Shown: piece after piece, positions 1 through 64,000 of the stretch
How the letters are laid out: each line of letters opens with the position of its first letter
Numbering within the stretch: position 1 is the first letter of the stretch
From: Bradyrhizobiaceae bacterium
GTDB taxonomy: Bacteria > Pseudomonadota > Alphaproteobacteria > Rhizobiales > Aestuariivirgaceae
Assembly: GCA_947475225.1 (NCBI GenBank)
Contig: CANJMQ010000002.1
Location: 1 to 64,000, forward strand
Direction: 5' to 3'
Length of the DNA stretch: 64,000 nucleotides
Position numbers and translations under genes: made by a program
Notes under the pieces: generated by a model
The model's database searches: none
Told to the model about the DNA's origin: nothing
What the model saw: the letters and a program-made list of their open reading frames with translations, nothing else

Positions 1-17
1 GAAACGCTCGTTAAGCC

Positions 18-45
18 AGAAGGCCCCCGATATCGGGGGCCTTCT
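18..45. terminator. 28-bp perfect palindrome, terminator-like hairpin
   Basis: AGAAGGCCCCCGAT/ATCGGGGGCCTTCT is a perfect inverted repeat followed by a short pyrimidine-rich stretch. Confidence 0.6.
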
Positions 46-57
46 TGCCTGAGCACG

Positions 58-108
58 TGCTGCACTTTTACTCCGGAAAACTGCTGCAGATTCACTCCGG
101 CGTTGACA
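58..108 (-). mobile_element. IS21-family-like terminal end with two direct subterminal repeats
   Basis: TGCTGCActtttACTCCGG (58-76) and TGCTGCAgattcACTCCGG (82-100); on the minus strand the end reads TGTCAACGCCGGAGTGAA, resembling IS21-family ends, and abuts a disrupted IS3 orfA. Confidence 0.45.
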
Positions 109-340
109 GTTGTCCAGCATGGCGTCGGCCAGTAGCCGCTTCAGCTTGCCGTTCTCGTCCTCCAGGGCCTTCAGGCGCCTGGCGTCAGATACGTCCATGC
201 CTCCGAACTTGGCCTTCCAGTTATACAGGGTGGCTTCCGAGACCCCATGCTTCCGAGCCAGGTCACCCGTCTTCGCACCTGCCTCCTGCTCACGCAGGAC
301 CCCGATGATCTGCTCTTCCGTGAACCGCTTCCGCTTCATT
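109..340 (-). pseudogene. IS3-family transposase OrfA fragment
   Basis: Minus-strand translation MKRKRFTEEQIIGVLREQEAGAKTGDLARKHGVSEATLYNWKAKFGGMDVSDARRLKALEDENGKLKRLLADAMLDN, then homology stops abruptly. Confidence 0.85.
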
Positions 341-497
341 GTCCGTCTCCATCTTCTGGGCCGGACTCTAAATCTATCTGGAGGAAATCTTCAGTGGCAG
401 GTCATAGAGCATCCCTTGTTTAAACGGCAATCGGCAGTCTTCTTGTCTGCTCACTGTGAAAATCAGTCCTACCGACTTGTCAAGCTGGCGCGATGCT

Positions 498-1799
498 TCA
501 CTTGAAGCTGAACGCCTCTGTCCGATGCGAAGAGCATTGTTTTCGAAAGTCCTTCTCGGACACTTCAACGAGAATGAATCTGTCGTTCTCAAATACCTTT
601 GTGCTCGGTATTCCAATCAGCCATTTGTTGTAGAAGTAGGCCCGTATAAGAAGGTACCGATCGCGGTCTTCTGCCATACTCAAAGTAATCTTCGCATTGT
701 CCTTCTTGCTGAGTTGATTGATCTTGAAGGAGGTGTGCACCGGGCCCGATACATTTTCCAATACTATTGCTTCGCCTTCCTTCAGATTTCTTCGTACGGT
801 GTCGCCAACTGAAACGACAATGCTCGTACCAGCGGGGTCTTTCGATCGGCAGATGGCCAATCGTGGCCCTCCGGCTGTCTGAGGCGGAGGGTCTGCAGGG
901 GTGGGGATGACAGTTTGGTGTCGCGCTGGCTTCTGCACTGGTTGAGAGGGAGTTCCGCTTCCAGGCGAGCCCCCCTGTTCTGTGGACTTGCGCTTAGTAG
1001 TGACGCTAGGTTCTGAACCGATGGCCTCATGGAGTACCCTCACTTCAATGCCGATGTCTAGCGCATCCTTCGGTGTGAGCCACTGCATCTCATTGGGTGC
1101 TGAGTAAGTGATGTAGCTGACTGAAGAGGTTGGGAGGCCCAGCCGGGTTAAGTAGGCACCAACCAGGGCATTCCCTAAGCCGGTTTCTTCTGCTCTGCCA
1201 TCTTTTTGCACGTAGGCAGCGTGAAATCCTATGGAGGCGTCAGGAGCCATGTAGCGGCCAACACCTCCCAGCCAGGCAAGTGCACACGCAGATGCGCAAA
1301 CACCCCGACTTGGGACTACAGTCCGGAACTCTTTCAGCCTGATGGCCTCTCCGATCTTCAGGCCCGCAAGAAGGTTGCCGCCGTCACTATGCATGACGAC
1401 GACAGCGTCTTCCCATTGAAGTGCAAGACGTTGGAATGTCTTGGCGTCAATGGCATTGAGCGTTCCCTCAATGGTAATGATCCCAACGCCGTTTGGCTGT
1501 GTCTTATCGGTTATTGTCGCAGCTGAGCCGGTCGAGGAAGTAACCGCAGCAAAGGCAATTATCCCTGCAATGTAAGGCACAAAAACCCTTCCGCACACTC
1601 CCATGGGAGTTCTTATGCTCCTATTGGACGAGGCTATCATCGGTATTGTGGACGCGCAGTTTTCTGTGGCCATGCCCGGCATGGTCACCGGAGTGGGCCG
1701 TGCCGTCAAGGCGAATAGGTTTAACAGGTATGGTATGGATTTGTCGCTTGGTGCGTTGCCATGGCCTCTCGCTTGTCTATGGCCCGACGGAACAAGCAC
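498..1799 (-). CDS. ClpP/crotonase-like periplasmic protein (start may be the ATG at 1604)
   Basis: VVMHSDGGNLLAGLKIGEAIR...SRGVCASACALAWLGGVGRYMAPDASIGFHAA motif; signal-peptide-like MGVCGRVFVPYIAGIIAFAAV at the internal Met. Confidence 0.7.
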   Translation of the reverse strand: MLVPSGHRQARGHGNAPSDKSIPYLLNLFALTARPTPVTMPGMATENCASTIPMIASSNRSIRTPMGVCGRVFVPYIAGIIAFAAVTSSTGSAATITDKTQPNGVGIITIEGTLNAIDAKTFQRLALQWEDAVVVMHSDGGNLLAGLKIGEAIRLKEFRTVVPSRGVCASACALAWLGGVGRYMAPDASIGFHAAYVQKDGRAEETGLGNALVGAYLTRLGLPTSSVSYITYSAPNEMQWLTPKDALDIGIEVRVLHEAIGSEPSVTTKRKSTEQGGSPGSGTPSQPVQKPARHQTVIPTPADPPPQTAGGPRLAICRSKDPAGTSIVVSVGDTVRRNLKEGEAIVLENVSGPVHTSFKINQLSKKDNAKITLSMAEDRDRYLLIRAYFYNKWLIGIPSTKVFENDRFILVEVSEKDFRKQCSSHRTEAFSFK

Positions 1800-2695
1800 T
1801 GCACCAATTCCACTGAGGGTCTTGGTGTGTCAGTGCCTATGTCGGGGTTTGGCCACCGGAGCCTGGGTTGCGGACCCGAAAACGGAGTTATAAAAGAGGG
1901 AGGGTGTGGCTTTGTACTGATTTCGCGCGGGCGATCATGGGAAATACTGGCACGTCTTAACGGTCCCGGCTGCCCCGAGGTGCCGGTCAAAGTGTCGGTA
2001 GGTTTTCATAGACAGGCTTTAATCCGTTGATTTAAAACAATTTAAACGTAATGGTTGGGATCCCTCCTCTTCCGCCAGATAACTATTTGATATTTATCGA
2101 CAATATGTCTCTGCCGCGCGTCTCGGAAGAGGTGCGCAATTACGGGGGTTGTGAGCGTTCGTCATCACGATGCCGTCACCAGAGACGCTACGAGACCGGC
2201 TCCTGACCTGAGAGCGGCGCGATTGTCTTCATGACCGTCACAGGCCGTCAGGAAGATCGCCGGGCAACCTGCGCGAAGTGCCGACGACGATGCTGTCGCC
2301 CATGCCGCAGACTTCGCAACCTTCATCCCAGAAGCGCGCCGACACAGCCTCTGTTCCGCCGGCGCAGTCGTCACGCGCCAACAGTGTCAAGTGCCTCTCC
2401 AACACCTCGATGTCGTCGAACTGGAGTTTCTTGCGGTCACTATCGTCGGCAAGGAATGCGCCCGGCAGCATGTCAGCGTCCTGCCTCGCGTCGCGCCATT
2501 GGTCGAGTGCCTCGCAGATTTCATCAGCGAGGAGGATCCATCTCAGCGGCTCCCTCTGGCAAAGCATGTGCCCCGCCCTCGACTTCACCAGGAGGTCGCG
2601 CCACCCGCCGGTGTACGTGCTGCCGACGCCCAGCCATTGCGATTTCGACCCCGCTGTGCTTCAGTTTTTTCTCAGTTGTGCTTACCTCAGGTTTC

Positions 2696-3871
2696 ATGAA
2701 CGCTGTAACACCGGATTGGATGCGCAAGGGCTATAGCGTCGGTGCCATGCGCAAACTGGCGCTTGCCTCCCTGCCGCGCCCCGTCTTCGATTTTGCAGAT
2801 GGCGGCGCTGAAGATGAACGCACGCTGCGCCGCAACGAATGCGCCTTCGACGATGTCGACCTCCTCCCCCAGCCCTTGCGAGGTGCGGCAACACGCGATC
2901 TTTCCGTCACCCTGTTCGGCAAGCGGTTGAGCCTACCGGTCATTATCGGCCCCACCGGACTCGCGGGGTTGTTCTGGCCGGATGGGGAGTGCTGCGGGGC
3001 CCGCGCCGCCCAAGCTGCTGGCACGGCTTACTGCCTCAGCCACGGTTCTGTCTGCACGTTGGAAACGCTCGCAGGGACGGGAGTCACCCCGCGCTGGATG
3101 CAGGTATTCATCTATCGCGACAGGGCCTTCACCCGTGAATTGGTGGAACGTGCCGCGACAGCAAACTACGACGCGCTGGTACTGACCATCGACAACCAAG
3201 TTCTGGGCAGTCGCGAGCGCAACATCCGCAATGGCTTCACCATTCCCCCGCGGCTCGACTTCATGAGCCTCGCCGCCATGGCCACCAAGGGCCACTGGCT
3301 GTGGCGCATGCGCAACGAGTTGCGGCATATCACTTTTGGTAATTATGTAAGACCGGGTGAAACAGCCGAGATCGGCAAGCTCGCCGGACGCATGTCGTCG
3401 TTGCTCGACCCGTCGATGAGTTGGGACGACGTGGACATGGTGCGCAAGCTGTGGTCCGGTCCGTTCATCCTCAAGGGTGTTCTCAGCCCGGCAGAGGCCG
3501 ACATGGCGCGGCGGCGCGGGGTCGATGGCATCATCGTGTCGAACCACGGTGGCCGCCAGCTTGATGGCGCAGCCGCCTCCTTCGACGTGCTGCCGCATAT
3601 TGTCGATGCTGTGGCGAGCGAGATGCCGATACTCCTCGACGGTGGCGTTCGGCGCGGCGGCGACGTGGTCAAGGCGCTGGCACTCGGCGCCACTGCCTGC
3701 CTCATCGGGCGGCCGCAGCTCTGGGGACTCGCGGTGGCGGGCGAGGCTGGCGTAGCGCATGTGCTTGACATCTACCGCAGCGAGATCGACCGCGTTATGA
3801 CGCTGTGCGGCCTTACAAGCATTGCGGACATCAACCGCGATCTCTTGTTCCGCCGCAACCTGCCCGACTGA
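2696..3871 (+). CDS. FMN-dependent alpha-hydroxy-acid oxidase/dehydrogenase (lactate oxidase family)
   Basis: PTGLAGLFWPDGE, QVFIYRDR, FILKGVLSPAEADMARRRGVDGIIVSNHGGRQLDG, ILLDGGVRRGGDVVKALALGA; N-terminal ORF extension not supported. Confidence 0.9.
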   Translation: MNAVTPDWMRKGYSVGAMRKLALASLPRPVFDFADGGAEDERTLRRNECAFDDVDLLPQPLRGAATRDLSVTLFGKRLSLPVIIGPTGLAGLFWPDGECCGARAAQAAGTAYCLSHGSVCTLETLAGTGVTPRWMQVFIYRDRAFTRELVERAATANYDALVLTIDNQVLGSRERNIRNGFTIPPRLDFMSLAAMATKGHWLWRMRNELRHITFGNYVRPGETAEIGKLAGRMSSLLDPSMSWDDVDMVRKLWSGPFILKGVLSPAEADMARRRGVDGIIVSNHGGRQLDGAAASFDVLPHIVDAVASEMPILLDGGVRRGGDVVKALALGATACLIGRPQLWGLAVAGEAGVAHVLDIYRSEIDRVMTLCGLTSIADINRDLLFRRNLPD

Positions 3872-4069
3872 TCCCATGATCGACGGCCCGCCGCTGCTGA
3901 GGATCCGCAGCGACTTTGCCTGGCCCGATCCTGAAGATTGTCGTTCTTAATACAAGATGGGCTGTCAGTGTCACTGGTAATTGGCAGCGATCCGCCATTG
4001 GCAATGAATTCAGCTTCACGAAGTCTTTGTTTCAATCACCATGGTTGATGTGAGGCAGCCAGACCTCAG

Positions 4070-4429
4070 GTGCAAGAACGTTACCGACCATGGAAACTCA
4101 GCGGGGATCGATCGAACATCCAGCGCCGGTCCGCTCTCATGTGGTGGCTCCTGCCTTGCTTCCCGGAACCGTGGCGAGCTTCAATTCGTTTCTCTCAATG
4201 CGGATGGAGAGGGTTCTCAACAGGATTCGTCAACCTGGCGACACACCCGACGAGTGGCATTGTCGCGGTAACTCTCATCATAAACGCGTTTGGCACTGTG
4301 CTCTGGTTTATCAGTCATGCATGGGCAACATCCATTCTGTTCATGGTGTCTATCGGGTTTCCGTGCGTTTCGCTCGTTGTACTCTTCATGAACGTAGCAA
4401 TCGGGCATGCAGGATACGATCACTGCTGA
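4070..4429 (+). CDS. Possible small membrane protein (two hydrophobic segments)
   Basis: C-terminal half GIVAVTLIINAFGTVLWFISHAWATSILFMVSIGFPCVSLVVLFMN is strongly hydrophobic; N-terminus doubtful. Confidence 0.25.
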   Translation: MQERYRPWKLSGDRSNIQRRSALMWWLLPCFPEPWRASIRFSQCGWRGFSTGFVNLATHPTSGIVAVTLIINAFGTVLWFISHAWATSILFMVSIGFPCVSLVVLFMNVAIGHAGYDHC

Positions 4430-4449
4430 GTGTGATAAGAACGAACTGA

Positions 4450-4573
4450 CGAGACGCTCCCATACGAATTTGAATCTGCTCTCCGAGTACATCGTAAAGT
4501 GCTTGTCATTGAAGGTTCCATAAAATCTGGCGAGATTGCAGAAGTGCATCCAGTGGGTGAGTTTCCGCTCGAG
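4450..4573 (-). pseudogene. Decayed IS481/IS3-type transposase C-terminal remnant
   Basis: LERKLTHWMHFCNLARFYGTFNDKHF...WERL resembles the WExFYNxxRPHGAxxGKTPYExLREKL ending of rve transposases. Confidence 0.4.
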
Positions 4574-4757
4574 ATCGACGTTTTCTTCCCATCCCATCAG
4601 GGCTATGAAATGGAATGTCTTGCAAGATCGTGCATATTCACACTGGCGATGCTCGGTGCGCGAAGAAAATAGCGAGCCGGCGATCATGCGTCGTTGACAA
4701 TCGGGCGTGGTTGTCAAAGGGTGATCCGATCCTGAGGTAGAACAAGGATCAAAAGAT

Positions 4758-5504
4758 GTGAACAGTTTTGAGTTTGCAGCGGGGAACTATAGGTACTCAT
4801 CTGGCGTGTTCCAATATTCCAGTGGAGTGGTGGCGGTGGAGGGTTATGAAATTGTGCGAGCGACCCTCCGGCGGTCCCTCCCTCTTGCGGAGGGGTTCAG
4901 CATGATAGACAAGCATCTCAAAGCGGCGGGAAGGCCAAGAACCGCTCTCTGTGCCTGTGAACTCAGATCTCCGGCGCCATTCTCCGAGGATGGCTTCAGA
5001 TCGTTCAACGAACGGTATGTCGCGGTTCTCGAGTCCTGGGGTATCTGCCGCCAAGGAGCGAATCCGGTTGCTCGAACCAACGTCTGCCCATCGATTGATC
5101 CTCCCTTGGAACCCGAGTTCTATGCATTTTCCTACACCTCTCCGACCCATCAAGGGCCACCGACTTTCGTCATCTCGGGAAGTGGCGAGGTTCCGGAGGG
5201 GAAGTCGAACTATGCCGATCACATCATTCGACCTGGCGATACCTCGATCGAGGGACTTCAAGACAAAGCAAGATTTGTTGTCGGCACAATGGAGGCACGA
5301 ATGAGGTCGCTGGGCATGACGTGGGAAGATTCAACCAGCGCACAGATCTACACCGTTTACGATATACATCATCTTCTTGCCGATCTCTTCGTCAAGCGTG
5401 GCGCCTCCCGCTTTGGCGTGACATGGCACTATACGCGCCCGCCGGTTTCAGGGCTTGATTTCGAGATGGACTGCAGGGGAATAGCGACCGAACTCCTCAT
5501 ATAA
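4758..5504 (+). CDS. RidA/YjgF-like family protein
   Basis: PEFYAFSYTSP...FVISGSGEVPEG...DTSIEGLQDKARFVVGTMEARMRSLGMTWEDSTSAQIYTVYDIHHLL pattern; exact start uncertain. Confidence 0.6.
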   Translation: MNSFEFAAGNYRYSSGVFQYSSGVVAVEGYEIVRATLRRSLPLAEGFSMIDKHLKAAGRPRTALCACELRSPAPFSEDGFRSFNERYVAVLESWGICRQGANPVARTNVCPSIDPPLEPEFYAFSYTSPTHQGPPTFVISGSGEVPEGKSNYADHIIRPGDTSIEGLQDKARFVVGTMEARMRSLGMTWEDSTSAQIYTVYDIHHLLADLFVKRGASRFGVTWHYTRPPVSGLDFEMDCRGIATELLI

Positions 5505-5533
5505 GCGGTCGGGCGAGGGTCACAGACGCCATG

Positions 5534-5660
5534 TGTCCGGCGGGGTCGCTCCGGAGTCAAATTCGGTGACTTGAGGAGTGATTTCCGAATTATCGTAGCG
5601 CCCGGGAGAGGCGCCGATGAGACAGAACAGAGGGTACACGGCCAAGCAACTTGGCCGACC
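5534..5660 (+). repeat. IS-end-like repeat copy A
   Basis: TGTCCGGCGG-N17-ATTCGGTGACTTGAGGA followed by ATGAGACAGAACAGAGGGTACACGGCCAAG (MRQNRGYTAK); matches copy B with identical spacing. Confidence 0.6.
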
Positions 5661-5717
5661 GTGCCCGGTCGGATGCTGTTACAGATGTTCTCCGAGATGA
5701 ATTACGGCATCCCGGTG

Positions 5718-6203
5718 TTAATTCACCAATTCGATCATGTGGTCACACGTACCATCGGCATGGTGTACAGACGTTATTTGCCCACGTGCGCCGATGTATG
5801 TGCCTGTACCCCCTACCACTGAGCGGATCTGTGGGGTTTCATTGGACATTTCAGTCGCCGTTGCAGCGAAAACCGCTTTGCCTGAGATCAGCAGCGATGA
5901 CCCGTCACCAAAATCAATCGTAAACTGACCCACGCGGTCCTCAACGTTCTCCGTTGCTCCAGCCAAGTCAACGGTCATCAAGAAACCATCCATAATCGCC
6001 TTGACGCCATTGTCGCCAGTCAGATTGGCTTCAAAGGCGAGAATATCGCCGTCGGAATGTCCGACGGGCGGCAGGTCAATGGAATGCAATTCGGGAGCTT
6101 CCTGGTGCAATTTGATAACGGTCCGCTCCATAGCGAAAGCGCTGCCAATAGAACACGCTGCTGCCGCGAGTAGTATCATCACTTTGGTAAGGCGAGACTT
6201 CAC
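5718..6203 (-). CDS. Secreted allene-oxide-cyclase/dirigent-like barrel protein
   Basis: Signal peptide MKSRLTKVMILLAAAACSIGSAFA; VVGGTGTYIGARGQITSVHHADGTCDHMIEL motif. Confidence 0.65.
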   Translation of the reverse strand: MKSRLTKVMILLAAAACSIGSAFAMERTVIKLHQEAPELHSIDLPPVGHSDGDILAFEANLTGDNGVKAIMDGFLMTVDLAGATENVEDRVGQFTIDFGDGSSLLISGKAVFAATATEMSNETPQIRSVVGGTGTYIGARGQITSVHHADGTCDHMIELVN

Positions 6204-6372
6204 TGGAATAGTTCCGTTGCTATGTCAGGCGGTCCATCTTGCTTGGACAGGCTGGCTGTTGATCTGCACTGAGAGAAGACAAGAATTTCAGTTCTTATGG
6301 AAGCGGTTGCCTGGGGTCAAGTGAGGAGCATCTCCTCTGTCGATACTGAGTGTGCCGTGTTGACCATGAAGT

Positions 6373-6495
6373 GTCCGGCGGCAGCGCTGTCGCGATAAAT
6401 TGGGTGACTTGAGGAAGGGAAGCATTCCGGCTCATCGTATCTCAACAGGTAATGCTGAGGTGAGGCAGAACCGGAGGTCCGCAACAGCGAAATTC
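6373..6495 (+). repeat. IS-end-like repeat copy B
   Basis: TGTCCGGCGG-N17-ATTGGGTGACTTGAGGA, then GTGAGGCAGAACCGGAGG; direct repeat of 5534-5660. Confidence 0.6.
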
Positions 6496-6729
6496 CAGCC
6501 GTGGGCAAGTTCCGATCAGATCATGAAGAGCTTGCTGAGGGCGTCGATGAAAAGGTCAAGCCAGTCCATCAGACCCTGCTTGACAGGCCCTGGCGCTGTC
6601 TCTTGCGTGACATAGCCCCGGCAGCAGGTACCAGTCGCGTGGCCATGGCCACCGTTTGAAGCGCCCGTTACAACCGTCGTTCGGACCTCGATTCACAAGC
6701 GCAAGGCGTCATCCGGTCGTCCCCGAAAC

Positions 6730-7062
6730 TTACCAGATCTGGTGAGCCTGGGCATGGGCCGCCTCAGCGTCTTCGACCATGTTGAGATGCGAGGCCAAGT
6801 CGACGGAGATCAGCAGTTCGTTCGCCGCGTTGTCGCGAGGGCGGACAGTGGCAAACTCGACACCACGCTTGTGGAACTGCTTGATGGCTAACACCAGCAT
6901 GCGGATGCCCAACGACGATATGTAGACGAGGTCCTGCAGATCGATGATGGCCTTGTCACCCTTTTCGGTGATGGCTCCGGCCTCTGTGGCAAATCCCGTT
7001 TCGAGTTTTGCTGCGGCAGCCGAGTCGAGGCGTCCTTCGAGTTTCAGTGTGGTGGTGGCCAT
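6730..7062 (-). CDS. STAS-domain protein (anti-sigma factor antagonist-like)
   Basis: LEGRLDSAAAAKLE...KAIIDLQDLVYISSLGIRMLVLAIK STAS signature. Confidence 0.85.
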   Translation of the reverse strand: MATTTLKLEGRLDSAAAAKLETGFATEAGAITEKGDKAIIDLQDLVYISSLGIRMLVLAIKQFHKRGVEFATVRPRDNAANELLISVDLASHLNMVEDAEAAHAQAHQIW

Positions 7063-7448
7063 GAAGACTCCTCTGATAACCGGTGGTCAGGCTACGGCCA
7101 ACTTGCACCACTTGAGCGTTGGTGGCGATATCTGAAGCGTCGGAATTTGTCCGCTTTGCGAGCAGTTTCGGGGTTTGGGTGTCCATTGGGCGCCGATACT
7201 ATCGTCGCGTGTATTTCGACGCGTTTGAATCCTGGCGGAGGACTCGAACCCTGATGATTTCGATCCCGTCATGGCAGCTTCTGGGGATGCAGGATCAATG
7301 ACGTAGTTGGAGGCCCGTAGAGACGCCCACGTGATAGGTCAGGGATTTGAGCCTGTCAGTGCAAACTCACAACACGTTTCCACCAGGCAGTTTACCTGTC
7401 GTCGGGCCGCATAACTTGGAGCGTGGGCCGCGGCGCGTTGTAAAAAGG

Positions 7449-9032
7449 TCAGATCGATGACTCCTCTGAGTTGAATGCAATACCGCGAAAGCCGATGGCC
7501 AAAGCCAGGAGACGGGTGAAGGTGGCACCCATTCCCGTTATGAGTATAGCGGCCACGACATTTTCGGGCACCAGCAAGATCGGTCTGGTGAGAAGGTAAA
7601 GCGACAGAAGTGCGCCCCAGATCAGCGGTACTTCTATGTAGAATTCCTTGTGTAATACACCTGGCTTTCCCGCTTGGCGCAGCACGTCACGCAAGATACC
7701 GCCACCGGCGCTCGTCAGCATGGCACAAATCGGCCCCCACAGCCATAGCGGCTCCGCGCCCATGATCACGGCAACCGCGACTCCTGTCACCGTGAACGCC
7801 CCGAGTCCCACGGCGTCGCTTATGTCGATCAGGGTTGTCAGCTTTATGATCTGCGGTAGGTTCCAACCGCGCCGTCTGACACGTTCTCCGATGCGGATGA
7901 TGAAGAGGCCGCCTACCACCGTGAGAGCCACGAGGCACAGTGGAAGCGGCGACGCGAGGATGAAGATCGGATGGCGGTTCAGGATGAGGTCACGGAGCAC
8001 GCCACCGCCCACCGCTGGAAGAGCGGATAGAAAGAGTGCCCCTGCTAGGTTAAAGCGCTCGTGATAGGCAATCAGCACCCCTGACAGGGCAGCGGCGATG
8101 ATTCCGGTTATTTCAAAGCTGCGGAACAGCGGAGTGCTGAAGACATAGGACAGTACCGCGCTGAAGATCTTTGCATGCCCTAGCTTTCCCAGTGCGCCAT
8201 TCTCCTCAAGTTGGCTGATCGCAGCGTTGAATCGGTTCACTGTCTCAGGTGTGATTGTCGCCTTGCTGAACATGAAGCGGACGCCCGAGGCGCCGGGCAG
8301 TACCTTTTCGTAAGCCCTGTCTTTCAGATCTGCAGCAAGGATTGCAGTCACGGCGCCTAGTCTGTCAGTGAGGAAGCCATCAATCCTGCCGTCGAGCAAT
8401 TCGCGCAAGCTATCCTCGTCAGAGGTGGTGGCCACGAGGCGACCTTCTCGACCGGCTTGAATGAGAGCGTGGTTGATCGCGGGATCCTGGAATGTCCGAT
8501 CCGTGATGATTCCGATGCGGAAGGACGGGTCACTCGCTATCAGGCGTGCGGTGTCCGTCAGATCGTAGCGGGTGTCTTCACCGTTGCGGAGGAACAAGGA
8601 GATCCGGGCATAGCGATATGGAAGCGAATAATAGAAATCCGGGTCACCGTCGGCGGGTTGGAACGCGCCGGTTGTGATGTCGGCCTGGCCGGAGAGCAGG
8701 TCCGCACGTCGCGCAGTCCATGGCCGAGGCTTGAGTTTCACCTGAATGCCGGCACGATCTGCAACGGCCGAAAGTATGTCGATATCGAGGCCCCCAACCC
8801 CCTGGGCACTTCTTGGTTCAGGCACTTCATAGGGTGGAGAAGGTGTCCAGATACCTCTCAGTTCGAGGACTGGCGCATCGGGCTCCGGTCCTGTCGCCTG
8901 CTGGGCTGCGGTAGTAGGGCTACTGGCAATGATGAGCACGAGAAACATAGGCAGTAAAATGAACGCGAGACCCAGGGCAGTCGGCTTGCTGATCTGGATC
9001 TGACGTCCCCATTTCAATGATGCCTTAGCCAT
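7449..9032 (-). CDS. Fusion: family-3 periplasmic solute-binding domain + TRIC/UPF0126 channel domain
   Basis: N-terminal signal/anchor; GVGGLDIDILSAVADRAGIQVKLKPRPWTARRADLLSGQADI (SBP_bac_3-like); C-terminal ITGIIAAALSGVLIAYHERFNLAGALFLSALPAVGGGVLRDLIL and a second repeat GPICAMLTSAGGGILRDVL (UPF0126/TRIC). Confidence 0.85.
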   Translation of the reverse strand: MAKASLKWGRQIQISKPTALGLAFILLPMFLVLIIASSPTTAAQQATGPEPDAPVLELRGIWTPSPPYEVPEPRSAQGVGGLDIDILSAVADRAGIQVKLKPRPWTARRADLLSGQADITTGAFQPADGDPDFYYSLPYRYARISLFLRNGEDTRYDLTDTARLIASDPSFRIGIITDRTFQDPAINHALIQAGREGRLVATTSDEDSLRELLDGRIDGFLTDRLGAVTAILAADLKDRAYEKVLPGASGVRFMFSKATITPETVNRFNAAISQLEENGALGKLGHAKIFSAVLSYVFSTPLFRSFEITGIIAAALSGVLIAYHERFNLAGALFLSALPAVGGGVLRDLILNRHPIFILASPLPLCLVALTVVGGLFIIRIGERVRRRGWNLPQIIKLTTLIDISDAVGLGAFTVTGVAVAVIMGAEPLWLWGPICAMLTSAGGGILRDVLRQAGKPGVLHKEFYIEVPLIWGALLSLYLLTRPILLVPENVVAAILITGMGATFTRLLALAIGFRGIAFNSEESSI

Positions 9033-9687
9033 TTTCGCTCCGCTTCTGGTCAGTTACCAAACACTTGCGTATCGCACCCGATGAGGTCGATCACTAGCTG
9101 GCCTGCCCTTTGGTCTGTTGGCCGACCGCCTGAGATAGCAGCACATCCTTGTGCCGTGGACTGATTGCAGCATGATCGTCCATCCGCAGTTTTGATCATC
9201 ATGTGCAATCGCATTTCATCACCTATGATTGATGAATGACGTCAGCAGTCGCTTCTTCAATTCTTTAGCTTCGATTTCCGTCCGTCTCGCTGTCACATCC
9301 AATTGACGGCCTGCATCAGTTTGCAAGGTTGATTCGACGCTTTGTCGTCGGTTTTCCTTGGTGGCATGCGTGATCGTCGCAGGTGTCTCGGAGTTCGCTG
9401 TCGCAAACCTTCCTTTCTGTCTGATCGACGTTTTTCGATGAGCTATGATGCGCCTGAAAGCCCTGCTCCCGCCAAGTCATCCAATGCGTTTCAGGAGCGT
9501 AGCGGCCGGGCAGAATGTATTCCAGTCGTCGGAACTCCAAAGTGCGCAAAACCGGTTCAAGTCACCTGCAGTCGACGAAGCCCTGAACATGCAATAGTCT
9601 TTCAATCGACCTCGCGCAAAATATCGGTCAGGCCAATGCCGCCTGGTCGCTCAACAAACTCATCCACCCCTGCTTGGAGGACTTCAA

Positions 9688-10626
9688 ATGGCCACCGCAA
9701 CATCTGCAGATGTCCAGAATGCCCGCAAACACCTGAACCAACATGGATTTACTGTGATCCCCAACCTGATGGATCGAGCAAAGATCGCAGATCTAAAGGC
9801 ACGTGTGGACCGAATGCTTGCGCATGAGCGTGAGCAGCCTTTCGATTCCGGTGATGGCCCGGCCATCCCCAGCGATGACGGCTATTGCAGCGAGTACGGC
9901 CCCTTTGTTGCTGACAAGGAGGAGTCAGAACGGGTGAAAAAGCGCATCCGCGCCGACCGTGCGCGCGAGTTCGATACGCCTTGGCCCGTTCCTCCCGAAG
10001 AGGTCTGCATCAGTTTCTTCCATCTTCCGTCGATCTTTGACGATGGCCGCTCGCAGCGCATCTTCAACCTTATGAACAAGGATGCAGCCTTTGCACCCCT
10101 GATCGAACATCCCGTCGTCCTGGAATTGATGGATGCCGAGTTGGGTCGCGACGCCATCCTGCTCGATGTCTCGATCAACAATGTCGGCCCGCACACCAAT
10201 TCAGGTGGCTGGCACATCGATTCGCCGATCTCCTTCGTGCCCGAACCCTTGCCGAATTTCACCCTCGCCGTTCAGACCGTCTGGATGCTCGACGACTTCA
10301 CCGCCGACAATGGCGCGACCCACGTCGTCGCCGGCAGCCATCTGACGCTGAAGCGCCCGCCGAAGGGCAGGGACTCCATGGACACCGAAGTTGTGATCGA
10401 GGCGCCGGCAGGCTCTCTTGCGATCTGGCTTTCGCAGACCTGGCACCGCCACGGAAGCAACGTCACCGACCGCGCCCGCACTGGCCTCATCGCCCAGTAT
10501 GGCCGAGCCTGGGTGAAGCCCTTCGTCGATCTCCGCACGCCGCTGACAGCGGACTTCGCCCGGCAACTGTCGCCTCGCCTTCGTTACATGATGGGCTGCA
10601 ATGCCAACGCTCCAGTGCGTGGCTAG
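9688..10626 (+). CDS. Phytanoyl-CoA dioxygenase (PhyH) family protein
   Basis: HLNQHGFTVIPNLMD...SGGWHIDSP...DDFTADNGATHVVAGSHL...WHRHGSNVTDRARTGLIAQYGRAWVKPF. Confidence 0.85.
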   Translation: MATATSADVQNARKHLNQHGFTVIPNLMDRAKIADLKARVDRMLAHEREQPFDSGDGPAIPSDDGYCSEYGPFVADKEESERVKKRIRADRAREFDTPWPVPPEEVCISFFHLPSIFDDGRSQRIFNLMNKDAAFAPLIEHPVVLELMDAELGRDAILLDVSINNVGPHTNSGGWHIDSPISFVPEPLPNFTLAVQTVWMLDDFTADNGATHVVAGSHLTLKRPPKGRDSMDTEVVIEAPAGSLAIWLSQTWHRHGSNVTDRARTGLIAQYGRAWVKPFVDLRTPLTADFARQLSPRLRYMMGCNANAPVRG

Positions 10627-10718
10627 CGAGCGGCGATGCGCCCAGTGACAGCCTCCGTGAAGCGGCTTCTCATATCAAGCCTGATGTGCTTTCCTGCCAA
10701 TCCTGTTGGGAGACTTTG

Positions 10719-11690
10719 ATGATCGCGAACGCCCTGAGGCAAGTTGGAACATCCGGTGTTGCCGTTCCGCGCATCGGCTTCGGTGCGACAGCACTCGCCG
10801 ATATGCCCGAGACCTACGGCTACAGCGTCGGTGAGGAACGTGCCCTGGCGACGATCCGGGCCATTCTCGACCAGCCGGTTGGCTTCATCGATACCTCCCG
10901 CAACTACGGACTGGGGCGGAGCGAGGCACTCATCGGCAAAGTCGTGCGTGAGCGTGGTGGTTGGCCTGCAGGTCGCATCTTGTCCACGAAGCTTGACCGC
11001 GACATGAATACCCTGCAGTTCGACGCAGCGCAGGCGCGCCGCTCGCTGGAGGAGAGCTTGTCCACTCTTGGCGTCGACCACGTCGACATCCTGCACCTGC
11101 ACGATCCCGAATATGCCTCTAACCTGTCTGACGTCACCGGTCGTGGCGGCGCGCTGGATGCGCTGATGCGCATGAAGGAGGAAGGCCTTGCACGAGCCGT
11201 TGGCCTTGCGGCAGGTCGTATCGACATCATGATGCCGTTGCTGCGCGATTGGGACTTCGATGCCCTGATTACCCACAACCGCTTCACGCTGGTTAACCGC
11301 AACGCTGGACCGATGCTTGAACTCGCCGCCGCGCGCGGCATTGCCGTTTTCAACGCCGCCCCCTATGCGAGTGGTGCGCTTGCCAAAGGGGCTGACAGCC
11401 AGCAGCGTTATGTGTACCAGATCGCATCGGAAAGCGTGCTGGGGCCGATCCGCCGTGTTGAGGAGGTCTGCGCCCGTCATGGCATTCCGCTGGGCGCGGC
11501 CGCATTGCAATTCTCGCTGCGAGATCCGAGCATCGCGTCGACCATCTGCGGCGTCAGCCGTCCGGAGCGCATCGAGGAAACACTGAAATGGGCAAACTGG
11601 TCCATCAGCGAGGAAGCATGGAGCGAACTGCTCGCGCTGCCTGCTTCGACCGATGACCCCGAGTCGTCTCGTGAGTATTCTCCGGGTTGA
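10719..11690 (+). CDS. Aldo/keto reductase (L-fucose/aldose dehydrogenase-like)
   Basis: VPRIGFGATALADMPETYGY...FIDTSRNYGLGRSEALIGKVV...VDHVDILHLHDPEY. Confidence 0.9.
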   Translation: MIANALRQVGTSGVAVPRIGFGATALADMPETYGYSVGEERALATIRAILDQPVGFIDTSRNYGLGRSEALIGKVVRERGGWPAGRILSTKLDRDMNTLQFDAAQARRSLEESLSTLGVDHVDILHLHDPEYASNLSDVTGRGGALDALMRMKEEGLARAVGLAAGRIDIMMPLLRDWDFDALITHNRFTLVNRNAGPMLELAAARGIAVFNAAPYASGALAKGADSQQRYVYQIASESVLGPIRRVEEVCARHGIPLGAAALQFSLRDPSIASTICGVSRPERIEETLKWANWSISEEAWSELLALPASTDDPESSREYSPG

Positions 11691-11967
11691 CAGCGCAAGG
11701 AATGGAGTCTGACACTGCGACGCCATATCGATGTCGAGGTCCGCACACGGTCGCCGTTGAGTTGTTCAGTGATTGACAAAATGGCGCGCCATGCTGAATA
11801 GAGATCACAGCCCTTTTGTCGTTGAACTGGCTATTTAAAAGCGAATCTCGCCATCAGGTTCATGGTTGGCTGTCGCACGATGCGCCCTTGCTTTTGCGAC
11901 GGTCGTGTCAGGTGACTGGCGAGCCAGCTCACCTCAGAGCTGCGATGAGCCAGACATGCTCCCTTCC

Positions 11968-12723
11968 TCAAGTCACCCGGTTTCCCCGCGGCATGATCCG
12001 CAACGTCACACGATCGTTCCAGCTACTTCGCGGAACGTCGTGTAGCTCGAATTCATCCTCGCCAAGGCCCTTGGTCTCACCAGACTTCGCCGGAATCAGC
12101 GCTGAACACAGCGCAAGGGACATGCCATCGCACAACTGCAACAGTCGCGCGTGCGGAAGAAGATGATCAGGCGCGACCCAATCAATGGTTGCCGGGTCTG
12201 CGCACAGGGTTTCCGTCCATTCTGACTGGAGGCGCTCCAGTTCAGCGATGAAGTTCAACGGTTCTTCTCGGCTGCCAGGATAAATTTTTTCAGGAGAGCC
12301 TTTCCAGAACAGCGGATGGGTGAAAGCAGGGTCTGGGTCGGGAAGTGCCCGCGCAGCATAGAGCCAATAGGCGTGGTGACTGATCAGAAGGTTGGCGTAG
12401 GGATTCCTCGGGAAACGGCGGAGACCATTTCTCCAACGGTCCATACCCGCCTGCTGAAACTTCAGAACCTCGCCAAGACCCATTGGCAAACTGTCTCTAT
12501 CCGAGAGATCTGGCGTTGCTTCCCATTCCCACCAGCCATTGTCATGCTCCGCAATTGCAAACACCGTCTCAGACCGAAGCCGCCCAGAGTCTGCTACCTT
12601 CGCGTAGTTGCCAGCGCTCCTGAATTGATCGTTACCCCAGTGCGCTGCGAGATACCCCGCGATTTGACCGTGATCTGGCTGGGTCTCCAACCAGACGTGC
12701 TCGCCTCTTTGGGTCTTCAGCAT
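11968..12723 (-). CDS. DUF3891 family protein
   Basis: ETVFAIAEHDNGWWEWEATPDL...LLISHHAYWLY...LQLCDGMSLALC. Confidence 0.75.
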   Translation of the reverse strand: MLKTQRGEHVWLETQPDHGQIAGYLAAHWGNDQFRSAGNYAKVADSGRLRSETVFAIAEHDNGWWEWEATPDLSDRDSLPMGLGEVLKFQQAGMDRWRNGLRRFPRNPYANLLISHHAYWLYAARALPDPDPAFTHPLFWKGSPEKIYPGSREEPLNFIAELERLQSEWTETLCADPATIDWVAPDHLLPHARLLQLCDGMSLALCSALIPAKSGETKGLGEDEFELHDVPRSSWNDRVTLRIMPRGNRVT

Positions 12724-12955
12724 GCCACTCTTCAGTCCGCTGTGTGTCTGGTCTCTGTTACAATGTTTGCAGATGTTTGTTGTCAGATAATCTGCTCGGG
12801 GTTTCCTTGGTCACGTCTCTAAAATTCCGACCAGAACTTCATTCGGTTGTTTCGGTAGATTCTTCTGACAGCGCCAAGCTGTCTCCCCGGTTCTCCAAAT
12901 GACCGCAGACCGAGTGCCATTTGACGGCGCGCGGGAGGTGTTGAGACTGGAGGCG

Positions 12956-13429
12956 TCATTCAATTTGGAATACGTGTTTCCATGTTCCGTCATCAAGGTG
13001 GGTTGACACGACACTTCCTGACGCTCCCGCAAATCGTCCTGTACCCCCAATTATTGCCCGCTCGAGTGTTGTATCTGCTTTGAGGGTAGATCCCGATGCC
13101 GGGTAAAGTCCGATGCCTTCGATGAGGATCCGATCTTTTGCTTCGCCGGAGAAAGAAAATATTCCTAGAGTGATTCTGCTATCGAATGTTTCAGGCTTGT
13201 TCGCAGTTGCTGTCGTCGTCATAACCCAGTCCATCGTGACCTTGTCATTCTTGTCATCTTGACCATCATAGTGCCAAATCCTCTGGTCACCCACGGATTG
13301 ACCTGAAGCGCCTAAATCTATGTATGTCGGAGTTGGTACCTGTCCGTGAGTGACGGTCAATGTCGATTCGGCGTATGCAGGAATTGCCAATGCGCTCAAG
13401 AAAAGAACTAGCGTTGCGGCGGTTTTCAT
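12956..13429 (-). CDS. Secreted allene-oxide-cyclase/dirigent-like barrel protein (second copy)
   Basis: Signal peptide MKTAATLVLFLSALAIPAYA; AIIGGTGRFAGASGSVVSTHLDDGTWKHVFQIE parallels the 5718-6203 protein. Confidence 0.65.
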   Translation of the reverse strand: MKTAATLVLFLSALAIPAYAESTLTVTHGQVPTPTYIDLGASGQSVGDQRIWHYDGQDDKNDKVTMDWVMTTTATANKPETFDSRITLGIFSFSGEAKDRILIEGIGLYPASGSTLKADTTLERAIIGGTGRFAGASGSVVSTHLDDGTWKHVFQIE

Positions 13430-14086
13430 ATGTCTGTCCTATGGGGGGCTGATAGCGAAGGTTCTGTTTACAGCTTACAAAGATTGAGCGGTTGCCCTGA
13501 CGCTGTACTTACCCTGCATCTGAGTCAAGTCGAGCGTTCGGATCAGAAACTGTGGTCTATGGTCCATTGTTCGCGATCTTGATTGGCAAGGCCAAACAAA
13601 GCCATCTCCATCTCTATCTCCACCGCCACTTTCCGAGTGGCTGCAGATAAATCGCCGTTTTGATCCGTTCTACTGAAGCATTTCAACTTCCGTTTGCAGA
13701 TCGGCCGTTGATCGGAAGAAATCTCCAATCCCGCCCCAGATCAGTCTGAGAGTATCTCGCGTCTTGCCGCAGGCTGGTATATTGCACCAACAGATATTCT
13801 GTTTCTTTCATGGTGGCTGAATCCGTTTTGGTGGCTTTGGATAACGTCCGCCAATCCCGGCAGCAGCGAGCGGGGTCCGGCAGGCTTTGGTCGTTGATGC
13901 AGGGCACCAGCACCAGTTGCTGATCGTGCCAGTCAGAGAAAGGCAAGCTGTCTGGCATTTGCCAGGCCTAGCCCATTACGGCTCCGGCTGCTCCCGATAC
14001 GCTCCCCAATTGCGATTCATGAGAAGCGTTGACGCAGTGGGTACTGTCTGACTAGCGATTTAAGTGGCGCACAGTGCGAAATAGAG

Positions 14087-14097
14087 ATGATTATCAT
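14087..14097. promoter_or_regulatory. Fur-box-like inverted repeat in AT-rich DNA
   Basis: ATGAT-T-ATCAT followed by TATAT; about 13/19 match to the canonical Fur box; no clear adjacent target. Confidence 0.25.
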
Positions 14098-14350
14098 TAT
14101 ATTGATGAAATATATATAAATATATATATGGAATATGGGTTGAGCTCTTAGGTTCGAGACCGACGAGCGATTTCCCTTTTTGCGACGTTCATCGCAGTGG
14201 ACTGCGGATGCTCAGTGATAGGCTTCTCCAGTTTGTGCAGACGGTTTCTGACATTGTCGGAACTCTTGCAAATTCGGGTTTAGGCAATTGGCTGGAGGCT
14301 ACCTGGGTTGTTAATTGCATGGCCTGAGATAACACCATATGCTCCCATGA

Positions 14351-14677
14351 TTGGTGGAGGGCAATAACATGCATTTGCGAGCTATTATTGGTCTGGCGGT
14401 TGTGCTCTTTTTTCTCTCCGCGCCAAACGCCTTACCAGTGTCGGCCAGCTCAGTCACAATCAACATCAATGTTGGCAGTTCTATCAGCAATGGACGCGGT
14501 ATCAGCTGCCGTGATGGCGAACGGCTGCTGAGGAACCGTGGATTCCGGGATGTTCGCCGTATCGATTGCCGAGGACGTTATTTCGTTTACCGCGGTTGGC
14601 GCAGTGGAAACCGCTTCGAAGTTGTCCTGAGGTCGAGGGATGGGCGCGTTGTCAGCCGACGCAGGATTTCACGCTGA
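14351..14677 (+). CDS. Small secreted basic protein
   Basis: Signal peptide MHLRAIIGLAVVLFFLSAPNALPVSA; Arg-rich RNRGFRDVRRIDCRGRYFVYRGWRSGNRFEVVLRSRDGRVVSRRRI. Confidence 0.6.
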   Translation: MVEGNNMHLRAIIGLAVVLFFLSAPNALPVSASSVTININVGSSISNGRGISCRDGERLLRNRGFRDVRRIDCRGRYFVYRGWRSGNRFEVVLRSRDGRVVSRRRISR

Positions 14678-14866
14678 GTTTGGTTTTGCGATGATTTCTG
14701 TAAATCCGTGATGATGATTGAGGCAGTCAAAGGTCTCTTCGGATGCTTCAAATGTGCATAATCTTCTGACGGGCGCGCAGGGTGCTTGCTGCGCGGTGAT
14801 GGACGAACCCTTCCCGTTAGCGACTTTCCATCCGACGTGGTGGGGATGTTCGCTTCGGAGTGACAC

Positions 14867-15350
14867 TTGCAGGGGGTCCGTAGGCCGCTCCGCAGGATTG
14901 CCATCGTCGATGATCATCCCGAGGAACAATATCTCTATCCTGAGTTCATCCTGGCGCGCGAGATGCTGGTGAGGGCGGGTTATGACGCGGTGATCGCATC
15001 GCCCGAGTCACTTCAGTTCATAGGTACGGAGTTGCTGAGTGAAGGAAGGCCAGTCGACCCCGTCTGTAGCCGTCTTGTTAACTTCTCGCTGGATCAGCCA
15101 GATCACGATGCGCTTTGCCGTGCTGATAAGGCTGGCGCTGCGGCGGTGACGCCCGACCTCCGCAACCAAGCATTTTTTGCCGACAAGCAGTGCCTGGTGC
15201 TGCTGTCCAACCCAGAGGAGTGAGAGCGGATTGGGGTGCCGGCCAAGTTGCTCGGTGTTTCACAGACAGTTCCCCAGTCGGTCAGTCTAGAGCCTGAAAA
15301 TGCTTCCGGCTGATGTTTCCGGCGCAAGAGGATCTGGGGCTGGTCACCGT
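14867..15350 (+). pseudogene. Degraded ATP-grasp-like protein N-terminal fragment
   Basis: IAIVDDHPEEQYLYPEFILAREMLVRAGYDAVIASPESL...VNFSLDQPDH...NPEE; in-frame TGA at 15221, then ERIGVPAKLLGVSQTVPQSVSLEPENASG in the same frame. Confidence 0.45.
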
Positions 15351-17119
15351 CCTGCAATCGCTAAGAGAGCGGCAATGCCCACTGGTGGTTCCTCCTGCCA
15401 CGGAAGCAGGAAGAGTAGCTTCGCAAGGCCGTTCCTGATGCGCGTGATCTGCGACTGTTCGCCCAGCATGCGGGCCCTGAGAACCGGATCTTGGGTGCTG
15501 GTGCCCAAGAGGCTGCGGTTGACGACCCAGGCATAGGGTTCGATCCTGGCGCGCCTCAGATCCTGTTGCAGATCGGCGGCTTCCGAAACCGGTGTCGTTT
15601 CGGGAAGCGTCACGAGGATGATGCGGGCATAGCTCGGATCCTGCAGCCGCATCAGCGGCGTGATCATGCGCCCATGCGAGTCTTCAGGCATGTTCCTGGT
15701 CATCTGGCGGTGATATGCGCCAGTCGCATCCATCAGCAGGAGTGTGTGGCCGGTTGGCGCTGTGTCAAGCACGACGAAGTGGCTGCGAGCCTCTGCCACG
15801 ATCCTCGAAAAGGCATGGAAAACCGCGACCTCTTCGGTGCACGGAGATGCGAGGTCCTCGCGCAGCAGAGCGAGGCCTTCGACATCAAGCTCCCTGGTGC
15901 GGCTTGCGATGATCTTTTCAATGTAGCGTTCGGTTTCCACCTTGGGGTCGATCCGGTCGACCGCTAGTCCTTCGAGCTGGCCATCCACGGCTGCTGAAAT
16001 GTGGGCGGCAGGATCCGTTGTGCTCAAGTGCACGCTGTGGCCGCGCTGCGCAAGCCCGACGGCAATTGCCGCCGCGACGGTCGTCTTGCCCACACCGCCC
16101 TTGCCCATCACCATGACGAGGCCGGTTTCAGAGGCTGTCAGGGAGTCGATGAGGTCCTTGAGGCTGGGTATATCGGGCTGTGCCGGCGCTGGGGCGGCAG
16201 GTGTCGCTGAAGGGTCGCCTGGCTCCAGCACCTGCCGCAGGGCCTCAAGCCCCACCATGTCGAAACTCCTGAGCGGTATCTGAAACTGCGGCAATCCCTG
16301 GAGCACGGACGGCAGAGCGCCAAGTGCCTCTTCACATAGCCTTTGCATCGACCGCGCAATGCGATCAGCGGGATCGCTTGCCGTGAATACGCCATTGACG
16401 GCGAGAAGCTGGTTGGACAGCCCGAGATCCTTCAGTTCTCCGCTGGTGCGCGCGGCTTCTCTTATGGCCGCTATGTCCGGCCGCGTGACCAGTATGATCG
16501 ATGTCTGCGCCGGGCTTGCAAGCGCGGCCAACGCTGCACGAAAGCGGCCTTCCTGCATCTGCAGGCCCGAGTGTGGTCCGAGGCAGGACGCGCCCCGGTC
16601 ATTATTCGCCAGAAAGCCGGTCCACGCCTTGGGCAGGCTCAGGAGACGCAGCGTGTGCCCCGTAGGAGCGGTATCGAAGACGATCCGGTCAAACTCCCGT
16701 GAGCCCTCCGTCAACAGTCCGGCGAACTCGTCGAAGGCGGCAATCTCGGTGGTGCAGGCTCCTGAGAGTTGCTCGCGCACCGTCGAGACCTCTGTATCTG
16801 TTGATGTTTGCGCCATCTGGCCGATGACCCGCGACCTGTAGGCCTCTGCGGCATTCCCGGGGTCGATGTTCATCGCCGATAGGCCGGTCACACCCTTGAC
16901 GGGCCGGGGGCGGTTCGAAAGCGCTGTGGTGAGCATCTCGTCGAGGTTTGAAGCAGGGTCGGTGCTGACGAGAAGCACCCGCTGGCCAGCTTCCGCAAGG
17001 CCAATGGCTGTTGCGCAGGCAAGTGTCGTCTTTCCCACGCCGCCCTTGCCCGTGAAGAACAGGAATGGTGCCGGGTTTGAGAGAATCAGCTTGGCTGGGG
17101 AGGAAGGAGCGGAAGTCAT
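15344..17119 (-). CDS. arsA: Arsenical pump-driving ATPase ArsA (two P-loop halves)
   Basis: FFTGKGGVGKTTLACATAIGLAEAG and VMVMGKGGVGKTTVAAAIAVGLAQRG; DTAPTGHTLRLL and DTAPTGHTLLLM. Confidence 0.95.
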   Translation of the reverse strand: MTSAPSSPAKLILSNPAPFLFFTGKGGVGKTTLACATAIGLAEAGQRVLLVSTDPASNLDEMLTTALSNRPRPVKGVTGLSAMNIDPGNAAEAYRSRVIGQMAQTSTDTEVSTVREQLSGACTTEIAAFDEFAGLLTEGSREFDRIVFDTAPTGHTLRLLSLPKAWTGFLANNDRGASCLGPHSGLQMQEGRFRAALAALASPAQTSIILVTRPDIAAIREAARTSGELKDLGLSNQLLAVNGVFTASDPADRIARSMQRLCEEALGALPSVLQGLPQFQIPLRSFDMVGLEALRQVLEPGDPSATPAAPAPAQPDIPSLKDLIDSLTASETGLVMVMGKGGVGKTTVAAAIAVGLAQRGHSVHLSTTDPAAHISAAVDGQLEGLAVDRIDPKVETERYIEKIIASRTRELDVEGLALLREDLASPCTEEVAVFHAFSRIVAEARSHFVVLDTAPTGHTLLLMDATGAYHRQMTRNMPEDSHGRMITPLMRLQDPSYARIILVTLPETTPVSEAADLQQDLRRARIEPYAWVVNRSLLGTSTQDPVLRARMLGEQSQITRIRNGLAKLLFLLPWQEEPPVGIAALLAIAGR

Positions 17120-17216
17120 GTCGTCCTCATGAGGCTTCCAGCCAGCCTAGCAGGAAACCCAAGGCGCGAATTGATCTCCGTCATGCCGCCGCTGGGCTTC
17201 GGATATCTTGGAACGG

Positions 17217-18446
17217 TCAGTCTTCCCGCGAGAGAGGCAGCATCAGCGTGGTGGCGAAGCACGCCGCCAGCATTAGTGCCGAGCCGGCAAGGCAGGCCGT
17301 CAGGCCGCCCCACTGGTAGAGCAGCCCTGAAAGCAGCGTGCCGGTAAAGCGGCCAGCTGCGTTGGCGGCATAGTAGAAGCCCACGTCCTCTGCGGCCTTC
17401 TCGGAGCCCGCATAGGCGAGGATCAGATAGGAGTGAACGGATGAGTTGATCGCGAAGGCCGCTCCGAACACCGCAAGGCCTGCGACGAGAATGATGTCGG
17501 GTCGAACCGGGGTATTGACGGCGAGTGCGAGGATGATGAGCACCGGCACGAGTGCCAGCAGCGCTGACCACAGGCGCGCTGCGGGCACTTCGGCCGTAAG
17601 GCCGTCAGGGCTCCGCCTGATGACCGAGGGGGCCGAGGCCTGGGTGAGGCCGTAAAAGATGGTCCACAGCGCCATGAAGGCGCCAACCATGGTGAAGGTC
17701 CAGCCATTGGCATAGAGGAAGACGGGCACGCCCACGACGAACCACACATCCCGCGCACCGAACAGGAAGATGCGCGCGGCGGCGAGGAGATTTATGGCCC
17801 TCGACTTGCCGAACAGTTCGCGTGCTGAGGAACTTGCCTTGCTCTTTCCCATCATGGGCGGCAGCGCACGTACGACGCCCACGAGCACCAGGGCGAGCAT
17901 CAGCGCCATCAGCCACAGGGACAACCGGAAGCCCAGCACCTGGAGGAGAACGCCGCCAAGAAAGAAGCCGAGCCCCTTCATGGCGTTCTTCGAACCCGTG
18001 AACCATGCGACCCAGCGGAACAGACGGCCTTCCGCATCCTCGGCGCGGGCCTCCTTTTCGGCCACCTTGATGGCGGATTTGGAGGCTGTCTTGGTGAGGT
18101 CCTTCGCGACACCACAGATACCCTGCGCCAGGACAACCCACGCAACCGATGCAGCGGCGGACCATTGGGGCGACAGGGCTGAGAGGATGAGGAAGCCGGT
18201 GATCTGGGTAGAAAGACCGACCGTCAGCATCCGCGTGATGCCGAAGCGGGTGGCGAGCCAGCCGCCGATGAAATTGGCCGCAATCCCTGCTGCCTCATAG
18301 AGCAGGAAGAGGAAGGACAGCACGAAGGGCGAATAGCCCAGGTGGAAGAAATGCAGCAGCACCAGCATGCGGAGCGCGCCGTCGGTGAGGGTGAAGCCCC
18401 AGTATGCGGCGGTGACGATGGCGTAGTTGCGCGCGCCCGGCGTCAT
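17217..18446 (-). CDS. arsJ: ArsJ-like organoarsenical MFS efflux protein
   Basis: NYAIVTAAYWGFTLTDGALRMLVLLHFFHLGYSPFVLSFLFLLYE...GICGVAKDLTKTASKSAIK; adjacent to GAPDH. Confidence 0.9.
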   Translation of the reverse strand: MTPGARNYAIVTAAYWGFTLTDGALRMLVLLHFFHLGYSPFVLSFLFLLYEAAGIAANFIGGWLATRFGITRMLTVGLSTQITGFLILSALSPQWSAAASVAWVVLAQGICGVAKDLTKTASKSAIKVAEKEARAEDAEGRLFRWVAWFTGSKNAMKGLGFFLGGVLLQVLGFRLSLWLMALMLALVLVGVVRALPPMMGKSKASSSARELFGKSRAINLLAAARIFLFGARDVWFVVGVPVFLYANGWTFTMVGAFMALWTIFYGLTQASAPSVIRRSPDGLTAEVPAARLWSALLALVPVLIILALAVNTPVRPDIILVAGLAVFGAAFAINSSVHSYLILAYAGSEKAAEDVGFYYAANAAGRFTGTLLSGLLYQWGGLTACLAGSALMLAACFATTLMLPLSRED

Positions 18447-19489
18447 CAGATACCCGCCTCGTGGATAATGCAGGCAAGATCGACCATGCGGCAGGCATAG
18501 CCCATTTCGTTGTCATACCAGGCATAGACCTTGAGCAGCGTGTCGTCGGTGACCAGCGTCGAAAGGCCGTCGATGATGGATGACCGCGTGTCGCGCGCAT
18601 AGTCGATCGAAACGAGCGGGCGCGGCTCATAGCCGAGGATGCCGGCGAGCGGCCCCCTGGCTGCCTCGGCGAACAGCGCGTTGACCTCTTCTCGTGTGGT
18701 TGAACGCGAAAGCTCGAACACGCAGTCGGTGAGAGAGGCATTGAGCACGGGCGCCCGCACGGCATGGCCGTCAAGCTTGCCCTTGAGCTCAGGGTAGATG
18801 AGGGCAATGGCCGTGGCGCTGCCCGTCGTTGTCGGCTGTAGCGACAACATGGCGGAGCGGGCCCGGCGGAGGTCCTTGTGCGGAGCGTCGGTCACCACGT
18901 TGGTGTTGGTCGGATCATGGATTGTGGTGATCTGGCCGTGGCGGATACCGAGTGCCTCGTGGATGACCTTGACCATGGGTGCCAGGCAATTGGTGGTGCA
19001 GGAGGCCGCCGTGACGATCGGGTGCTTGGCGGAATCATAGAGACGATGGTTGACACCGACCACGACATTGAGAACGTCCGGTTCCTTGACCGGCGCCGCC
19101 ACGATCACCCGCTTGGCCCCACGCTTCAGGTGACCATCGAGCGTCGCATGGTTCAGGAACTTGCCACTGCATTCGAGTACCACGTCGACGCCGAGGTCTC
19201 CCCACGGAATGTCTGCAGCGGTCGGGAGGGCGGAAAATCCGAGCGTGCGGTCATTGATCCGGATGGTGTCTTCACCCTCGAAGCTGATGTTGGCCCGCCA
19301 GCGCCCCTGCACGGAGTCGAATTCGAGAAGGTGCGCTGTAGCTGCAATGCCGCCCTTGATCTCGTTGAGGTGCACAACGTCGAGCCGGTTTCCACGCCGG
19401 GGGTCGTCATCGCCGCGTTCGGCTGCTCCCAAGGCCGCCCGCAAGGCTAGCCGTCCGATGCGGCCCATTCCGTTGATCCCGACGCGCAT
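18446..19489 (-). CDS. ArsJ-associated glyceraldehyde-3-phosphate dehydrogenase
   Basis: [17 protein letters not shown]...[23 protein letters not shown]...[14 protein letters not shown]; overlaps arsJ by 1 nt. Confidence 0.95.
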
Positions 19490-19514
19490 GATGTTCTCCG
19501 TCGCTTGCGTTGTT

Positions 19515-20552
19515 CTAAGACTTGACCTTCAGGCCGCGCTCGTACCAGCCCTTGGAATTGTTCACGATCCAGACGACCGAGAGCATGACCGGCACCTCGA
19601 TGAGCACGCCCACCACGGTCGCCAGTGCGGCCCCGGAATTGAGGCCAAACAGGCTGATTGCGGCCGCCACGGCCAGTTCAAAGAAGTTGGACGCCCCGAT
19701 CAGCGCCGAAGGGCCGGCAACGCAATGCTGCTCACCCGCCCAGCGGTTCAAAAGATAGGCAAGGCCCGAGTTGAAATAGACCTGGATCAGGATTGGCACG
19801 GCGATGAGCGCGATGACCGCGGGCTGTGCCAGGATCTGCTGCCCCTGGAAGGCGAAGAGCAGGACGAGCGTGGCCAGGAGGGCCAACAGGGAAACCGGCT
19901 GAATTGCCTTGAGCAGGCTCTGGAGGGCCGCTTCGCCGCCTGATGCAAGCATCACCCGGCGGATCGCCTGCGCGGCAATCACGGGCACAATGATGTAGAG
20001 CGCGACTGACAGCAGCAGCGTCTGCCACGGCACCGTGATGGCGGAGAGGCCCAGCAGCAGGGCAACGATGGGCGCGAAGGCGACGATCATGATCACGTCG
20101 TTCAGGGCCACCTGGCTGAGTGTGAAGTGCGGTTCGCCGCGCGTCAGGTTGCTCCACACGAACACCATCGCGGTGCAGGGCGCGGCAGCGAGCAGGATCA
20201 GTCCGGCGATGTAGCTGTCGATCTGGTCAGCTGGCAGCCATGACCTGAACAGGTAGCCAATGAAGAACCAGCCAAGCAGGGCCATGGAAAAGGGCTTTAC
20301 CGCCCAGTTGATGAACAGCGTGACACCGATGCCACGCCAGTGCTGCGTCACCTGGCCAAGTGCGGCGAAGTCAATCTTCACCAGCATGGGGATAATCATA
20401 AACCAGATCAGCAGTGCCACGGGCAGGTTGACCCTGGCGACTTCCATGGCGCTGATGGCGCCGAAGAAGCCGGGCAGGAAGTGCCCGAGTGCAACGCCAA
20501 CGATGATGCAGAGGAACACCCAGAGCGTGAGGTAGCGCTCAAAGATCGACAT
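19515..20552 (-). CDS. acr3: ACR3-family arsenite efflux permease
   Basis: [29 protein letters not shown]...[33 protein letters not shown]. Confidence 0.95.
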
Positions 20553-20653
20553 CAGCTGTTCGCCCTCGGAGCTTGCCGATGGCGTCGAGGCGGCTTTTAA
20601 GGCTGAGCCGATCGAGCGCGGCGATGGGGAGATTGACAAAGGCGGAGATGCGG

Positions 20654-21010
20654 TCAGCCACAACATGCTCCAGAGTTCGAACGAGACTTGGAAATCTCTG
20701 CGATGAGGGGTGCGCAGAGTTCTGGCTGACCATTGCAGCAGTCCTTCAGAAGGAACATCACGAGCTTCCGGACTGTCTTGAGTTCGACCCTATAGATCAT
20801 GGTGCGGCTCTGGCGCTTGACCGAGACGAGCCCGGCTCGTGTCAATGTGGCGAGATGATTGGACATCGTGTTGTGCGGCACATCCAGGCGGCGGGCGATT
20901 TCGCCTGCCGGAAGACCCTCTGGCTCCTGCCGCACCAGAAGGCGGAACGCCGAGAGGCGGGTGGTCTGAGCGAGGGCGGACAGCGCCTCGATGGCGAGAT
21001 CTGGTTTCAT
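20654..21010 (-). CDS. arsR: ArsR-family transcriptional regulator
   Basis: MKPDLAIEALSALAQTTRLSAFRLLVRQEPEGLPAGEIARRLDVPHNTMSNHLATLTRAGLVS winged HTH. Confidence 0.95.
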   Translation of the reverse strand: MKPDLAIEALSALAQTTRLSAFRLLVRQEPEGLPAGEIARRLDVPHNTMSNHLATLTRAGLVSVKRQSRTMIYRVELKTVRKLVMFLLKDCCNGQPELCAPLIAEISKSRSNSGACCG

Positions 21011-21012
21011 AT

Positions 21013-21046
21013 GTCGAGAATTATCGACGTGATTTGTGACGGTCAA
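21013..21046 (-). promoter_or_regulatory. Candidate arsR promoter/operator
   Basis: On minus: TTGACC (21041-21046) - 15 nt - GATAAT (21020-21025) within the imperfect palindrome GTCGATAATTCTCGAC (21013-21028), ending 2 nt before the arsR ATG. Confidence 0.5.
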
Positions 21047-21079
21047 TTGACGGCCTGCCCGCGTGTCGGCCACAGGATA

Positions 21080-21475
21080 GTGGTCATCGTGGAACAGGCA
21101 CTGCCGGCGATCGCGCCAATTGCGCGATCGGCGAATGTACTCATGGCCTTTAGTCCTGTGGTGGCGATTCTCATCGGGGCGGTCACTGCGCTGTCGCGGC
21201 GGCATGGTGAGGCGCTGCCACCGGCGATCCAGCATTTCGCCGCAGGCGTCGTCCTTGCTGCCGCGGCTACCGAAATCCTGCCGCAAGCGAACCATGAAAG
21301 CGCGACTGTCCGGACCGTAATTGATGGTATATTGGGCGTCGCCACCGTGCAGGCAATCCAGAAACTCGAGGGGCGCTGGACAGGGTCGGCGCGCATGGTT
21401 TCTGCCATTGGCATCGATCTGTTCGTCAATGGCGTCCGTCGTCAGATAGAGCGGGATCATTGGCGGATGGTATAA
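21080..21475 (+). pseudogene. Truncated ZIP-family metal transporter-like gene
   Basis: LMAFSPVVAILIGAVTALSRRHGEALPPAIQHFAAGVVLAAAATEILPQ...SAIGIDLFVNGV, then non-homologous RRQIERDHWRMV stop. Confidence 0.55.
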
Positions 21476-21639
21476 GAGAGCGCCTTGCGTGTGCTTGCCG
21501 AACAGTGACGTCTGGACAAGTCAACGAACACAATCTAGCATTTGAGATCGGTAGGGCCCAGGCGGACATCTGCCTGCCTGCTACTTCACGATAAGACAGA
21601 CCAGAAAACCACTGTCATACGAACCCCGGGAGGACCAAA

Positions 21640-22590
21640 ATGCAGAATATTACCAGAAGGCTGCTCGTCGGCAGCGCCATGGCGTTGTTTATCGCCTCAT
21701 CGTCGACGGCGGCCTTAGCCGCCGACAAGATCCTGGCTTCGGTGCCGGGTTTGAGCTTTCCCTTTTTCGTCCACATGATGAATGCCTTCAAGGCCGAAAT
21801 TGAAAAGCAGGGCTACGAGGTAATCGAGAGCGATGGCCAAGTGTCGTCCCCGAAGCAGACTGCCGACATCGAGGCGGCGATCACCCAGGGTGTAAAGGGG
21901 ATCGTCATCAGTCCGAATGAGGTCGACGCCATGGCGCCGGCGCTGCAGCAGGCCGTCGAGGCGGGCATTCCCGTCGTCACGGTTGACCGCCGCGTACCTT
22001 CCGTCGAAGGTATTCTCGCCCATGTCGGTGCTGACAACGTGAAGGGTGGTGAGGCCCAGGGCAACCTGATCCTGTCGCTCTACCCGGATGGCGCCACCAT
22101 CATCAACCTGCAGGGGCAGTCGGGTGCTTCGCCGGCAATCGACCGCAACAAGGGCCTGCATAACGTGCTCGACAAGGCGGGCGACAAATACAAGATCGTC
22201 TTCGAGCAAACTGCAGGCTTTGCGCGTGACAAGGGCCTTTCGGTGACGGAAGCCGCGCTGTCGGGTCTCTCTGAACCGCCGAAGGTGATCGTGGCCGCCA
22301 ATGACGACATGGCTCTGGGTGCAATGGAAGCTGTGAAGGCACGAGGTCTGACCGGTATCTCCATCATCGGCTTTGACGCGCTTCCGGAAGCTCTCGCACA
22401 GGTGCGGGACGGTGGCCTGACGGCGACGATCGAGCAGTTCCCGGGCCAGCAGAGCGCCTTGGGTGTCCAAACGCTGGTCGCCTTCCTGAAGGACGGCACC
22501 AAGCCAGCCGATAAGGTACTTCTGCTCACGCCGGTTGCCATCACCAAGGACAACCTCAAGACAGCCGAACGCCTTGGCGAAGTGAAGTAA
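21640..22590 (+). CDS. CUT2-type sugar ABC transporter substrate-binding protein
   Basis: Signal peptide; ILASVPGLSFPFFVHMMNAFKAEIEKQGYEV...VIVAANDDMALGAMEAVKARG. Confidence 0.92.
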   Translation: MQNITRRLLVGSAMALFIASSSTAALAADKILASVPGLSFPFFVHMMNAFKAEIEKQGYEVIESDGQVSSPKQTADIEAAITQGVKGIVISPNEVDAMAPALQQAVEAGIPVVTVDRRVPSVEGILAHVGADNVKGGEAQGNLILSLYPDGATIINLQGQSGASPAIDRNKGLHNVLDKAGDKYKIVFEQTAGFARDKGLSVTEAALSGLSEPPKVIVAANDDMALGAMEAVKARGLTGISIIGFDALPEALAQVRDGGLTATIEQFPGQQSALGVQTLVAFLKDGTKPADKVLLLTPVAITKDNLKTAERLGEVK

Positions 22591-22602
22591 ACAAGACGAC
22601 GC

Positions 22603-22633
22603 AGTCCGGCCGGGCATGATGCCCGGCCGGACT
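22603..22633. terminator. Intercistronic hairpin (14-bp perfect stem, 3-nt loop)
   Basis: AGTCCGGCCGGGCA-TGA-TGCCCGGCCGGACT between the SBP and ATPase genes; no strong T-tract. Confidence 0.7.
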
Positions 22634-22634
22634 C

Positions 22635-24185
22635 TTGCCCATAACCTCAGCAGCAATGGTGCCCATGCTCCTCCGCATGTCCGGAATCTCGAAGTCGTTT
22701 CCGGGCGTACGGGCGCTCGACGACGTTTCGTTCGAGGTGAGCGAGGCCAGTATCCATGCCTTCCTGGGCGAGAACGGCGCTGGCAAGTCCACGCTGCTCA
22801 AGATCCTCTCGGGCGCGCAGGCGCCCAATGCGGGGACTATCGAATTTGCAGGGCAACACGTAAGTTTTGCCAGCCCGCAGGCCGCCCAGGCCGCCGGCAT
22901 CGCCACCATCTATCAGGAATTCACCCTGGCACCGGACATGACGGTTGCCGAAAACATCTTCATCGGACGCGAACCCGGATCACGATTGTTTGTCAATTTT
23001 GGCAAGCTGGAGGAACAGACGAGGGCGCTCTGCGCGCGCGTCGGCCTTGACCGCAGCCCGCGCGCCCTGGTGCGCGATCTTTCGGTGGCCGAACAGCAGA
23101 TGGTGGAGATCGCCCGCGCCCTTTCAATGAAGTCGCGCCTCATCATCATGGATGAGCCGACCAGCGCGCTCAGCCGTGCCGAGGTCGACAAGCTGTTTTC
23201 GATCATTCGCGGCCTGAAGCGGGAGGGCGTCTCGATCATCTTCGTGACCCACCGGCTCGAGGAGGTTTTCGAACTCTGCGACAGCTATACGGTGCTCCGC
23301 GATGGCCGCAATGCCGGCCAGGGCAAGGTCTCCGAGACGAGCGTCGATGCCATCATCCGGCTGATGGTGGGTCGCGATGTCGGCCTGCTTGAGCGGCGTG
23401 CCCAGTCCTTCAGCACGCCCGAGGTGGCGATGGAGGTCAGAGGGCTTTCGCGCATGCGCAAGAGCACGGATGCCAGCGCCATCGAACTTCATGACGTGTC
23501 GTTCCGCCTTCACAAGGGGGAGATCCTTGGCATCGCAGGCCTGGTGGGTGCAGGCCGCACCGAGATGGCGAGGGCGATCTTTGGTGCCGATGGTTTTGAC
23601 AAGGGGCAGGTGATCGTGGATGGAAGGCCCGTTGTCATCGCCTCGCCACGCGATGCGATTGCCGAGGGAATTGGCCTTGTGCCCGAGGACCGCAAGCAGC
23701 AGGCCCTGTTCCTGTCACTTGCCATCCGGACCAACATGTCCATCGCCTCGCTCGACCAGATCTCATCGGCGTCAGGGTTCCTGAGCAGCGCCAAGGAAAG
23801 CGCGCTCGTCGAGCAATATCGCAAGCTCCTCAATATTCGTATGGCTTCTGGTGACCAGCTGGTCGGCAACCTCTCGGGTGGAAACCAGCAGAAGGTCGTC
23901 CTCGCCCGCTGGCTTGCCCTGCGGCCACGCGTCCTGATCGTCGACGAACCGACGCGGGGGATCGATGTTGGCGCCAAGGTGGAGGTCCATAATCTCCTGA
24001 TCGAGATGGCGAGATCGGGGATTGCCATCATCGTAATTTCATCCGAATTGCCGGAGGTGCTGTCGCTCGCCGACCGCATTCTCACGATGCGGGAGGGCCA
24101 TGTCACCGGTGAAGTGACGCGAGCCGAAGCCACGCCTGAAAAACTCATGACGCTGATGACGATCGGGTCGCAGCGTGCAGCTTGA
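22635..24185 (+). CDS. CUT2 sugar ABC transporter ATP-binding protein (duplicated ATPase)
   Basis: GENGAGKSTLLKILSG; LSVAEQQMVEIARALS; LSGGNQQKVVLARWLA; start may be internal. Confidence 0.93.
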   Translation: MPITSAAMVPMLLRMSGISKSFPGVRALDDVSFEVSEASIHAFLGENGAGKSTLLKILSGAQAPNAGTIEFAGQHVSFASPQAAQAAGIATIYQEFTLAPDMTVAENIFIGREPGSRLFVNFGKLEEQTRALCARVGLDRSPRALVRDLSVAEQQMVEIARALSMKSRLIIMDEPTSALSRAEVDKLFSIIRGLKREGVSIIFVTHRLEEVFELCDSYTVLRDGRNAGQGKVSETSVDAIIRLMVGRDVGLLERRAQSFSTPEVAMEVRGLSRMRKSTDASAIELHDVSFRLHKGEILGIAGLVGAGRTEMARAIFGADGFDKGQVIVDGRPVVIASPRDAIAEGIGLVPEDRKQQALFLSLAIRTNMSIASLDQISSASGFLSSAKESALVEQYRKLLNIRMASGDQLVGNLSGGNQQKVVLARWLALRPRVLIVDEPTRGIDVGAKVEVHNLLIEMARSGIAIIVISSELPEVLSLADRILTMREGHVTGEVTRAEATPEKLMTLMTIGSQRAA

Positions 24186-25213
24186 TGGGGCCGGGAATGA
24201 CTGACAGCGTGGCCGCGAAGGCGGAGAGGGACTTCGATGCGTTCTCGTTTCTGGCGCGTTTTGCGCCCCTGATATTCCTGCTCCTGCTGATGGCGGTATT
24301 CGCGGTTCTCGAGCCGCGCTTTCTGTCTTCCGTGAATCTCTTCAACGTGATGCGGCAGGTTTCAATCACCGGGTTGCTGGCTATCGGCATGACCTTCGTG
24401 ATCCTCACAGCCGGCATTGATCTGTCGGTGGGTTCCCTGCTCGCCTTCGCAGGCCTGGTCGCAGCCGCCGTTGCAAAAGGCGGCATGCAGGACCGCTTCA
24501 CTGTTGGGGATGACACAATAGGCTATGGCTGGCCGCTGGCCGCGCTTGCAGCCATCGCGGTTGGCCTCCTCGGGGGACTCCTTCAGGGGGTGGCGATCAC
24601 CAGGCTCAAGGTTCCTGCCTTCGTGGTGACGCTTGGCGGCATGTCGGTGTTTCGTGGTGCGGCCCTTCTGTTTGCAGCAGGTGGTCCAATTTCGGGCTTC
24701 GAGCCGAGCTTCACCTGGTGGGGGCAGGGCAAGATCTTCGCGGTGCCGGTTCCTGTCATCATCTTCCTTGTGGCGGCCGTGATAGCCCACATCGTGCTGA
24801 GCTACACCCGCTACGGCCGACGCGTTTACGCCGTTGGTGGCAATCCGGAGGCGGCCCGCCTTGCCGGCCTCAATGTCTCGGCCATCATCGCCAGCGTCTA
24901 TATCATCATGGGATTCTTCTCGGGCCTCGGCGCCTTCGTGCTGGCGGCCCGTCTGAACTCCGCGGAGGCCGTCGCTGGAACTGGCTACGAACTCACCGTG
25001 ATTGCTTCGGTGGTCATCGGTGGGACAAGCCTTTTTGGTGGCACAGGGTCGATCTTCGGCACGGTGGTCGGCAGCCTGCTGATCGGCGTTCTGCTCAACG
25101 GCCTCGTGCTCATGAACGTGAACTCCTACATCCAGCAGATCATCATCGGCATCATCATCGTGCTGGCGGTGGCATTCGATACCTTCGCCAAGTCGCGGCG
25201 CCGCAAGAACTGA
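24182..25213 (+). CDS. CUT2 sugar ABC transporter permease (start probably 24197)
   Basis: RbsC-like: MTFVILTAGIDLSVGSLLAF...YAVGGNPEAARLAGLNV. Confidence 0.93.
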   Translation: MMGPGMTDSVAAKAERDFDAFSFLARFAPLIFLLLLMAVFAVLEPRFLSSVNLFNVMRQVSITGLLAIGMTFVILTAGIDLSVGSLLAFAGLVAAAVAKGGMQDRFTVGDDTIGYGWPLAALAAIAVGLLGGLLQGVAITRLKVPAFVVTLGGMSVFRGAALLFAAGGPISGFEPSFTWWGQGKIFAVPVPVIIFLVAAVIAHIVLSYTRYGRRVYAVGGNPEAARLAGLNVSAIIASVYIIMGFFSGLGAFVLAARLNSAEAVAGTGYELTVIASVVIGGTSLFGGTGSIFGTVVGSLLIGVLLNGLVLMNVNSYIQQIIIGIIIVLAVAFDTFAKSRRRKN

Positions 25214-25220
25214 CGATGGC

Positions 25221-26186
25221 TTGGCATGGGGGCTATACAACGCCCCGGCACATTCCGCAAAAGCCTTGCGTGCTACGCCGACGCAGCAGACCGAACGGAC
25301 GGTCTTGACCGCGCCCGGCTCGCAGTTCTCGCAACGGTCACAGGCCATACTTCTGCTGGTTGCGGCGGTCAGCTGCTTCGGGGCGGTCGATGGTTTCAGC
25401 AAGCTTCTCGTCGACAGCCAATCGTTCGGGCAGATCATGCTGGCCCGGTATGCTCCGGCACTCATCGTGCTGCTCGCCGCCACAGGTCCAAGGTCATGGA
25501 TGGGTATGTTCGCGACGCAACGCCCTGGCCTGCAGGTGATACGGGGACTGACGCCCGTCTGCGTAGGCGGCCTGATGGTGTTTGCCGTCCGTTACCTGCC
25601 GCTGGCCGAGGCGACCGTCATTCTCTTCGCAGGGCCGTTCATTGTGGTTGCTCTCTCACAGCGGATGTTGGGAGAACAAGTCGATCCCTCCAGCTGGATA
25701 GCCGTTGCTGTCGGCTTTCTTGCGGTGCTTATCGCCGCGCGGCCAGGGATCGACGCGCTTTCGAAGTACACGATATTTCCGGCAGCGGCCGCCGTGTTCT
25801 ACGCCGCACTTCAACTGCTCAGCCGCAGGCTCGGTTCCATGGGCGAATTGCCGAGGACAACTGTTGCCTGGACCTTGCTTGTCGGAACCATCGTTTCTCT
25901 TCCCCTGGCGGTGATGGACTGGCGCTCTCCGGATCTCCGTCACTGGGTGATCCTCTTTGGCCTCGGAGTGAGCTTCGGAAGCGGGCAGCATTTTCTGACC
26001 AAGGCATTTTCGCTTGCTCCGGCCAATGTTCTTACCCCCTTCAGCTATTTCCAGATCGTCTCGGCGGCTATCTTTGGATGGTTGGTCTTTCATAACGTAC
26101 CGGATGTGTGGACGATGTTGGGCATGGTCTTGATCGTGGGCGCAGGCCTCTATGTTTTCCGACACAAGCGTTCTGCCAATGCATAG
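25221..26186 (+). CDS. DMT-superfamily (EamA) transporter
   Basis: Ten hydrophobic segments with EamA-like repeats (AILLLVAAVSCFGAVDGFSKLL; PLAEATVILFAGPFIVVALSQRMLGE). Confidence 0.85.
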   Translation: MAWGLYNAPAHSAKALRATPTQQTERTVLTAPGSQFSQRSQAILLLVAAVSCFGAVDGFSKLLVDSQSFGQIMLARYAPALIVLLAATGPRSWMGMFATQRPGLQVIRGLTPVCVGGLMVFAVRYLPLAEATVILFAGPFIVVALSQRMLGEQVDPSSWIAVAVGFLAVLIAARPGIDALSKYTIFPAAAAVFYAALQLLSRRLGSMGELPRTTVAWTLLVGTIVSLPLAVMDWRSPDLRHWVILFGLGVSFGSGQHFLTKAFSLAPANVLTPFSYFQIVSAAIFGWLVFHNVPDVWTMLGMVLIVGAGLYVFRHKRSANA

Positions 26187-26409
26187 GGTACCAGCGAAAT
26201 CGCTGGCTCTGCGGACGAGCCTCCCGTCGCTCGCGCCTTGAAAGGATCTTCTTGGACCGGGAGTTGTGTTCATGGCGCACCCGACGGTATAGGGATGAGA
26301 ACTGGACTTAAGAAAGCCGTCTGACCTGACGAACTGAGATAAAGTATGGTTATAGACAACCGACCACCGCTCATCGCGCCATGGGCAAGGCAAGGTCGGT
26401 TGTCTCAGG

Positions 26410-27456
26410 CTACTCAACCTTGAAGGTCGGCTTGAAGGAGGCAGGTGCAAGGCTGTCGCTGATGTCGAGGACGTTGATGTTCTGGCCGTCGATGATGCGG
26501 ATGGCGGGCCCCGCGTGGGTTACCGTCAATGATCCTTCGAGGGCGCGCACGGCCTGATCGACCGACAGTTCACCTTGCAGCACGGGTGAGTCGGTTGGCG
26601 CGGCGATGACCTTGCCGCGCTTGATGGCGCGATAGGTGCCGTGGGTGAAATAATCGGCGAGCACACCGATCTTTCCGGTGAGATTCTTGGCGCGCAGCAG
26701 GCTCACAGCGGCATCTGCGGTGACTGCGCTGCCGATGATATAGTCGACGTCCGGGTGCTCCTCGAGCATGTCCTCGAGCAGCAGGAGCTGGTCCTCGAAG
26801 CCTGTATCGCCCCATTTGACCGACACGATGTCTGCCGAACTGCCGGCGAGGCCCCGCTGGAAGCCTTCCTCGACGAAGCCCACCCAGCCAGCACCCTCGG
26901 GCCCGGGAAACCACGCGATGCGGACCTTCGGCGAGCCCTCGGGATGGAGCGTCGTGAAATAGCGCCCGATCGCCTCACCCATGCTTATCCAGGACACGCC
27001 GGACTTTGCGCGTATGCCGGCGCTGTTGATGTCGTTAACAGCTGCAATCACCGGCATGTGTTGCGAGAGCGACACGAGCAACGGCGTTAACCCGTCGTAG
27101 GACACCGTGCCGACGATCAAGGCGTCGGCAGACTTGGCGCAGTCGGCGATCTGTGACCTCTGCTTGTCGAGGTTCGGATAGCCGCCTGCCTCCACGATCT
27201 CCAGTGCGACGCCGAGTTTCTGGGCGTGGCGTACCATGCCGTAATTGACCGACACCCAGTAGGAGTCCTTGAGGTGCGGGTAGGAGGCGCAGATGCGCCA
27301 GTGCCGCTTGGCCCTTTCAAGCGGCTGGTAGGAAATCTGGGTGGGTGTTCCGCGATAGTCGAAGGGCGGCTGCCAGCTTTCCAGCGCCCATGTGTCTCCG
27401 GCGCGGCATGCACCCGTGAGAGCGAGAAGGGCGATGGCGGCAAAAAGCGTTCTCAT
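26410..27456 (-). CDS. torT: TorT-like periplasmic TMAO-binding sensor protein
   Basis: RGTPTQISYQPLERAKRHWRICASYPHLKDSYWVSVNYGMV...VNDINSAGIRAKSGVSWISMG; adjacent to torS/torR homologs. Confidence 0.85.
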   Translation of the reverse strand: MRTLFAAIALLALTGACRAGDTWALESWQPPFDYRGTPTQISYQPLERAKRHWRICASYPHLKDSYWVSVNYGMVRHAQKLGVALEIVEAGGYPNLDKQRSQIADCAKSADALIVGTVSYDGLTPLLVSLSQHMPVIAAVNDINSAGIRAKSGVSWISMGEAIGRYFTTLHPEGSPKVRIAWFPGPEGAGWVGFVEEGFQRGLAGSSADIVSVKWGDTGFEDQLLLLEDMLEEHPDVDYIIGSAVTADAAVSLLRAKNLTGKIGVLADYFTHGTYRAIKRGKVIAAPTDSPVLQGELSVDQAVRALEGSLTVTHAGPAIRIIDGQNINVLDISDSLAPASFKPTFKVE

Positions 27457-27558
27457 TTCGCGTGTTCCTAAAGGCGGCGGACGCTGTATCATGAAGCTAG
27501 CGGGTTCCTGCCGGAGGGCAAGCCTCGAGACGGCAGGACGAGGAGGGGCACACTGTTC

Positions 27559-30474
27559 TTGCGGCTTGGCATCGGTGCACGGCTATTCATCGCCTTTCTT
27601 GGCATTGCGGCGCTGTCGCTTTCGTCGGGGTTGGCGGGTTGGTGGATTCTGCGCGACGTTTCGCAGGCGCAGTCCCGCATCACCGTCGAAGCGTTGCCGG
27701 CTGTCGCTGCCGCCCAGGCAACGGGCGATTCAACCACACGCATCCTTGCCGCCGGCCAATCGCTCGCCGCCTCGCCCGATGAGGCGACCAGGGCCCGCCA
27801 CGCCGAGGAAGTCAATGCGCTGGCAGCCGACATCCGCCGCGATCTGGCGGATGTGGCGCTCGCGAAGCTCGACTATCCGCTGCTGGCCCAACTCTCCGGC
27901 AATGCCGAAACCCTGATTGCCAATCTAAAAGAGCAGAACCAGTTGGTGACGACCCGGCTCCAGTTGCTGCGCGCCTACGACAGGCGAGCGGAGACGACGC
28001 TGACCGCCGCGACCAACCTTGTTGACCTCTCCGAGACGCTGGTCTCGAATGCCTCGTCGGGAGCCTTCGCCGTGGTCGCAGGACTCTATGGCCTGATCGA
28101 TGGCGAGGGCACGCGGTCGCAGGCCTATGACGCGCTTGACCGGCTGATCGAGCAGGACATTTACTTGCTGGACCGCATGTGGGAACTCCGCCTGAGGGCC
28201 TCGCAACTGGCACTTCTCACCACTCGGCTGTCACGGGCTGTGACCCGCGATGAGGTGTCAGTCCTGTCGAAAGAGTTTGCAGCTCACCTGCGCATCGTGA
28301 AGCGCCGCGTGGCGGGTATCGACGACCCGATCCGCCGCGCCCAGGCCCAGGAGCAGCTCATGGCGCTGCGCTCCGCCGCGGGCGAGATGAAGGTCAACTC
28401 AAGCCTGTTCGAGGACCGGTTGCGGTTGATCTCGATTGGCGAGGAACTCGATAAGGTCACTGCGCGCAATCGCCAGCTGTCCAACAGTCTGACAGACATC
28501 GCCCAGACGGTGGTGCGCAATGCGCGCGGCTTTGCACTGGCCGCCTCGGCGCAGGCAGATCGCGCCGTATCGGCAGGCCTCCTCGCGCTGCTGGCCACCA
28601 CGGCGGTTGCCGTTTTGATTTCTGGACTGATCGTCTGGCTCTATGTGGAGCGTGGCGTTGTGCGGCGCCTGCAAGAACTGGCGGATGCGATGCGGCGCCT
28701 GACCATCGGCGACCTCGCGGTTGACGTGAAGCAGGGCGGCACGCACGAACTGAAAGACCTGGCCGAGGCTGTCACCGCCTTTCGCGATGTCTCGCGCGAG
28801 CGCAGTGCGCTCGAAGCCGAGCGTGAGCGCACCAACGAGGAGCTACGCCGCCACCGCGAGGAACTGCGCGAACTGGTGGCCGAACGCACGGCCCAGCTCG
28901 AGCATGAGGTGACAAACCATGCGGCGGCGCGCGAGGCCGCCGAACGCGCCAGCCGCGCCAAGTCCGACTTCCTTGCCACCATGAGCCACGAGATCAGGAC
29001 ACCGATGACCGGCATGCTCGGCATGCTGCGTCTGCTGAAGGATGGCGTGCCTGGCTCCGAACAGGCGCATCGCGTGGCAACCGCCTCTGCCTCCGGCGAG
29101 GCGCTGATGGGCATTCTCAATAGCATCCTGGACTATTCGAAGATCGAATCTGGCAAGATCTCGGTGGACCCCGTGATTTTCCGGCTGGATGAAACGCTCA
29201 CCGGCATTGTTGCACTCATGCGGCCATCGGCGGAGGAGAAGGGGTTGAGCCTCCAGCTTGCCATTGCCCCCGGCATCGCAGCATGGTTCGAGGGTGATGC
29301 CGGGAAGATTCGGCAGATACTCTTCAATCTCATCAGCAATGCCATCAAGTTCACGCCGAGCGGCAAGATCACCGTGCGGGCCGCTTCCATGCCTTCCTCG
29401 CAAGGTATGCAGAGACTCGCCATTTCCGTGGCCGACACTGGCATGGGTATCCCCGAGGCCAAGCGCCAGAGCATCTTCGAATCCTTCACCCAGACCGACA
29501 GTTCGATCACGCGCCGCTATGGTGGCACCGGTCTCGGCCTGTCGATCTCGCGTGGGCTGGCCCAGGCTCTGGGCGGAACGCTCGAGGTTGAATCGGGGCC
29601 GGGGCAGGGCAGCACCTTCACCCTCGCACTCGACCTCGACGTTGCAGAGCCGCCGGCGGCTACGGCTGCTGCCGAGGGAGCCTCGTCACCGGGTGCCAGC
29701 CATTCGATCTTGATCGTCGAGGACGATGACGCGACACGCGAGGTGGCCGTGCATTTCATCAGGGCGATGGGGCACCGCTGCAGTGTCGCGAGGGACGGCT
29801 ATGAGGCGCTGGCGCTTGCGCAGAAACTCCGGCCTGATATCGTGCTGATGGACATCAGCCTGCCCGACCTCGATGGAATGGAGACCGCACGGCTGATCCG
29901 GGAGGCGCTGGCCCCATCCACCGTGCGTTTCATCGCCATGTCGGCGCATGTCTTCGCCCAGGAGGTGGATACCTATCTCACCTCCGGCATGGTCTCTTAT
30001 GTGCCCAAGCCCCTGGTGCCGGAGGCGCTGGCCGGCGCCATCGCCCAGGCGCTGGGCACGCCTGTTTCCATGCCGGCGATCGACGAGGCTGCATGGCAGA
30101 CGGATATGGCAGCCTTGGGCGCCGACCAGATGCGGAAGATCCTGGCGATTTCGGCGAAGGCATTGCCGGAGCGGTTGGCGGACCTGCGCGCGGCGCTGGT
30201 GGTGGAGGATGCCGGAAGACTTGCCAGCGCCGCGCATGCCGGCTTCAGCTCTGCCTCTGCAGCGGGGTTCAGCCAATTGCAGACAGTCTTCGCCGGTATC
30301 GAAGCCGCCGCGAGGCAAGGAGACGTCGCGGTATGCCGCAAGGCTATCGCAGGTCTGGGCGATCTCATCAGCGAGACGTTGGCCGAAGCGGCCGCGCGTC
30401 TCGCTGGCCGGGAGCAGCCCGCTAGGTCCGCTCGAGCGGAACCGCGAAGAGATACCCCTCTCCGTGTGACGTGA
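27559..30474 (+). CDS. torS: TorS-like hybrid sensor histidine kinase (TTG start, receiver and C-terminal domain)
   Basis: HAMP region, [23 protein letters not shown]-box, receiver [32 protein letters not shown] Shine-Dalgarno upstream. Confidence 0.88.
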
Positions 30475-31141
30475 CGATGAGGCGCGGCTGGCTCGCGTCG
30501 TCTCCCAGTTTCTTGCGCAGCCGGCGGATCACCACGTCCACGGTGCGGTCCGACGGGTCCCAGTCGCGGTGGGCGATCTCGTGCAGCAACCGATCGCGTG
30601 ACAGCACCTGGCCAGTGTTGGAGGTGAGCAGGGCCAAAGCCTTGAATTCCGCGCGCGTGAGGTCGACGAACGTACCGTCGGCACTGCTGAGGGTGCGGCT
30701 TGCGAGATCGAACGTCCAGCCCTGGAACTGGCGCTTCTTGGGTGCTGTTGCCGCGTTGGCTCCGCTGCTTCGCACGCGGCGCAGCAGGTTTTTGACCCGG
30801 GCCAGCAACTCGCGCTGCTCGAAAGGCTTGGTCACATAGTCGTCAGCACCGATCTCAAGGCCCACGATGCGGTCGACCGCATCGCTGCGTCCTGTCACCA
30901 GGATGATGCCGACGTCTGACTGAGCGCGCAGTTCTCGCGTCAACCGCAGTCCATCCTCGCCGGGCAGCTGGATGTCGATCATCAGGAGGTCGGCGGGGTC
31001 CGCGGTGATGATATCCCGCATCGTCTCGCCATCTTCCGCCTCACTGATGCGATAGCCCTCGGCCTTGAAATAGGCGGCGAGCTTGGCGCGGGTGACGGGA
31101 TCGTCCTCGACGATCAGGATATGGGCAGGATAAGCCTTCAT
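30422..31141 (-). CDS. torR: TorR-like OmpR-family response regulator
   Basis: [68 protein letters not shown]. Confidence 0.88.
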   Translation of the reverse strand: MKAYPAHILIVEDDPVTRAKLAAYFKAEGYRISEAEDGETMRDIITADPADLLMIDIQLPGEDGLRLTRELRAQSDVGIILVTGRSDAVDRIVGLEIGADDYVTKPFEQRELLARVKNLLRRVRSSGANAATAPKKRQFQGWTFDLASRTLSSADGTFVDLTRAEFKALALLTSNTGQVLSRDRLLHEIAHRDWDPSDRTVDVVIRRLRKKLGDDASQPRLIVTSHGEGYLFAVPLERT

Positions 31142-31150
31142 TCCCTGATT

Positions 31151-31210
31151 TTAACAAGATTTCACAAGTCCTGCCACAGCTTTCACGAAGTTCCGCCAAC
31201 CGCTTTACAG
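31151..31210. promoter_or_regulatory. Candidate TorR operator: phased direct repeats
   Basis: TTAACAAG (31151), TTCACAAG (31161), TGCCACAG (31172), TTCACGAAG (31182), TTTACAG (31204), spaced about 10-11 bp or multiples, between torR and the SBP gene. Confidence 0.45.
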
Positions 31211-31299
31211 GCCGCCGCTATCGTCCCGTGTCAGCGCGAGACATCAGAGCGCCGCGGACGGCAGCACAGATCGGCCGCCATGACAAAACGGAGGAACGC

Positions 31300-32238
31300 A
31301 TGAAGTACCTAAGGACGATCGCTCTTCTTGGAGCCCTGGGCCTCGTGTCCGGCAGCGCTTTCGCGGAGGATTCGAGTGATCCCATCAAGATCGTGACGAA
31401 CAACTGGACGAGCCAGGTGGTGCTCTCCAACGTGATAGGCCAGGTGCTCGAGTCACAGGGCGACAAGGTCGAGTACAAGCCGTCGGATACCCAGTTACAG
31501 TTTACTGCCATCGCCTCAGGCGACATGGATTTCCAGGCTGAGGTCTGGGAAGGTTCCATGGCTGAGTCCTTCGACAAGTCGCTCGCCGCCGGAGCGGTCG
31601 ACTATGGCGCGCATCAGGCCGTCACCCGCGAGGACTGGTGGTACCCAGCCTATATGAACGAGATGTGCCCGGGCCTGCCCGACTGGAAGGCGCTCGATGC
31701 CTGTGCCGCCAAGCTGGCAACCGCCGACACCGGAACCAAGGGCCGCTTCGTCGGACCCCCGGCCGACTGGGGCAAGCATTATTCGGAGCGCATCCAGGCG
31801 CTTAAGATGAACTTCCAGGAAGTGCCGGTCGGCCAGGCAGCCACGCTGTGGGCCGAGCTTCAGGCAGCCTATGACCGCAAGGAGCCGATCGTCCTCTTCA
31901 ACTGGACACCAAACTTCATCGAGGCCAAGTTCGAAGGTCAGTTCGTCGAGTTCCCGAAGTATGAGCCTGCCTGCCTCACCGACCCGAAGTGGGGCCAGAA
32001 CCCGGACGCCGTATATGACTGCGGCGCGCCGGCCAGCGGCTACCTCAAGAAGGTGGGGTCGAAGGAACTCGATCAGAAGTGGCCCAAGGCCGCCGCCATC
32101 CTCAAGAAGGTGAGCTTCACCAATCCGCAGATCGCGGCTGCCGCATCCCTCGTCGACGTCGATGGCCTGACGCCGGAGGACGCCGCCAAGAAGTGGATCG
32201 AGACCAACCAGGATACGGTCAAGTCCTGGCTGCAGTGA
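31300..32238 (+). CDS. OpuAC-type ABC substrate-binding protein (TMAO/betaine; TmoX-like)
   Basis: IKIVTNNWTSQVVLSNVIGQVLESQGDKVEY...DWWYPAYMNEMCPGLPDW; aromatic-rich quaternary-amine-type SBP. Confidence 0.8.
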   Translation: MKYLRTIALLGALGLVSGSAFAEDSSDPIKIVTNNWTSQVVLSNVIGQVLESQGDKVEYKPSDTQLQFTAIASGDMDFQAEVWEGSMAESFDKSLAAGAVDYGAHQAVTREDWWYPAYMNEMCPGLPDWKALDACAAKLATADTGTKGRFVGPPADWGKHYSERIQALKMNFQEVPVGQAATLWAELQAAYDRKEPIVLFNWTPNFIEAKFEGQFVEFPKYEPACLTDPKWGQNPDAVYDCGAPASGYLKKVGSKELDQKWPKAAAILKKVSFTNPQIAAAASLVDVDGLTPEDAAKKWIETNQDTVKSWLQ

Positions 32239-32295
32239 CGTCCAACTCAACTGAGGGGGCGCGGGGCTGTTGCTCCGCGTCCCTTCAGGTACACT

Positions 32296-33336
32296 GTGAA
32301 TTGCACGGCCATGAGTGAACAGCCCAAGATTTCCTGCCGCCACCTCTGGAAGGTGTTCGGAGCCGATCCGGTGGGCTTCCTCGCCCGCCACGGCAATGCG
32401 CCTACTTCGGAGAATTTTGCGGCAGAGCGCTACATCGGCGCGGTGCGCGATGTGTCCTTCGATGTCTATCCGGGAGAGATCCTCATTATCATGGGTCTCT
32501 CGGGATCGGGCAAGTCGACGCTGATCCGCGCCATCACAAGGCTGAATGATCCGACGGCCGGTGAAGTCATTTTCGAGGGGCACGACCTTCTCAAGACAAC
32601 GCCTGCTGAGTTGATCGAGATCCGCCGCCACAAGATGGGCATGGTGTTTCAGCACTTTGGCCTGCTCCCACATCGCACTGTGCTCTCAAACGTCGCCTTC
32701 CCGCTTGAGGTGCGCGGCGCTTCGCGCGAGGAGCGCGACGCCCGCGCCCGCGAGATGATCCGACTTGTCGGCCTCGAAGGCCGCGAGAACTATTTCCCGC
32801 GTGAACTTTCCGGCGGCCAGCAGCAGCGCGTGGGTATCGCACGCTCGCTCGCCGTCGGGCCCGATATGTGGTTCCTCGATGAACCTTTCTCGGCGCTCGA
32901 CCCCCTGATCCGCCGCGAGATGCAGGATGAGTTCCTGAGGCTGCAGAAGTTGCTGCGCAAGACCATCGTGTTCATCACCCATGACTTTGACGAGGCGATC
33001 AGGCTCGGCGACCGCATCGGCATCATGAAGGATGGCCACCTGGTGCAGTTGGCAACGCCGGAGGTCATGGTTTCCGCACCCGCCGACGACTATGTGCGTG
33101 AATTCACCCGCAATGCCCCACGGGACCGGGTGCTGACGGTGGGCTCCATCGCCTCGCCGGTGCCGGCTCCCCTCGGTGGCATCAATATCCTCGCCTCAGC
33201 CAAGATCGGCGAGGCTGCGCCCATCGTGCTCGCCTCCGAGAAGCCAATCGCGGTGGTCGACGCCGAGGGCCGCTGCATCGGTGCCATTGACCGCACCGCG
33301 ATGATCCGCGCTCTCTATCCGGAGGAGCGCGCATGA
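32296..33336 (+). CDS. ProV/TmoW-like ABC transporter ATPase
   Basis: IIMGLSGSGKSTLIRAITRLNDPT; LSGGQQQRVGIARSLAVGPDMWFLDEPFSALDPLIRREMQDE; C-terminal CBS-like tail. Confidence 0.92.
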   Translation: MNCTAMSEQPKISCRHLWKVFGADPVGFLARHGNAPTSENFAAERYIGAVRDVSFDVYPGEILIIMGLSGSGKSTLIRAITRLNDPTAGEVIFEGHDLLKTTPAELIEIRRHKMGMVFQHFGLLPHRTVLSNVAFPLEVRGASREERDARAREMIRLVGLEGRENYFPRELSGGQQQRVGIARSLAVGPDMWFLDEPFSALDPLIRREMQDEFLRLQKLLRKTIVFITHDFDEAIRLGDRIGIMKDGHLVQLATPEVMVSAPADDYVREFTRNAPRDRVLTVGSIASPVPAPLGGINILASAKIGEAAPIVLASEKPIAVVDAEGRCIGAIDRTAMIRALYPEERA

Positions 33337-35291
33337 GTGGCGGTGGTCAGGCTATGACCGCGCCGCAGCTTGCACCACCGCCGCGGCTGTCACTCCCCAT
33401 GGTGGTGGTCATCATCATCGTTCTTGGCGTTGCCGCTGCGTGGGCCTGGCCTCCCCTTGCCCGATGGCCCAATGAATGGGCCATTCCCTTCCGCGACTGG
33501 GTCACCCAGGGCTTCATCTGGTTCTCGACCGCCGTGAAGCCAGCAACACGCGCTTTGTCATGGCTGTTGTCGTGGCCCCTGTGGCTTGCGGAAGCGCTGC
33601 TGTTCAGGGGCTTCCCGGCGCTTCACCTGCCGCCCTTGCCGTGGGTCGCCATCGTTGGCGGCACTGCGATCCTCGGTCATTGGGCCGGGGGTCGGGGACT
33701 CGCCATTTTCTGCGGTCTCTCGGCTTTCTACCTCGCCATCTTCGGCCTGTGGCCAGACGCGATGCAGACACTGTCCATCGTGCTCGTCACCGTGCCGCTT
33801 GCCGCTGCCACGGGACTGGCGCTCGGCCTGTGGGCGACCCGCAACGACAGGGTCGAACGTAGCCTCAATTCTGTCTTCGACGTGATGCAGGCAACGCCGC
33901 ACATGGCCTATCTCGGGCCTGTGGTCATCCTGTTCGGATTCGGTCAGGTGCCAGCGATGCTCGCCACCTTCGGCTTCGCGCTGCCGCCCATGGCGCGCTG
34001 CACGATCCTCGGTTTGCGCACCGTTCCCCAGGACATTCTGGAAGCCGGGCGCATGGCCGGCTGTACGCCGCGCCAGCTGTTGTGGAAGGTGGAGATTCCC
34101 GCCGCCGAGAAGACGCTGATGCTTGGCCTCAACCAGGTCGTCATGCAGACGCTGGCCATGGTCGTCATCGCTTCGCTTGTGGGCGCATCCGGTCTCGGCC
34201 AGAAGCTCTTGTTCTCGCTGCAGCAGTTGCAGATCGGCAAGGCGGTGGAGCAGGGCGTCGCCATCACCCTCATCGCAATTGTGCTCGACAGATTGACCCA
34301 AGCCTATATCGCCAAGGTACCGGAGCATATGGTCCCGAAGACTGGCTTCATCGGTCGTTATCCCCATGTTTCGAGCTTCCTGCTGCTCCTCGTGGCCTCC
34401 GTCGCCGCGGCGAGTCTTTTCCACGGTTTCGCCGTTCTGCCGAAGGAGATGACCCTGTCCTATGGCGGGCCGATCAACAGCGGAGTGCGCTGGGTCTCGA
34501 AGGAACTCTTCCCCTACATCAAGCCGGCGCGCGATGCGCTGACCATCTGGCTGATGCTGCCGCTGCGCAATTTCTACCTCTGGCTCCCCTGGCCTGTGAT
34601 GCTCGGCGTGCTCGCCGCAATCGGTTATCACTTCTCGGGTTGGCGGCTGGCTCTGCTGCCGGTTTGCCTTTTCGGCTTCATGATGCTTGCAGGTTTCTGG
34701 GAGCCGATGATGTTGACGATCTACCTGGTCACCGGTGCAACCATTCTCTGCGTGCTCATCGGCATTCCCATCGGCATCTGGGCGGCGCACAGCCCACGCG
34801 TCGCACATGTCACGCGTGGTGTCTGCGATACGTTGCAGACCTTTCCGAGCTTTATCTATCTGATACCCGTCATCATGCTGTTCCAGACCAGTGACGTTTC
34901 CAACGTCATCGCCATGCTCGCCTATGCAACGGTGCCAGCAATTCGCTTTACCTATCTGGGTATCCTGCGCGTACCCGTTGCGACGCTGGAGGCGGCCACC
35001 GCTTCGGGCGCCACGCCCTGGCAGCGCCTGTGCAAGGTGGAACTCCCTATCGCCTTTCCCGAGATCCTCCTGGGCATCAACCAGACCATCATGATGGCGC
35101 TGGCCATGGTCGCCATTACCGCGCTTATCGGTTCGCGCGATCTCGGGCAGGAGATCTACAAGGCGTTGCCGGGGGCGGATACAGGCCGCGGCCTTCTGGC
35201 AGGCCTTGGCATCGCGTTCATTGGCATCACGGCCGACCGCCTGATCGGCGCCTGGGCGATGCAGCGCAAGCGCCAGCTCGGCATGGCCTGA
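33333..35291 (+). CDS. Duplicated-domain ABC permease (TmoV-like)
   Basis: Two ProW-like permease cores: VFDVMQATPHMAYLGPVVILFG...AGRMAGCTPRQLLWKVEIP and VCDTLQTFPSFIYLIPVIMLF...ATASGATPWQRLCKVELP. Confidence 0.9.
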   Translation: MSGGGQAMTAPQLAPPPRLSLPMVVVIIIVLGVAAAWAWPPLARWPNEWAIPFRDWVTQGFIWFSTAVKPATRALSWLLSWPLWLAEALLFRGFPALHLPPLPWVAIVGGTAILGHWAGGRGLAIFCGLSAFYLAIFGLWPDAMQTLSIVLVTVPLAAATGLALGLWATRNDRVERSLNSVFDVMQATPHMAYLGPVVILFGFGQVPAMLATFGFALPPMARCTILGLRTVPQDILEAGRMAGCTPRQLLWKVEIPAAEKTLMLGLNQVVMQTLAMVVIASLVGASGLGQKLLFSLQQLQIGKAVEQGVAITLIAIVLDRLTQAYIAKVPEHMVPKTGFIGRYPHVSSFLLLLVASVAAASLFHGFAVLPKEMTLSYGGPINSGVRWVSKELFPYIKPARDALTIWLMLPLRNFYLWLPWPVMLGVLAAIGYHFSGWRLALLPVCLFGFMMLAGFWEPMMLTIYLVTGATILCVLIGIPIGIWAAHSPRVAHVTRGVCDTLQTFPSFIYLIPVIMLFQTSDVSNVIAMLAYATVPAIRFTYLGILRVPVATLEAATASGATPWQRLCKVELPIAFPEILLGINQTIMMALAMVAITALIGSRDLGQEIYKALPGADTGRGLLAGLGIAFIGITADRLIGAWAMQRKRQLGMA

Positions 35292-35295
35292 CGCC

Positions 35296-36432
35296 GTGCG
35301 CACGGTGAACGTAAGGACGCTTGCAGCAGCACTGCTGATCTGCCTGTGCTTTGGGTCGATCCATGCCTATGGCGTTTTGCTGGCGCCGGTCGAGCTGTGG
35401 CTCGGCACCTCGCGCACCGTCGCCAGCATGGGCTATGCGATCGCCGTCGCGGCCTTGACTGCGGGCGTCTATCTGAACGGCCACATAGAGGCGCTGCTAG
35501 GCCCACAGTTGCGGCTTACCGCCTGCGGCATTCTCGCGGCGCTGGGTCTCATCATTGCGGGCGGCACCGCCAGCACGGCCGGCCTGCTTCTCGGTTTCGG
35601 GCTGATGTACGGCCTCGCCAATGGCATCGCCTATGCAATGTCCCTCGGCATCGCTGCTGGTGCCATGCCCGGGCGCGAGGCACAGGCGATGGGGCTCGCC
35701 ACCGCGACCTATGGCCTCGGTGCGGTGCTCTGCGCCCAGTTATTCAATGCGGCGCTCGGCCACGTGCATGTGGCCGTCATTCTTCTGGTGCTGGCACCCC
35801 TCATCCTCGCTGTGTGTGCCCTCGGCGCAGCACTTGTCCAGGGAGACAAGCGCAGTGGCCCATATTCCACAAAGGGCATCCCGCAAGCCACTCCACGGCC
35901 GTTGCTATTCCTGTGGTTCAGCTATCTGCTTGGTGCCTTTTCCGGCCTCATGGTCCTCGCCCACGCACCGGCCATTGCCGTGTGGCGTGACGGTGGCCCG
36001 ACACAAGCGGGACTCGTCTCCAGTGCTGTATCTATGGGCAGCGTTGCGGGTGGTTATCTCGGAGGCGTTTTCGCGGAGCGGGTGCCGGGTCCCCGCGGCG
36101 TCGCACTTCCGCTGCTCGTGCAGGCCGGTGCGCTTGCCAGCCTGCCGCTCATGTCGGGGCTTGCCCCGATAGTCGCTGCCCTGGGCCTCGCAGGCCTCTG
36201 TTACGGCGTGCTGATCGCGGTTGTCCCGGCAGAGGTGCGGCGCATTGGGGGTCCCCAGGCATTTGCACAAAACTATGGCAGGGTGTTCACCGCCTGGGGC
36301 ATCGCTGGTGTCGCTGGGCCCGTGACGGCGGGCTATCTCTATGACATCACGCTCGGCTATGGTGCAGCGCTCGCTGCAGCGGCAGCGCTGTCTCTTTGTT
36401 CCTGTCTTTTCATCATGTGCGTTGGGAAGTAA
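35296..36432 (+). CDS. MFS transporter (GTG start)
   Basis: About 12 hydrophobic segments; ALLICLCFGSIHAYGVLLAPVELWLGTSRTVASMGYAIAV. Confidence 0.8.
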   Translation: MRTVNVRTLAAALLICLCFGSIHAYGVLLAPVELWLGTSRTVASMGYAIAVAALTAGVYLNGHIEALLGPQLRLTACGILAALGLIIAGGTASTAGLLLGFGLMYGLANGIAYAMSLGIAAGAMPGREAQAMGLATATYGLGAVLCAQLFNAALGHVHVAVILLVLAPLILAVCALGAALVQGDKRSGPYSTKGIPQATPRPLLFLWFSYLLGAFSGLMVLAHAPAIAVWRDGGPTQAGLVSSAVSMGSVAGGYLGGVFAERVPGPRGVALPLLVQAGALASLPLMSGLAPIVAALGLAGLCYGVLIAVVPAEVRRIGGPQAFAQNYGRVFTAWGIAGVAGPVTAGYLYDITLGYGAALAAAAALSLCSCLFIMCVGK

Positions 36433-36854
36433 CCTTCGGTTTCTTTCGGCACATCGCGGACACTCCCGAAACCCGGTTCCCGCCGTCAGCGTTCGACCAT
36501 TCCAGTTTGGGAAAGCGACGGTCTTTGGGGTCAGGCAGTTGAGGGATGTTGCCATGCCAATCACTCCGGGCACCGTACCTCGCGAATGACGGGGATCATG
36601 GTGGTCGACAGTCGAGGTCGGTAGACCAGCCTATCTCTGAAAATATGTAAAATTCTAGATCCGACGATATGTTTTATCGCTCATAGGTATCGATGTAGCG
36701 GATGCATTTTACGCCATGCCATTTCAACACGTCATTTATCTCATGGCATTCGAGGAGATCATCTCCAACCTGTTTTCCATCGTCCGCCTTTCCCGTGTAT
36801 GGCATCGGGGTCGTCTCACTGTCGGGGGGCCTTCGCGCCTCTCTTGATGAGGTC

Positions 36855-37064
36855 TCAGCCGTCGTGATGAATGCGTGCCGCAACCTCGTGGCCGGCGCGC
36901 ACGGCGCCCTCGATGAAGCCGGCATAGGCTGAGGCAAGTTCGGCGCCGGTGAAGGAGAGACCATCATGTGACATGCGCATGGACGCCCATGCGTCTGCCG
37001 TGTCCCACGGCTTTGGCCATGTGGCATTGCCGCCTCCCACCACTGCAATGTCGACCGCTCTCAT
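36855..37064 (-). pseudogene. Flavin amine-oxidase-like gene remnant with internal deletion
   Basis: N-terminal nucleotide-binding start MRAVDIAVVGGG joined to a C-terminal-like DAWASMRMSHDGLSFTGAELASAYAGFIEGAVRAGHEVAARI. Confidence 0.5.
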
Positions 37065-37319
37065 GCCTCAGTTCCCACTGGAACCTTGTCCTCACCGGCC
37101 TCATAGGGCGTAACTGTCATGCCTGTGTCAATGCAGGCTCCTGGAAATTTCCATGTTGCCTTAGCGCGCAGTTTCTGTGATTTGTTCCCTATCTCCCCAA
37201 GTCGTTATGCAGCGAGCGGACTGGAAGTGAATGGACGGCAGCGCCGAATGGATGGGATCGTGCTGGTCGACATATCGGATCGCCCAGGCTTCTGGTGGGC
37301 CGAAGCCTGAACCCCTGCC

Positions 37320-38102
37320 ATGACCGCGATGCCGGTCGGCCACCAGCGCTCGAAAGGCTCGATTCGTCTGGCCGTGGGCCCAAAGGGGATCATTCGGCTG
37401 CGCGAGGCGCATTCCGCAAAGGTGCGCATGCCATTCGGGGTCCCCGAGGCCATCCTTATCAACACCGGTGGCGGGCTGGCCGGTGGCGACCGCTTCGCCT
37501 TCGACATCACGGCGGAAGAGAGTGCCGCTCTCACCATCACCTCGCAGGCCGCCGAGCGCGTGTATCGTTCGCTGGGCCCTGCAGCGGAGGTGGATGTGAC
37601 GCTCACCGCACGCGCCGGTGCCACTCTCATGTGGCTGCCGCAGGAGACCATTCTGTTTGACGGCGCGGCTCTTGCCCGCCGCCTCACAGCAGAGATATCG
37701 GGCAGCGCGCGCTTTCTCGCCGTCGAATCCGTCATCCTCGGGCGCGAGGCGATGGGGGAGACCGTGCGTGAGGCGCGTCTCGCCGACCGCTGGCGCATCC
37801 GGCAGGACGGCAAGCTGGTCTTCGCCGATGACATCGCCTTTGGCGGCGTGCCGCCCGCCACCGCCGCCACGCTGGGCGCGTCCCGGGCCTTCGCCACTGT
37901 GGTGCTGGTGGCGCCGGGGGCCGAAGGCCTGCTGGACCCCGTTCGCGCCGCCATCGGCGAGAGGGGCGCGGCCAGCGCCTGGTCTGGCAAGCTGGTTGCA
38001 AGGCTCACCGCAAGAGACGGGTTCGATCTCCGCAAGTCCCTGATTCCGGCCCTCACGGTGCTGGCGGGCGGAGGCGACCTGCCTAAAACCTGGTCGTTCT
38101 GA
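37320..38102 (+). CDS. ureD: Urease accessory protein UreD
   Basis: GGGLAGGDRFAFDITAEESAALTITSQAAERVYRS; upstream of ureABC. Confidence 0.95.
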   Translation: MTAMPVGHQRSKGSIRLAVGPKGIIRLREAHSAKVRMPFGVPEAILINTGGGLAGGDRFAFDITAEESAALTITSQAAERVYRSLGPAAEVDVTLTARAGATLMWLPQETILFDGAALARRLTAEISGSARFLAVESVILGREAMGETVREARLADRWRIRQDGKLVFADDIAFGGVPPATAATLGASRAFATVVLVAPGAEGLLDPVRAAIGERGAASAWSGKLVARLTARDGFDLRKSLIPALTVLAGGGDLPKTWSF

Positions 38103-38111
38103 GGAAATACT

Positions 38112-38414
38112 ATGCAACTGACGCCCCGCGAAAAGGACAAGCTGCTGGTCAGCATGGCCGCAATGGTGGCGCGCCGCAGGCTGGAGCGGGGCGTGAAGCT
38201 GAACCACCCGGAAGCCGTGGCGCTGATCACCGACTACGTCATCGAGGGCGCGCGGGACGGCCGCAACGTTGCCGACCTCATGGAGGCCGCCGCCCATGTC
38301 GTCACCCGCGCGCAGGTGATGGAAGGGGTGGCCGAGATGATCCACGAGGTGCAGGCAGAGGCTACCTTCCCGGATGGCACCAAGCTCGTCACCGTCCACC
38401 AGCCGATCCGCTAG
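38112..38414 (+). CDS. ureA: Urease gamma subunit
   Basis: [39 protein letters not shown]. Confidence 0.98.
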
Positions 38415-38423
38415 GAGCACCCC

Positions 38424-38729
38424 ATGATCCCCGGTGAAATCATCACGCTTGCAGGTGACATCGAACTCAACAAGGGCGCGCCTACGGTGACGCTGGAGGT
38501 CGCCAACACCGGCGACCGCCCGATCCAGGTGGGCTCGCACTACCACTTCTTCGAGACCAATCCGGCGTTGTGCTTCGACCGTGACAAGGCGCGGGGGCTT
38601 CGCCTCGACATCGCGGCGGGTACCGCTGTCCGCTTCGAGCCGGGCCAGCGCCGCCAGGTGACGCTTATTCCCTTCGGCGGCGCGCGCCGCGTCTTCGGTT
38701 TTCGCCAGTCCATCATGGGAGCGCTCTGA
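38424..38729 (+). CDS. ureB: Urease beta subunit
   Basis: [46 protein letters not shown]. Confidence 0.98.
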
Positions 38730-38730
38730 C

Positions 38731-40433
<1,703 letters not shown>

Positions 40434-40434
<1 letters not shown>

Positions 40435-40877
40435 TGGCGTTGCGTGCCACATCCTTCCGCCGCGCTGAGCCGCTGGGAGACAAGCCTTTCGGCGTCGTGG
40501 TGCTGGATGCGGATGAGCGCCACATCAGGCGCAAGCGCATCACGCTGGCCAATGGCGAGGACGTGCTCGTCGATTTCGAGAAGCCTATTCATCTCGAACA
40601 GGGTGACCGACTGGTGCTGGAGGATGGCCGCACGGCGGAGGTGGTCGCCGCACCGGAAGAGCTGATGGAGGTTCGCGCGCGAGACGCGCAGCACCTCGTC
40701 GCACTCGCCTGGCACATCGGCAACCGGCACCTGGCGGCGCAGATCGATGACACCCGTATCCTGCTGCGCCGTGATCGCATCATCCGCGACATGCTTGAAA
40801 GGCTTGGCGCCACGCTGCGCGATGTGACGGAACCGTTCACACCTGCCCATGGCGCCTATCATTCACATGAGCACTGA
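40434..40877 (+). CDS. ureE: Urease accessory protein UreE
   Basis: DERHIRRKRITLANGEDVLVDFEKP...LAWHIGNRHLAAQI; ends HSHEH. Confidence 0.95.
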
Positions 40878-41511
40878 AGCCTCACAACTCCTGCTGCTGC
40901 TCACCTGGATGTCACCCGCCTTTCCGACCGGCGCCTTCGCCTATTCGCATGGCCTTGAATGGGCGATCGAGCAGCGCAACGTGACCATGTGTGCGGAGGT
41001 CAGACAGTGGGTCGAGGACCTGCTGACGCGCGGCTCCGGCTGGAACGATGCGGTTCTCTTTGCGCGCTGCTGGGAAGACGATGCGGCGGAGTTGAACGAG
41101 CTTGCCCTCGCGCTCGCCACCTCGCGCGAGCGCCATCTTGAAACATCGCAGATCGGCCGCGCATTCCGCATTGCGGCGGGCGTCTTCGCGGCACCGGCAC
41201 TCGATGACGAGGAGATCGCCTATCCGGTCGCGGCGGGCTCGGCTTGCGCCGCCATGGGCATCGACAGGCAGCACGCGCTGCTGGCCTGGCTGCAGGGCTT
41301 CGCGGCAACGCTCACCTCCGTCGCGGTGCGCCTCGTGCCCATCGGGCAGACGGCGGGGCTTGAGGTGTTGCGCGATCTGGCCCCCGTCATCGCGCGCACT
41401 GCGGAGCGTGCTGCTTCGGCCACGCTCGATGATTTGGGCGCCATCACGCTGTCTGCCGACATTGCCGCCATGAAACATGAAACACAGCACAGCCGGGTGT
41501 TCCGCACATGA
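40867..41511 (+). CDS. ureF: Urease accessory protein UreF
   Basis: [27 protein letters not shown]. Confidence 0.95.
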
Positions 41512-42131
41512 AGAAATCTTCCCGCGGGCCACTCCGCGTTGGCATCGGCGGCCCTGTCGGCTCCGGCAAGACGACGCTTACCGAGAAGCTGTGCAAGGCG
41601 ATGCGCGAGAGATACTCCATCGCCGCCATCACCAACGACATCTACACCAAGGAAGACGCACTCATCCTCAATCGGCTGCAGGCGCTGCCGGAGGACCGCA
41701 TCATGGGGGTGGAGACCGGCGGCTGCCCGCACACCGCGATCCGCGAGGATGCCTCCATCAATCTGGCCGCGGTGGACGAGATGACGAAACGCCATCCGGA
41801 CCTCGACGTGATCTTCATCGAGTCCGGCGGCGACAACCTCGCCGCCACCTTCTCGCCAGACCTCGCCGACATCTCGCTTTATGTGATCTCGGTCTGCCAG
41901 GGCGAGAAGATCCCGCGGAAGGGCGGCCCCGCCATCACCCGCTCCGATCTGCTGGTCATCAACAAGGCCGACTTGGCGCCGCATGTGATGGCTGATCTCG
42001 GCATCATGGAGCAGGACACGCGCAAGGTGCGCGGCGAACGACCCTACGTCTTTACCGATCTGCTGCGCCAAAAAGGCCTCGCCGAGATTGTCGCCTTCAT
42101 CGAGCGGGCCGGTGGGCTCGGCCAGGGGTAG
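41508..42131 (+). CDS. ureG: Urease accessory GTPase UreG
   Basis: [37 protein letters not shown]. Confidence 0.98.
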
Positions 42132-42211
42132 CTTGCCTCAGGCTCCTGCGGTGCGACCGCGGTGCAAGATCGCGCATCCCGCTGGAACGAAAGGACTGCA
42201 TCAAAAAGTCA

Positions 42212-43009
42212 TCAATCTGGATGACCATGCGGATGGGCGTGGGCGACGGGCCGTCCATCGGGGCCGATGTGCCAGTGGCTGCGCAACAGGTGGGTGCGGC
42301 GCAGGAGTTCGATGTCGCGGAGCAAGACACGCGTCGGCCCGTCGGCGGCGATGCGGCCCCTGTCGAGGATGATGGTGCGCGACGTGACGGCCTCGGCAAT
42401 GTCGAGGTCATGCGTGGCAATGAAAATGGTCTTGTCATCGGTGCGGGGCGAACACAGCAGGTTGACGAAGGTGGTGCGGCTCTCCGGGTCGAGCGCATTG
42501 GTGGGCTCGTCGAGCAGCAGCACCTCCGGCTCGGTGATGAGTGTGGCCGCCAGGGCAATCCGCTTCTTCTCGCCGCCCGACAGGCGATGCGGCGACCGGC
42601 CGCGCAGGTTTTCGATGCCAAACAGACTGAGCGTCTTCTCCACGCTCTCGAGGATAAGTGCCCGGTCCCAGCCCAGTTGCAGCGGGCCAAACGCCAGTTC
42701 GTCAAGCACCGTGGCACTGAACAGTTGGATGTCCGGATTCTGGAAGACGAAGCCCACACGCTTGCGGAAGGCATGATTGACGGCATCCTCTGCGAAGGCC
42801 TGCTCGGTCACCGGCAGGCCGCCGGCCGTCATGGTACCTGCTGTCGGAAAGCTCAGGGCATCGAGCAGGCGCATGAGCGTGGACTTGCCGGAACCATTGG
42901 CGCCGAGGATCGCAATCCTTTCACCCGGGGCGGCCGCAAAGCTGATGGCATCGAGCGCCGGTACATCCGCATCATAGGCAAAACTCACCTTGTCGAGTTC
43001 ATAGTTCAC
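42212..43009 (-). CDS. Nickel/cobalt ECF transporter ATPase (NikO/CbiO-like), GTG start
   Basis: LGANGSGKSTLMRLLDAL; FQNPDIQLFSATVLDELAFGPLQLG; LSGGEKKRIALAATLI; His-rich end HAHPHGHPD. Confidence 0.92.
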   Translation of the reverse strand: MNYELDKVSFAYDADVPALDAISFAAAPGERIAILGANGSGKSTLMRLLDALSFPTAGTMTAGGLPVTEQAFAEDAVNHAFRKRVGFVFQNPDIQLFSATVLDELAFGPLQLGWDRALILESVEKTLSLFGIENLRGRSPHRLSGGEKKRIALAATLITEPEVLLLDEPTNALDPESRTTFVNLLCSPRTDDKTIFIATHDLDIAEAVTSRTIILDRGRIAADGPTRVLLRDIELLRRTHLLRSHWHIGPDGRPVAHAHPHGHPD

Positions 43010-43881
43010 AGCTGCAATCCGATCACGGCGGCAAGGATCGCCACGGCAATGCCAAGCAGCAAGCAGTCGGCGAACCCGGCCCGCCACGTGCTGAGCGACA
43101 GCGACTGGCCGCGATAGCCCCGGGCGATCATCGCCTCGTGGATGTTCTGGCCCATGTCGAGGCTGCGGGTGAACAACACGCCGGTCGCCGATCCGATCAT
43201 CTGGCGGCGGCGACGTCCGCTGGCTGGTGCCATGATCCGGCTGTGGTGCGCCTCCTGCATGTCCACGGCACCCTGCAGAAAAATGAAGATGTAGCGTTGC
43301 GTCATTGACAGCATGGCGACGATCACGGCAGGCACACCCAGCGTACTGAGCGCCTTGACCAGCTGCGGCCACGGAGTGGTCAGCACCAGCAGCAGTGCCA
43401 GCCCCGCCGCCGCCTCGGCACGCCCCACCAGCATCAGTGCGCTGCGCAGGCCAGTGTCGGTGATGCCCCAACCAAGCATCGGCAGCGTGGCGATCACCCG
43501 CCCGGGCACCAGGAAAATCGCCGGTGCGGCGATAAGGCCGGTGAAAGCGAGCACCGGCAGGCCAACCTGCAGGGCAAGGCGCCGCAGCGGAACCAGCGAG
43601 ACAACAGTCAGCACTGGAACCAGAAGCACGAGGCACCACACGGTTGCCAGGTGCTGCGCCCAGGTCGCGGCAATGATCAGCGCCAGCATGGCGCCGATCT
43701 TGAATCGCGGGTCTCGTCGTTGCAGCAGGCCACTGGCGGATGCAAACGCTTCCGCCTGCAGGGCGAATCTCAGGATGCGGGCGATATGCCCGCCGGACTG
43801 GTGCGGCTTGCGGCTGGAAATCACCGTGCGCCCACATGCGTCGAACGCCGGCTCGGCGCTCTGGTCAAGGCCGTCAGGCAT
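43006..43881 (-). CDS. Nickel/cobalt ECF transporter T-component (NikQ/CbiQ-like)
   Basis: Transmembrane protein with MTQRYIFIFLQGAVDMQEAHHSRIMAP...GVLFTRSLDMGQNIHEAMIARGYRG. Confidence 0.9.
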   Translation of the reverse strand: MPDGLDQSAEPAFDACGRTVISSRKPHQSGGHIARILRFALQAEAFASASGLLQRRDPRFKIGAMLALIIAATWAQHLATVWCLVLLVPVLTVVSLVPLRRLALQVGLPVLAFTGLIAAPAIFLVPGRVIATLPMLGWGITDTGLRSALMLVGRAEAAAGLALLLVLTTPWPQLVKALSTLGVPAVIVAMLSMTQRYIFIFLQGAVDMQEAHHSRIMAPASGRRRRQMIGSATGVLFTRSLDMGQNIHEAMIARGYRGQSLSLSTWRAGFADCLLLGIAVAILAAVIGLQL

Positions 43882-44935
43882 GTTGATTGCCGCGCTGCCT
43901 GGCCAAGCCAAGCACCGAGGTGAGCGCCAGATAGGCAAGGATGATCAGACCGACACCCGTGAAGGCCGAGAGCATGTAGCCCAGTGCCGCGCTTTTCAGG
44001 AATGAGGGGGCGTAATCCGGAATGGGCGCGGTCCAGATCGAGGACAGTCGTGCCAGGCCCTGGGGCACCGCTTTTGAAGGGGCGGCATCGAGTGAGGCTC
44101 CAGCCATCACGGCCCGGGCTGCTGGGTCGGCGAAGGCGTCAGCACTCCATTCGCCCCAGGCCGTTCCCGCGGCGAGCAGGCCGAGCGGACTTGCCACCAT
44201 GAGGACGCCGAGGATGAGCGCCAGTCCTCGCGCCGAAGTGGAGTGGCCGCGGGCTGCAAGGGCTTGGCGCTCCAGCAACTGCGGGTTCGATCGCTGCAGG
44301 AAGGCGATGATCCCCGCCGTCAGCAACATTTCCGCCAGCCCGGCAATCGTCAGGTGGCCGATCATCATGGCCGGAACGGCAATCGACAGCTGATAGGGTG
44401 CATAGAGAGGTGCGCCCGCCGCATCATGGAACAGCATCGGCTGCGCGCCGAACTCGACCGCTGCGGCAAGTGCCGAGACATTGATCGCCACATAGCCGGC
44501 CATTGCCGCAGCGACGAGACGGCGCGGCGAGGTGACGGCTGAAGCACCCGCCAGAAGGCTGTAGACGCCATAGGCGACGAATGAGCCCAATATCGCCATA
44601 TTCAGGCTATTTGCGCCAAAGGCTGTGAGCCCGCCGTCGCCGAAGAACAGCGCCTGGATGAATAGCGCCATGGAGATGGCGACCACAGCACCCCATGGCC
44701 CGAGCAGGATGGCGGCGATGGCCATGCCCGTGGCATGGCCGGTCGTGCCGCCCGGAAGCGGCAGGTTGAACATCATGATCACGAAGCAGAAGGCCGACAC
44801 GACCGATAGCAGTGGCACCAACCGGGTGTTCATGCCCTTGCCCAGCCGCCGTGTTGCAACGTACCAGAAGGGCAGTGCGGCCGCATAGGCCGCCGCGCAG
44901 GTACTGGGGGACAGATATCCGTCCGGAATATGCAA
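43874..44935 (-). CDS. Nickel/cobalt ECF S-component NikM/CbiM with C-terminal NikN/PDGLE-like extension; TTG start proposed
   Basis: HIPDGYLSPSTCAAAYAAALPFWYVA; TTG at 44935 would give MHIPDG; C-terminal IPDYAPSF...LGYMLSAFTGVGLIILAYL. Confidence 0.88.
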   Translation of the reverse strand: MHIPDGYLSPSTCAAAYAAALPFWYVATRRLGKGMNTRLVPLLSVVSAFCFVIMMFNLPLPGGTTGHATGMAIAAILLGPWGAVVAISMALFIQALFFGDGGLTAFGANSLNMAILGSFVAYGVYSLLAGASAVTSPRRLVAAAMAGYVAINVSALAAAVEFGAQPMLFHDAAGAPLYAPYQLSIAVPAMMIGHLTIAGLAEMLLTAGIIAFLQRSNPQLLERQALAARGHSTSARGLALILGVLMVASPLGLLAAGTAWGEWSADAFADPAARAVMAGASLDAAPSKAVPQGLARLSSIWTAPIPDYAPSFLKSAALGYMLSAFTGVGLIILAYLALTSVLGLARQRGNQHA

Positions 44936-45009
44936 GGATTGTCCCGCCGTTTGAAGTGTCTGATTTCGCGGGAGACTATGTTTCTCGGGTGCTGGCTGCA
45001 ACGGGAATA

Positions 45010-45031
45010 TGATGATTTTTAGAAAACATCA
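45010..45031. promoter_or_regulatory. Candidate NikR operator in the divergent nikM/nikR intergenic region
   Basis: TGATG-N12-CATCA with AT-rich near-palindromic centre (TGATGATTTTTAGAAAACATCA). Confidence 0.35.
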
Positions 45032-45099
45032 CACTGAGGTGGGTGCTCAGGCTGGACAGCCACCGGACGGCGGTCCAAGATTCGGCCAAACGCGAGGGC

Positions 45100-45621
45100 A
45101 TGCCGTTGGACCGCATTACCATAACCATCGAACCGGAGCTGCTTGCCGGGCTTGATGCCTTTGTCGAGGCCAAGGGCTATGCCGGACGTTCCGAGGCTCT
45201 CCGCGACCTTTTGCGCGAGCGTCTGAAGGCGGAGAGCACCGGGCAGGGCGGCGACGGCCAGTGCCTTGCAGCGCTCACCTATGTCTATGACCACCACAAG
45301 CGCCAGCTGTCGAACCGCCTGACCGATCTTCACCATGACCACCATGACCTGACGATCGCCACGATGCACGTTCACCTCGACCATGAATCCTGCCTCGAGG
45401 TCGCCGTGCTGCGCGGCGCGGTCGAGCAGGTGCGCAAGCTCTCGGAGAGCGTCATCAGCCAGCACGGGGTCCGCTACGGCCACACCCACTTCGTGCCCGC
45501 CAACATCGCCGTGCAGGCGCACCACCATCACGGGGAGCCGGCGGGAGATCATGGCCATTCGCATGGCGAGGGCCACGCCCATGAACACATCCGCACGCTG
45601 GTGGGGACCCAGAAGTCCTGA
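45100..45621 (+). CDS. nikR: Nickel-responsive regulator NikR with His-rich C-terminal tail
   Basis: MPLDRITITIEPELLAGLDAFVEAKGYAGRSEALRDLLRERL ribbon-helix-helix; YVYDHHKRQLSNRLTDLHHDHHD; tail HHHHGEPAGDHGHSHGEGHAHEH. Confidence 0.93.
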   Translation: MPLDRITITIEPELLAGLDAFVEAKGYAGRSEALRDLLRERLKAESTGQGGDGQCLAALTYVYDHHKRQLSNRLTDLHHDHHDLTIATMHVHLDHESCLEVAVLRGAVEQVRKLSESVISQHGVRYGHTHFVPANIAVQAHHHHGEPAGDHGHSHGEGHAHEHIRTLVGTQKS

Positions 45622-45892
45622 GCCAACGCCTCATGCCCTCAGCACCGCGTCCGCGCTGCCTCGGCTGGACCACTCTTGACCGCCATAGTGTACAATGTAA
45701 TTAAATCAAAGATTGAACAATGTCCTTGAGCCTCAAGGAAATACGGCCGCCTAAGTAGAAACCGCATTACAGAGTCGCTCAGGCTTGAATAATACCCTAT
45801 CAGGTTGCGGGTACCTGCTCCCTCTTCAGTCAGGCGTTCTCCTGAGCGCGCATGACGACGGGGAGCAATGCCCTGTGCAAAAGGGACCTGGC

Positions 45893-47266
45893 GTGCGGAC
45901 GTTTTTTGCTTTCGTTCTGGCGATCATCATTCTTGCCATGCCTGCCATGGCAGGCAGCAATCAGCCCAACGGCGCTTACGGCTACATCACCATCGATCGC
46001 ACGACGCCAGAAAAACATCTCGCTACGTTCCTCGCCGCAGTGGACCGCACCGAGCTGCGCATGATGGCACGTGAATGGGCGCGCAACTTTTATGATGCTT
46101 GGTTGTATCCCGAGATCAGCGACCAGGAGACCGCGGAGATCGAACTCCTGAAGAAGGACGTCCTCGACTCGATGGACCTCTCGGGCCTGCCGGAGTGGCG
46201 GCGGGAATCCGCGGGGCTCGAGACTGCATTCATGCTGTGGGAGATCCTCAAGGCCGAGGGCGTTACCAAGAACACCGCGTTCCGCAAGATGCGCGACGGG
46301 CTGTGGGTGATTCCCGGAACCTACATCCAGGTCGGCACCATTGGTTCAGGGATGCGCATGGGCGATGTGGTTTTCACCGCCGACATGGTGGCCAATGTAC
46401 CGTCGCTTTATGACGCGATCGTCGGCACGGGCAACACCCAAGGCTTCAGTCCCTACCGGTATTTTACTGAAACACCCGGGGGGCTGATGCCGCCGCGCTG
46501 GGCCGGTGTCTCGCAGAAACTGCCCGCCTTCCTGCGCTGGGACTTTGGCTCAAACACCGTCTTCCAGTGGATCATCGCGGTACTGATCTTGTTGGCGGTA
46601 CTGGCGATCTCCGTGGCCGTAGGCAATATCTTCCGCAAGCGTGGACTGAGCTGGTTCGCTGAGGCCGTGACGCTCGGCCTCCTGTCGCTCTATGCCACCA
46701 CCATTGTCATCGATCAGGCAGGGCTGTCCGGCTCCGGGGCGACGTTCATGACGCTGGTCTTCATGACGCTGTTCTATGGTGCCATGATCGTCTGTGTGCT
46801 GATCGTTGGCGAGTGGGTTGGCAACTGGCTTTCCACCGGGTTGATGAAATCCGACAAGACCTTCGACACCAGCATCGTCCATCTGGCCACCCGCATCGTC
46901 TCGGCGATGGCGGCACTTGGCATCGTGATCTATGGAATCAGTGCGGCGGGCGTGCCGGTCTATGGCATCATCGCGGGCTTCGGCGTCGGCGGCCTCGCCG
47001 TGGCGCTCGCTGCCAAGCCGACGCTGGAGAACATCCTGGCCGGTGTCATCTTGTTTCTTGACGGATCGATCAAGGTCGGTGACACGATCGACTCGAGCCC
47101 GCTGTCGGGCACCATCGAGGACATCGGCATGCGCTCCACCCGCATCCGCGCGCAGGATGGGGGACTGATTACCGTCACCAATTCGGAACTGGCCGACAAG
47201 GTCATCAAGAACGTGTCGCGCCGCGTGACGCGGCCCGACGGGGGGAGTTCCACCAGCGCCCCGTAA
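45893..47266 (+). CDS. MscS-family mechanosensitive channel-like protein with long N-terminal domain (upstream start at 45785 possible)
   Basis: YGIIAGFGVGGLAVALAAKPTLENILAGVILFLDGSIKVGDTID...IGMRSTRIRAQDGGLITVTNSELAD. Confidence 0.9.
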   Translation: MRTFFAFVLAIIILAMPAMAGSNQPNGAYGYITIDRTTPEKHLATFLAAVDRTELRMMAREWARNFYDAWLYPEISDQETAEIELLKKDVLDSMDLSGLPEWRRESAGLETAFMLWEILKAEGVTKNTAFRKMRDGLWVIPGTYIQVGTIGSGMRMGDVVFTADMVANVPSLYDAIVGTGNTQGFSPYRYFTETPGGLMPPRWAGVSQKLPAFLRWDFGSNTVFQWIIAVLILLAVLAISVAVGNIFRKRGLSWFAEAVTLGLLSLYATTIVIDQAGLSGSGATFMTLVFMTLFYGAMIVCVLIVGEWVGNWLSTGLMKSDKTFDTSIVHLATRIVSAMAALGIVIYGISAAGVPVYGIIAGFGVGGLAVALAAKPTLENILAGVILFLDGSIKVGDTIDSSPLSGTIEDIGMRSTRIRAQDGGLITVTNSELADKVIKNVSRRVTRPDGGSSTSAP

Positions 47267-47309
47267 ATTCGAACGTGCCTGCCAAACCTGAAAAAAAGGA
47301 AGAGACAAG

Positions 47310-47618
47310 ATGGACTACAAGACCGACATCGCCAAATACACCGGTTCGATCAACGACAAGGCTGTCGATGCCATCGTCAAGTTCTGCGGCATTGCCCTGC
47401 AGTCGCGCGATGCTTCTCTCGTTGCCTGCACAGACGAAGCGGAAGTGGACCGTATTCGCAAGGGCTTCGCCACCAAGATGCTTGGCCTCGACGTGACTGA
47501 AAGCGACAAGGTCATCAAGCAGATCTGCGAGAAGATGAAGGCGGACAAGAACAAGAGCCGCGTCACCTTCTACTATCTGATGGCCGAGGCCAGCGGCAAG
47601 ATCGGCGCCCTCGCCTGA
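47310..47618 (+). CDS. DUF2853 family protein
   Basis: MDYKTDIAKYTGSINDKAVDAIVKFCGIALQSRDASLVACTDEAEVDRIRKGF. Confidence 0.8.
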   Translation: MDYKTDIAKYTGSINDKAVDAIVKFCGIALQSRDASLVACTDEAEVDRIRKGFATKMLGLDVTESDKVIKQICEKMKADKNKSRVTFYYLMAEASGKIGALA

Positions 47619-47627
47619 TTGCCTGTG

Positions 47628-47674
47628 GGGCCGGCTTAATCCGACGGGACGCAGGTTCCGCCGGAGGCCGGCCC
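47628..47674. terminator. Long-loop hairpin between convergent genes
   Basis: GGGCCGGC (47628-47635) and GCCGGCCC (47667-47674) arms, CTCTTCC downstream. Confidence 0.4.
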
Positions 47675-47691
47675 TCTTCCCTGCAGATATC

Positions 47692-48150
47692 TCAGTCGTC
47701 CAGTTGGATGGAATAGAGCCGCCCGAAGAAGCTGACGAGCACCGCCGTCGACCAGCCGAGACAGAAGACTCCCGACATCGCGATCATAGGTGCCAGCATG
47801 CGCCAGCGGTCATCGACGTCGACGCGGGTGAGCCCCAGCGAGGTGTAGTTCTCGAGCGAATAATAAACGCCCTCGCGAAAAGCCGGGATCGCACCGGTGG
47901 TATATATGAACAGGCCCCATGCAAAATTGGTCAGCATGTGCAACGTGAACAACAGCATCATGGCGGCGAGGATGAGGAACATCGACTGGTGATAGCGCAG
48001 CTTGCTGATGTCCCTGATGGGAAATTTCTCGCGGAAAAACGAGATTGCCACGTGCAGGCCCATCAGGTGGAAGGCGACGATCACCATGAAGCCGATAATG
48101 GAAAGCCCGAAGGATTCCAGAACAAGGGTTTGGTCGTAACTCGGCTGCAT
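47692..48150 (-). CDS. Ion-channel-like membrane protein with non-canonical pore loop
   Basis: AFREGVYYSLENYTSLGLTRVDV...WRMLAPMIAMSGVFCLGWSTAVLVSFFGRLY resembles two-TM channel topology but lacks GYG. Confidence 0.65.
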   Translation of the reverse strand: MQPSYDQTLVLESFGLSIIGFMVIVAFHLMGLHVAISFFREKFPIRDISKLRYHQSMFLILAAMMLLFTLHMLTNFAWGLFIYTTGAIPAFREGVYYSLENYTSLGLTRVDVDDRWRMLAPMIAMSGVFCLGWSTAVLVSFFGRLYSIQLDD

Positions 48151-48306
48151 GGCTTATTCCTAACACGACCAGTTGCTCGCGCGGAAGTGTGGTTGGGAGC
48201 TGCCCCGGTATGCCTCCAGGGCGCGACGTTATGGCGTCTCACCTGATCTTTTCTCGGTCGCTTTTTGCAGCTACAAGGCGAAATTGAACGGTATTCCGGG
48301 AACCTG

Positions 48307-48834
48307 ATGAAAATTCGACTGCCTGTCCTGATCATGGCCATGATCGCGGCGCAAGTTATCTGCGCTCTCGTATTTTTCGTCGATGTGATGAGGGACGTGG
48401 CTGCGCTTGGTGGTCCCGATTGGAGCATGCTTCCGGAGGCACTCGCAAGCCTTGCCTTGTTTTTCGGCATCGCCTTCGAGGGGGTCTTTCTGGTGCACCT
48501 GCTGCGGCGCAAGGCCAGCCTCGAGCGCAGCGTGGGGCTCGCTTCGTCGGCGCTTCAGGGGGTGATCGAAAGCCACTTTGATGAATGGAAGCTGACGGCC
48601 AGTGAGCGTGACGTGGCTAGCCTGATGGTAAAGGGCCTCAGCATCTCCGAAATTGCCGGCGTGCGCGGTTCGGCGGAGGGCACCGTTAAGGCCCATCTGA
48701 ACGCCATTTACCGCAAGGCCAATGCCCGCAACCGTGCCGAGGTGCTGAGCCACATCATGGATGCGATGATCGATAAGCCGCTGCTGACGCCTGAGCCCGA
48801 AGCGCAGATCGACTCGCGCAGCCTCGCCACCTAA
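48307..48834 (+). CDS. LuxR-type HTH regulator with N-terminal transmembrane segments
   Basis: Two hydrophobic N-terminal segments; LTASERDVASLMVKGLSISEIAGVRGSAEGTVKAHLNAIYRKANARNRAEVLSHI. Confidence 0.85.
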   Translation: MKIRLPVLIMAMIAAQVICALVFFVDVMRDVAALGGPDWSMLPEALASLALFFGIAFEGVFLVHLLRRKASLERSVGLASSALQGVIESHFDEWKLTASERDVASLMVKGLSISEIAGVRGSAEGTVKAHLNAIYRKANARNRAEVLSHIMDAMIDKPLLTPEPEAQIDSRSLAT

Positions 48835-48968
48835 CCGTTACCATCCGTTCACTGTCACGCCCTTGCCGGATTTCGATTCATTGGGGAGCAGCAATTCGGG
48901 GATTGGGTTTCCCCTGCTTGCAGGGCCTGTCGATTTCCGTTGCCTCGGCACCGCTCGCCAGCATGGCT

Positions 48969-49103
48969 TCATCCACCGGGTCCGATGGTGGCGACGGGGC
49001 TGACCAACATGCTGCCCATTCCCGTCAGCATGTCTTTGGCCATCACGGCAAAGCTGGCTTCGTCTTCCGCCACCAGCAGGCGATTTTCATTCAGCCAGGG
49101 CAT
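48969..49103 (-). pseudogene. Response-regulator receiver domain N-terminal remnant
   Basis: MPWLNENRLLVAEDEASFAVMAKDMLTGMGSMLVSPVATIGPGG, then stop. Confidence 0.45.
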
Positions 49104-49300
49104 GACAGTCATCCTGGATCCAAAATTGGCGATCCGGTGACAGAGGCCACACTCAAGGGATGGAAGCCAAGTGATACGCTCTCGCACGGGTGGCGGCGCC
49201 CCTTTCGCGCGCCATTGCCCGGTGAAGGGTGAGAGCGTAGGTTGACTGGCGGGCTTTTTGCCGAGCGGAATTGTCTGCCCGGCAGCAGCGTTGAGGCACC

Positions 49301-49606
49301 ATGCATCTTGTCCGGTTCTACCTTCCCCTGCGCGACAACACCGGGGAGGCGTTCCCTTCTCAGATGTTGGCGGACGTGTCGGCGGAACTCTCGGGCCGAT
49401 TTGGTGGGGTGACCGCGCATCTACTGTCGCCAGCCAGCGGGCTGTGGCGCGACGGTGGCGACGTGCATGCTGATGACGTTGTGATCTTCGAGGTGTTCAC
49501 CGAGAAGGTGGACCGTGGCTGGTGGACCTCCTATCGCGAGCGGCTGGCGCGCGACTTTCGGCAGAAGAGTATCCTGATGCTGCTGCAGCCCGTCGAGGTC
49601 ATCTGA
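49301..49606 (+). CDS. Hypothetical protein
   Basis: Coherent 101-aa ORF in an otherwise open gap; MHLVRFYLPLRDNTGEAFPSQMLADVSAELSGRFGG. Confidence 0.5.
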   Translation: MHLVRFYLPLRDNTGEAFPSQMLADVSAELSGRFGGVTAHLLSPASGLWRDGGDVHADDVVIFEVFTEKVDRGWWTSYRERLARDFRQKSILMLLQPVEVI

Positions 49607-49616
49607 AGTCGCAAGG

Positions 49617-51110
49617 TTAGCTGTTGAAGGTGTTCGCGTATCGTCTGCGCAGTTCCGCCTTCTGCACCTTGCCCATGGCATTGCGCGGCAGCTCGGCCAC
49701 TTCGAAGATGCGCTTGGGCATCTTGAACTTCGCAAGCGAGCCTGAAAGTGCGGCGATGATATCCGCTTCGGGCACAAGCTTCGACTTCGCTGTCACCACG
49801 GCAACAACGCCCTCGCCGAAATCCGGGTGCGGTACGCCGATGACGGCACTCTCGCCCACGCCCGGCATCGCATTGAGCACTTCCTCGATTTCCTTGGGGT
49901 AGACGTTAAATCCACCGGTGATGATCAGGTCCTTGGCGCGACCGACGATGGTGACTCGGCCCTCAGGGTCAATGGTGCCCACGTCGCCGGTGATAAACCA
50001 GCCATCGGTGGTGAAGTCCTCGCGCGTCTTCTCTGGCATGCGCCAGTAGCCCTTGAAGACGTTGGGGCCCTTCACGTCGATGACCCCTGGCTGTTCGCCT
50101 CTGATGCGCACCGAGATGCCCGGCAGCGCGAAGCCCACCGTGCCGGGCACACGCGCACCATCATAGGGGTTGGAGGTGATCATGCCTGTCTCGGTCATGC
50201 CATAGCGTTCGAGAATGCCGTGGCCCGTTCTGGCGGAGAATTCGCCATGGGTTTCGGCGAGGAGTGGTGCCGAGCCTGAGATGAACAGCCGCATGCTGCG
50301 CACGGCTTCTTTCGTGAATCCCGGTTCAGCCAGCAGGCGCGTGTAGAAGGTCGGCACGCCCATCAGCAGCGTTGCCTCCGGCATGGCGGCGAGGATCGCC
50401 TTGGCGTCGAACTTGCCGAACCAGACTATAGATGCCGCGGAGAGAAACGCGGTGTTGAGCGCCACGAAGAGTCCATGCACATGGAAGATGGGAAGGGCAT
50501 GGAGCAGCCTATCGCCCGGCGTCATACGCCAGAGGTCGACCAGCGTCTCCGCATTGGATGCCAGGTTGTCGTGGGTGATCATCGCGCCCTTGGAACGGCC
50601 TGTCGTTCCTGAGGTGTAGAGAAGGCCCGCGATATCGTCCGCGGTGCGGGCCACCGTCTCGTGGCGCTCGTCCATGCCCGCCGCCATCGTGGCGAGCGAG
50701 CCAACACCCTCGGCATCAAGGTTCACAACAGCGAAGATACCGCATCTGTCGGCAAGAGTCCGCATCTCCGCCTGGCGTGACGGATCGCAGACGACCAGCT
50801 TTGGCTCCGCATCCTCGACGAAATAGGCAACCTCCGTTGCGGTGTAGGCGATGTTGAGTGGCTGGTAGACAGCACCCACCTTCAGCACCGCGAGATAGAG
50901 CAGCACATTGGCGATGGACTTTTCCACCTGTACCGTCACCCGGTCGCCGGGTTCAACGCCCAGCGCGTTGAGCGCATTGGCATAGCGTGCGGCACCGCGT
51001 GCGAGATCACCGAAGGTGAGGCTGGTACGATCAGCGCAGCGGATCGCCACTCGCGCGTCATTGGCCTCGAAGATGCGCTCGAAGCGCGCATAGAGATTGC
51101 CGTTGCTCAT
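49617..51110 (-). CDS. Malonyl-CoA synthetase-like acyl-CoA synthetase
   Basis: AGLLYTSGTTGRSKGAMITHDNL; ERYGMTETGMITSNPYDGARVPGTVGFALPG. Confidence 0.9.
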   Translation of the reverse strand: MSNGNLYARFERIFEANDARVAIRCADRTSLTFGDLARGAARYANALNALGVEPGDRVTVQVEKSIANVLLYLAVLKVGAVYQPLNIAYTATEVAYFVEDAEPKLVVCDPSRQAEMRTLADRCGIFAVVNLDAEGVGSLATMAAGMDERHETVARTADDIAGLLYTSGTTGRSKGAMITHDNLASNAETLVDLWRMTPGDRLLHALPIFHVHGLFVALNTAFLSAASIVWFGKFDAKAILAAMPEATLLMGVPTFYTRLLAEPGFTKEAVRSMRLFISGSAPLLAETHGEFSARTGHGILERYGMTETGMITSNPYDGARVPGTVGFALPGISVRIRGEQPGVIDVKGPNVFKGYWRMPEKTREDFTTDGWFITGDVGTIDPEGRVTIVGRAKDLIITGGFNVYPKEIEEVLNAMPGVGESAVIGVPHPDFGEGVVAVVTAKSKLVPEADIIAALSGSLAKFKMPKRIFEVAELPRNAMGKVQKAELRRRYANTFNS

Positions 51111-52276
51111 GCTTCGAGGAAGGCCTTCATGCGCTTCAAGGCTTCCGCCAGGTCCGTCTCGCTCGCGGCATAAGAGAGCCGCATGAAGCCCTTGCCGTTC
51201 TGGCCGAAGCTTTCACCGAAGATCAGCGCCACATAGGCCTTGTCGAGCAGTTCGCGTGCAAGATCGCGTGACTGCCAGCCGGTGCCGGTGATGTTGGGGA
51301 AGGCATAGAAGGCGCCACCCGGTATGCGGCAGCGCACGCCCCTGATGTCGTTCAACCCCTTCACCACCATGTCGCGGCGCTTCTGGAAGCTCTGGCGGAA
51401 GCGCTCGATCTCGTCCATCGGCCCGGTGATTGCCGCCAGTCCCGCCATCTGGGTGGCAACGCTGGTGCAGGAATGGTCGACCGTGATGAGCTTCTTTACG
51501 TATTCGATCAGGTGCTTCGGCCAGATGCCGAAGCCAAGGCGCCAGCCGGTCATCGCGAATGTCTTCGACCAGCCGTCGAGGATGATGGTGCGGTCGCGCA
51601 GTTCCGGGAAGGACAGGAAGCTCACGAAGTCCACCCCGTCATAGACCTGATGACTGTAGATCTCGTCCGACAGGATGGCGACGTTCGGGAACTTCGCCAA
51701 CCCATGCGCCAGCTTGGTGATCTCCGCGCGCGACACAACCCCACCCGTGGGGTTGGCCGGCGAGTTGATGATGATGAGGCGCGTGGCCGGCGTGATGAGC
51801 GAGAGTACTTCCTCAGCATCGAAGCCGAAGTCCTTCTCCTCGCGGATGGGATAGGGCACCGCTGTCGCACCACTCGAGCGCGCCGCATCACGGTAGGGCG
51901 GGAAGCCCGGATCGGGGTAGAGGATTTCCGTGCCTGGCCCGCCGAACATCTGGCAGGCGAAATAGAAGGTCACCTTGCCGCCCGGTACGATGACGATCTC
52001 GTCACCGGTGATGGCGGCGCTGAAGCGCTTGCCCACATATTGCGCCACGGCGTCGCGCAGCACGGGCAAGCCTTGTGGGCTGGTGTAGCCATGCGGGCCG
52101 TCGCGCACCGCCTTCTCGGCGGCCTCGAGGATGTGCTTCGGCGGCTGGAAGTCCGGCTGGCCGATGCCGAGGTTGATGACCGGGTGGCCCTTGGCTTTGA
52201 GCGCATTGGCACGGTCGAGAACGGTGAAGGCGGTTTCTTCTTCGATGGCCGCCACGGCAGGATTGATCTTCAGCAT
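51107..52276 (-). CDS. Class I/II PLP-dependent aminotransferase
   Basis: VINLGIGQPDFQPPKHILEAAEKAV; IINSPANPTGGVVSRAEI; LDGWSKTFAMTGWRLGF. Confidence 0.93.
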   Translation of the reverse strand: MLKINPAVAAIEEETAFTVLDRANALKAKGHPVINLGIGQPDFQPPKHILEAAEKAVRDGPHGYTSPQGLPVLRDAVAQYVGKRFSAAITGDEIVIVPGGKVTFYFACQMFGGPGTEILYPDPGFPPYRDAARSSGATAVPYPIREEKDFGFDAEEVLSLITPATRLIIINSPANPTGGVVSRAEITKLAHGLAKFPNVAILSDEIYSHQVYDGVDFVSFLSFPELRDRTIILDGWSKTFAMTGWRLGFGIWPKHLIEYVKKLITVDHSCTSVATQMAGLAAITGPMDEIERFRQSFQKRRDMVVKGLNDIRGVRCRIPGGAFYAFPNITGTGWQSRDLARELLDKAYVALIFGESFGQNGKGFMRLSYAASETDLAEALKRMKAFLEA

Positions 52277-53139
52277 CAGCTCACATCATCGATTGCGGGG
52301 TCTAGCAGGTGGCTGACATTGCGTCCGCCATGCCCTGTTTCTACGGCGCGGGCGAAGCATTCCGCAACGGATTCCGTCAGCTTCGAATTGCAACCCAGAC
52401 CCTCGGCCAGTTCTGCATAGTAGCCGATGTCCTTGGCGGCGTTCGCAAGTGCGAAGCGATAGCCGTCGAAATCGCCCTTGAGAGCGGGCTCCACCATCTT
52501 CCTCAGCACGCCGGAATTGCCCGATCCGTTGAGCATCACCTCGTAGAGGTCCTTCCAGTCGATCGCGGCCTCGCGCGCCGCGCCGAAGGCCTCCGCCACC
52601 AGCGCCACCATGCCGGTGACGAGGTAGTTGGACATGAGCTTCGCGGTGTGGCCTGAGCCCGCCGGTCCGAAATGCCGGATGGTGGTGGCAAAGCAGGCGA
52701 GCAGGGGACGGATGCGGGCGAAGGTCTCTTCGCTGGCGCCGCAGAGCACGCCGAGTTCGGCCTTCTCCGCCTGCTCCGGCCCGCCGGTCAGCGGAATGTC
52801 GGCATAGGCCACGCCCAAGGCCGCCAGTTCATGCGCCAGCTTCTTCGTCGCCGCAGGGGCGGAGGTGCCGGCATCGAGGATGATCTGCCCTGTCCGCAGG
52901 TGCGGCTTCAGCTGCCGGATGGTCTCTTCCACCACCTTCGAGGTGGTGACGCAGAGCAGGATTACTTCGGCCTCCGCGATCTCCGCCAGTGACGTGGCCT
53001 CGCGGGCACCTTTGGCCCGCAGGTCCTCCACGGGCGCCCGGTTGCGGTGGGCGATGACCGTCACCTGATGACCATGCTTGAGCAGGTTGGCTGCCATGCC
53101 ATGGCCCATCATCCCCGCCCCGATCAGCCCGACATGCAT
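52276..53139 (-). CDS. NAD(P)-dependent beta-hydroxyacid dehydrogenase (3-hydroxyisobutyrate dehydrogenase family)
   Basis: HVGLIGAGMMGHGMAANLLKHGHQVTV; DAGTSAPAATKKLAHEL; GPAGSGHTAKLMSNYL. Confidence 0.93.
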   Translation of the reverse strand: MHVGLIGAGMMGHGMAANLLKHGHQVTVIAHRNRAPVEDLRAKGAREATSLAEIAEAEVILLCVTTSKVVEETIRQLKPHLRTGQIILDAGTSAPAATKKLAHELAALGVAYADIPLTGGPEQAEKAELGVLCGASEETFARIRPLLACFATTIRHFGPAGSGHTAKLMSNYLVTGMVALVAEAFGAAREAAIDWKDLYEVMLNGSGNSGVLRKMVEPALKGDFDGYRFALANAAKDIGYYAELAEGLGCNSKLTESVAECFARAVETGHGGRNVSHLLDPAIDDVS

Positions 53140-53200
53140 GCTTGCCTCAATTCCCGGCCCTGCCTATGGTCCGCCCAAATTTAACGGAGTTAACGGCATC

Positions 53201-54637
53201 ATGGCGCTGCACCGCAATTTCATCAATGGCGAATGGCTGGAAGGCAAGGGGGTTCGCGAGAACGTCAATCCCTCCGACCTCAGCGACATCGTCGGCGAAT
53301 ATGCCCAGGCCGACAAGGCGCAGACCGAGACTGCGATCGCCGCCGCGAAGGCGGCACAGCCCGCCTGGGCCGCCGCCACGCCGCAGGTCAGGGCGGACGC
53401 GCTGGAATTCATCGGCACCGAGCTCCTCGCCCGCAAGGACGAGATCGGCCGCCTCCTGTCGCGCGAGGAAGGAAAGCCCCTCTCCAACGGCATCGCCGAA
53501 ACGACGCGCGCCGCGCAGATCTTCAAGTTCTTCGCACAGGAAACGCTGCGGGTGGAGGGCGTTGCCATCGCCTCGGTACGCCCCGGCGTCGACGTGACCA
53601 TCACCCGCGAGGCGCTGGGCGTTGTCGGCCTCATCTGCCCGTGGAATTTCCCCATCGCCATTCCCGCCTGGAAAATGGCGCCCGCACTCGCCTTCGGCAA
53701 CGCGGTCGTCTTCAAGCCCGCCGACCTCGTGCCGGGCTCGGCCTGGGCGCTGTCCGAAATCATCTCACGGTCGGGCATTCCGAAGGGCGTGTTCAACCTC
53801 GTCATGGGCCGCGGCTCGGTGGTGGGCCAGACGCTGCTCGAGTCACGTGATGTGAACGCCATCTCCTTCACGGGCTCCGTCGAGACCGGCGGCAAGGTCG
53901 CCATGGCCTGCGCCTCGCGCGGCGCCAAGTTCCAGCTCGAGATGGGCGGCAAGAACCCGCTGGTCATTCTCGATGACGCCAACCTCGATATTGCGGTGGC
54001 GGCAGCGCTCGATGGCGCCTTCTACCAGACGGGCCAGCGCTGCACGGCGTCCTCGCGCCTCATCGTCCAGTCGAAGGTGCACGATGCCTTCGTCGCGCGC
54101 ATGGTGGATGGCATGAAGAAGCTGAAGGTCGACAATGCGCTGGCGGAAGGCACCGTGATCGGCCCCGTCGTTGACGAGAGCCAGATGGCGCAGGACGAGC
54201 GCTACATCCAGATCGCACGCGACGAGGGCGGCGAACTCGCCTGGGGCGGCGAGCGGCTGAACCGCGATACCAAGGGCCATTACCTGAGCCCGGCGCTGTT
54301 CTCCGGCACCACCAACGACATGCGCATCAATCGCGAGGAGGTCTTCGGCCCCGTCGCCTCGGTGATCAAGGTCGAGAATTACGACGAGGCGCTGTCCGTC
54401 GCCAATGATACGGCCTTCGGCCTGTCGTCGGGCATCATCACCACCTCGCTCAAATATGCCACTGACTTCCGCAAGAAGTCGGCGGCGGGCATGGTGATGG
54501 TGAACCTCGCCACGGCGGGTGTCGACTATCACGTGCCGTTCGGCGGCCGTAAGGGCTCGAGCTATGGCGCGCGCGAGCAGGGCCGCCACGCGGTGGACTT
54601 TTATACCGCGATCAAGACGGCCTACACGCTGGCCTGA
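53201..54637 (+). CDS. Aldehyde dehydrogenase family protein
   Basis: CPWNFPIAIPAWKMAPALAFGNAVVFKPAD; FQLEMGGKNPLVILDDANL; GQRCTASSRLIV. Confidence 0.95.
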   Translation: MALHRNFINGEWLEGKGVRENVNPSDLSDIVGEYAQADKAQTETAIAAAKAAQPAWAAATPQVRADALEFIGTELLARKDEIGRLLSREEGKPLSNGIAETTRAAQIFKFFAQETLRVEGVAIASVRPGVDVTITREALGVVGLICPWNFPIAIPAWKMAPALAFGNAVVFKPADLVPGSAWALSEIISRSGIPKGVFNLVMGRGSVVGQTLLESRDVNAISFTGSVETGGKVAMACASRGAKFQLEMGGKNPLVILDDANLDIAVAAALDGAFYQTGQRCTASSRLIVQSKVHDAFVARMVDGMKKLKVDNALAEGTVIGPVVDESQMAQDERYIQIARDEGGELAWGGERLNRDTKGHYLSPALFSGTTNDMRINREEVFGPVASVIKVENYDEALSVANDTAFGLSSGIITTSLKYATDFRKKSAAGMVMVNLATAGVDYHVPFGGRKGSSYGAREQGRHAVDFYTAIKTAYTLA

Positions 54638-55513
54638 TCATTCCCCAGCGGCGGGGGCCCTCAGGGCCCTCGCCTCGCCGGCGAAGACGAAGAGTCCGCT
54701 CGCCACCACGATGGCGGCCCCCACCAGCGTCCAGAGATCCGGCACGTCGCTGAAGAACAGGTAGCCTACCGCGATCATCCACACGATCTGCGTATACATG
54801 TAGGGTGCGAGTGCGCTGGCGGGCACGAGACGATGCGCCTGGATCAGCATGAAGTGGCCGATGGTGCCAGCCAGGCCCATGAAGCCCAGCATCAGCCACT
54901 GCAGTCCCTCCGGTGTCTTCCAGACGAAGGGCAGGGGTGCGGCCGCCGCGAGCGCGCCCACGAAGCCCACATAGAACAGCGACGTTTCCGCCCGGTCACG
55001 CCCGCCCACCTTGCGCGTCACGATGTTGTAGATGGCGCCACACAGCGAGGCACACACCGACAGCAGCATCGCCCAGTGGAAGCTGCCCGTGCCCGGTCGC
55101 ATGATCACCAGCACGCCACAGAAGCCGATGGCCACCGCGATCCAGCGTCGCAGGCCAACCTTCTCGCCGAGTATCGGCACGGAGAGTGCGCAGACCCACA
55201 GTGGAATCGAGAAGAAGATCGCCGCCGTCTGGGCAAGCTGGAGATACATGATGGCAACGAAATTCAGCAGTGTGGAGGTCACCAGCAGCAGTCCGCGCAG
55301 CACCTGCAGCCGCGGATAGCCGGTGATCATCAACTGCGTATCTCCCTTGCGCAGAATGACGGCAAGCGACAGGCCAAGCGCCACGATGTAGCGGCCGAAC
55401 ACCGCCACCACGGGCGGCAGGCTCTGCACGAGGTGCTTGGCGGTGGCATCGAGCAGCGTGAAGAAGACCATGGAGGTCACCATCAGCAGGATGCCGGTGA
55501 GGCGCGGGGTCAT
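54638..55513 (-). CDS. DMT-superfamily (EamA) transporter
   Basis: Ten-TM EamA-like repeats; LAQTAAIFFSIPLWVCALSVPILGEKVGLRRWIAV. Confidence 0.88.
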   Translation of the reverse strand: MTPRLTGILLMVTSMVFFTLLDATAKHLVQSLPPVVAVFGRYIVALGLSLAVILRKGDTQLMITGYPRLQVLRGLLLVTSTLLNFVAIMYLQLAQTAAIFFSIPLWVCALSVPILGEKVGLRRWIAVAIGFCGVLVIMRPGTGSFHWAMLLSVCASLCGAIYNIVTRKVGGRDRAETSLFYVGFVGALAAAAPLPFVWKTPEGLQWLMLGFMGLAGTIGHFMLIQAHRLVPASALAPYMYTQIVWMIAVGYLFFSDVPDLWTLVGAAIVVASGLFVFAGEARALRAPAAGE

Positions 55514-55712
55514 TCCCAGCGCTTAGCGCGGCGGGACCGCGCGCGCACCCCTCAAGGATGCGAGCGGCCCTGCGGTTTGTGCATGGGGTCTCACGACACT
55601 CACCTTCGCGGGGCTTGGCCCGGCGATCCTTTTCGCGGCCACGAAGAAGATGCCCGGATCAAGTCCGGGCAAGGTGACACGAGTGCTGTGAGAAACTTGC
55701 ACGCTGCCTTGG

Positions 55713-56318
55713 CTAGGCCAGCGCGATGCCGTGTTCGGCGAAGCTCCTGCGTGCGGCCTCCGCCGAACCGTCGAGGTCGATCGACCGGCAGGCGGCCTCG
55801 ATTACTTCCGTCTCGAAGCCCAGCCTTCGCGCATCTTCCGCCGAGAAGCGCACGCAGTAATCGAAGGCGAGGCCGACGCAGACCACCTTCTCGAAGCCGC
55901 GCTCCTTGAGGTAGCCGCCGAGCCCGGTGGGCGTCTTGCGGTCATTCTCGAAGAAGGCTGAATAGCTATCGACCTCCTCGCGGAAGCCCTTGCGGATGAT
56001 GAGTTCGGCATTGGGAATGTGCAGGTCCTTGTGGAAGGCAGCCCCTGCCGTGTCCTGGATGCAGTGGTCGGGCCACAGCGTCTGGTGGCCGTAATGCATC
56101 ATGGCGGTTTCGAAAGGGTTCTTGGCCGGGTGCTGGGTGGCGAATGACTTGTGGTCTGCCGGGTGCCAGTCCTGCGTCAGCACCACATGCTTGAAGCCAC
56201 GCGCCAGCCGGTTGATCAGCGGCACCACTTCGTTGCCACCCGGCACGGCAAGCTTGCCGCCCGGACAGAAGTCGTTCTGCACGTCGATGACGAGAAGGAC
56301 GTCGGTGTCTTTCCACAT
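55713..56318 (-). CDS. pncA: Nicotinamidase
   Basis: VLLVIDVQNDFCPGGKLAVPGGNEVVPLINRL; LTQDWHPADHKSFA; VVCVGLAFDYCVRFSAEDARRLG. Confidence 0.95.
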   Translation of the reverse strand: MWKDTDVLLVIDVQNDFCPGGKLAVPGGNEVVPLINRLARGFKHVVLTQDWHPADHKSFATQHPAKNPFETAMMHYGHQTLWPDHCIQDTAGAAFHKDLHIPNAELIIRKGFREEVDSYSAFFENDRKTPTGLGGYLKERGFEKVVCVGLAFDYCVRFSAEDARRLGFETEVIEAACRSIDLDGSAEAARRSFAEHGIALA

Positions 56319-56322
56319 GGCT

Positions 56323-57270
56323 TCACCTCATGTCGGCGATGGCGGCGGCACAGCCCTTGAAGGCCGGGAACTTGTCGACGATCACGTAAACCGGGATCGG
56401 CCGCATCACGAAGGCCAGCCGACCCTTCTCCTCGAAGATGGACCTGAAAGGGCCAGATTTCAACTTGTTCACGATGGAGGGCGCAATGCCGCCCGCCAGG
56501 TAGACCCCGCCCTTGGCCTGCATCGTCATCGCCGCGTCGCCCGCCACGCGGGAAAGCCAGGCGATGAACTGGTTGAGCGTCTTCACTGCCGCCGCGTCGG
56601 TGCCGGCAAGAGCTGCCTGCAGAACCGCCTCGGGGGTTTCCAGCGTGGGATTGGCGGTCGCGGCGCGATACATGCGGAGAAGGCCGCCACCGGTGATCGC
56701 ATCCTCCGACTCGAACAGCATGCCGGGCTTTGACATGCGTTCGCGCCAGTCGAACTCCTCCTGCGTCACCACGGGCAGCGTGATGTGGCCCACCTCGCCG
56801 GGTAGCGCCATCCAGCCTCCTCCCGGTAGCGGCGCCAGGGTGGCCATGCCCAGCCCAGTGCCCGGCCCCAGCACGATCTTGACGGCCGGCTTCTGCGGCA
56901 GTTCGCCGCCAATCTGTACCACGTCCTCGCCATCGAGGTGAGGGAGCGCCAACGCCAGCGCCTCGAAATCGTTGAGCAGGCGGAAGGCGCGCGCATCAGC
57001 GGCCTTGCGCAATGACTCGCGGGTGAAGCTCCAGTTGCGATTGGTGAGGTGCACCACCTCGCCCTCGACGGGCCCGGCGACCGCGATGGCGGCCCCCGCC
57101 AGCCCCGAAACGCCCTTGGCCTTCACGTAAGCGGCGATCGAGTCCTCCAGCGAGGCGAAATTGTCGTTCTTCTGGACAGCGACCTCGGCCACCCGCGTCG
57201 TCCCGGGCTCGACCAGACCGAAGCGCGAATTGGTGCCTCCGATATCGCCCACAAGTGCCAGTTCCGTCAT
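56323..57270 (-). CDS. glk: Glucokinase
   Basis: LVGDIGGTNSRFGLVEPG; VLGPGTGLGMATLAPLPGGGWMALPGEVGH. Confidence 0.95.
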   Translation of the reverse strand: MTELALVGDIGGTNSRFGLVEPGTTRVAEVAVQKNDNFASLEDSIAAYVKAKGVSGLAGAAIAVAGPVEGEVVHLTNRNWSFTRESLRKAADARAFRLLNDFEALALALPHLDGEDVVQIGGELPQKPAVKIVLGPGTGLGMATLAPLPGGGWMALPGEVGHITLPVVTQEEFDWRERMSKPGMLFESEDAITGGGLLRMYRAATANPTLETPEAVLQAALAGTDAAAVKTLNQFIAWLSRVAGDAAMTMQAKGGVYLAGGIAPSIVNKLKSGPFRSIFEEKGRLAFVMRPIPVYVIVDKFPAFKGCAAAIADMR

Positions 57271-57380
57271 GGCTTTTCCCCCGATTCATCAACTGCCACG
57301 AAGGCGCGATTTCGGCAAGCTTTACCCTGCCCTAAATCCCGTCTAGGAAGCCCCCCAACCCGTCAAAGCTCAGGTTTTCC

Positions 57381-58960
<1,580 letters not shown>

Positions 58961-58964
<4 letters not shown>

Positions 58965-59695
58965 CCTCGCTTCTGGCCTATCTGCCGCTCGACTTCGGCT
59001 TCGCCCATGCCATGGCGATCGTGCTGATCCTCACGCTGTGGGCTTTCTACACGCCGATTCTTGGCGTTCTTGGTCGTGGTTCGCTCAACTCCCAGCTCCA
59101 CATCGTACGCCTGCGCTGGTTTCAGATGCACGAGTCCCTCCCGCGTGAGGACCGCCTCTTCGACGCGGTCCTTCTGGGGCACATCTCGAATTCGATCTCC
59201 TATTTCGGCTCGGGCACGCTGCTCGTGATGGCGGGTCTTGTCGGCGCGCTGGCCAATGTCAACAATGTCTTCCTGCTGACGCGCGGATTGAGCTTCATCG
59301 ATCATGGAATGTCGCTGCAGCTCTTCACGCTCTGCGTCTTCCTCCTCACGGCCATTCTTGTGCAGTGTTTCTTCTCTTTCACCTATGCGCTGCGCAAGAT
59401 GGCCTACACCTTCGCGATGCTCGGCGGCCTGCCGGCAACGAAGGCTGACTCCGAGCAAGCCCGCATCATGGGTGAGCAGTCGGCCGTCGTGCTGACCGAG
59501 GCCGTGCGTTCCATCAACACCGGAATCCGCGGCTATTATTACGCGGTGGCTGCCATCTTCCTGTTCGCGGGTCCCTACGCCTGTATCGCCGCAACGCTCA
59601 CCATCACGGCATTGCTCTATTACCGGCAGCTCTTTTCGCCCACGGCGACGGCAATTGCGAAATACGTCGACGCTCTGAAGGGCGTGAAAGGCTGA
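58961..59695 (+). CDS. DUF599-family membrane protein
   Basis: GSLNSQLHIVRLRWFQMHESLPREDRLFDAVLLGHISNSISYFGSGTLLV...NTGIRGYYYAVAAIFLF; ATGA overlap with prfC. Confidence 0.85.
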
Positions 59696-59740
59696 CAAAC
59701 CCTATGCTGTCGTCATCCCGGCGAAAGTCGGGGCGAAGAG

Positions 59741-60391
59741 CTATGCGTTGACTTTCATCCGCACCGCTTCCGCCGCCAGCGTCTCGATCCCCACCCAGTC
59801 CTTCGCCTCGACGAGCTTCTTTGGTGCCATCCATGAGCCGCCAACGGTGATGACGTTCGACAACTTCAAATACGACACCGCCTTTTCCGGCGTGATGCCA
59901 CCCGTCGGGCAGAAGCGGATCTGCGGCAGGGGGGATTGCAGCGACGAGAGATAGGCCGTGCCGCCCGCCTGCTCAGCGGGGAAGAATTTCTGGATCGTGT
60001 AGCCCCATTCCAGCAGTGCCATGCATTCGGATGCCGTAACACCGCCGGGCAGCAGCGCGATGTCATAATCCTCCGCCGCCCCCATCAGCCTGCCTGTGGA
60101 GCCCGGCGAGACTGCGAACTTGCAGCCCAGCTTGTAACTGTCGCGCAGTTGCTCCGGCGTCAGCACCGTGCCGGAGCCGACGATGGCGCCTTCGACTTCC
60201 GCGACAATGGCGCGGATGCAGTCCATCGCCTTAGCGGTGCGCAGCGTGATTTCGAGAACCGGAAGTCCGCCCTTCACGAGCGCGCGCGCCAGCGGTACGG
60301 CATCTTCCACATTCTCGATCACCATCACCGGAACGACCGGCGCAAGCTGCAATGCCTCGGCGAGGCCCTTCTGGTATTCCTTCGTCATCAC
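59741..60391 (-). CDS. eda: KDPG/KHG aldolase
   Basis: [69 protein letters not shown]. Confidence 0.97.
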
Positions 60392-62202
60392 ACTGCCTCG
60401 AAGATCGATGCGCCCTGGTCGGCGCGGCCCGCGATGTTGCGGAAGGCCTGGAACAGTTCGCGCCCCGTGCCTTGGTTGTTGGCTGAGAGATCGGCTTTTA
60501 CGGGTTCGCGGGACGAAAGATCGGCCAGTACCTCGAGCGTACCTGCATCGGCATCGAGCCTTATGATATCGCCGTCCCTGATCTTGGCGATGGGGCCGCC
60601 ATCGACCGCTTCCGGCGTCAGGTGGATCGCGGCGGGCACCTTGCCTGATGCGCCCGACATGCGGCCATCGGTGACGAGTGCCACTTTCAGTCCGCGCTCC
60701 TGCAATATGGCAAGCGGCGGGGTGAGGCGATGGAGTTCCGGCATGCCATTGGCCTTGGGGCCCTGGAAACGCACCACGGCGACCATGTCGCCGTTGAGTT
60801 CGCCCGCCCGGAAGGCGGCCTGCAGGTCTTCCTGCGAATGGAAAATTCGTGCCGGGGCTTCGATGAAATGACGGGCCTCCGGGATCGACGACGTCTTGAT
60901 GACCGAGAGCCCAAGATTGCCGGTCAGCACGTTGAGGCCGCCTGTCGGCTGGAAGGGCTTCGACGCGTCACGCAGTACGCCCTCGTCATGGGACTTCGCA
61001 GCGGCATCGGCATAAACGAGTTCGCCGTCGCGGCCGAGCCTGGCTTCCTTGGTATAGCCCGAAAGCCCGGTTCCCATGATTGTCTGCACGTCCTCGTGCA
61101 GAAGCCCTGCGCTCAGCAACTCGCGGATCAGGAAGCCCATGCCGCCTGCCGCGTTGAAGTGGTTCACATCCGCCTTGCCGTTCGGGTAGACGCGCGCCAT
61201 CAGTGGCACGACCTTTGAAAGTTCGGCCAGGTCGTTCCAGGTCAACGCGATGCCTGCGGCCGCCGCCATGGCGATCAAGTGCATGGTGTGGTTGGTGGAG
61301 CCACCGGTGGCCAAGAGGCCGACAACGCCGTTCACCACGGCCTTCTCGTCATAGATGCGGCCGATGGGGTGGTAGTCGTTGCCGAGTGCCGTGATGGCGA
61401 GAGCGCGCTTCGCCGACTCGCGCGTGATCGCATCGCGCAGTGGCGTGTTGGGGTTCACGAAGGTCGAGCCCGGAAGGTGCAGGCCCATGATCTCCATCAG
61501 CATCTGGTTGGAGTTGGCCGTGCCATAGAAGGTGCAGGTTCCGGGGCCGTGATATGAAAGAGCCTCGGCTTCCAGCAGCTGGCTGCGGTCCACTTTGCCT
61601 TCCGCGTAGAGCTGGCGGATCTTCGACTTCTCGTCATTGGGAAGGCCGCTGGTCATGGGACCTGCCGGAATGAACACGGCGGGCAGATGCCCGAAGGAAA
61701 GAGCCCCGATGATGAGTCCCGGCACGATCTTGTCGCAGACGCCCAAGTAGACCGCCGCATCGAACATCTGGTGCGAGAGGGCCACCGCGGTGGAGAGCGC
61801 GATCACGTCACGCGAGAACAGTGACAGCTCCATGCCCGTTTCGCCCTGGGTCACGCCATCGCACATGGCGGGTACGCCGCCCGCCACTTGTGCGGTGCCG
61901 CCCACGGCACGGGCCGCCTCGCGGATCATGTTGGGATAGGTCTCGAAGGGCTGGTGGGCCGAGAGCATGTCGTTATAGGCGGTGACGATGGCAAGGTTGG
62001 GCGCATCGCCGTTCCGGAGCGCATTCTTGTCATGTGGCCCGCAGGCGGCGAAACCGTGGGCGATGTTGGCACAGCCCAGCGTCTTGCGCTTGGGCGTCAG
62101 TGCGATGGCCGCGTCGATCTTCTCAAGGTAGCGGCGGCGCGGCGCGCGGCTGCGGTGGATGATTCTCTCGGTGACGGCGGAAATCGTCGCGTTCACGGGC
62201 AT
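60388..62202 (-). CDS. edd: Phosphogluconate dehydratase
   Basis: [68 protein letters not shown] overlap with eda. Confidence 0.97.
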
Positions 62203-62214
62203 CTTATTACCTTT

Positions 62215-62886
62215 TCAAGGGCACCAGTAGAGCGTCACGGGGGCGGCACCGCGCAGCACCGCGCGCACCGGCATGTCTTCTTGCGGCCCTTCGGCCAGCG
62301 CCTGTTTCAGCACCTGCTTCTTTTCGGCTCCTTCGATATGGAGCGCAAGGCGCCCGGCCTGCTCCAGCACAGGGAGCGTGAAGGTGAGGCGCGGTTCGCC
62401 CGCGCCCGGTGCCGTGATGGCGATCAGGCGCTTCTGCGTCTCGGCGTCGATGGCTTCGGCCAGCGTGTCGCCGCCGGGGAAGAAGGACGCCGTGTGGCCG
62501 TCATTGCCCATGCCCAGCACGGCAACGTCAAAGGCCGGAATCTTCTCGGCCTCGGGGTTGTCGACAAGCGGCACGAAGCGCGCGGCGGCGGCCTTGTTCT
62601 GCAACAGGTGGGCGCGGACGAGGCGCGCGTTGGAGCGCTCGGAGGTTTCCGGCACCTGGCGCTCGTCGACCAGCGTCACGCTCACGCGGCTCCATGGAAT
62701 GTCGATCACTGACAGCTTCTCGAAGAACAGCCTGGGCGTTGTACCGCCAGAGACGGCGAGTGTCGCGCGGCCCTTGGCCTGGATGGCACGGGCGAGTTCG
62801 TCCGCCACATCGCGGGCGAGGCTCTCTGCCAGTGCCTCGCGGGCCGCGAAGATGCGTTCGGCTTCAATCAATATCCTGGTCCTCAT
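62215..62886 (-). CDS. pgl: 6-phosphogluconolactonase
   Basis: [62 protein letters not shown]. Confidence 0.96.
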
Positions 62887-64000
62887 ACCATGTGCGGCCG
62901 TCGCGCTCGATCAGCGCCACGGCGGAGGAGGGCCCCCATGTGCCCGCCGTATATTGCTTTGGCAGCTCGGAGGATGCGGACCATGCCTCGAGCACCGGGT
63001 CGATCCACGACCATGCTGCCTCCACCTCGTCGCGGCGCATGAACAGTGCCTGATTGCCGCGGACGACATCCATCAGCAGCCGTTCATAGGCATCCGGATT
63101 GCGCACGTTGAAGGCATCGGCGAAGCTCATGTCGAGCGGCACGTTGGAAAGACGCATGCCGCCGGGGCCCGGGTCCTTGATCATCAGCCACAGCTTCACG
63201 CCCTCGTCGGGCTGCAGCCGGATAACCAGCCGGTTGGGCGCAATCGGCCCCGCCTGCCCGTCAAACACCGAATGCGGGATCGGCTTGAAGGTGACGACGA
63301 TCTCCGAGACGCGCGCCGGCAGCCGCTTGCCGGTGCGGAGATAGAAGGGAACGCCCGCCCAGCGCCAGTTGGCGATTTCGGCCTTGAGCGCCACGAAGGT
63401 TTCGGTCTTGGACGTGTTCGACCCAAGCTCCTCCAGATAACCCTTCACCGCTTCGCCATTGGCGGCACCGGCGCGGTATTGCCCGCGCACGGTGACAGTC
63501 GGAACAGCTTCCGCGGTGATCGGCTTCAGCGCCTTCAGGACCTTGAGCTTCTCGTCGCGCAGCGCATCCGCCTGGGTTGAAGTCGGCGGTTCCATGGCGA
63601 CGAGGCAGAGAAGCTGCAGCATGTGGTTCTGCACCATGTCGCGCAGAGCACCCGCGGTGTCGTAGTAGCCCGCACGGCCCTCGACGCCCAGCGTCTCGGC
63701 AACCGTGATCTGCACATGGTCGACGTGGCCGGAGTTCCAAACGGGCTCGAACAGGGCGTTGGCGAAGCGCAGCGCCATCAGGTTCTGCACCGTCTCCTTG
63801 CCGAGGTAATGGTCGATGCGGTAGATCTGCGGCTCCTTGAACACCTTGCCGATCGACTCGTTCAGCGCATGGGCGGACGTTCCCGACTTGCCGAGCGGCT
63901 TCTCGATGACGACGCGGGTGCGTGCCGTCACCAGATGGTGGGCGGCCAGCTTGTCGCAGATCGGCCCGAACAGGTCAGGACCCACCGCGAGGTAGAAAAC
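62864..64000 (-). CDS. zwf: Glucose-6-phosphate 1-dehydrogenase (5' end outside window)
   Basis: [65 protein letters not shown]; continues past the window edge. Confidence 0.96.

Follow-up and report, generated by a model that had tools for sequence, protein, structure and literature searches.

TRIC proteins are homotrimers with one pore in each protomer. Prokaryotic members of the TRIC/UPF0126 family (SsTRIC, 5wtr; SaTRIC; CpTRIC; E. coli YadS and YicG) are built from two inverted repeats, with GGG kinks, RD motifs, a D-R-D-Y lock and seven transmembrane (TM) helices. Inverted-repeat folds are typical of many secondary transporters. That of TRIC has outward-open and locked states, and the seven helices leave the C-terminus of the prokaryotic protein in the cytoplasm (PMC5477506). 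In vitro, archaeal TRICs pass K+ (PMC5401562, PMC5477506); conduction of Na+ by archaeal TRIC pores is described as well (PMC5401562). In 11 bacteria, glycine utilisation requires UPF0126 genes (review, PMC12173739), and the current Pfam name of PF03458 is 'Gly_transporter'. For bacterial TRIC/UPF0126 proteins, the roles of ion channel and of glycine/amino-acid transporter are both under discussion, and the fusion described here welds a receptor for a physiological ligand to the pore.

Binding domains (SBPs) are joined to membrane proteins in several described systems. ABC importers of the GlnPQ type carry SBP_bac_3 domains tethered to the membrane domain in one chain; the fusion has no ABC permease fold, and no ATPase in the chain or adjoining it. 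SBP_bac_3 sensor domains of kinases and cyclases (3h7m; BvgS, 4q0c) are likewise membrane-tethered receptors, but their output is an enzyme and that of the fusion family is a pore domain. GluR0 and the ionotropic glutamate receptors (iGluRs) couple an amino-acid-type SBP fold to a membrane pore in one chain, as the fusion does. However, their P-loop K+-channel pore is inserted between the SBP lobes, whereas in the fusion a TRIC pore, which is trimeric with a pore in each protomer, follows an intact N-terminal SBP and is attached to it by one helix. Unlike other prokaryotic TRIC/UPF0126 proteins, whose repeats, kinks, motifs, lock and seven helices it shares, the fusion bears an external SBP and the residues W432 and E467, and the copy studied here has Ala at one filter Phe. 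A locus from the same bacterial family, L011:1501-1968 (G060:C216), contains a 409-residue ORF in which SBP_bac_3-like lobes lie on both sides of a TVGYGD potassium-channel segment, and by its sequence would be a GluR0-like receptor.

The window, the whole 64,000-nucleotide stretch of DNA analysed, contains one fusion gene (Table I). It is a single intact ORF of 527 residues with an ATG start and normal coding composition, and it encodes in one chain a signal/anchor helix, then SBP_bac_3, then a full TRIC/UPF0126 domain with its two repeats. Both domains scored above curated Pfam cut-offs: SBP_bac_3 (PF00497) at residues 65–284 with E 7e-13 and 48.9 bits (cut-off 26.4), and PF03458 in two stretches with E 3e-26 and 91.4 bits (cut-off 23.5). 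Sequence searches matched five solved bacterial and archaeal TRICs (5h36, 5wtr, 5wuf, 5h35, and 5wuc; E 3e-12 to 2e-11) and many amino-acid SBPs of solved structure. An AlphaFold2 model of the monomer, calculated from a 38-row alignment, has a mean pLDDT of 88.4 and a pTM of 0.81. In it the N-terminal helix (residues 19–37) precedes a binding domain of two lobes, after which come seven long helices. Foldseek confirmed the periplasmic-binding fold, with TMt 0.80 to 3h7m, the best match, and 0.80 to AncQR (4zv1). The initial annotation, which had read here an uninterrupted minus-strand ORF with a signal/anchor segment, an SBP and a full TRIC domain with both internal repeats, and had called for an HMM check of the two domains, thus agrees with ORF, Pfam and AlphaFold2 results; its assignment to UPF0126/TRIC holds, although Pfam no longer uses that name for the family.

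Table I. Features of the fusion gene and the evidence for each
Feature	Position	Strand	Evidence
Fusion gene, signal/anchor + SBP_bac_3 + TRIC (PF03458 x2)	7449..9032	-	ORF, Pfam, AlphaFold2
N-terminal hydrophobic helix, residues 19–37, putative signal peptide or anchor	8922..8978	-	AlphaFold2 helix and sequence
SBP_bac_3 (type-3 periplasmic binding) domain, residues 56–291	8160..8867	-	Pfam 65–284; Foldseek
G129, TPER-type Arg position (alpha-carboxylate clamp of amino-acid SBPs)	8646..8648	-	Arg in 43/50 members
D223, conserved Asp at alpha-amino-binding position of amino-acid SBPs	8364..8366	-	42/50 members
SBP-to-TM1 junction, residues 267–336	8025..8234	-	No indel in 50/50 divergent members; AlphaFold2 helices
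TRIC/UPF0126 domain, residues 301–515, seven TM helices	7488..8132	-	Pfam, structure matches, AlphaFold2
A314, pore-filter Phe position (SsTRIC F16 / SaTRIC F20)	8091..8093	-	Phe in 48/55 fusions, 38/46 free TRICs
Repeat 1 kink motif GGGVLRD, 342–348, TM2	7989..8009	-	Sequence, family alignment
D406, first cytoplasmic-lock residue (SaTRIC D99)	7815..7817	-	55/55
W432, marker residue of SBP-fused TRIC clade	7737..7739	-	58/58 fused, 0/44 free
Repeat 2 kink motif GGGILRD, 443–449, TM5, with lock residues R448-D449	7686..7706	-	Sequence, alignment
Y465, lock tyrosine (SaTRIC Y155)	7638..7640	-	54/55
E467, clade-marker Glu by cytoplasmic lock	7632..7634	-	58/58 fused, 0/44 free

A STAS protein is encoded 386 bases downstream of the gene; upstream, PhyH and an aldo/keto reductase are encoded divergently on the other strand. 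An FMN dehydrogenase, DUF3891 and small secreted proteins are further neighbors. No ABC ATPase or permease is found among them, as originally noted. No PF03458 gene besides the fusion was found in the source genome, which is 88% complete. The relatives' fusion genes have no conserved neighbor families, and an operon logic was rejected, the largest neighbor cluster seeming to consist of ORFs on the antisense strand of the fusion gene. At Rfam gathering thresholds, 32 loci yielded only tRNAs and one rpsB sRNA, with no glycine or other riboswitch upstream, and the surroundings of the window gene gave no match up to E = 1. The absence of a glycine riboswitch near the genes examined is neutral as to membership among glycine transporters. 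The products encoded at 5718-6203(-) and 12956-13429(-), on either side of the fusion gene, are small predicted secreted proteins alike in size and layout and are possible paralogues; the second has a weak Dirigent match.

Both domains are known, but no characterized member of the fusion was found. The literature searched on UPF0126, PF03458 and TRIC with SBP gave no description of it; Silverio & Saier 2011, Price et al. 2018, TCDB and the Pfam architecture lists may mention it. The genome census proposed in the initial annotation identified 71 ORFs with both domains, among them 56 non-identical full-length fusions, of which 50 are below 90% identity. The Alpha-, Beta- and Gammaproteobacteria, Verrucomicrobiota and Planctomycetota are represented, together with one MAG of Desulfobacterota and another labelled Cyanobium. 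With the window genome included in every count, fusions occur in 4/69 genomes of the family (one with an in-frame TAG, one fragmentary), 6/398 of the order, 14/385 of the class, and 2/299 drawn evenly from the phylum. The fusion is a rare yet recurrent trait. Among named genomes, matches were found in Thalassospira, Marinimicrococcus, Reyranella, Anderseniella, Alpha proteobacterium BAL199, Zwartia and other Alcaligenaceae, Chromatiales, and Lysobacterales, and the Verrucomicrobiota, Planctomycetota, Desulfobacterota and Cyanobium-labelled members come from this collection too; these came from an alignment query, a single-protein query of genome contigs having given none. Plasmid and phage sequences gave SBP-only matches and no fusion copies.

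A second type of fusion places an NMT1/THI5 binding protein (PF09084) before TRIC, at L019:1480-3201(-), L022:1405-3159(-), and L058:1450-3282(-). A search of 372 genomes of the class returned nearly exclusively stand-alone NMT1 proteins, and the sole NMT1 fusion evident among the matches listed is in the genome of L058, already known. In an unrooted tree of 108 TRIC domains (quick search, SH-aLRT only), a branch with support 100 sets off the free-standing TRICs. Next to them the three NMT1 fusions group as a clade (support 99), and a branch with support 98 separates all SBP_bac_3 fusions from the rest. A long branch separates the SBP-fused clade from the free-standing TRICs, and SBP-fused TRICs of both kinds would be one lineage if the root falls among the free-standing proteins. 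W432 and E467, present in all 58 fused proteins compared, NMT1 fusions included, also occur in the six (6/6) nested proteins in which no SBP was detected and are missing from the 44 free-standing TRICs compared. In 2/3 of the NMT1 fusions another residue (Ser, Leu) stands in place of the lock Arg. E467 is at the beginning of TM6, two residues past Y465; comparison with SaTRIC would place it near the cytoplasmic gate, and it may have a special part in gating or coupling. The nested L018 and L057 are TRIC-only proteins bearing the marker residues, an apparent secondary loss of the SBP; other nested proteins without SBP include the broken genes L070 and L096. Compared with 14 free SBPs, a thin sample, the SBP domains of the fusions are nearly one group (2 changes). 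Pairwise identities of the SBP and TRIC parts are correlated (Mantel r 0.40, 0/2000 permutations as high), though the rank correlation is only 0.08, which lends weak support to co-inheritance of the two domains.

Pocket positions were placed by alignment to amino-acid SBPs, in which the TPER Arg binds the alpha-carboxylate and the Asp at the D223 position the alpha-amino group. Because both residues are kept in most members, the ligand of most of the family is probably an alpha-amino acid. The window protein has G129 in place of the clamp Arg. Its relatives L002 and L108 also lack this Arg, for which a distinct pocket chemistry in this small clade would be the simplest reading. With the clamp lost, the ligand of the window protein is probably a related compound without the normal carboxylate contact. 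In a subclade (L017, L094, L098, L099, and L103), the Arg and other pocket motifs are gone and the TRIC part is well kept.

The joint between the two domains is constant in length. Residues 267–336, which comprise the SBP end and TM1, have no insertions or deletions across the 50 members below 90% identity; by contrast, several SBP windows and the TM3–TM4 loop show indel variation in nearly every sequence. In the model, the SBP end helix (280–298) and TM1 (301–324) are separated by a two-residue gap and form a near-continuous helix. Conserved junction positions are Y288 (36 of 50), P291 (47), W302 (48), and F303 (49). A loose tether would be expected to differ in length. Constant length and near-continuous helix together look like a mechanical coupling of the SBP to the pore, bearing in mind that TM regions resist indels too.

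Within the TRIC domain, both GGG kinks, the RD motifs and the D-R-D-Y lock (D406-R448-D449-Y465) are intact. The pair of filter Phe residues (SsTRIC F16 and F104), which is common in the TRIC/UPF0126 family and not universal, is incomplete: F413 is present, and A314 replaces F16. Changing the other filter Phe of SsTRIC or its lock residues to Ala gives gain-of-function mutants; the F16A mutant could not be detected in cells, and the authors attribute this to toxicity (PMC5401562). By analogy with these mutants, the pore of the window copy may be wider or leakier, or compensated elsewhere.

We tentatively prefer to gating, at somewhat less than an even chance, the reading that members of the family act in the inner membrane as binding-protein-dependent uptake proteins made of a single chain. 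With a cytoplasmic C-terminus and seven TM helices, the N-terminal SBP would be periplasmic, on TM1, and would hang above the periplasmic mouth of the pore, as the N-terminus of prokaryotic TRIC lies outside; the trimer would be crowned by three SBPs. The clamshell would capture a small amino-acid-like solute, and its closure would shift the SBP end helix leading into TM1. As TM1 lines the pore, ligand-driven closure could act on the pore directly. The TRIC protomer would then close to the periplasm and open to the cytoplasm as the lock D406-R448-D449-Y465, near E467, is released, and the solute would enter through the protomer's own pore. The glycine requirement of UPF0126 genes suggests that the substrates of this membrane domain belong to the same class as those of an amino-acid SBP, and with no conserved neighbor and no ABC partner the chain must work alone. 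The curated domain matches, the spread of 56 fusions across phyla, the conserved pocket Arg (43/50) and Asp (42/50), the inverted-repeat fold, the indel-free helical joint and the W432/E467 markers are also counted in favor. Conversely, archaeal TRICs are cation channels in vitro, mere delivery needs no rigid joint, no glycine riboswitch lies near the genes examined, and in the window copy both the clamp Arg and one of the filter Phe residues are missing. The long branch to the free-standing TRICs means that a glycine-transporter function may not carry over. If correct, uptake would make this an SBP-dependent transporter without an ATPase or a separate binding protein.

A ligand-gated cation channel, in which SBP closure pulls TM1 and opens the TRIC pore to K+ and Na+ in the manner of GluR0, is possible but on balance unlikely. 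NMT1-type SBP ligands are usually larger. Most pore motifs are kept in the NMT1 fusions, a pattern easier to reconcile with gating of a common permeant ion than with passage of each ligand, and two unrelated SBP classes on related TRICs likewise suit a common ion. Conduction of K+ and Na+ by archaeal TRIC pores (PMC5401562), retention of the lock residues and both kinks, a junction suited to force transmission, and the precedent of SBP and K+ channel in prokaryotic iGluRs (PMC3483616) argue in the same direction; bacterial genetics, which indicates glycine use (PMC12173739), a topology unlike that of iGluRs, the altered SBP pocket of the window protein, and the lack of any regulatory or electrical context seen argue against it. 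The ligand-controlled ion flux of the initial annotation therefore divides: a ligand-controlled pore is well supported by the conserved family, the indel-free helical junction and an N-terminus outside, but 'cation channel' is only one of two readings, given the glycine genetics (PMC12173739) and the Pfam name. Its iGluR parallel survives as an SBP fold coupled to a pore and is otherwise loose; the ligand pocket it asked for is mostly kept in the family, on a modelled SBP fold, and in the window copy lacks the usual carboxylate-binding arginine. Gating, if true, would be a ligand-gated channel design unrelated to the P-loop receptors. Slightly less likely is the broader proposition of a TRIC channel family gated by a periplasmic metabolite through a clamshell receptor, with a trimeric non-P-loop pore, which would have arisen apart from the glutamate receptors and would draw on two or more unrelated receptor modules, SBP_bac_3 and NMT1.

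It is improbable that ligand control has been altered or lost, with the SBP mainly a structural cap or a sensor of another cue and the window copy drifting. The window copy does deviate at the near-invariant family positions G129, A142, S291, L302, and A314, the same-genus L002 has an in-frame TAG, the subclade of L017 has a degraded pocket, and the SBP has apparently been lost in L018 and L057. However, the window ORF is intact and normally composed, its SBP fold is modelled with high confidence, its lock and kink motifs are complete, and the pocket is kept in most of the family. Two genes joined by a frameshift, the artefact that the initial annotation had named, by a chimera or by mis-assembly, or a chance functionless SBP fusion, is hardly credible and was rejected: nothing in its favor was found, and dozens of independent genomes from many assemblies carry the fusion with the same order of parts, with constant junction length in 50 divergent members.

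The L002 gene (G026:C8:31200-32624; 44% identity) has its TAG inside the SBP domain, and is either decaying or affected by a sequencing error. The fusion at L105, in a MAG labelled Bordetella parapertussis, is nearly identical to that of Zwartia and to that of an uncultured betaproteobacterium (L085), and the species label is probably wrong. Tandem fusion genes on the same strand with short gaps occur at L049/L064 (G659), L050/L065 (G556), L053/L068 (G604), and L097; the arrangement suggests paralogue pairs, whose products possibly form hetero-trimers.
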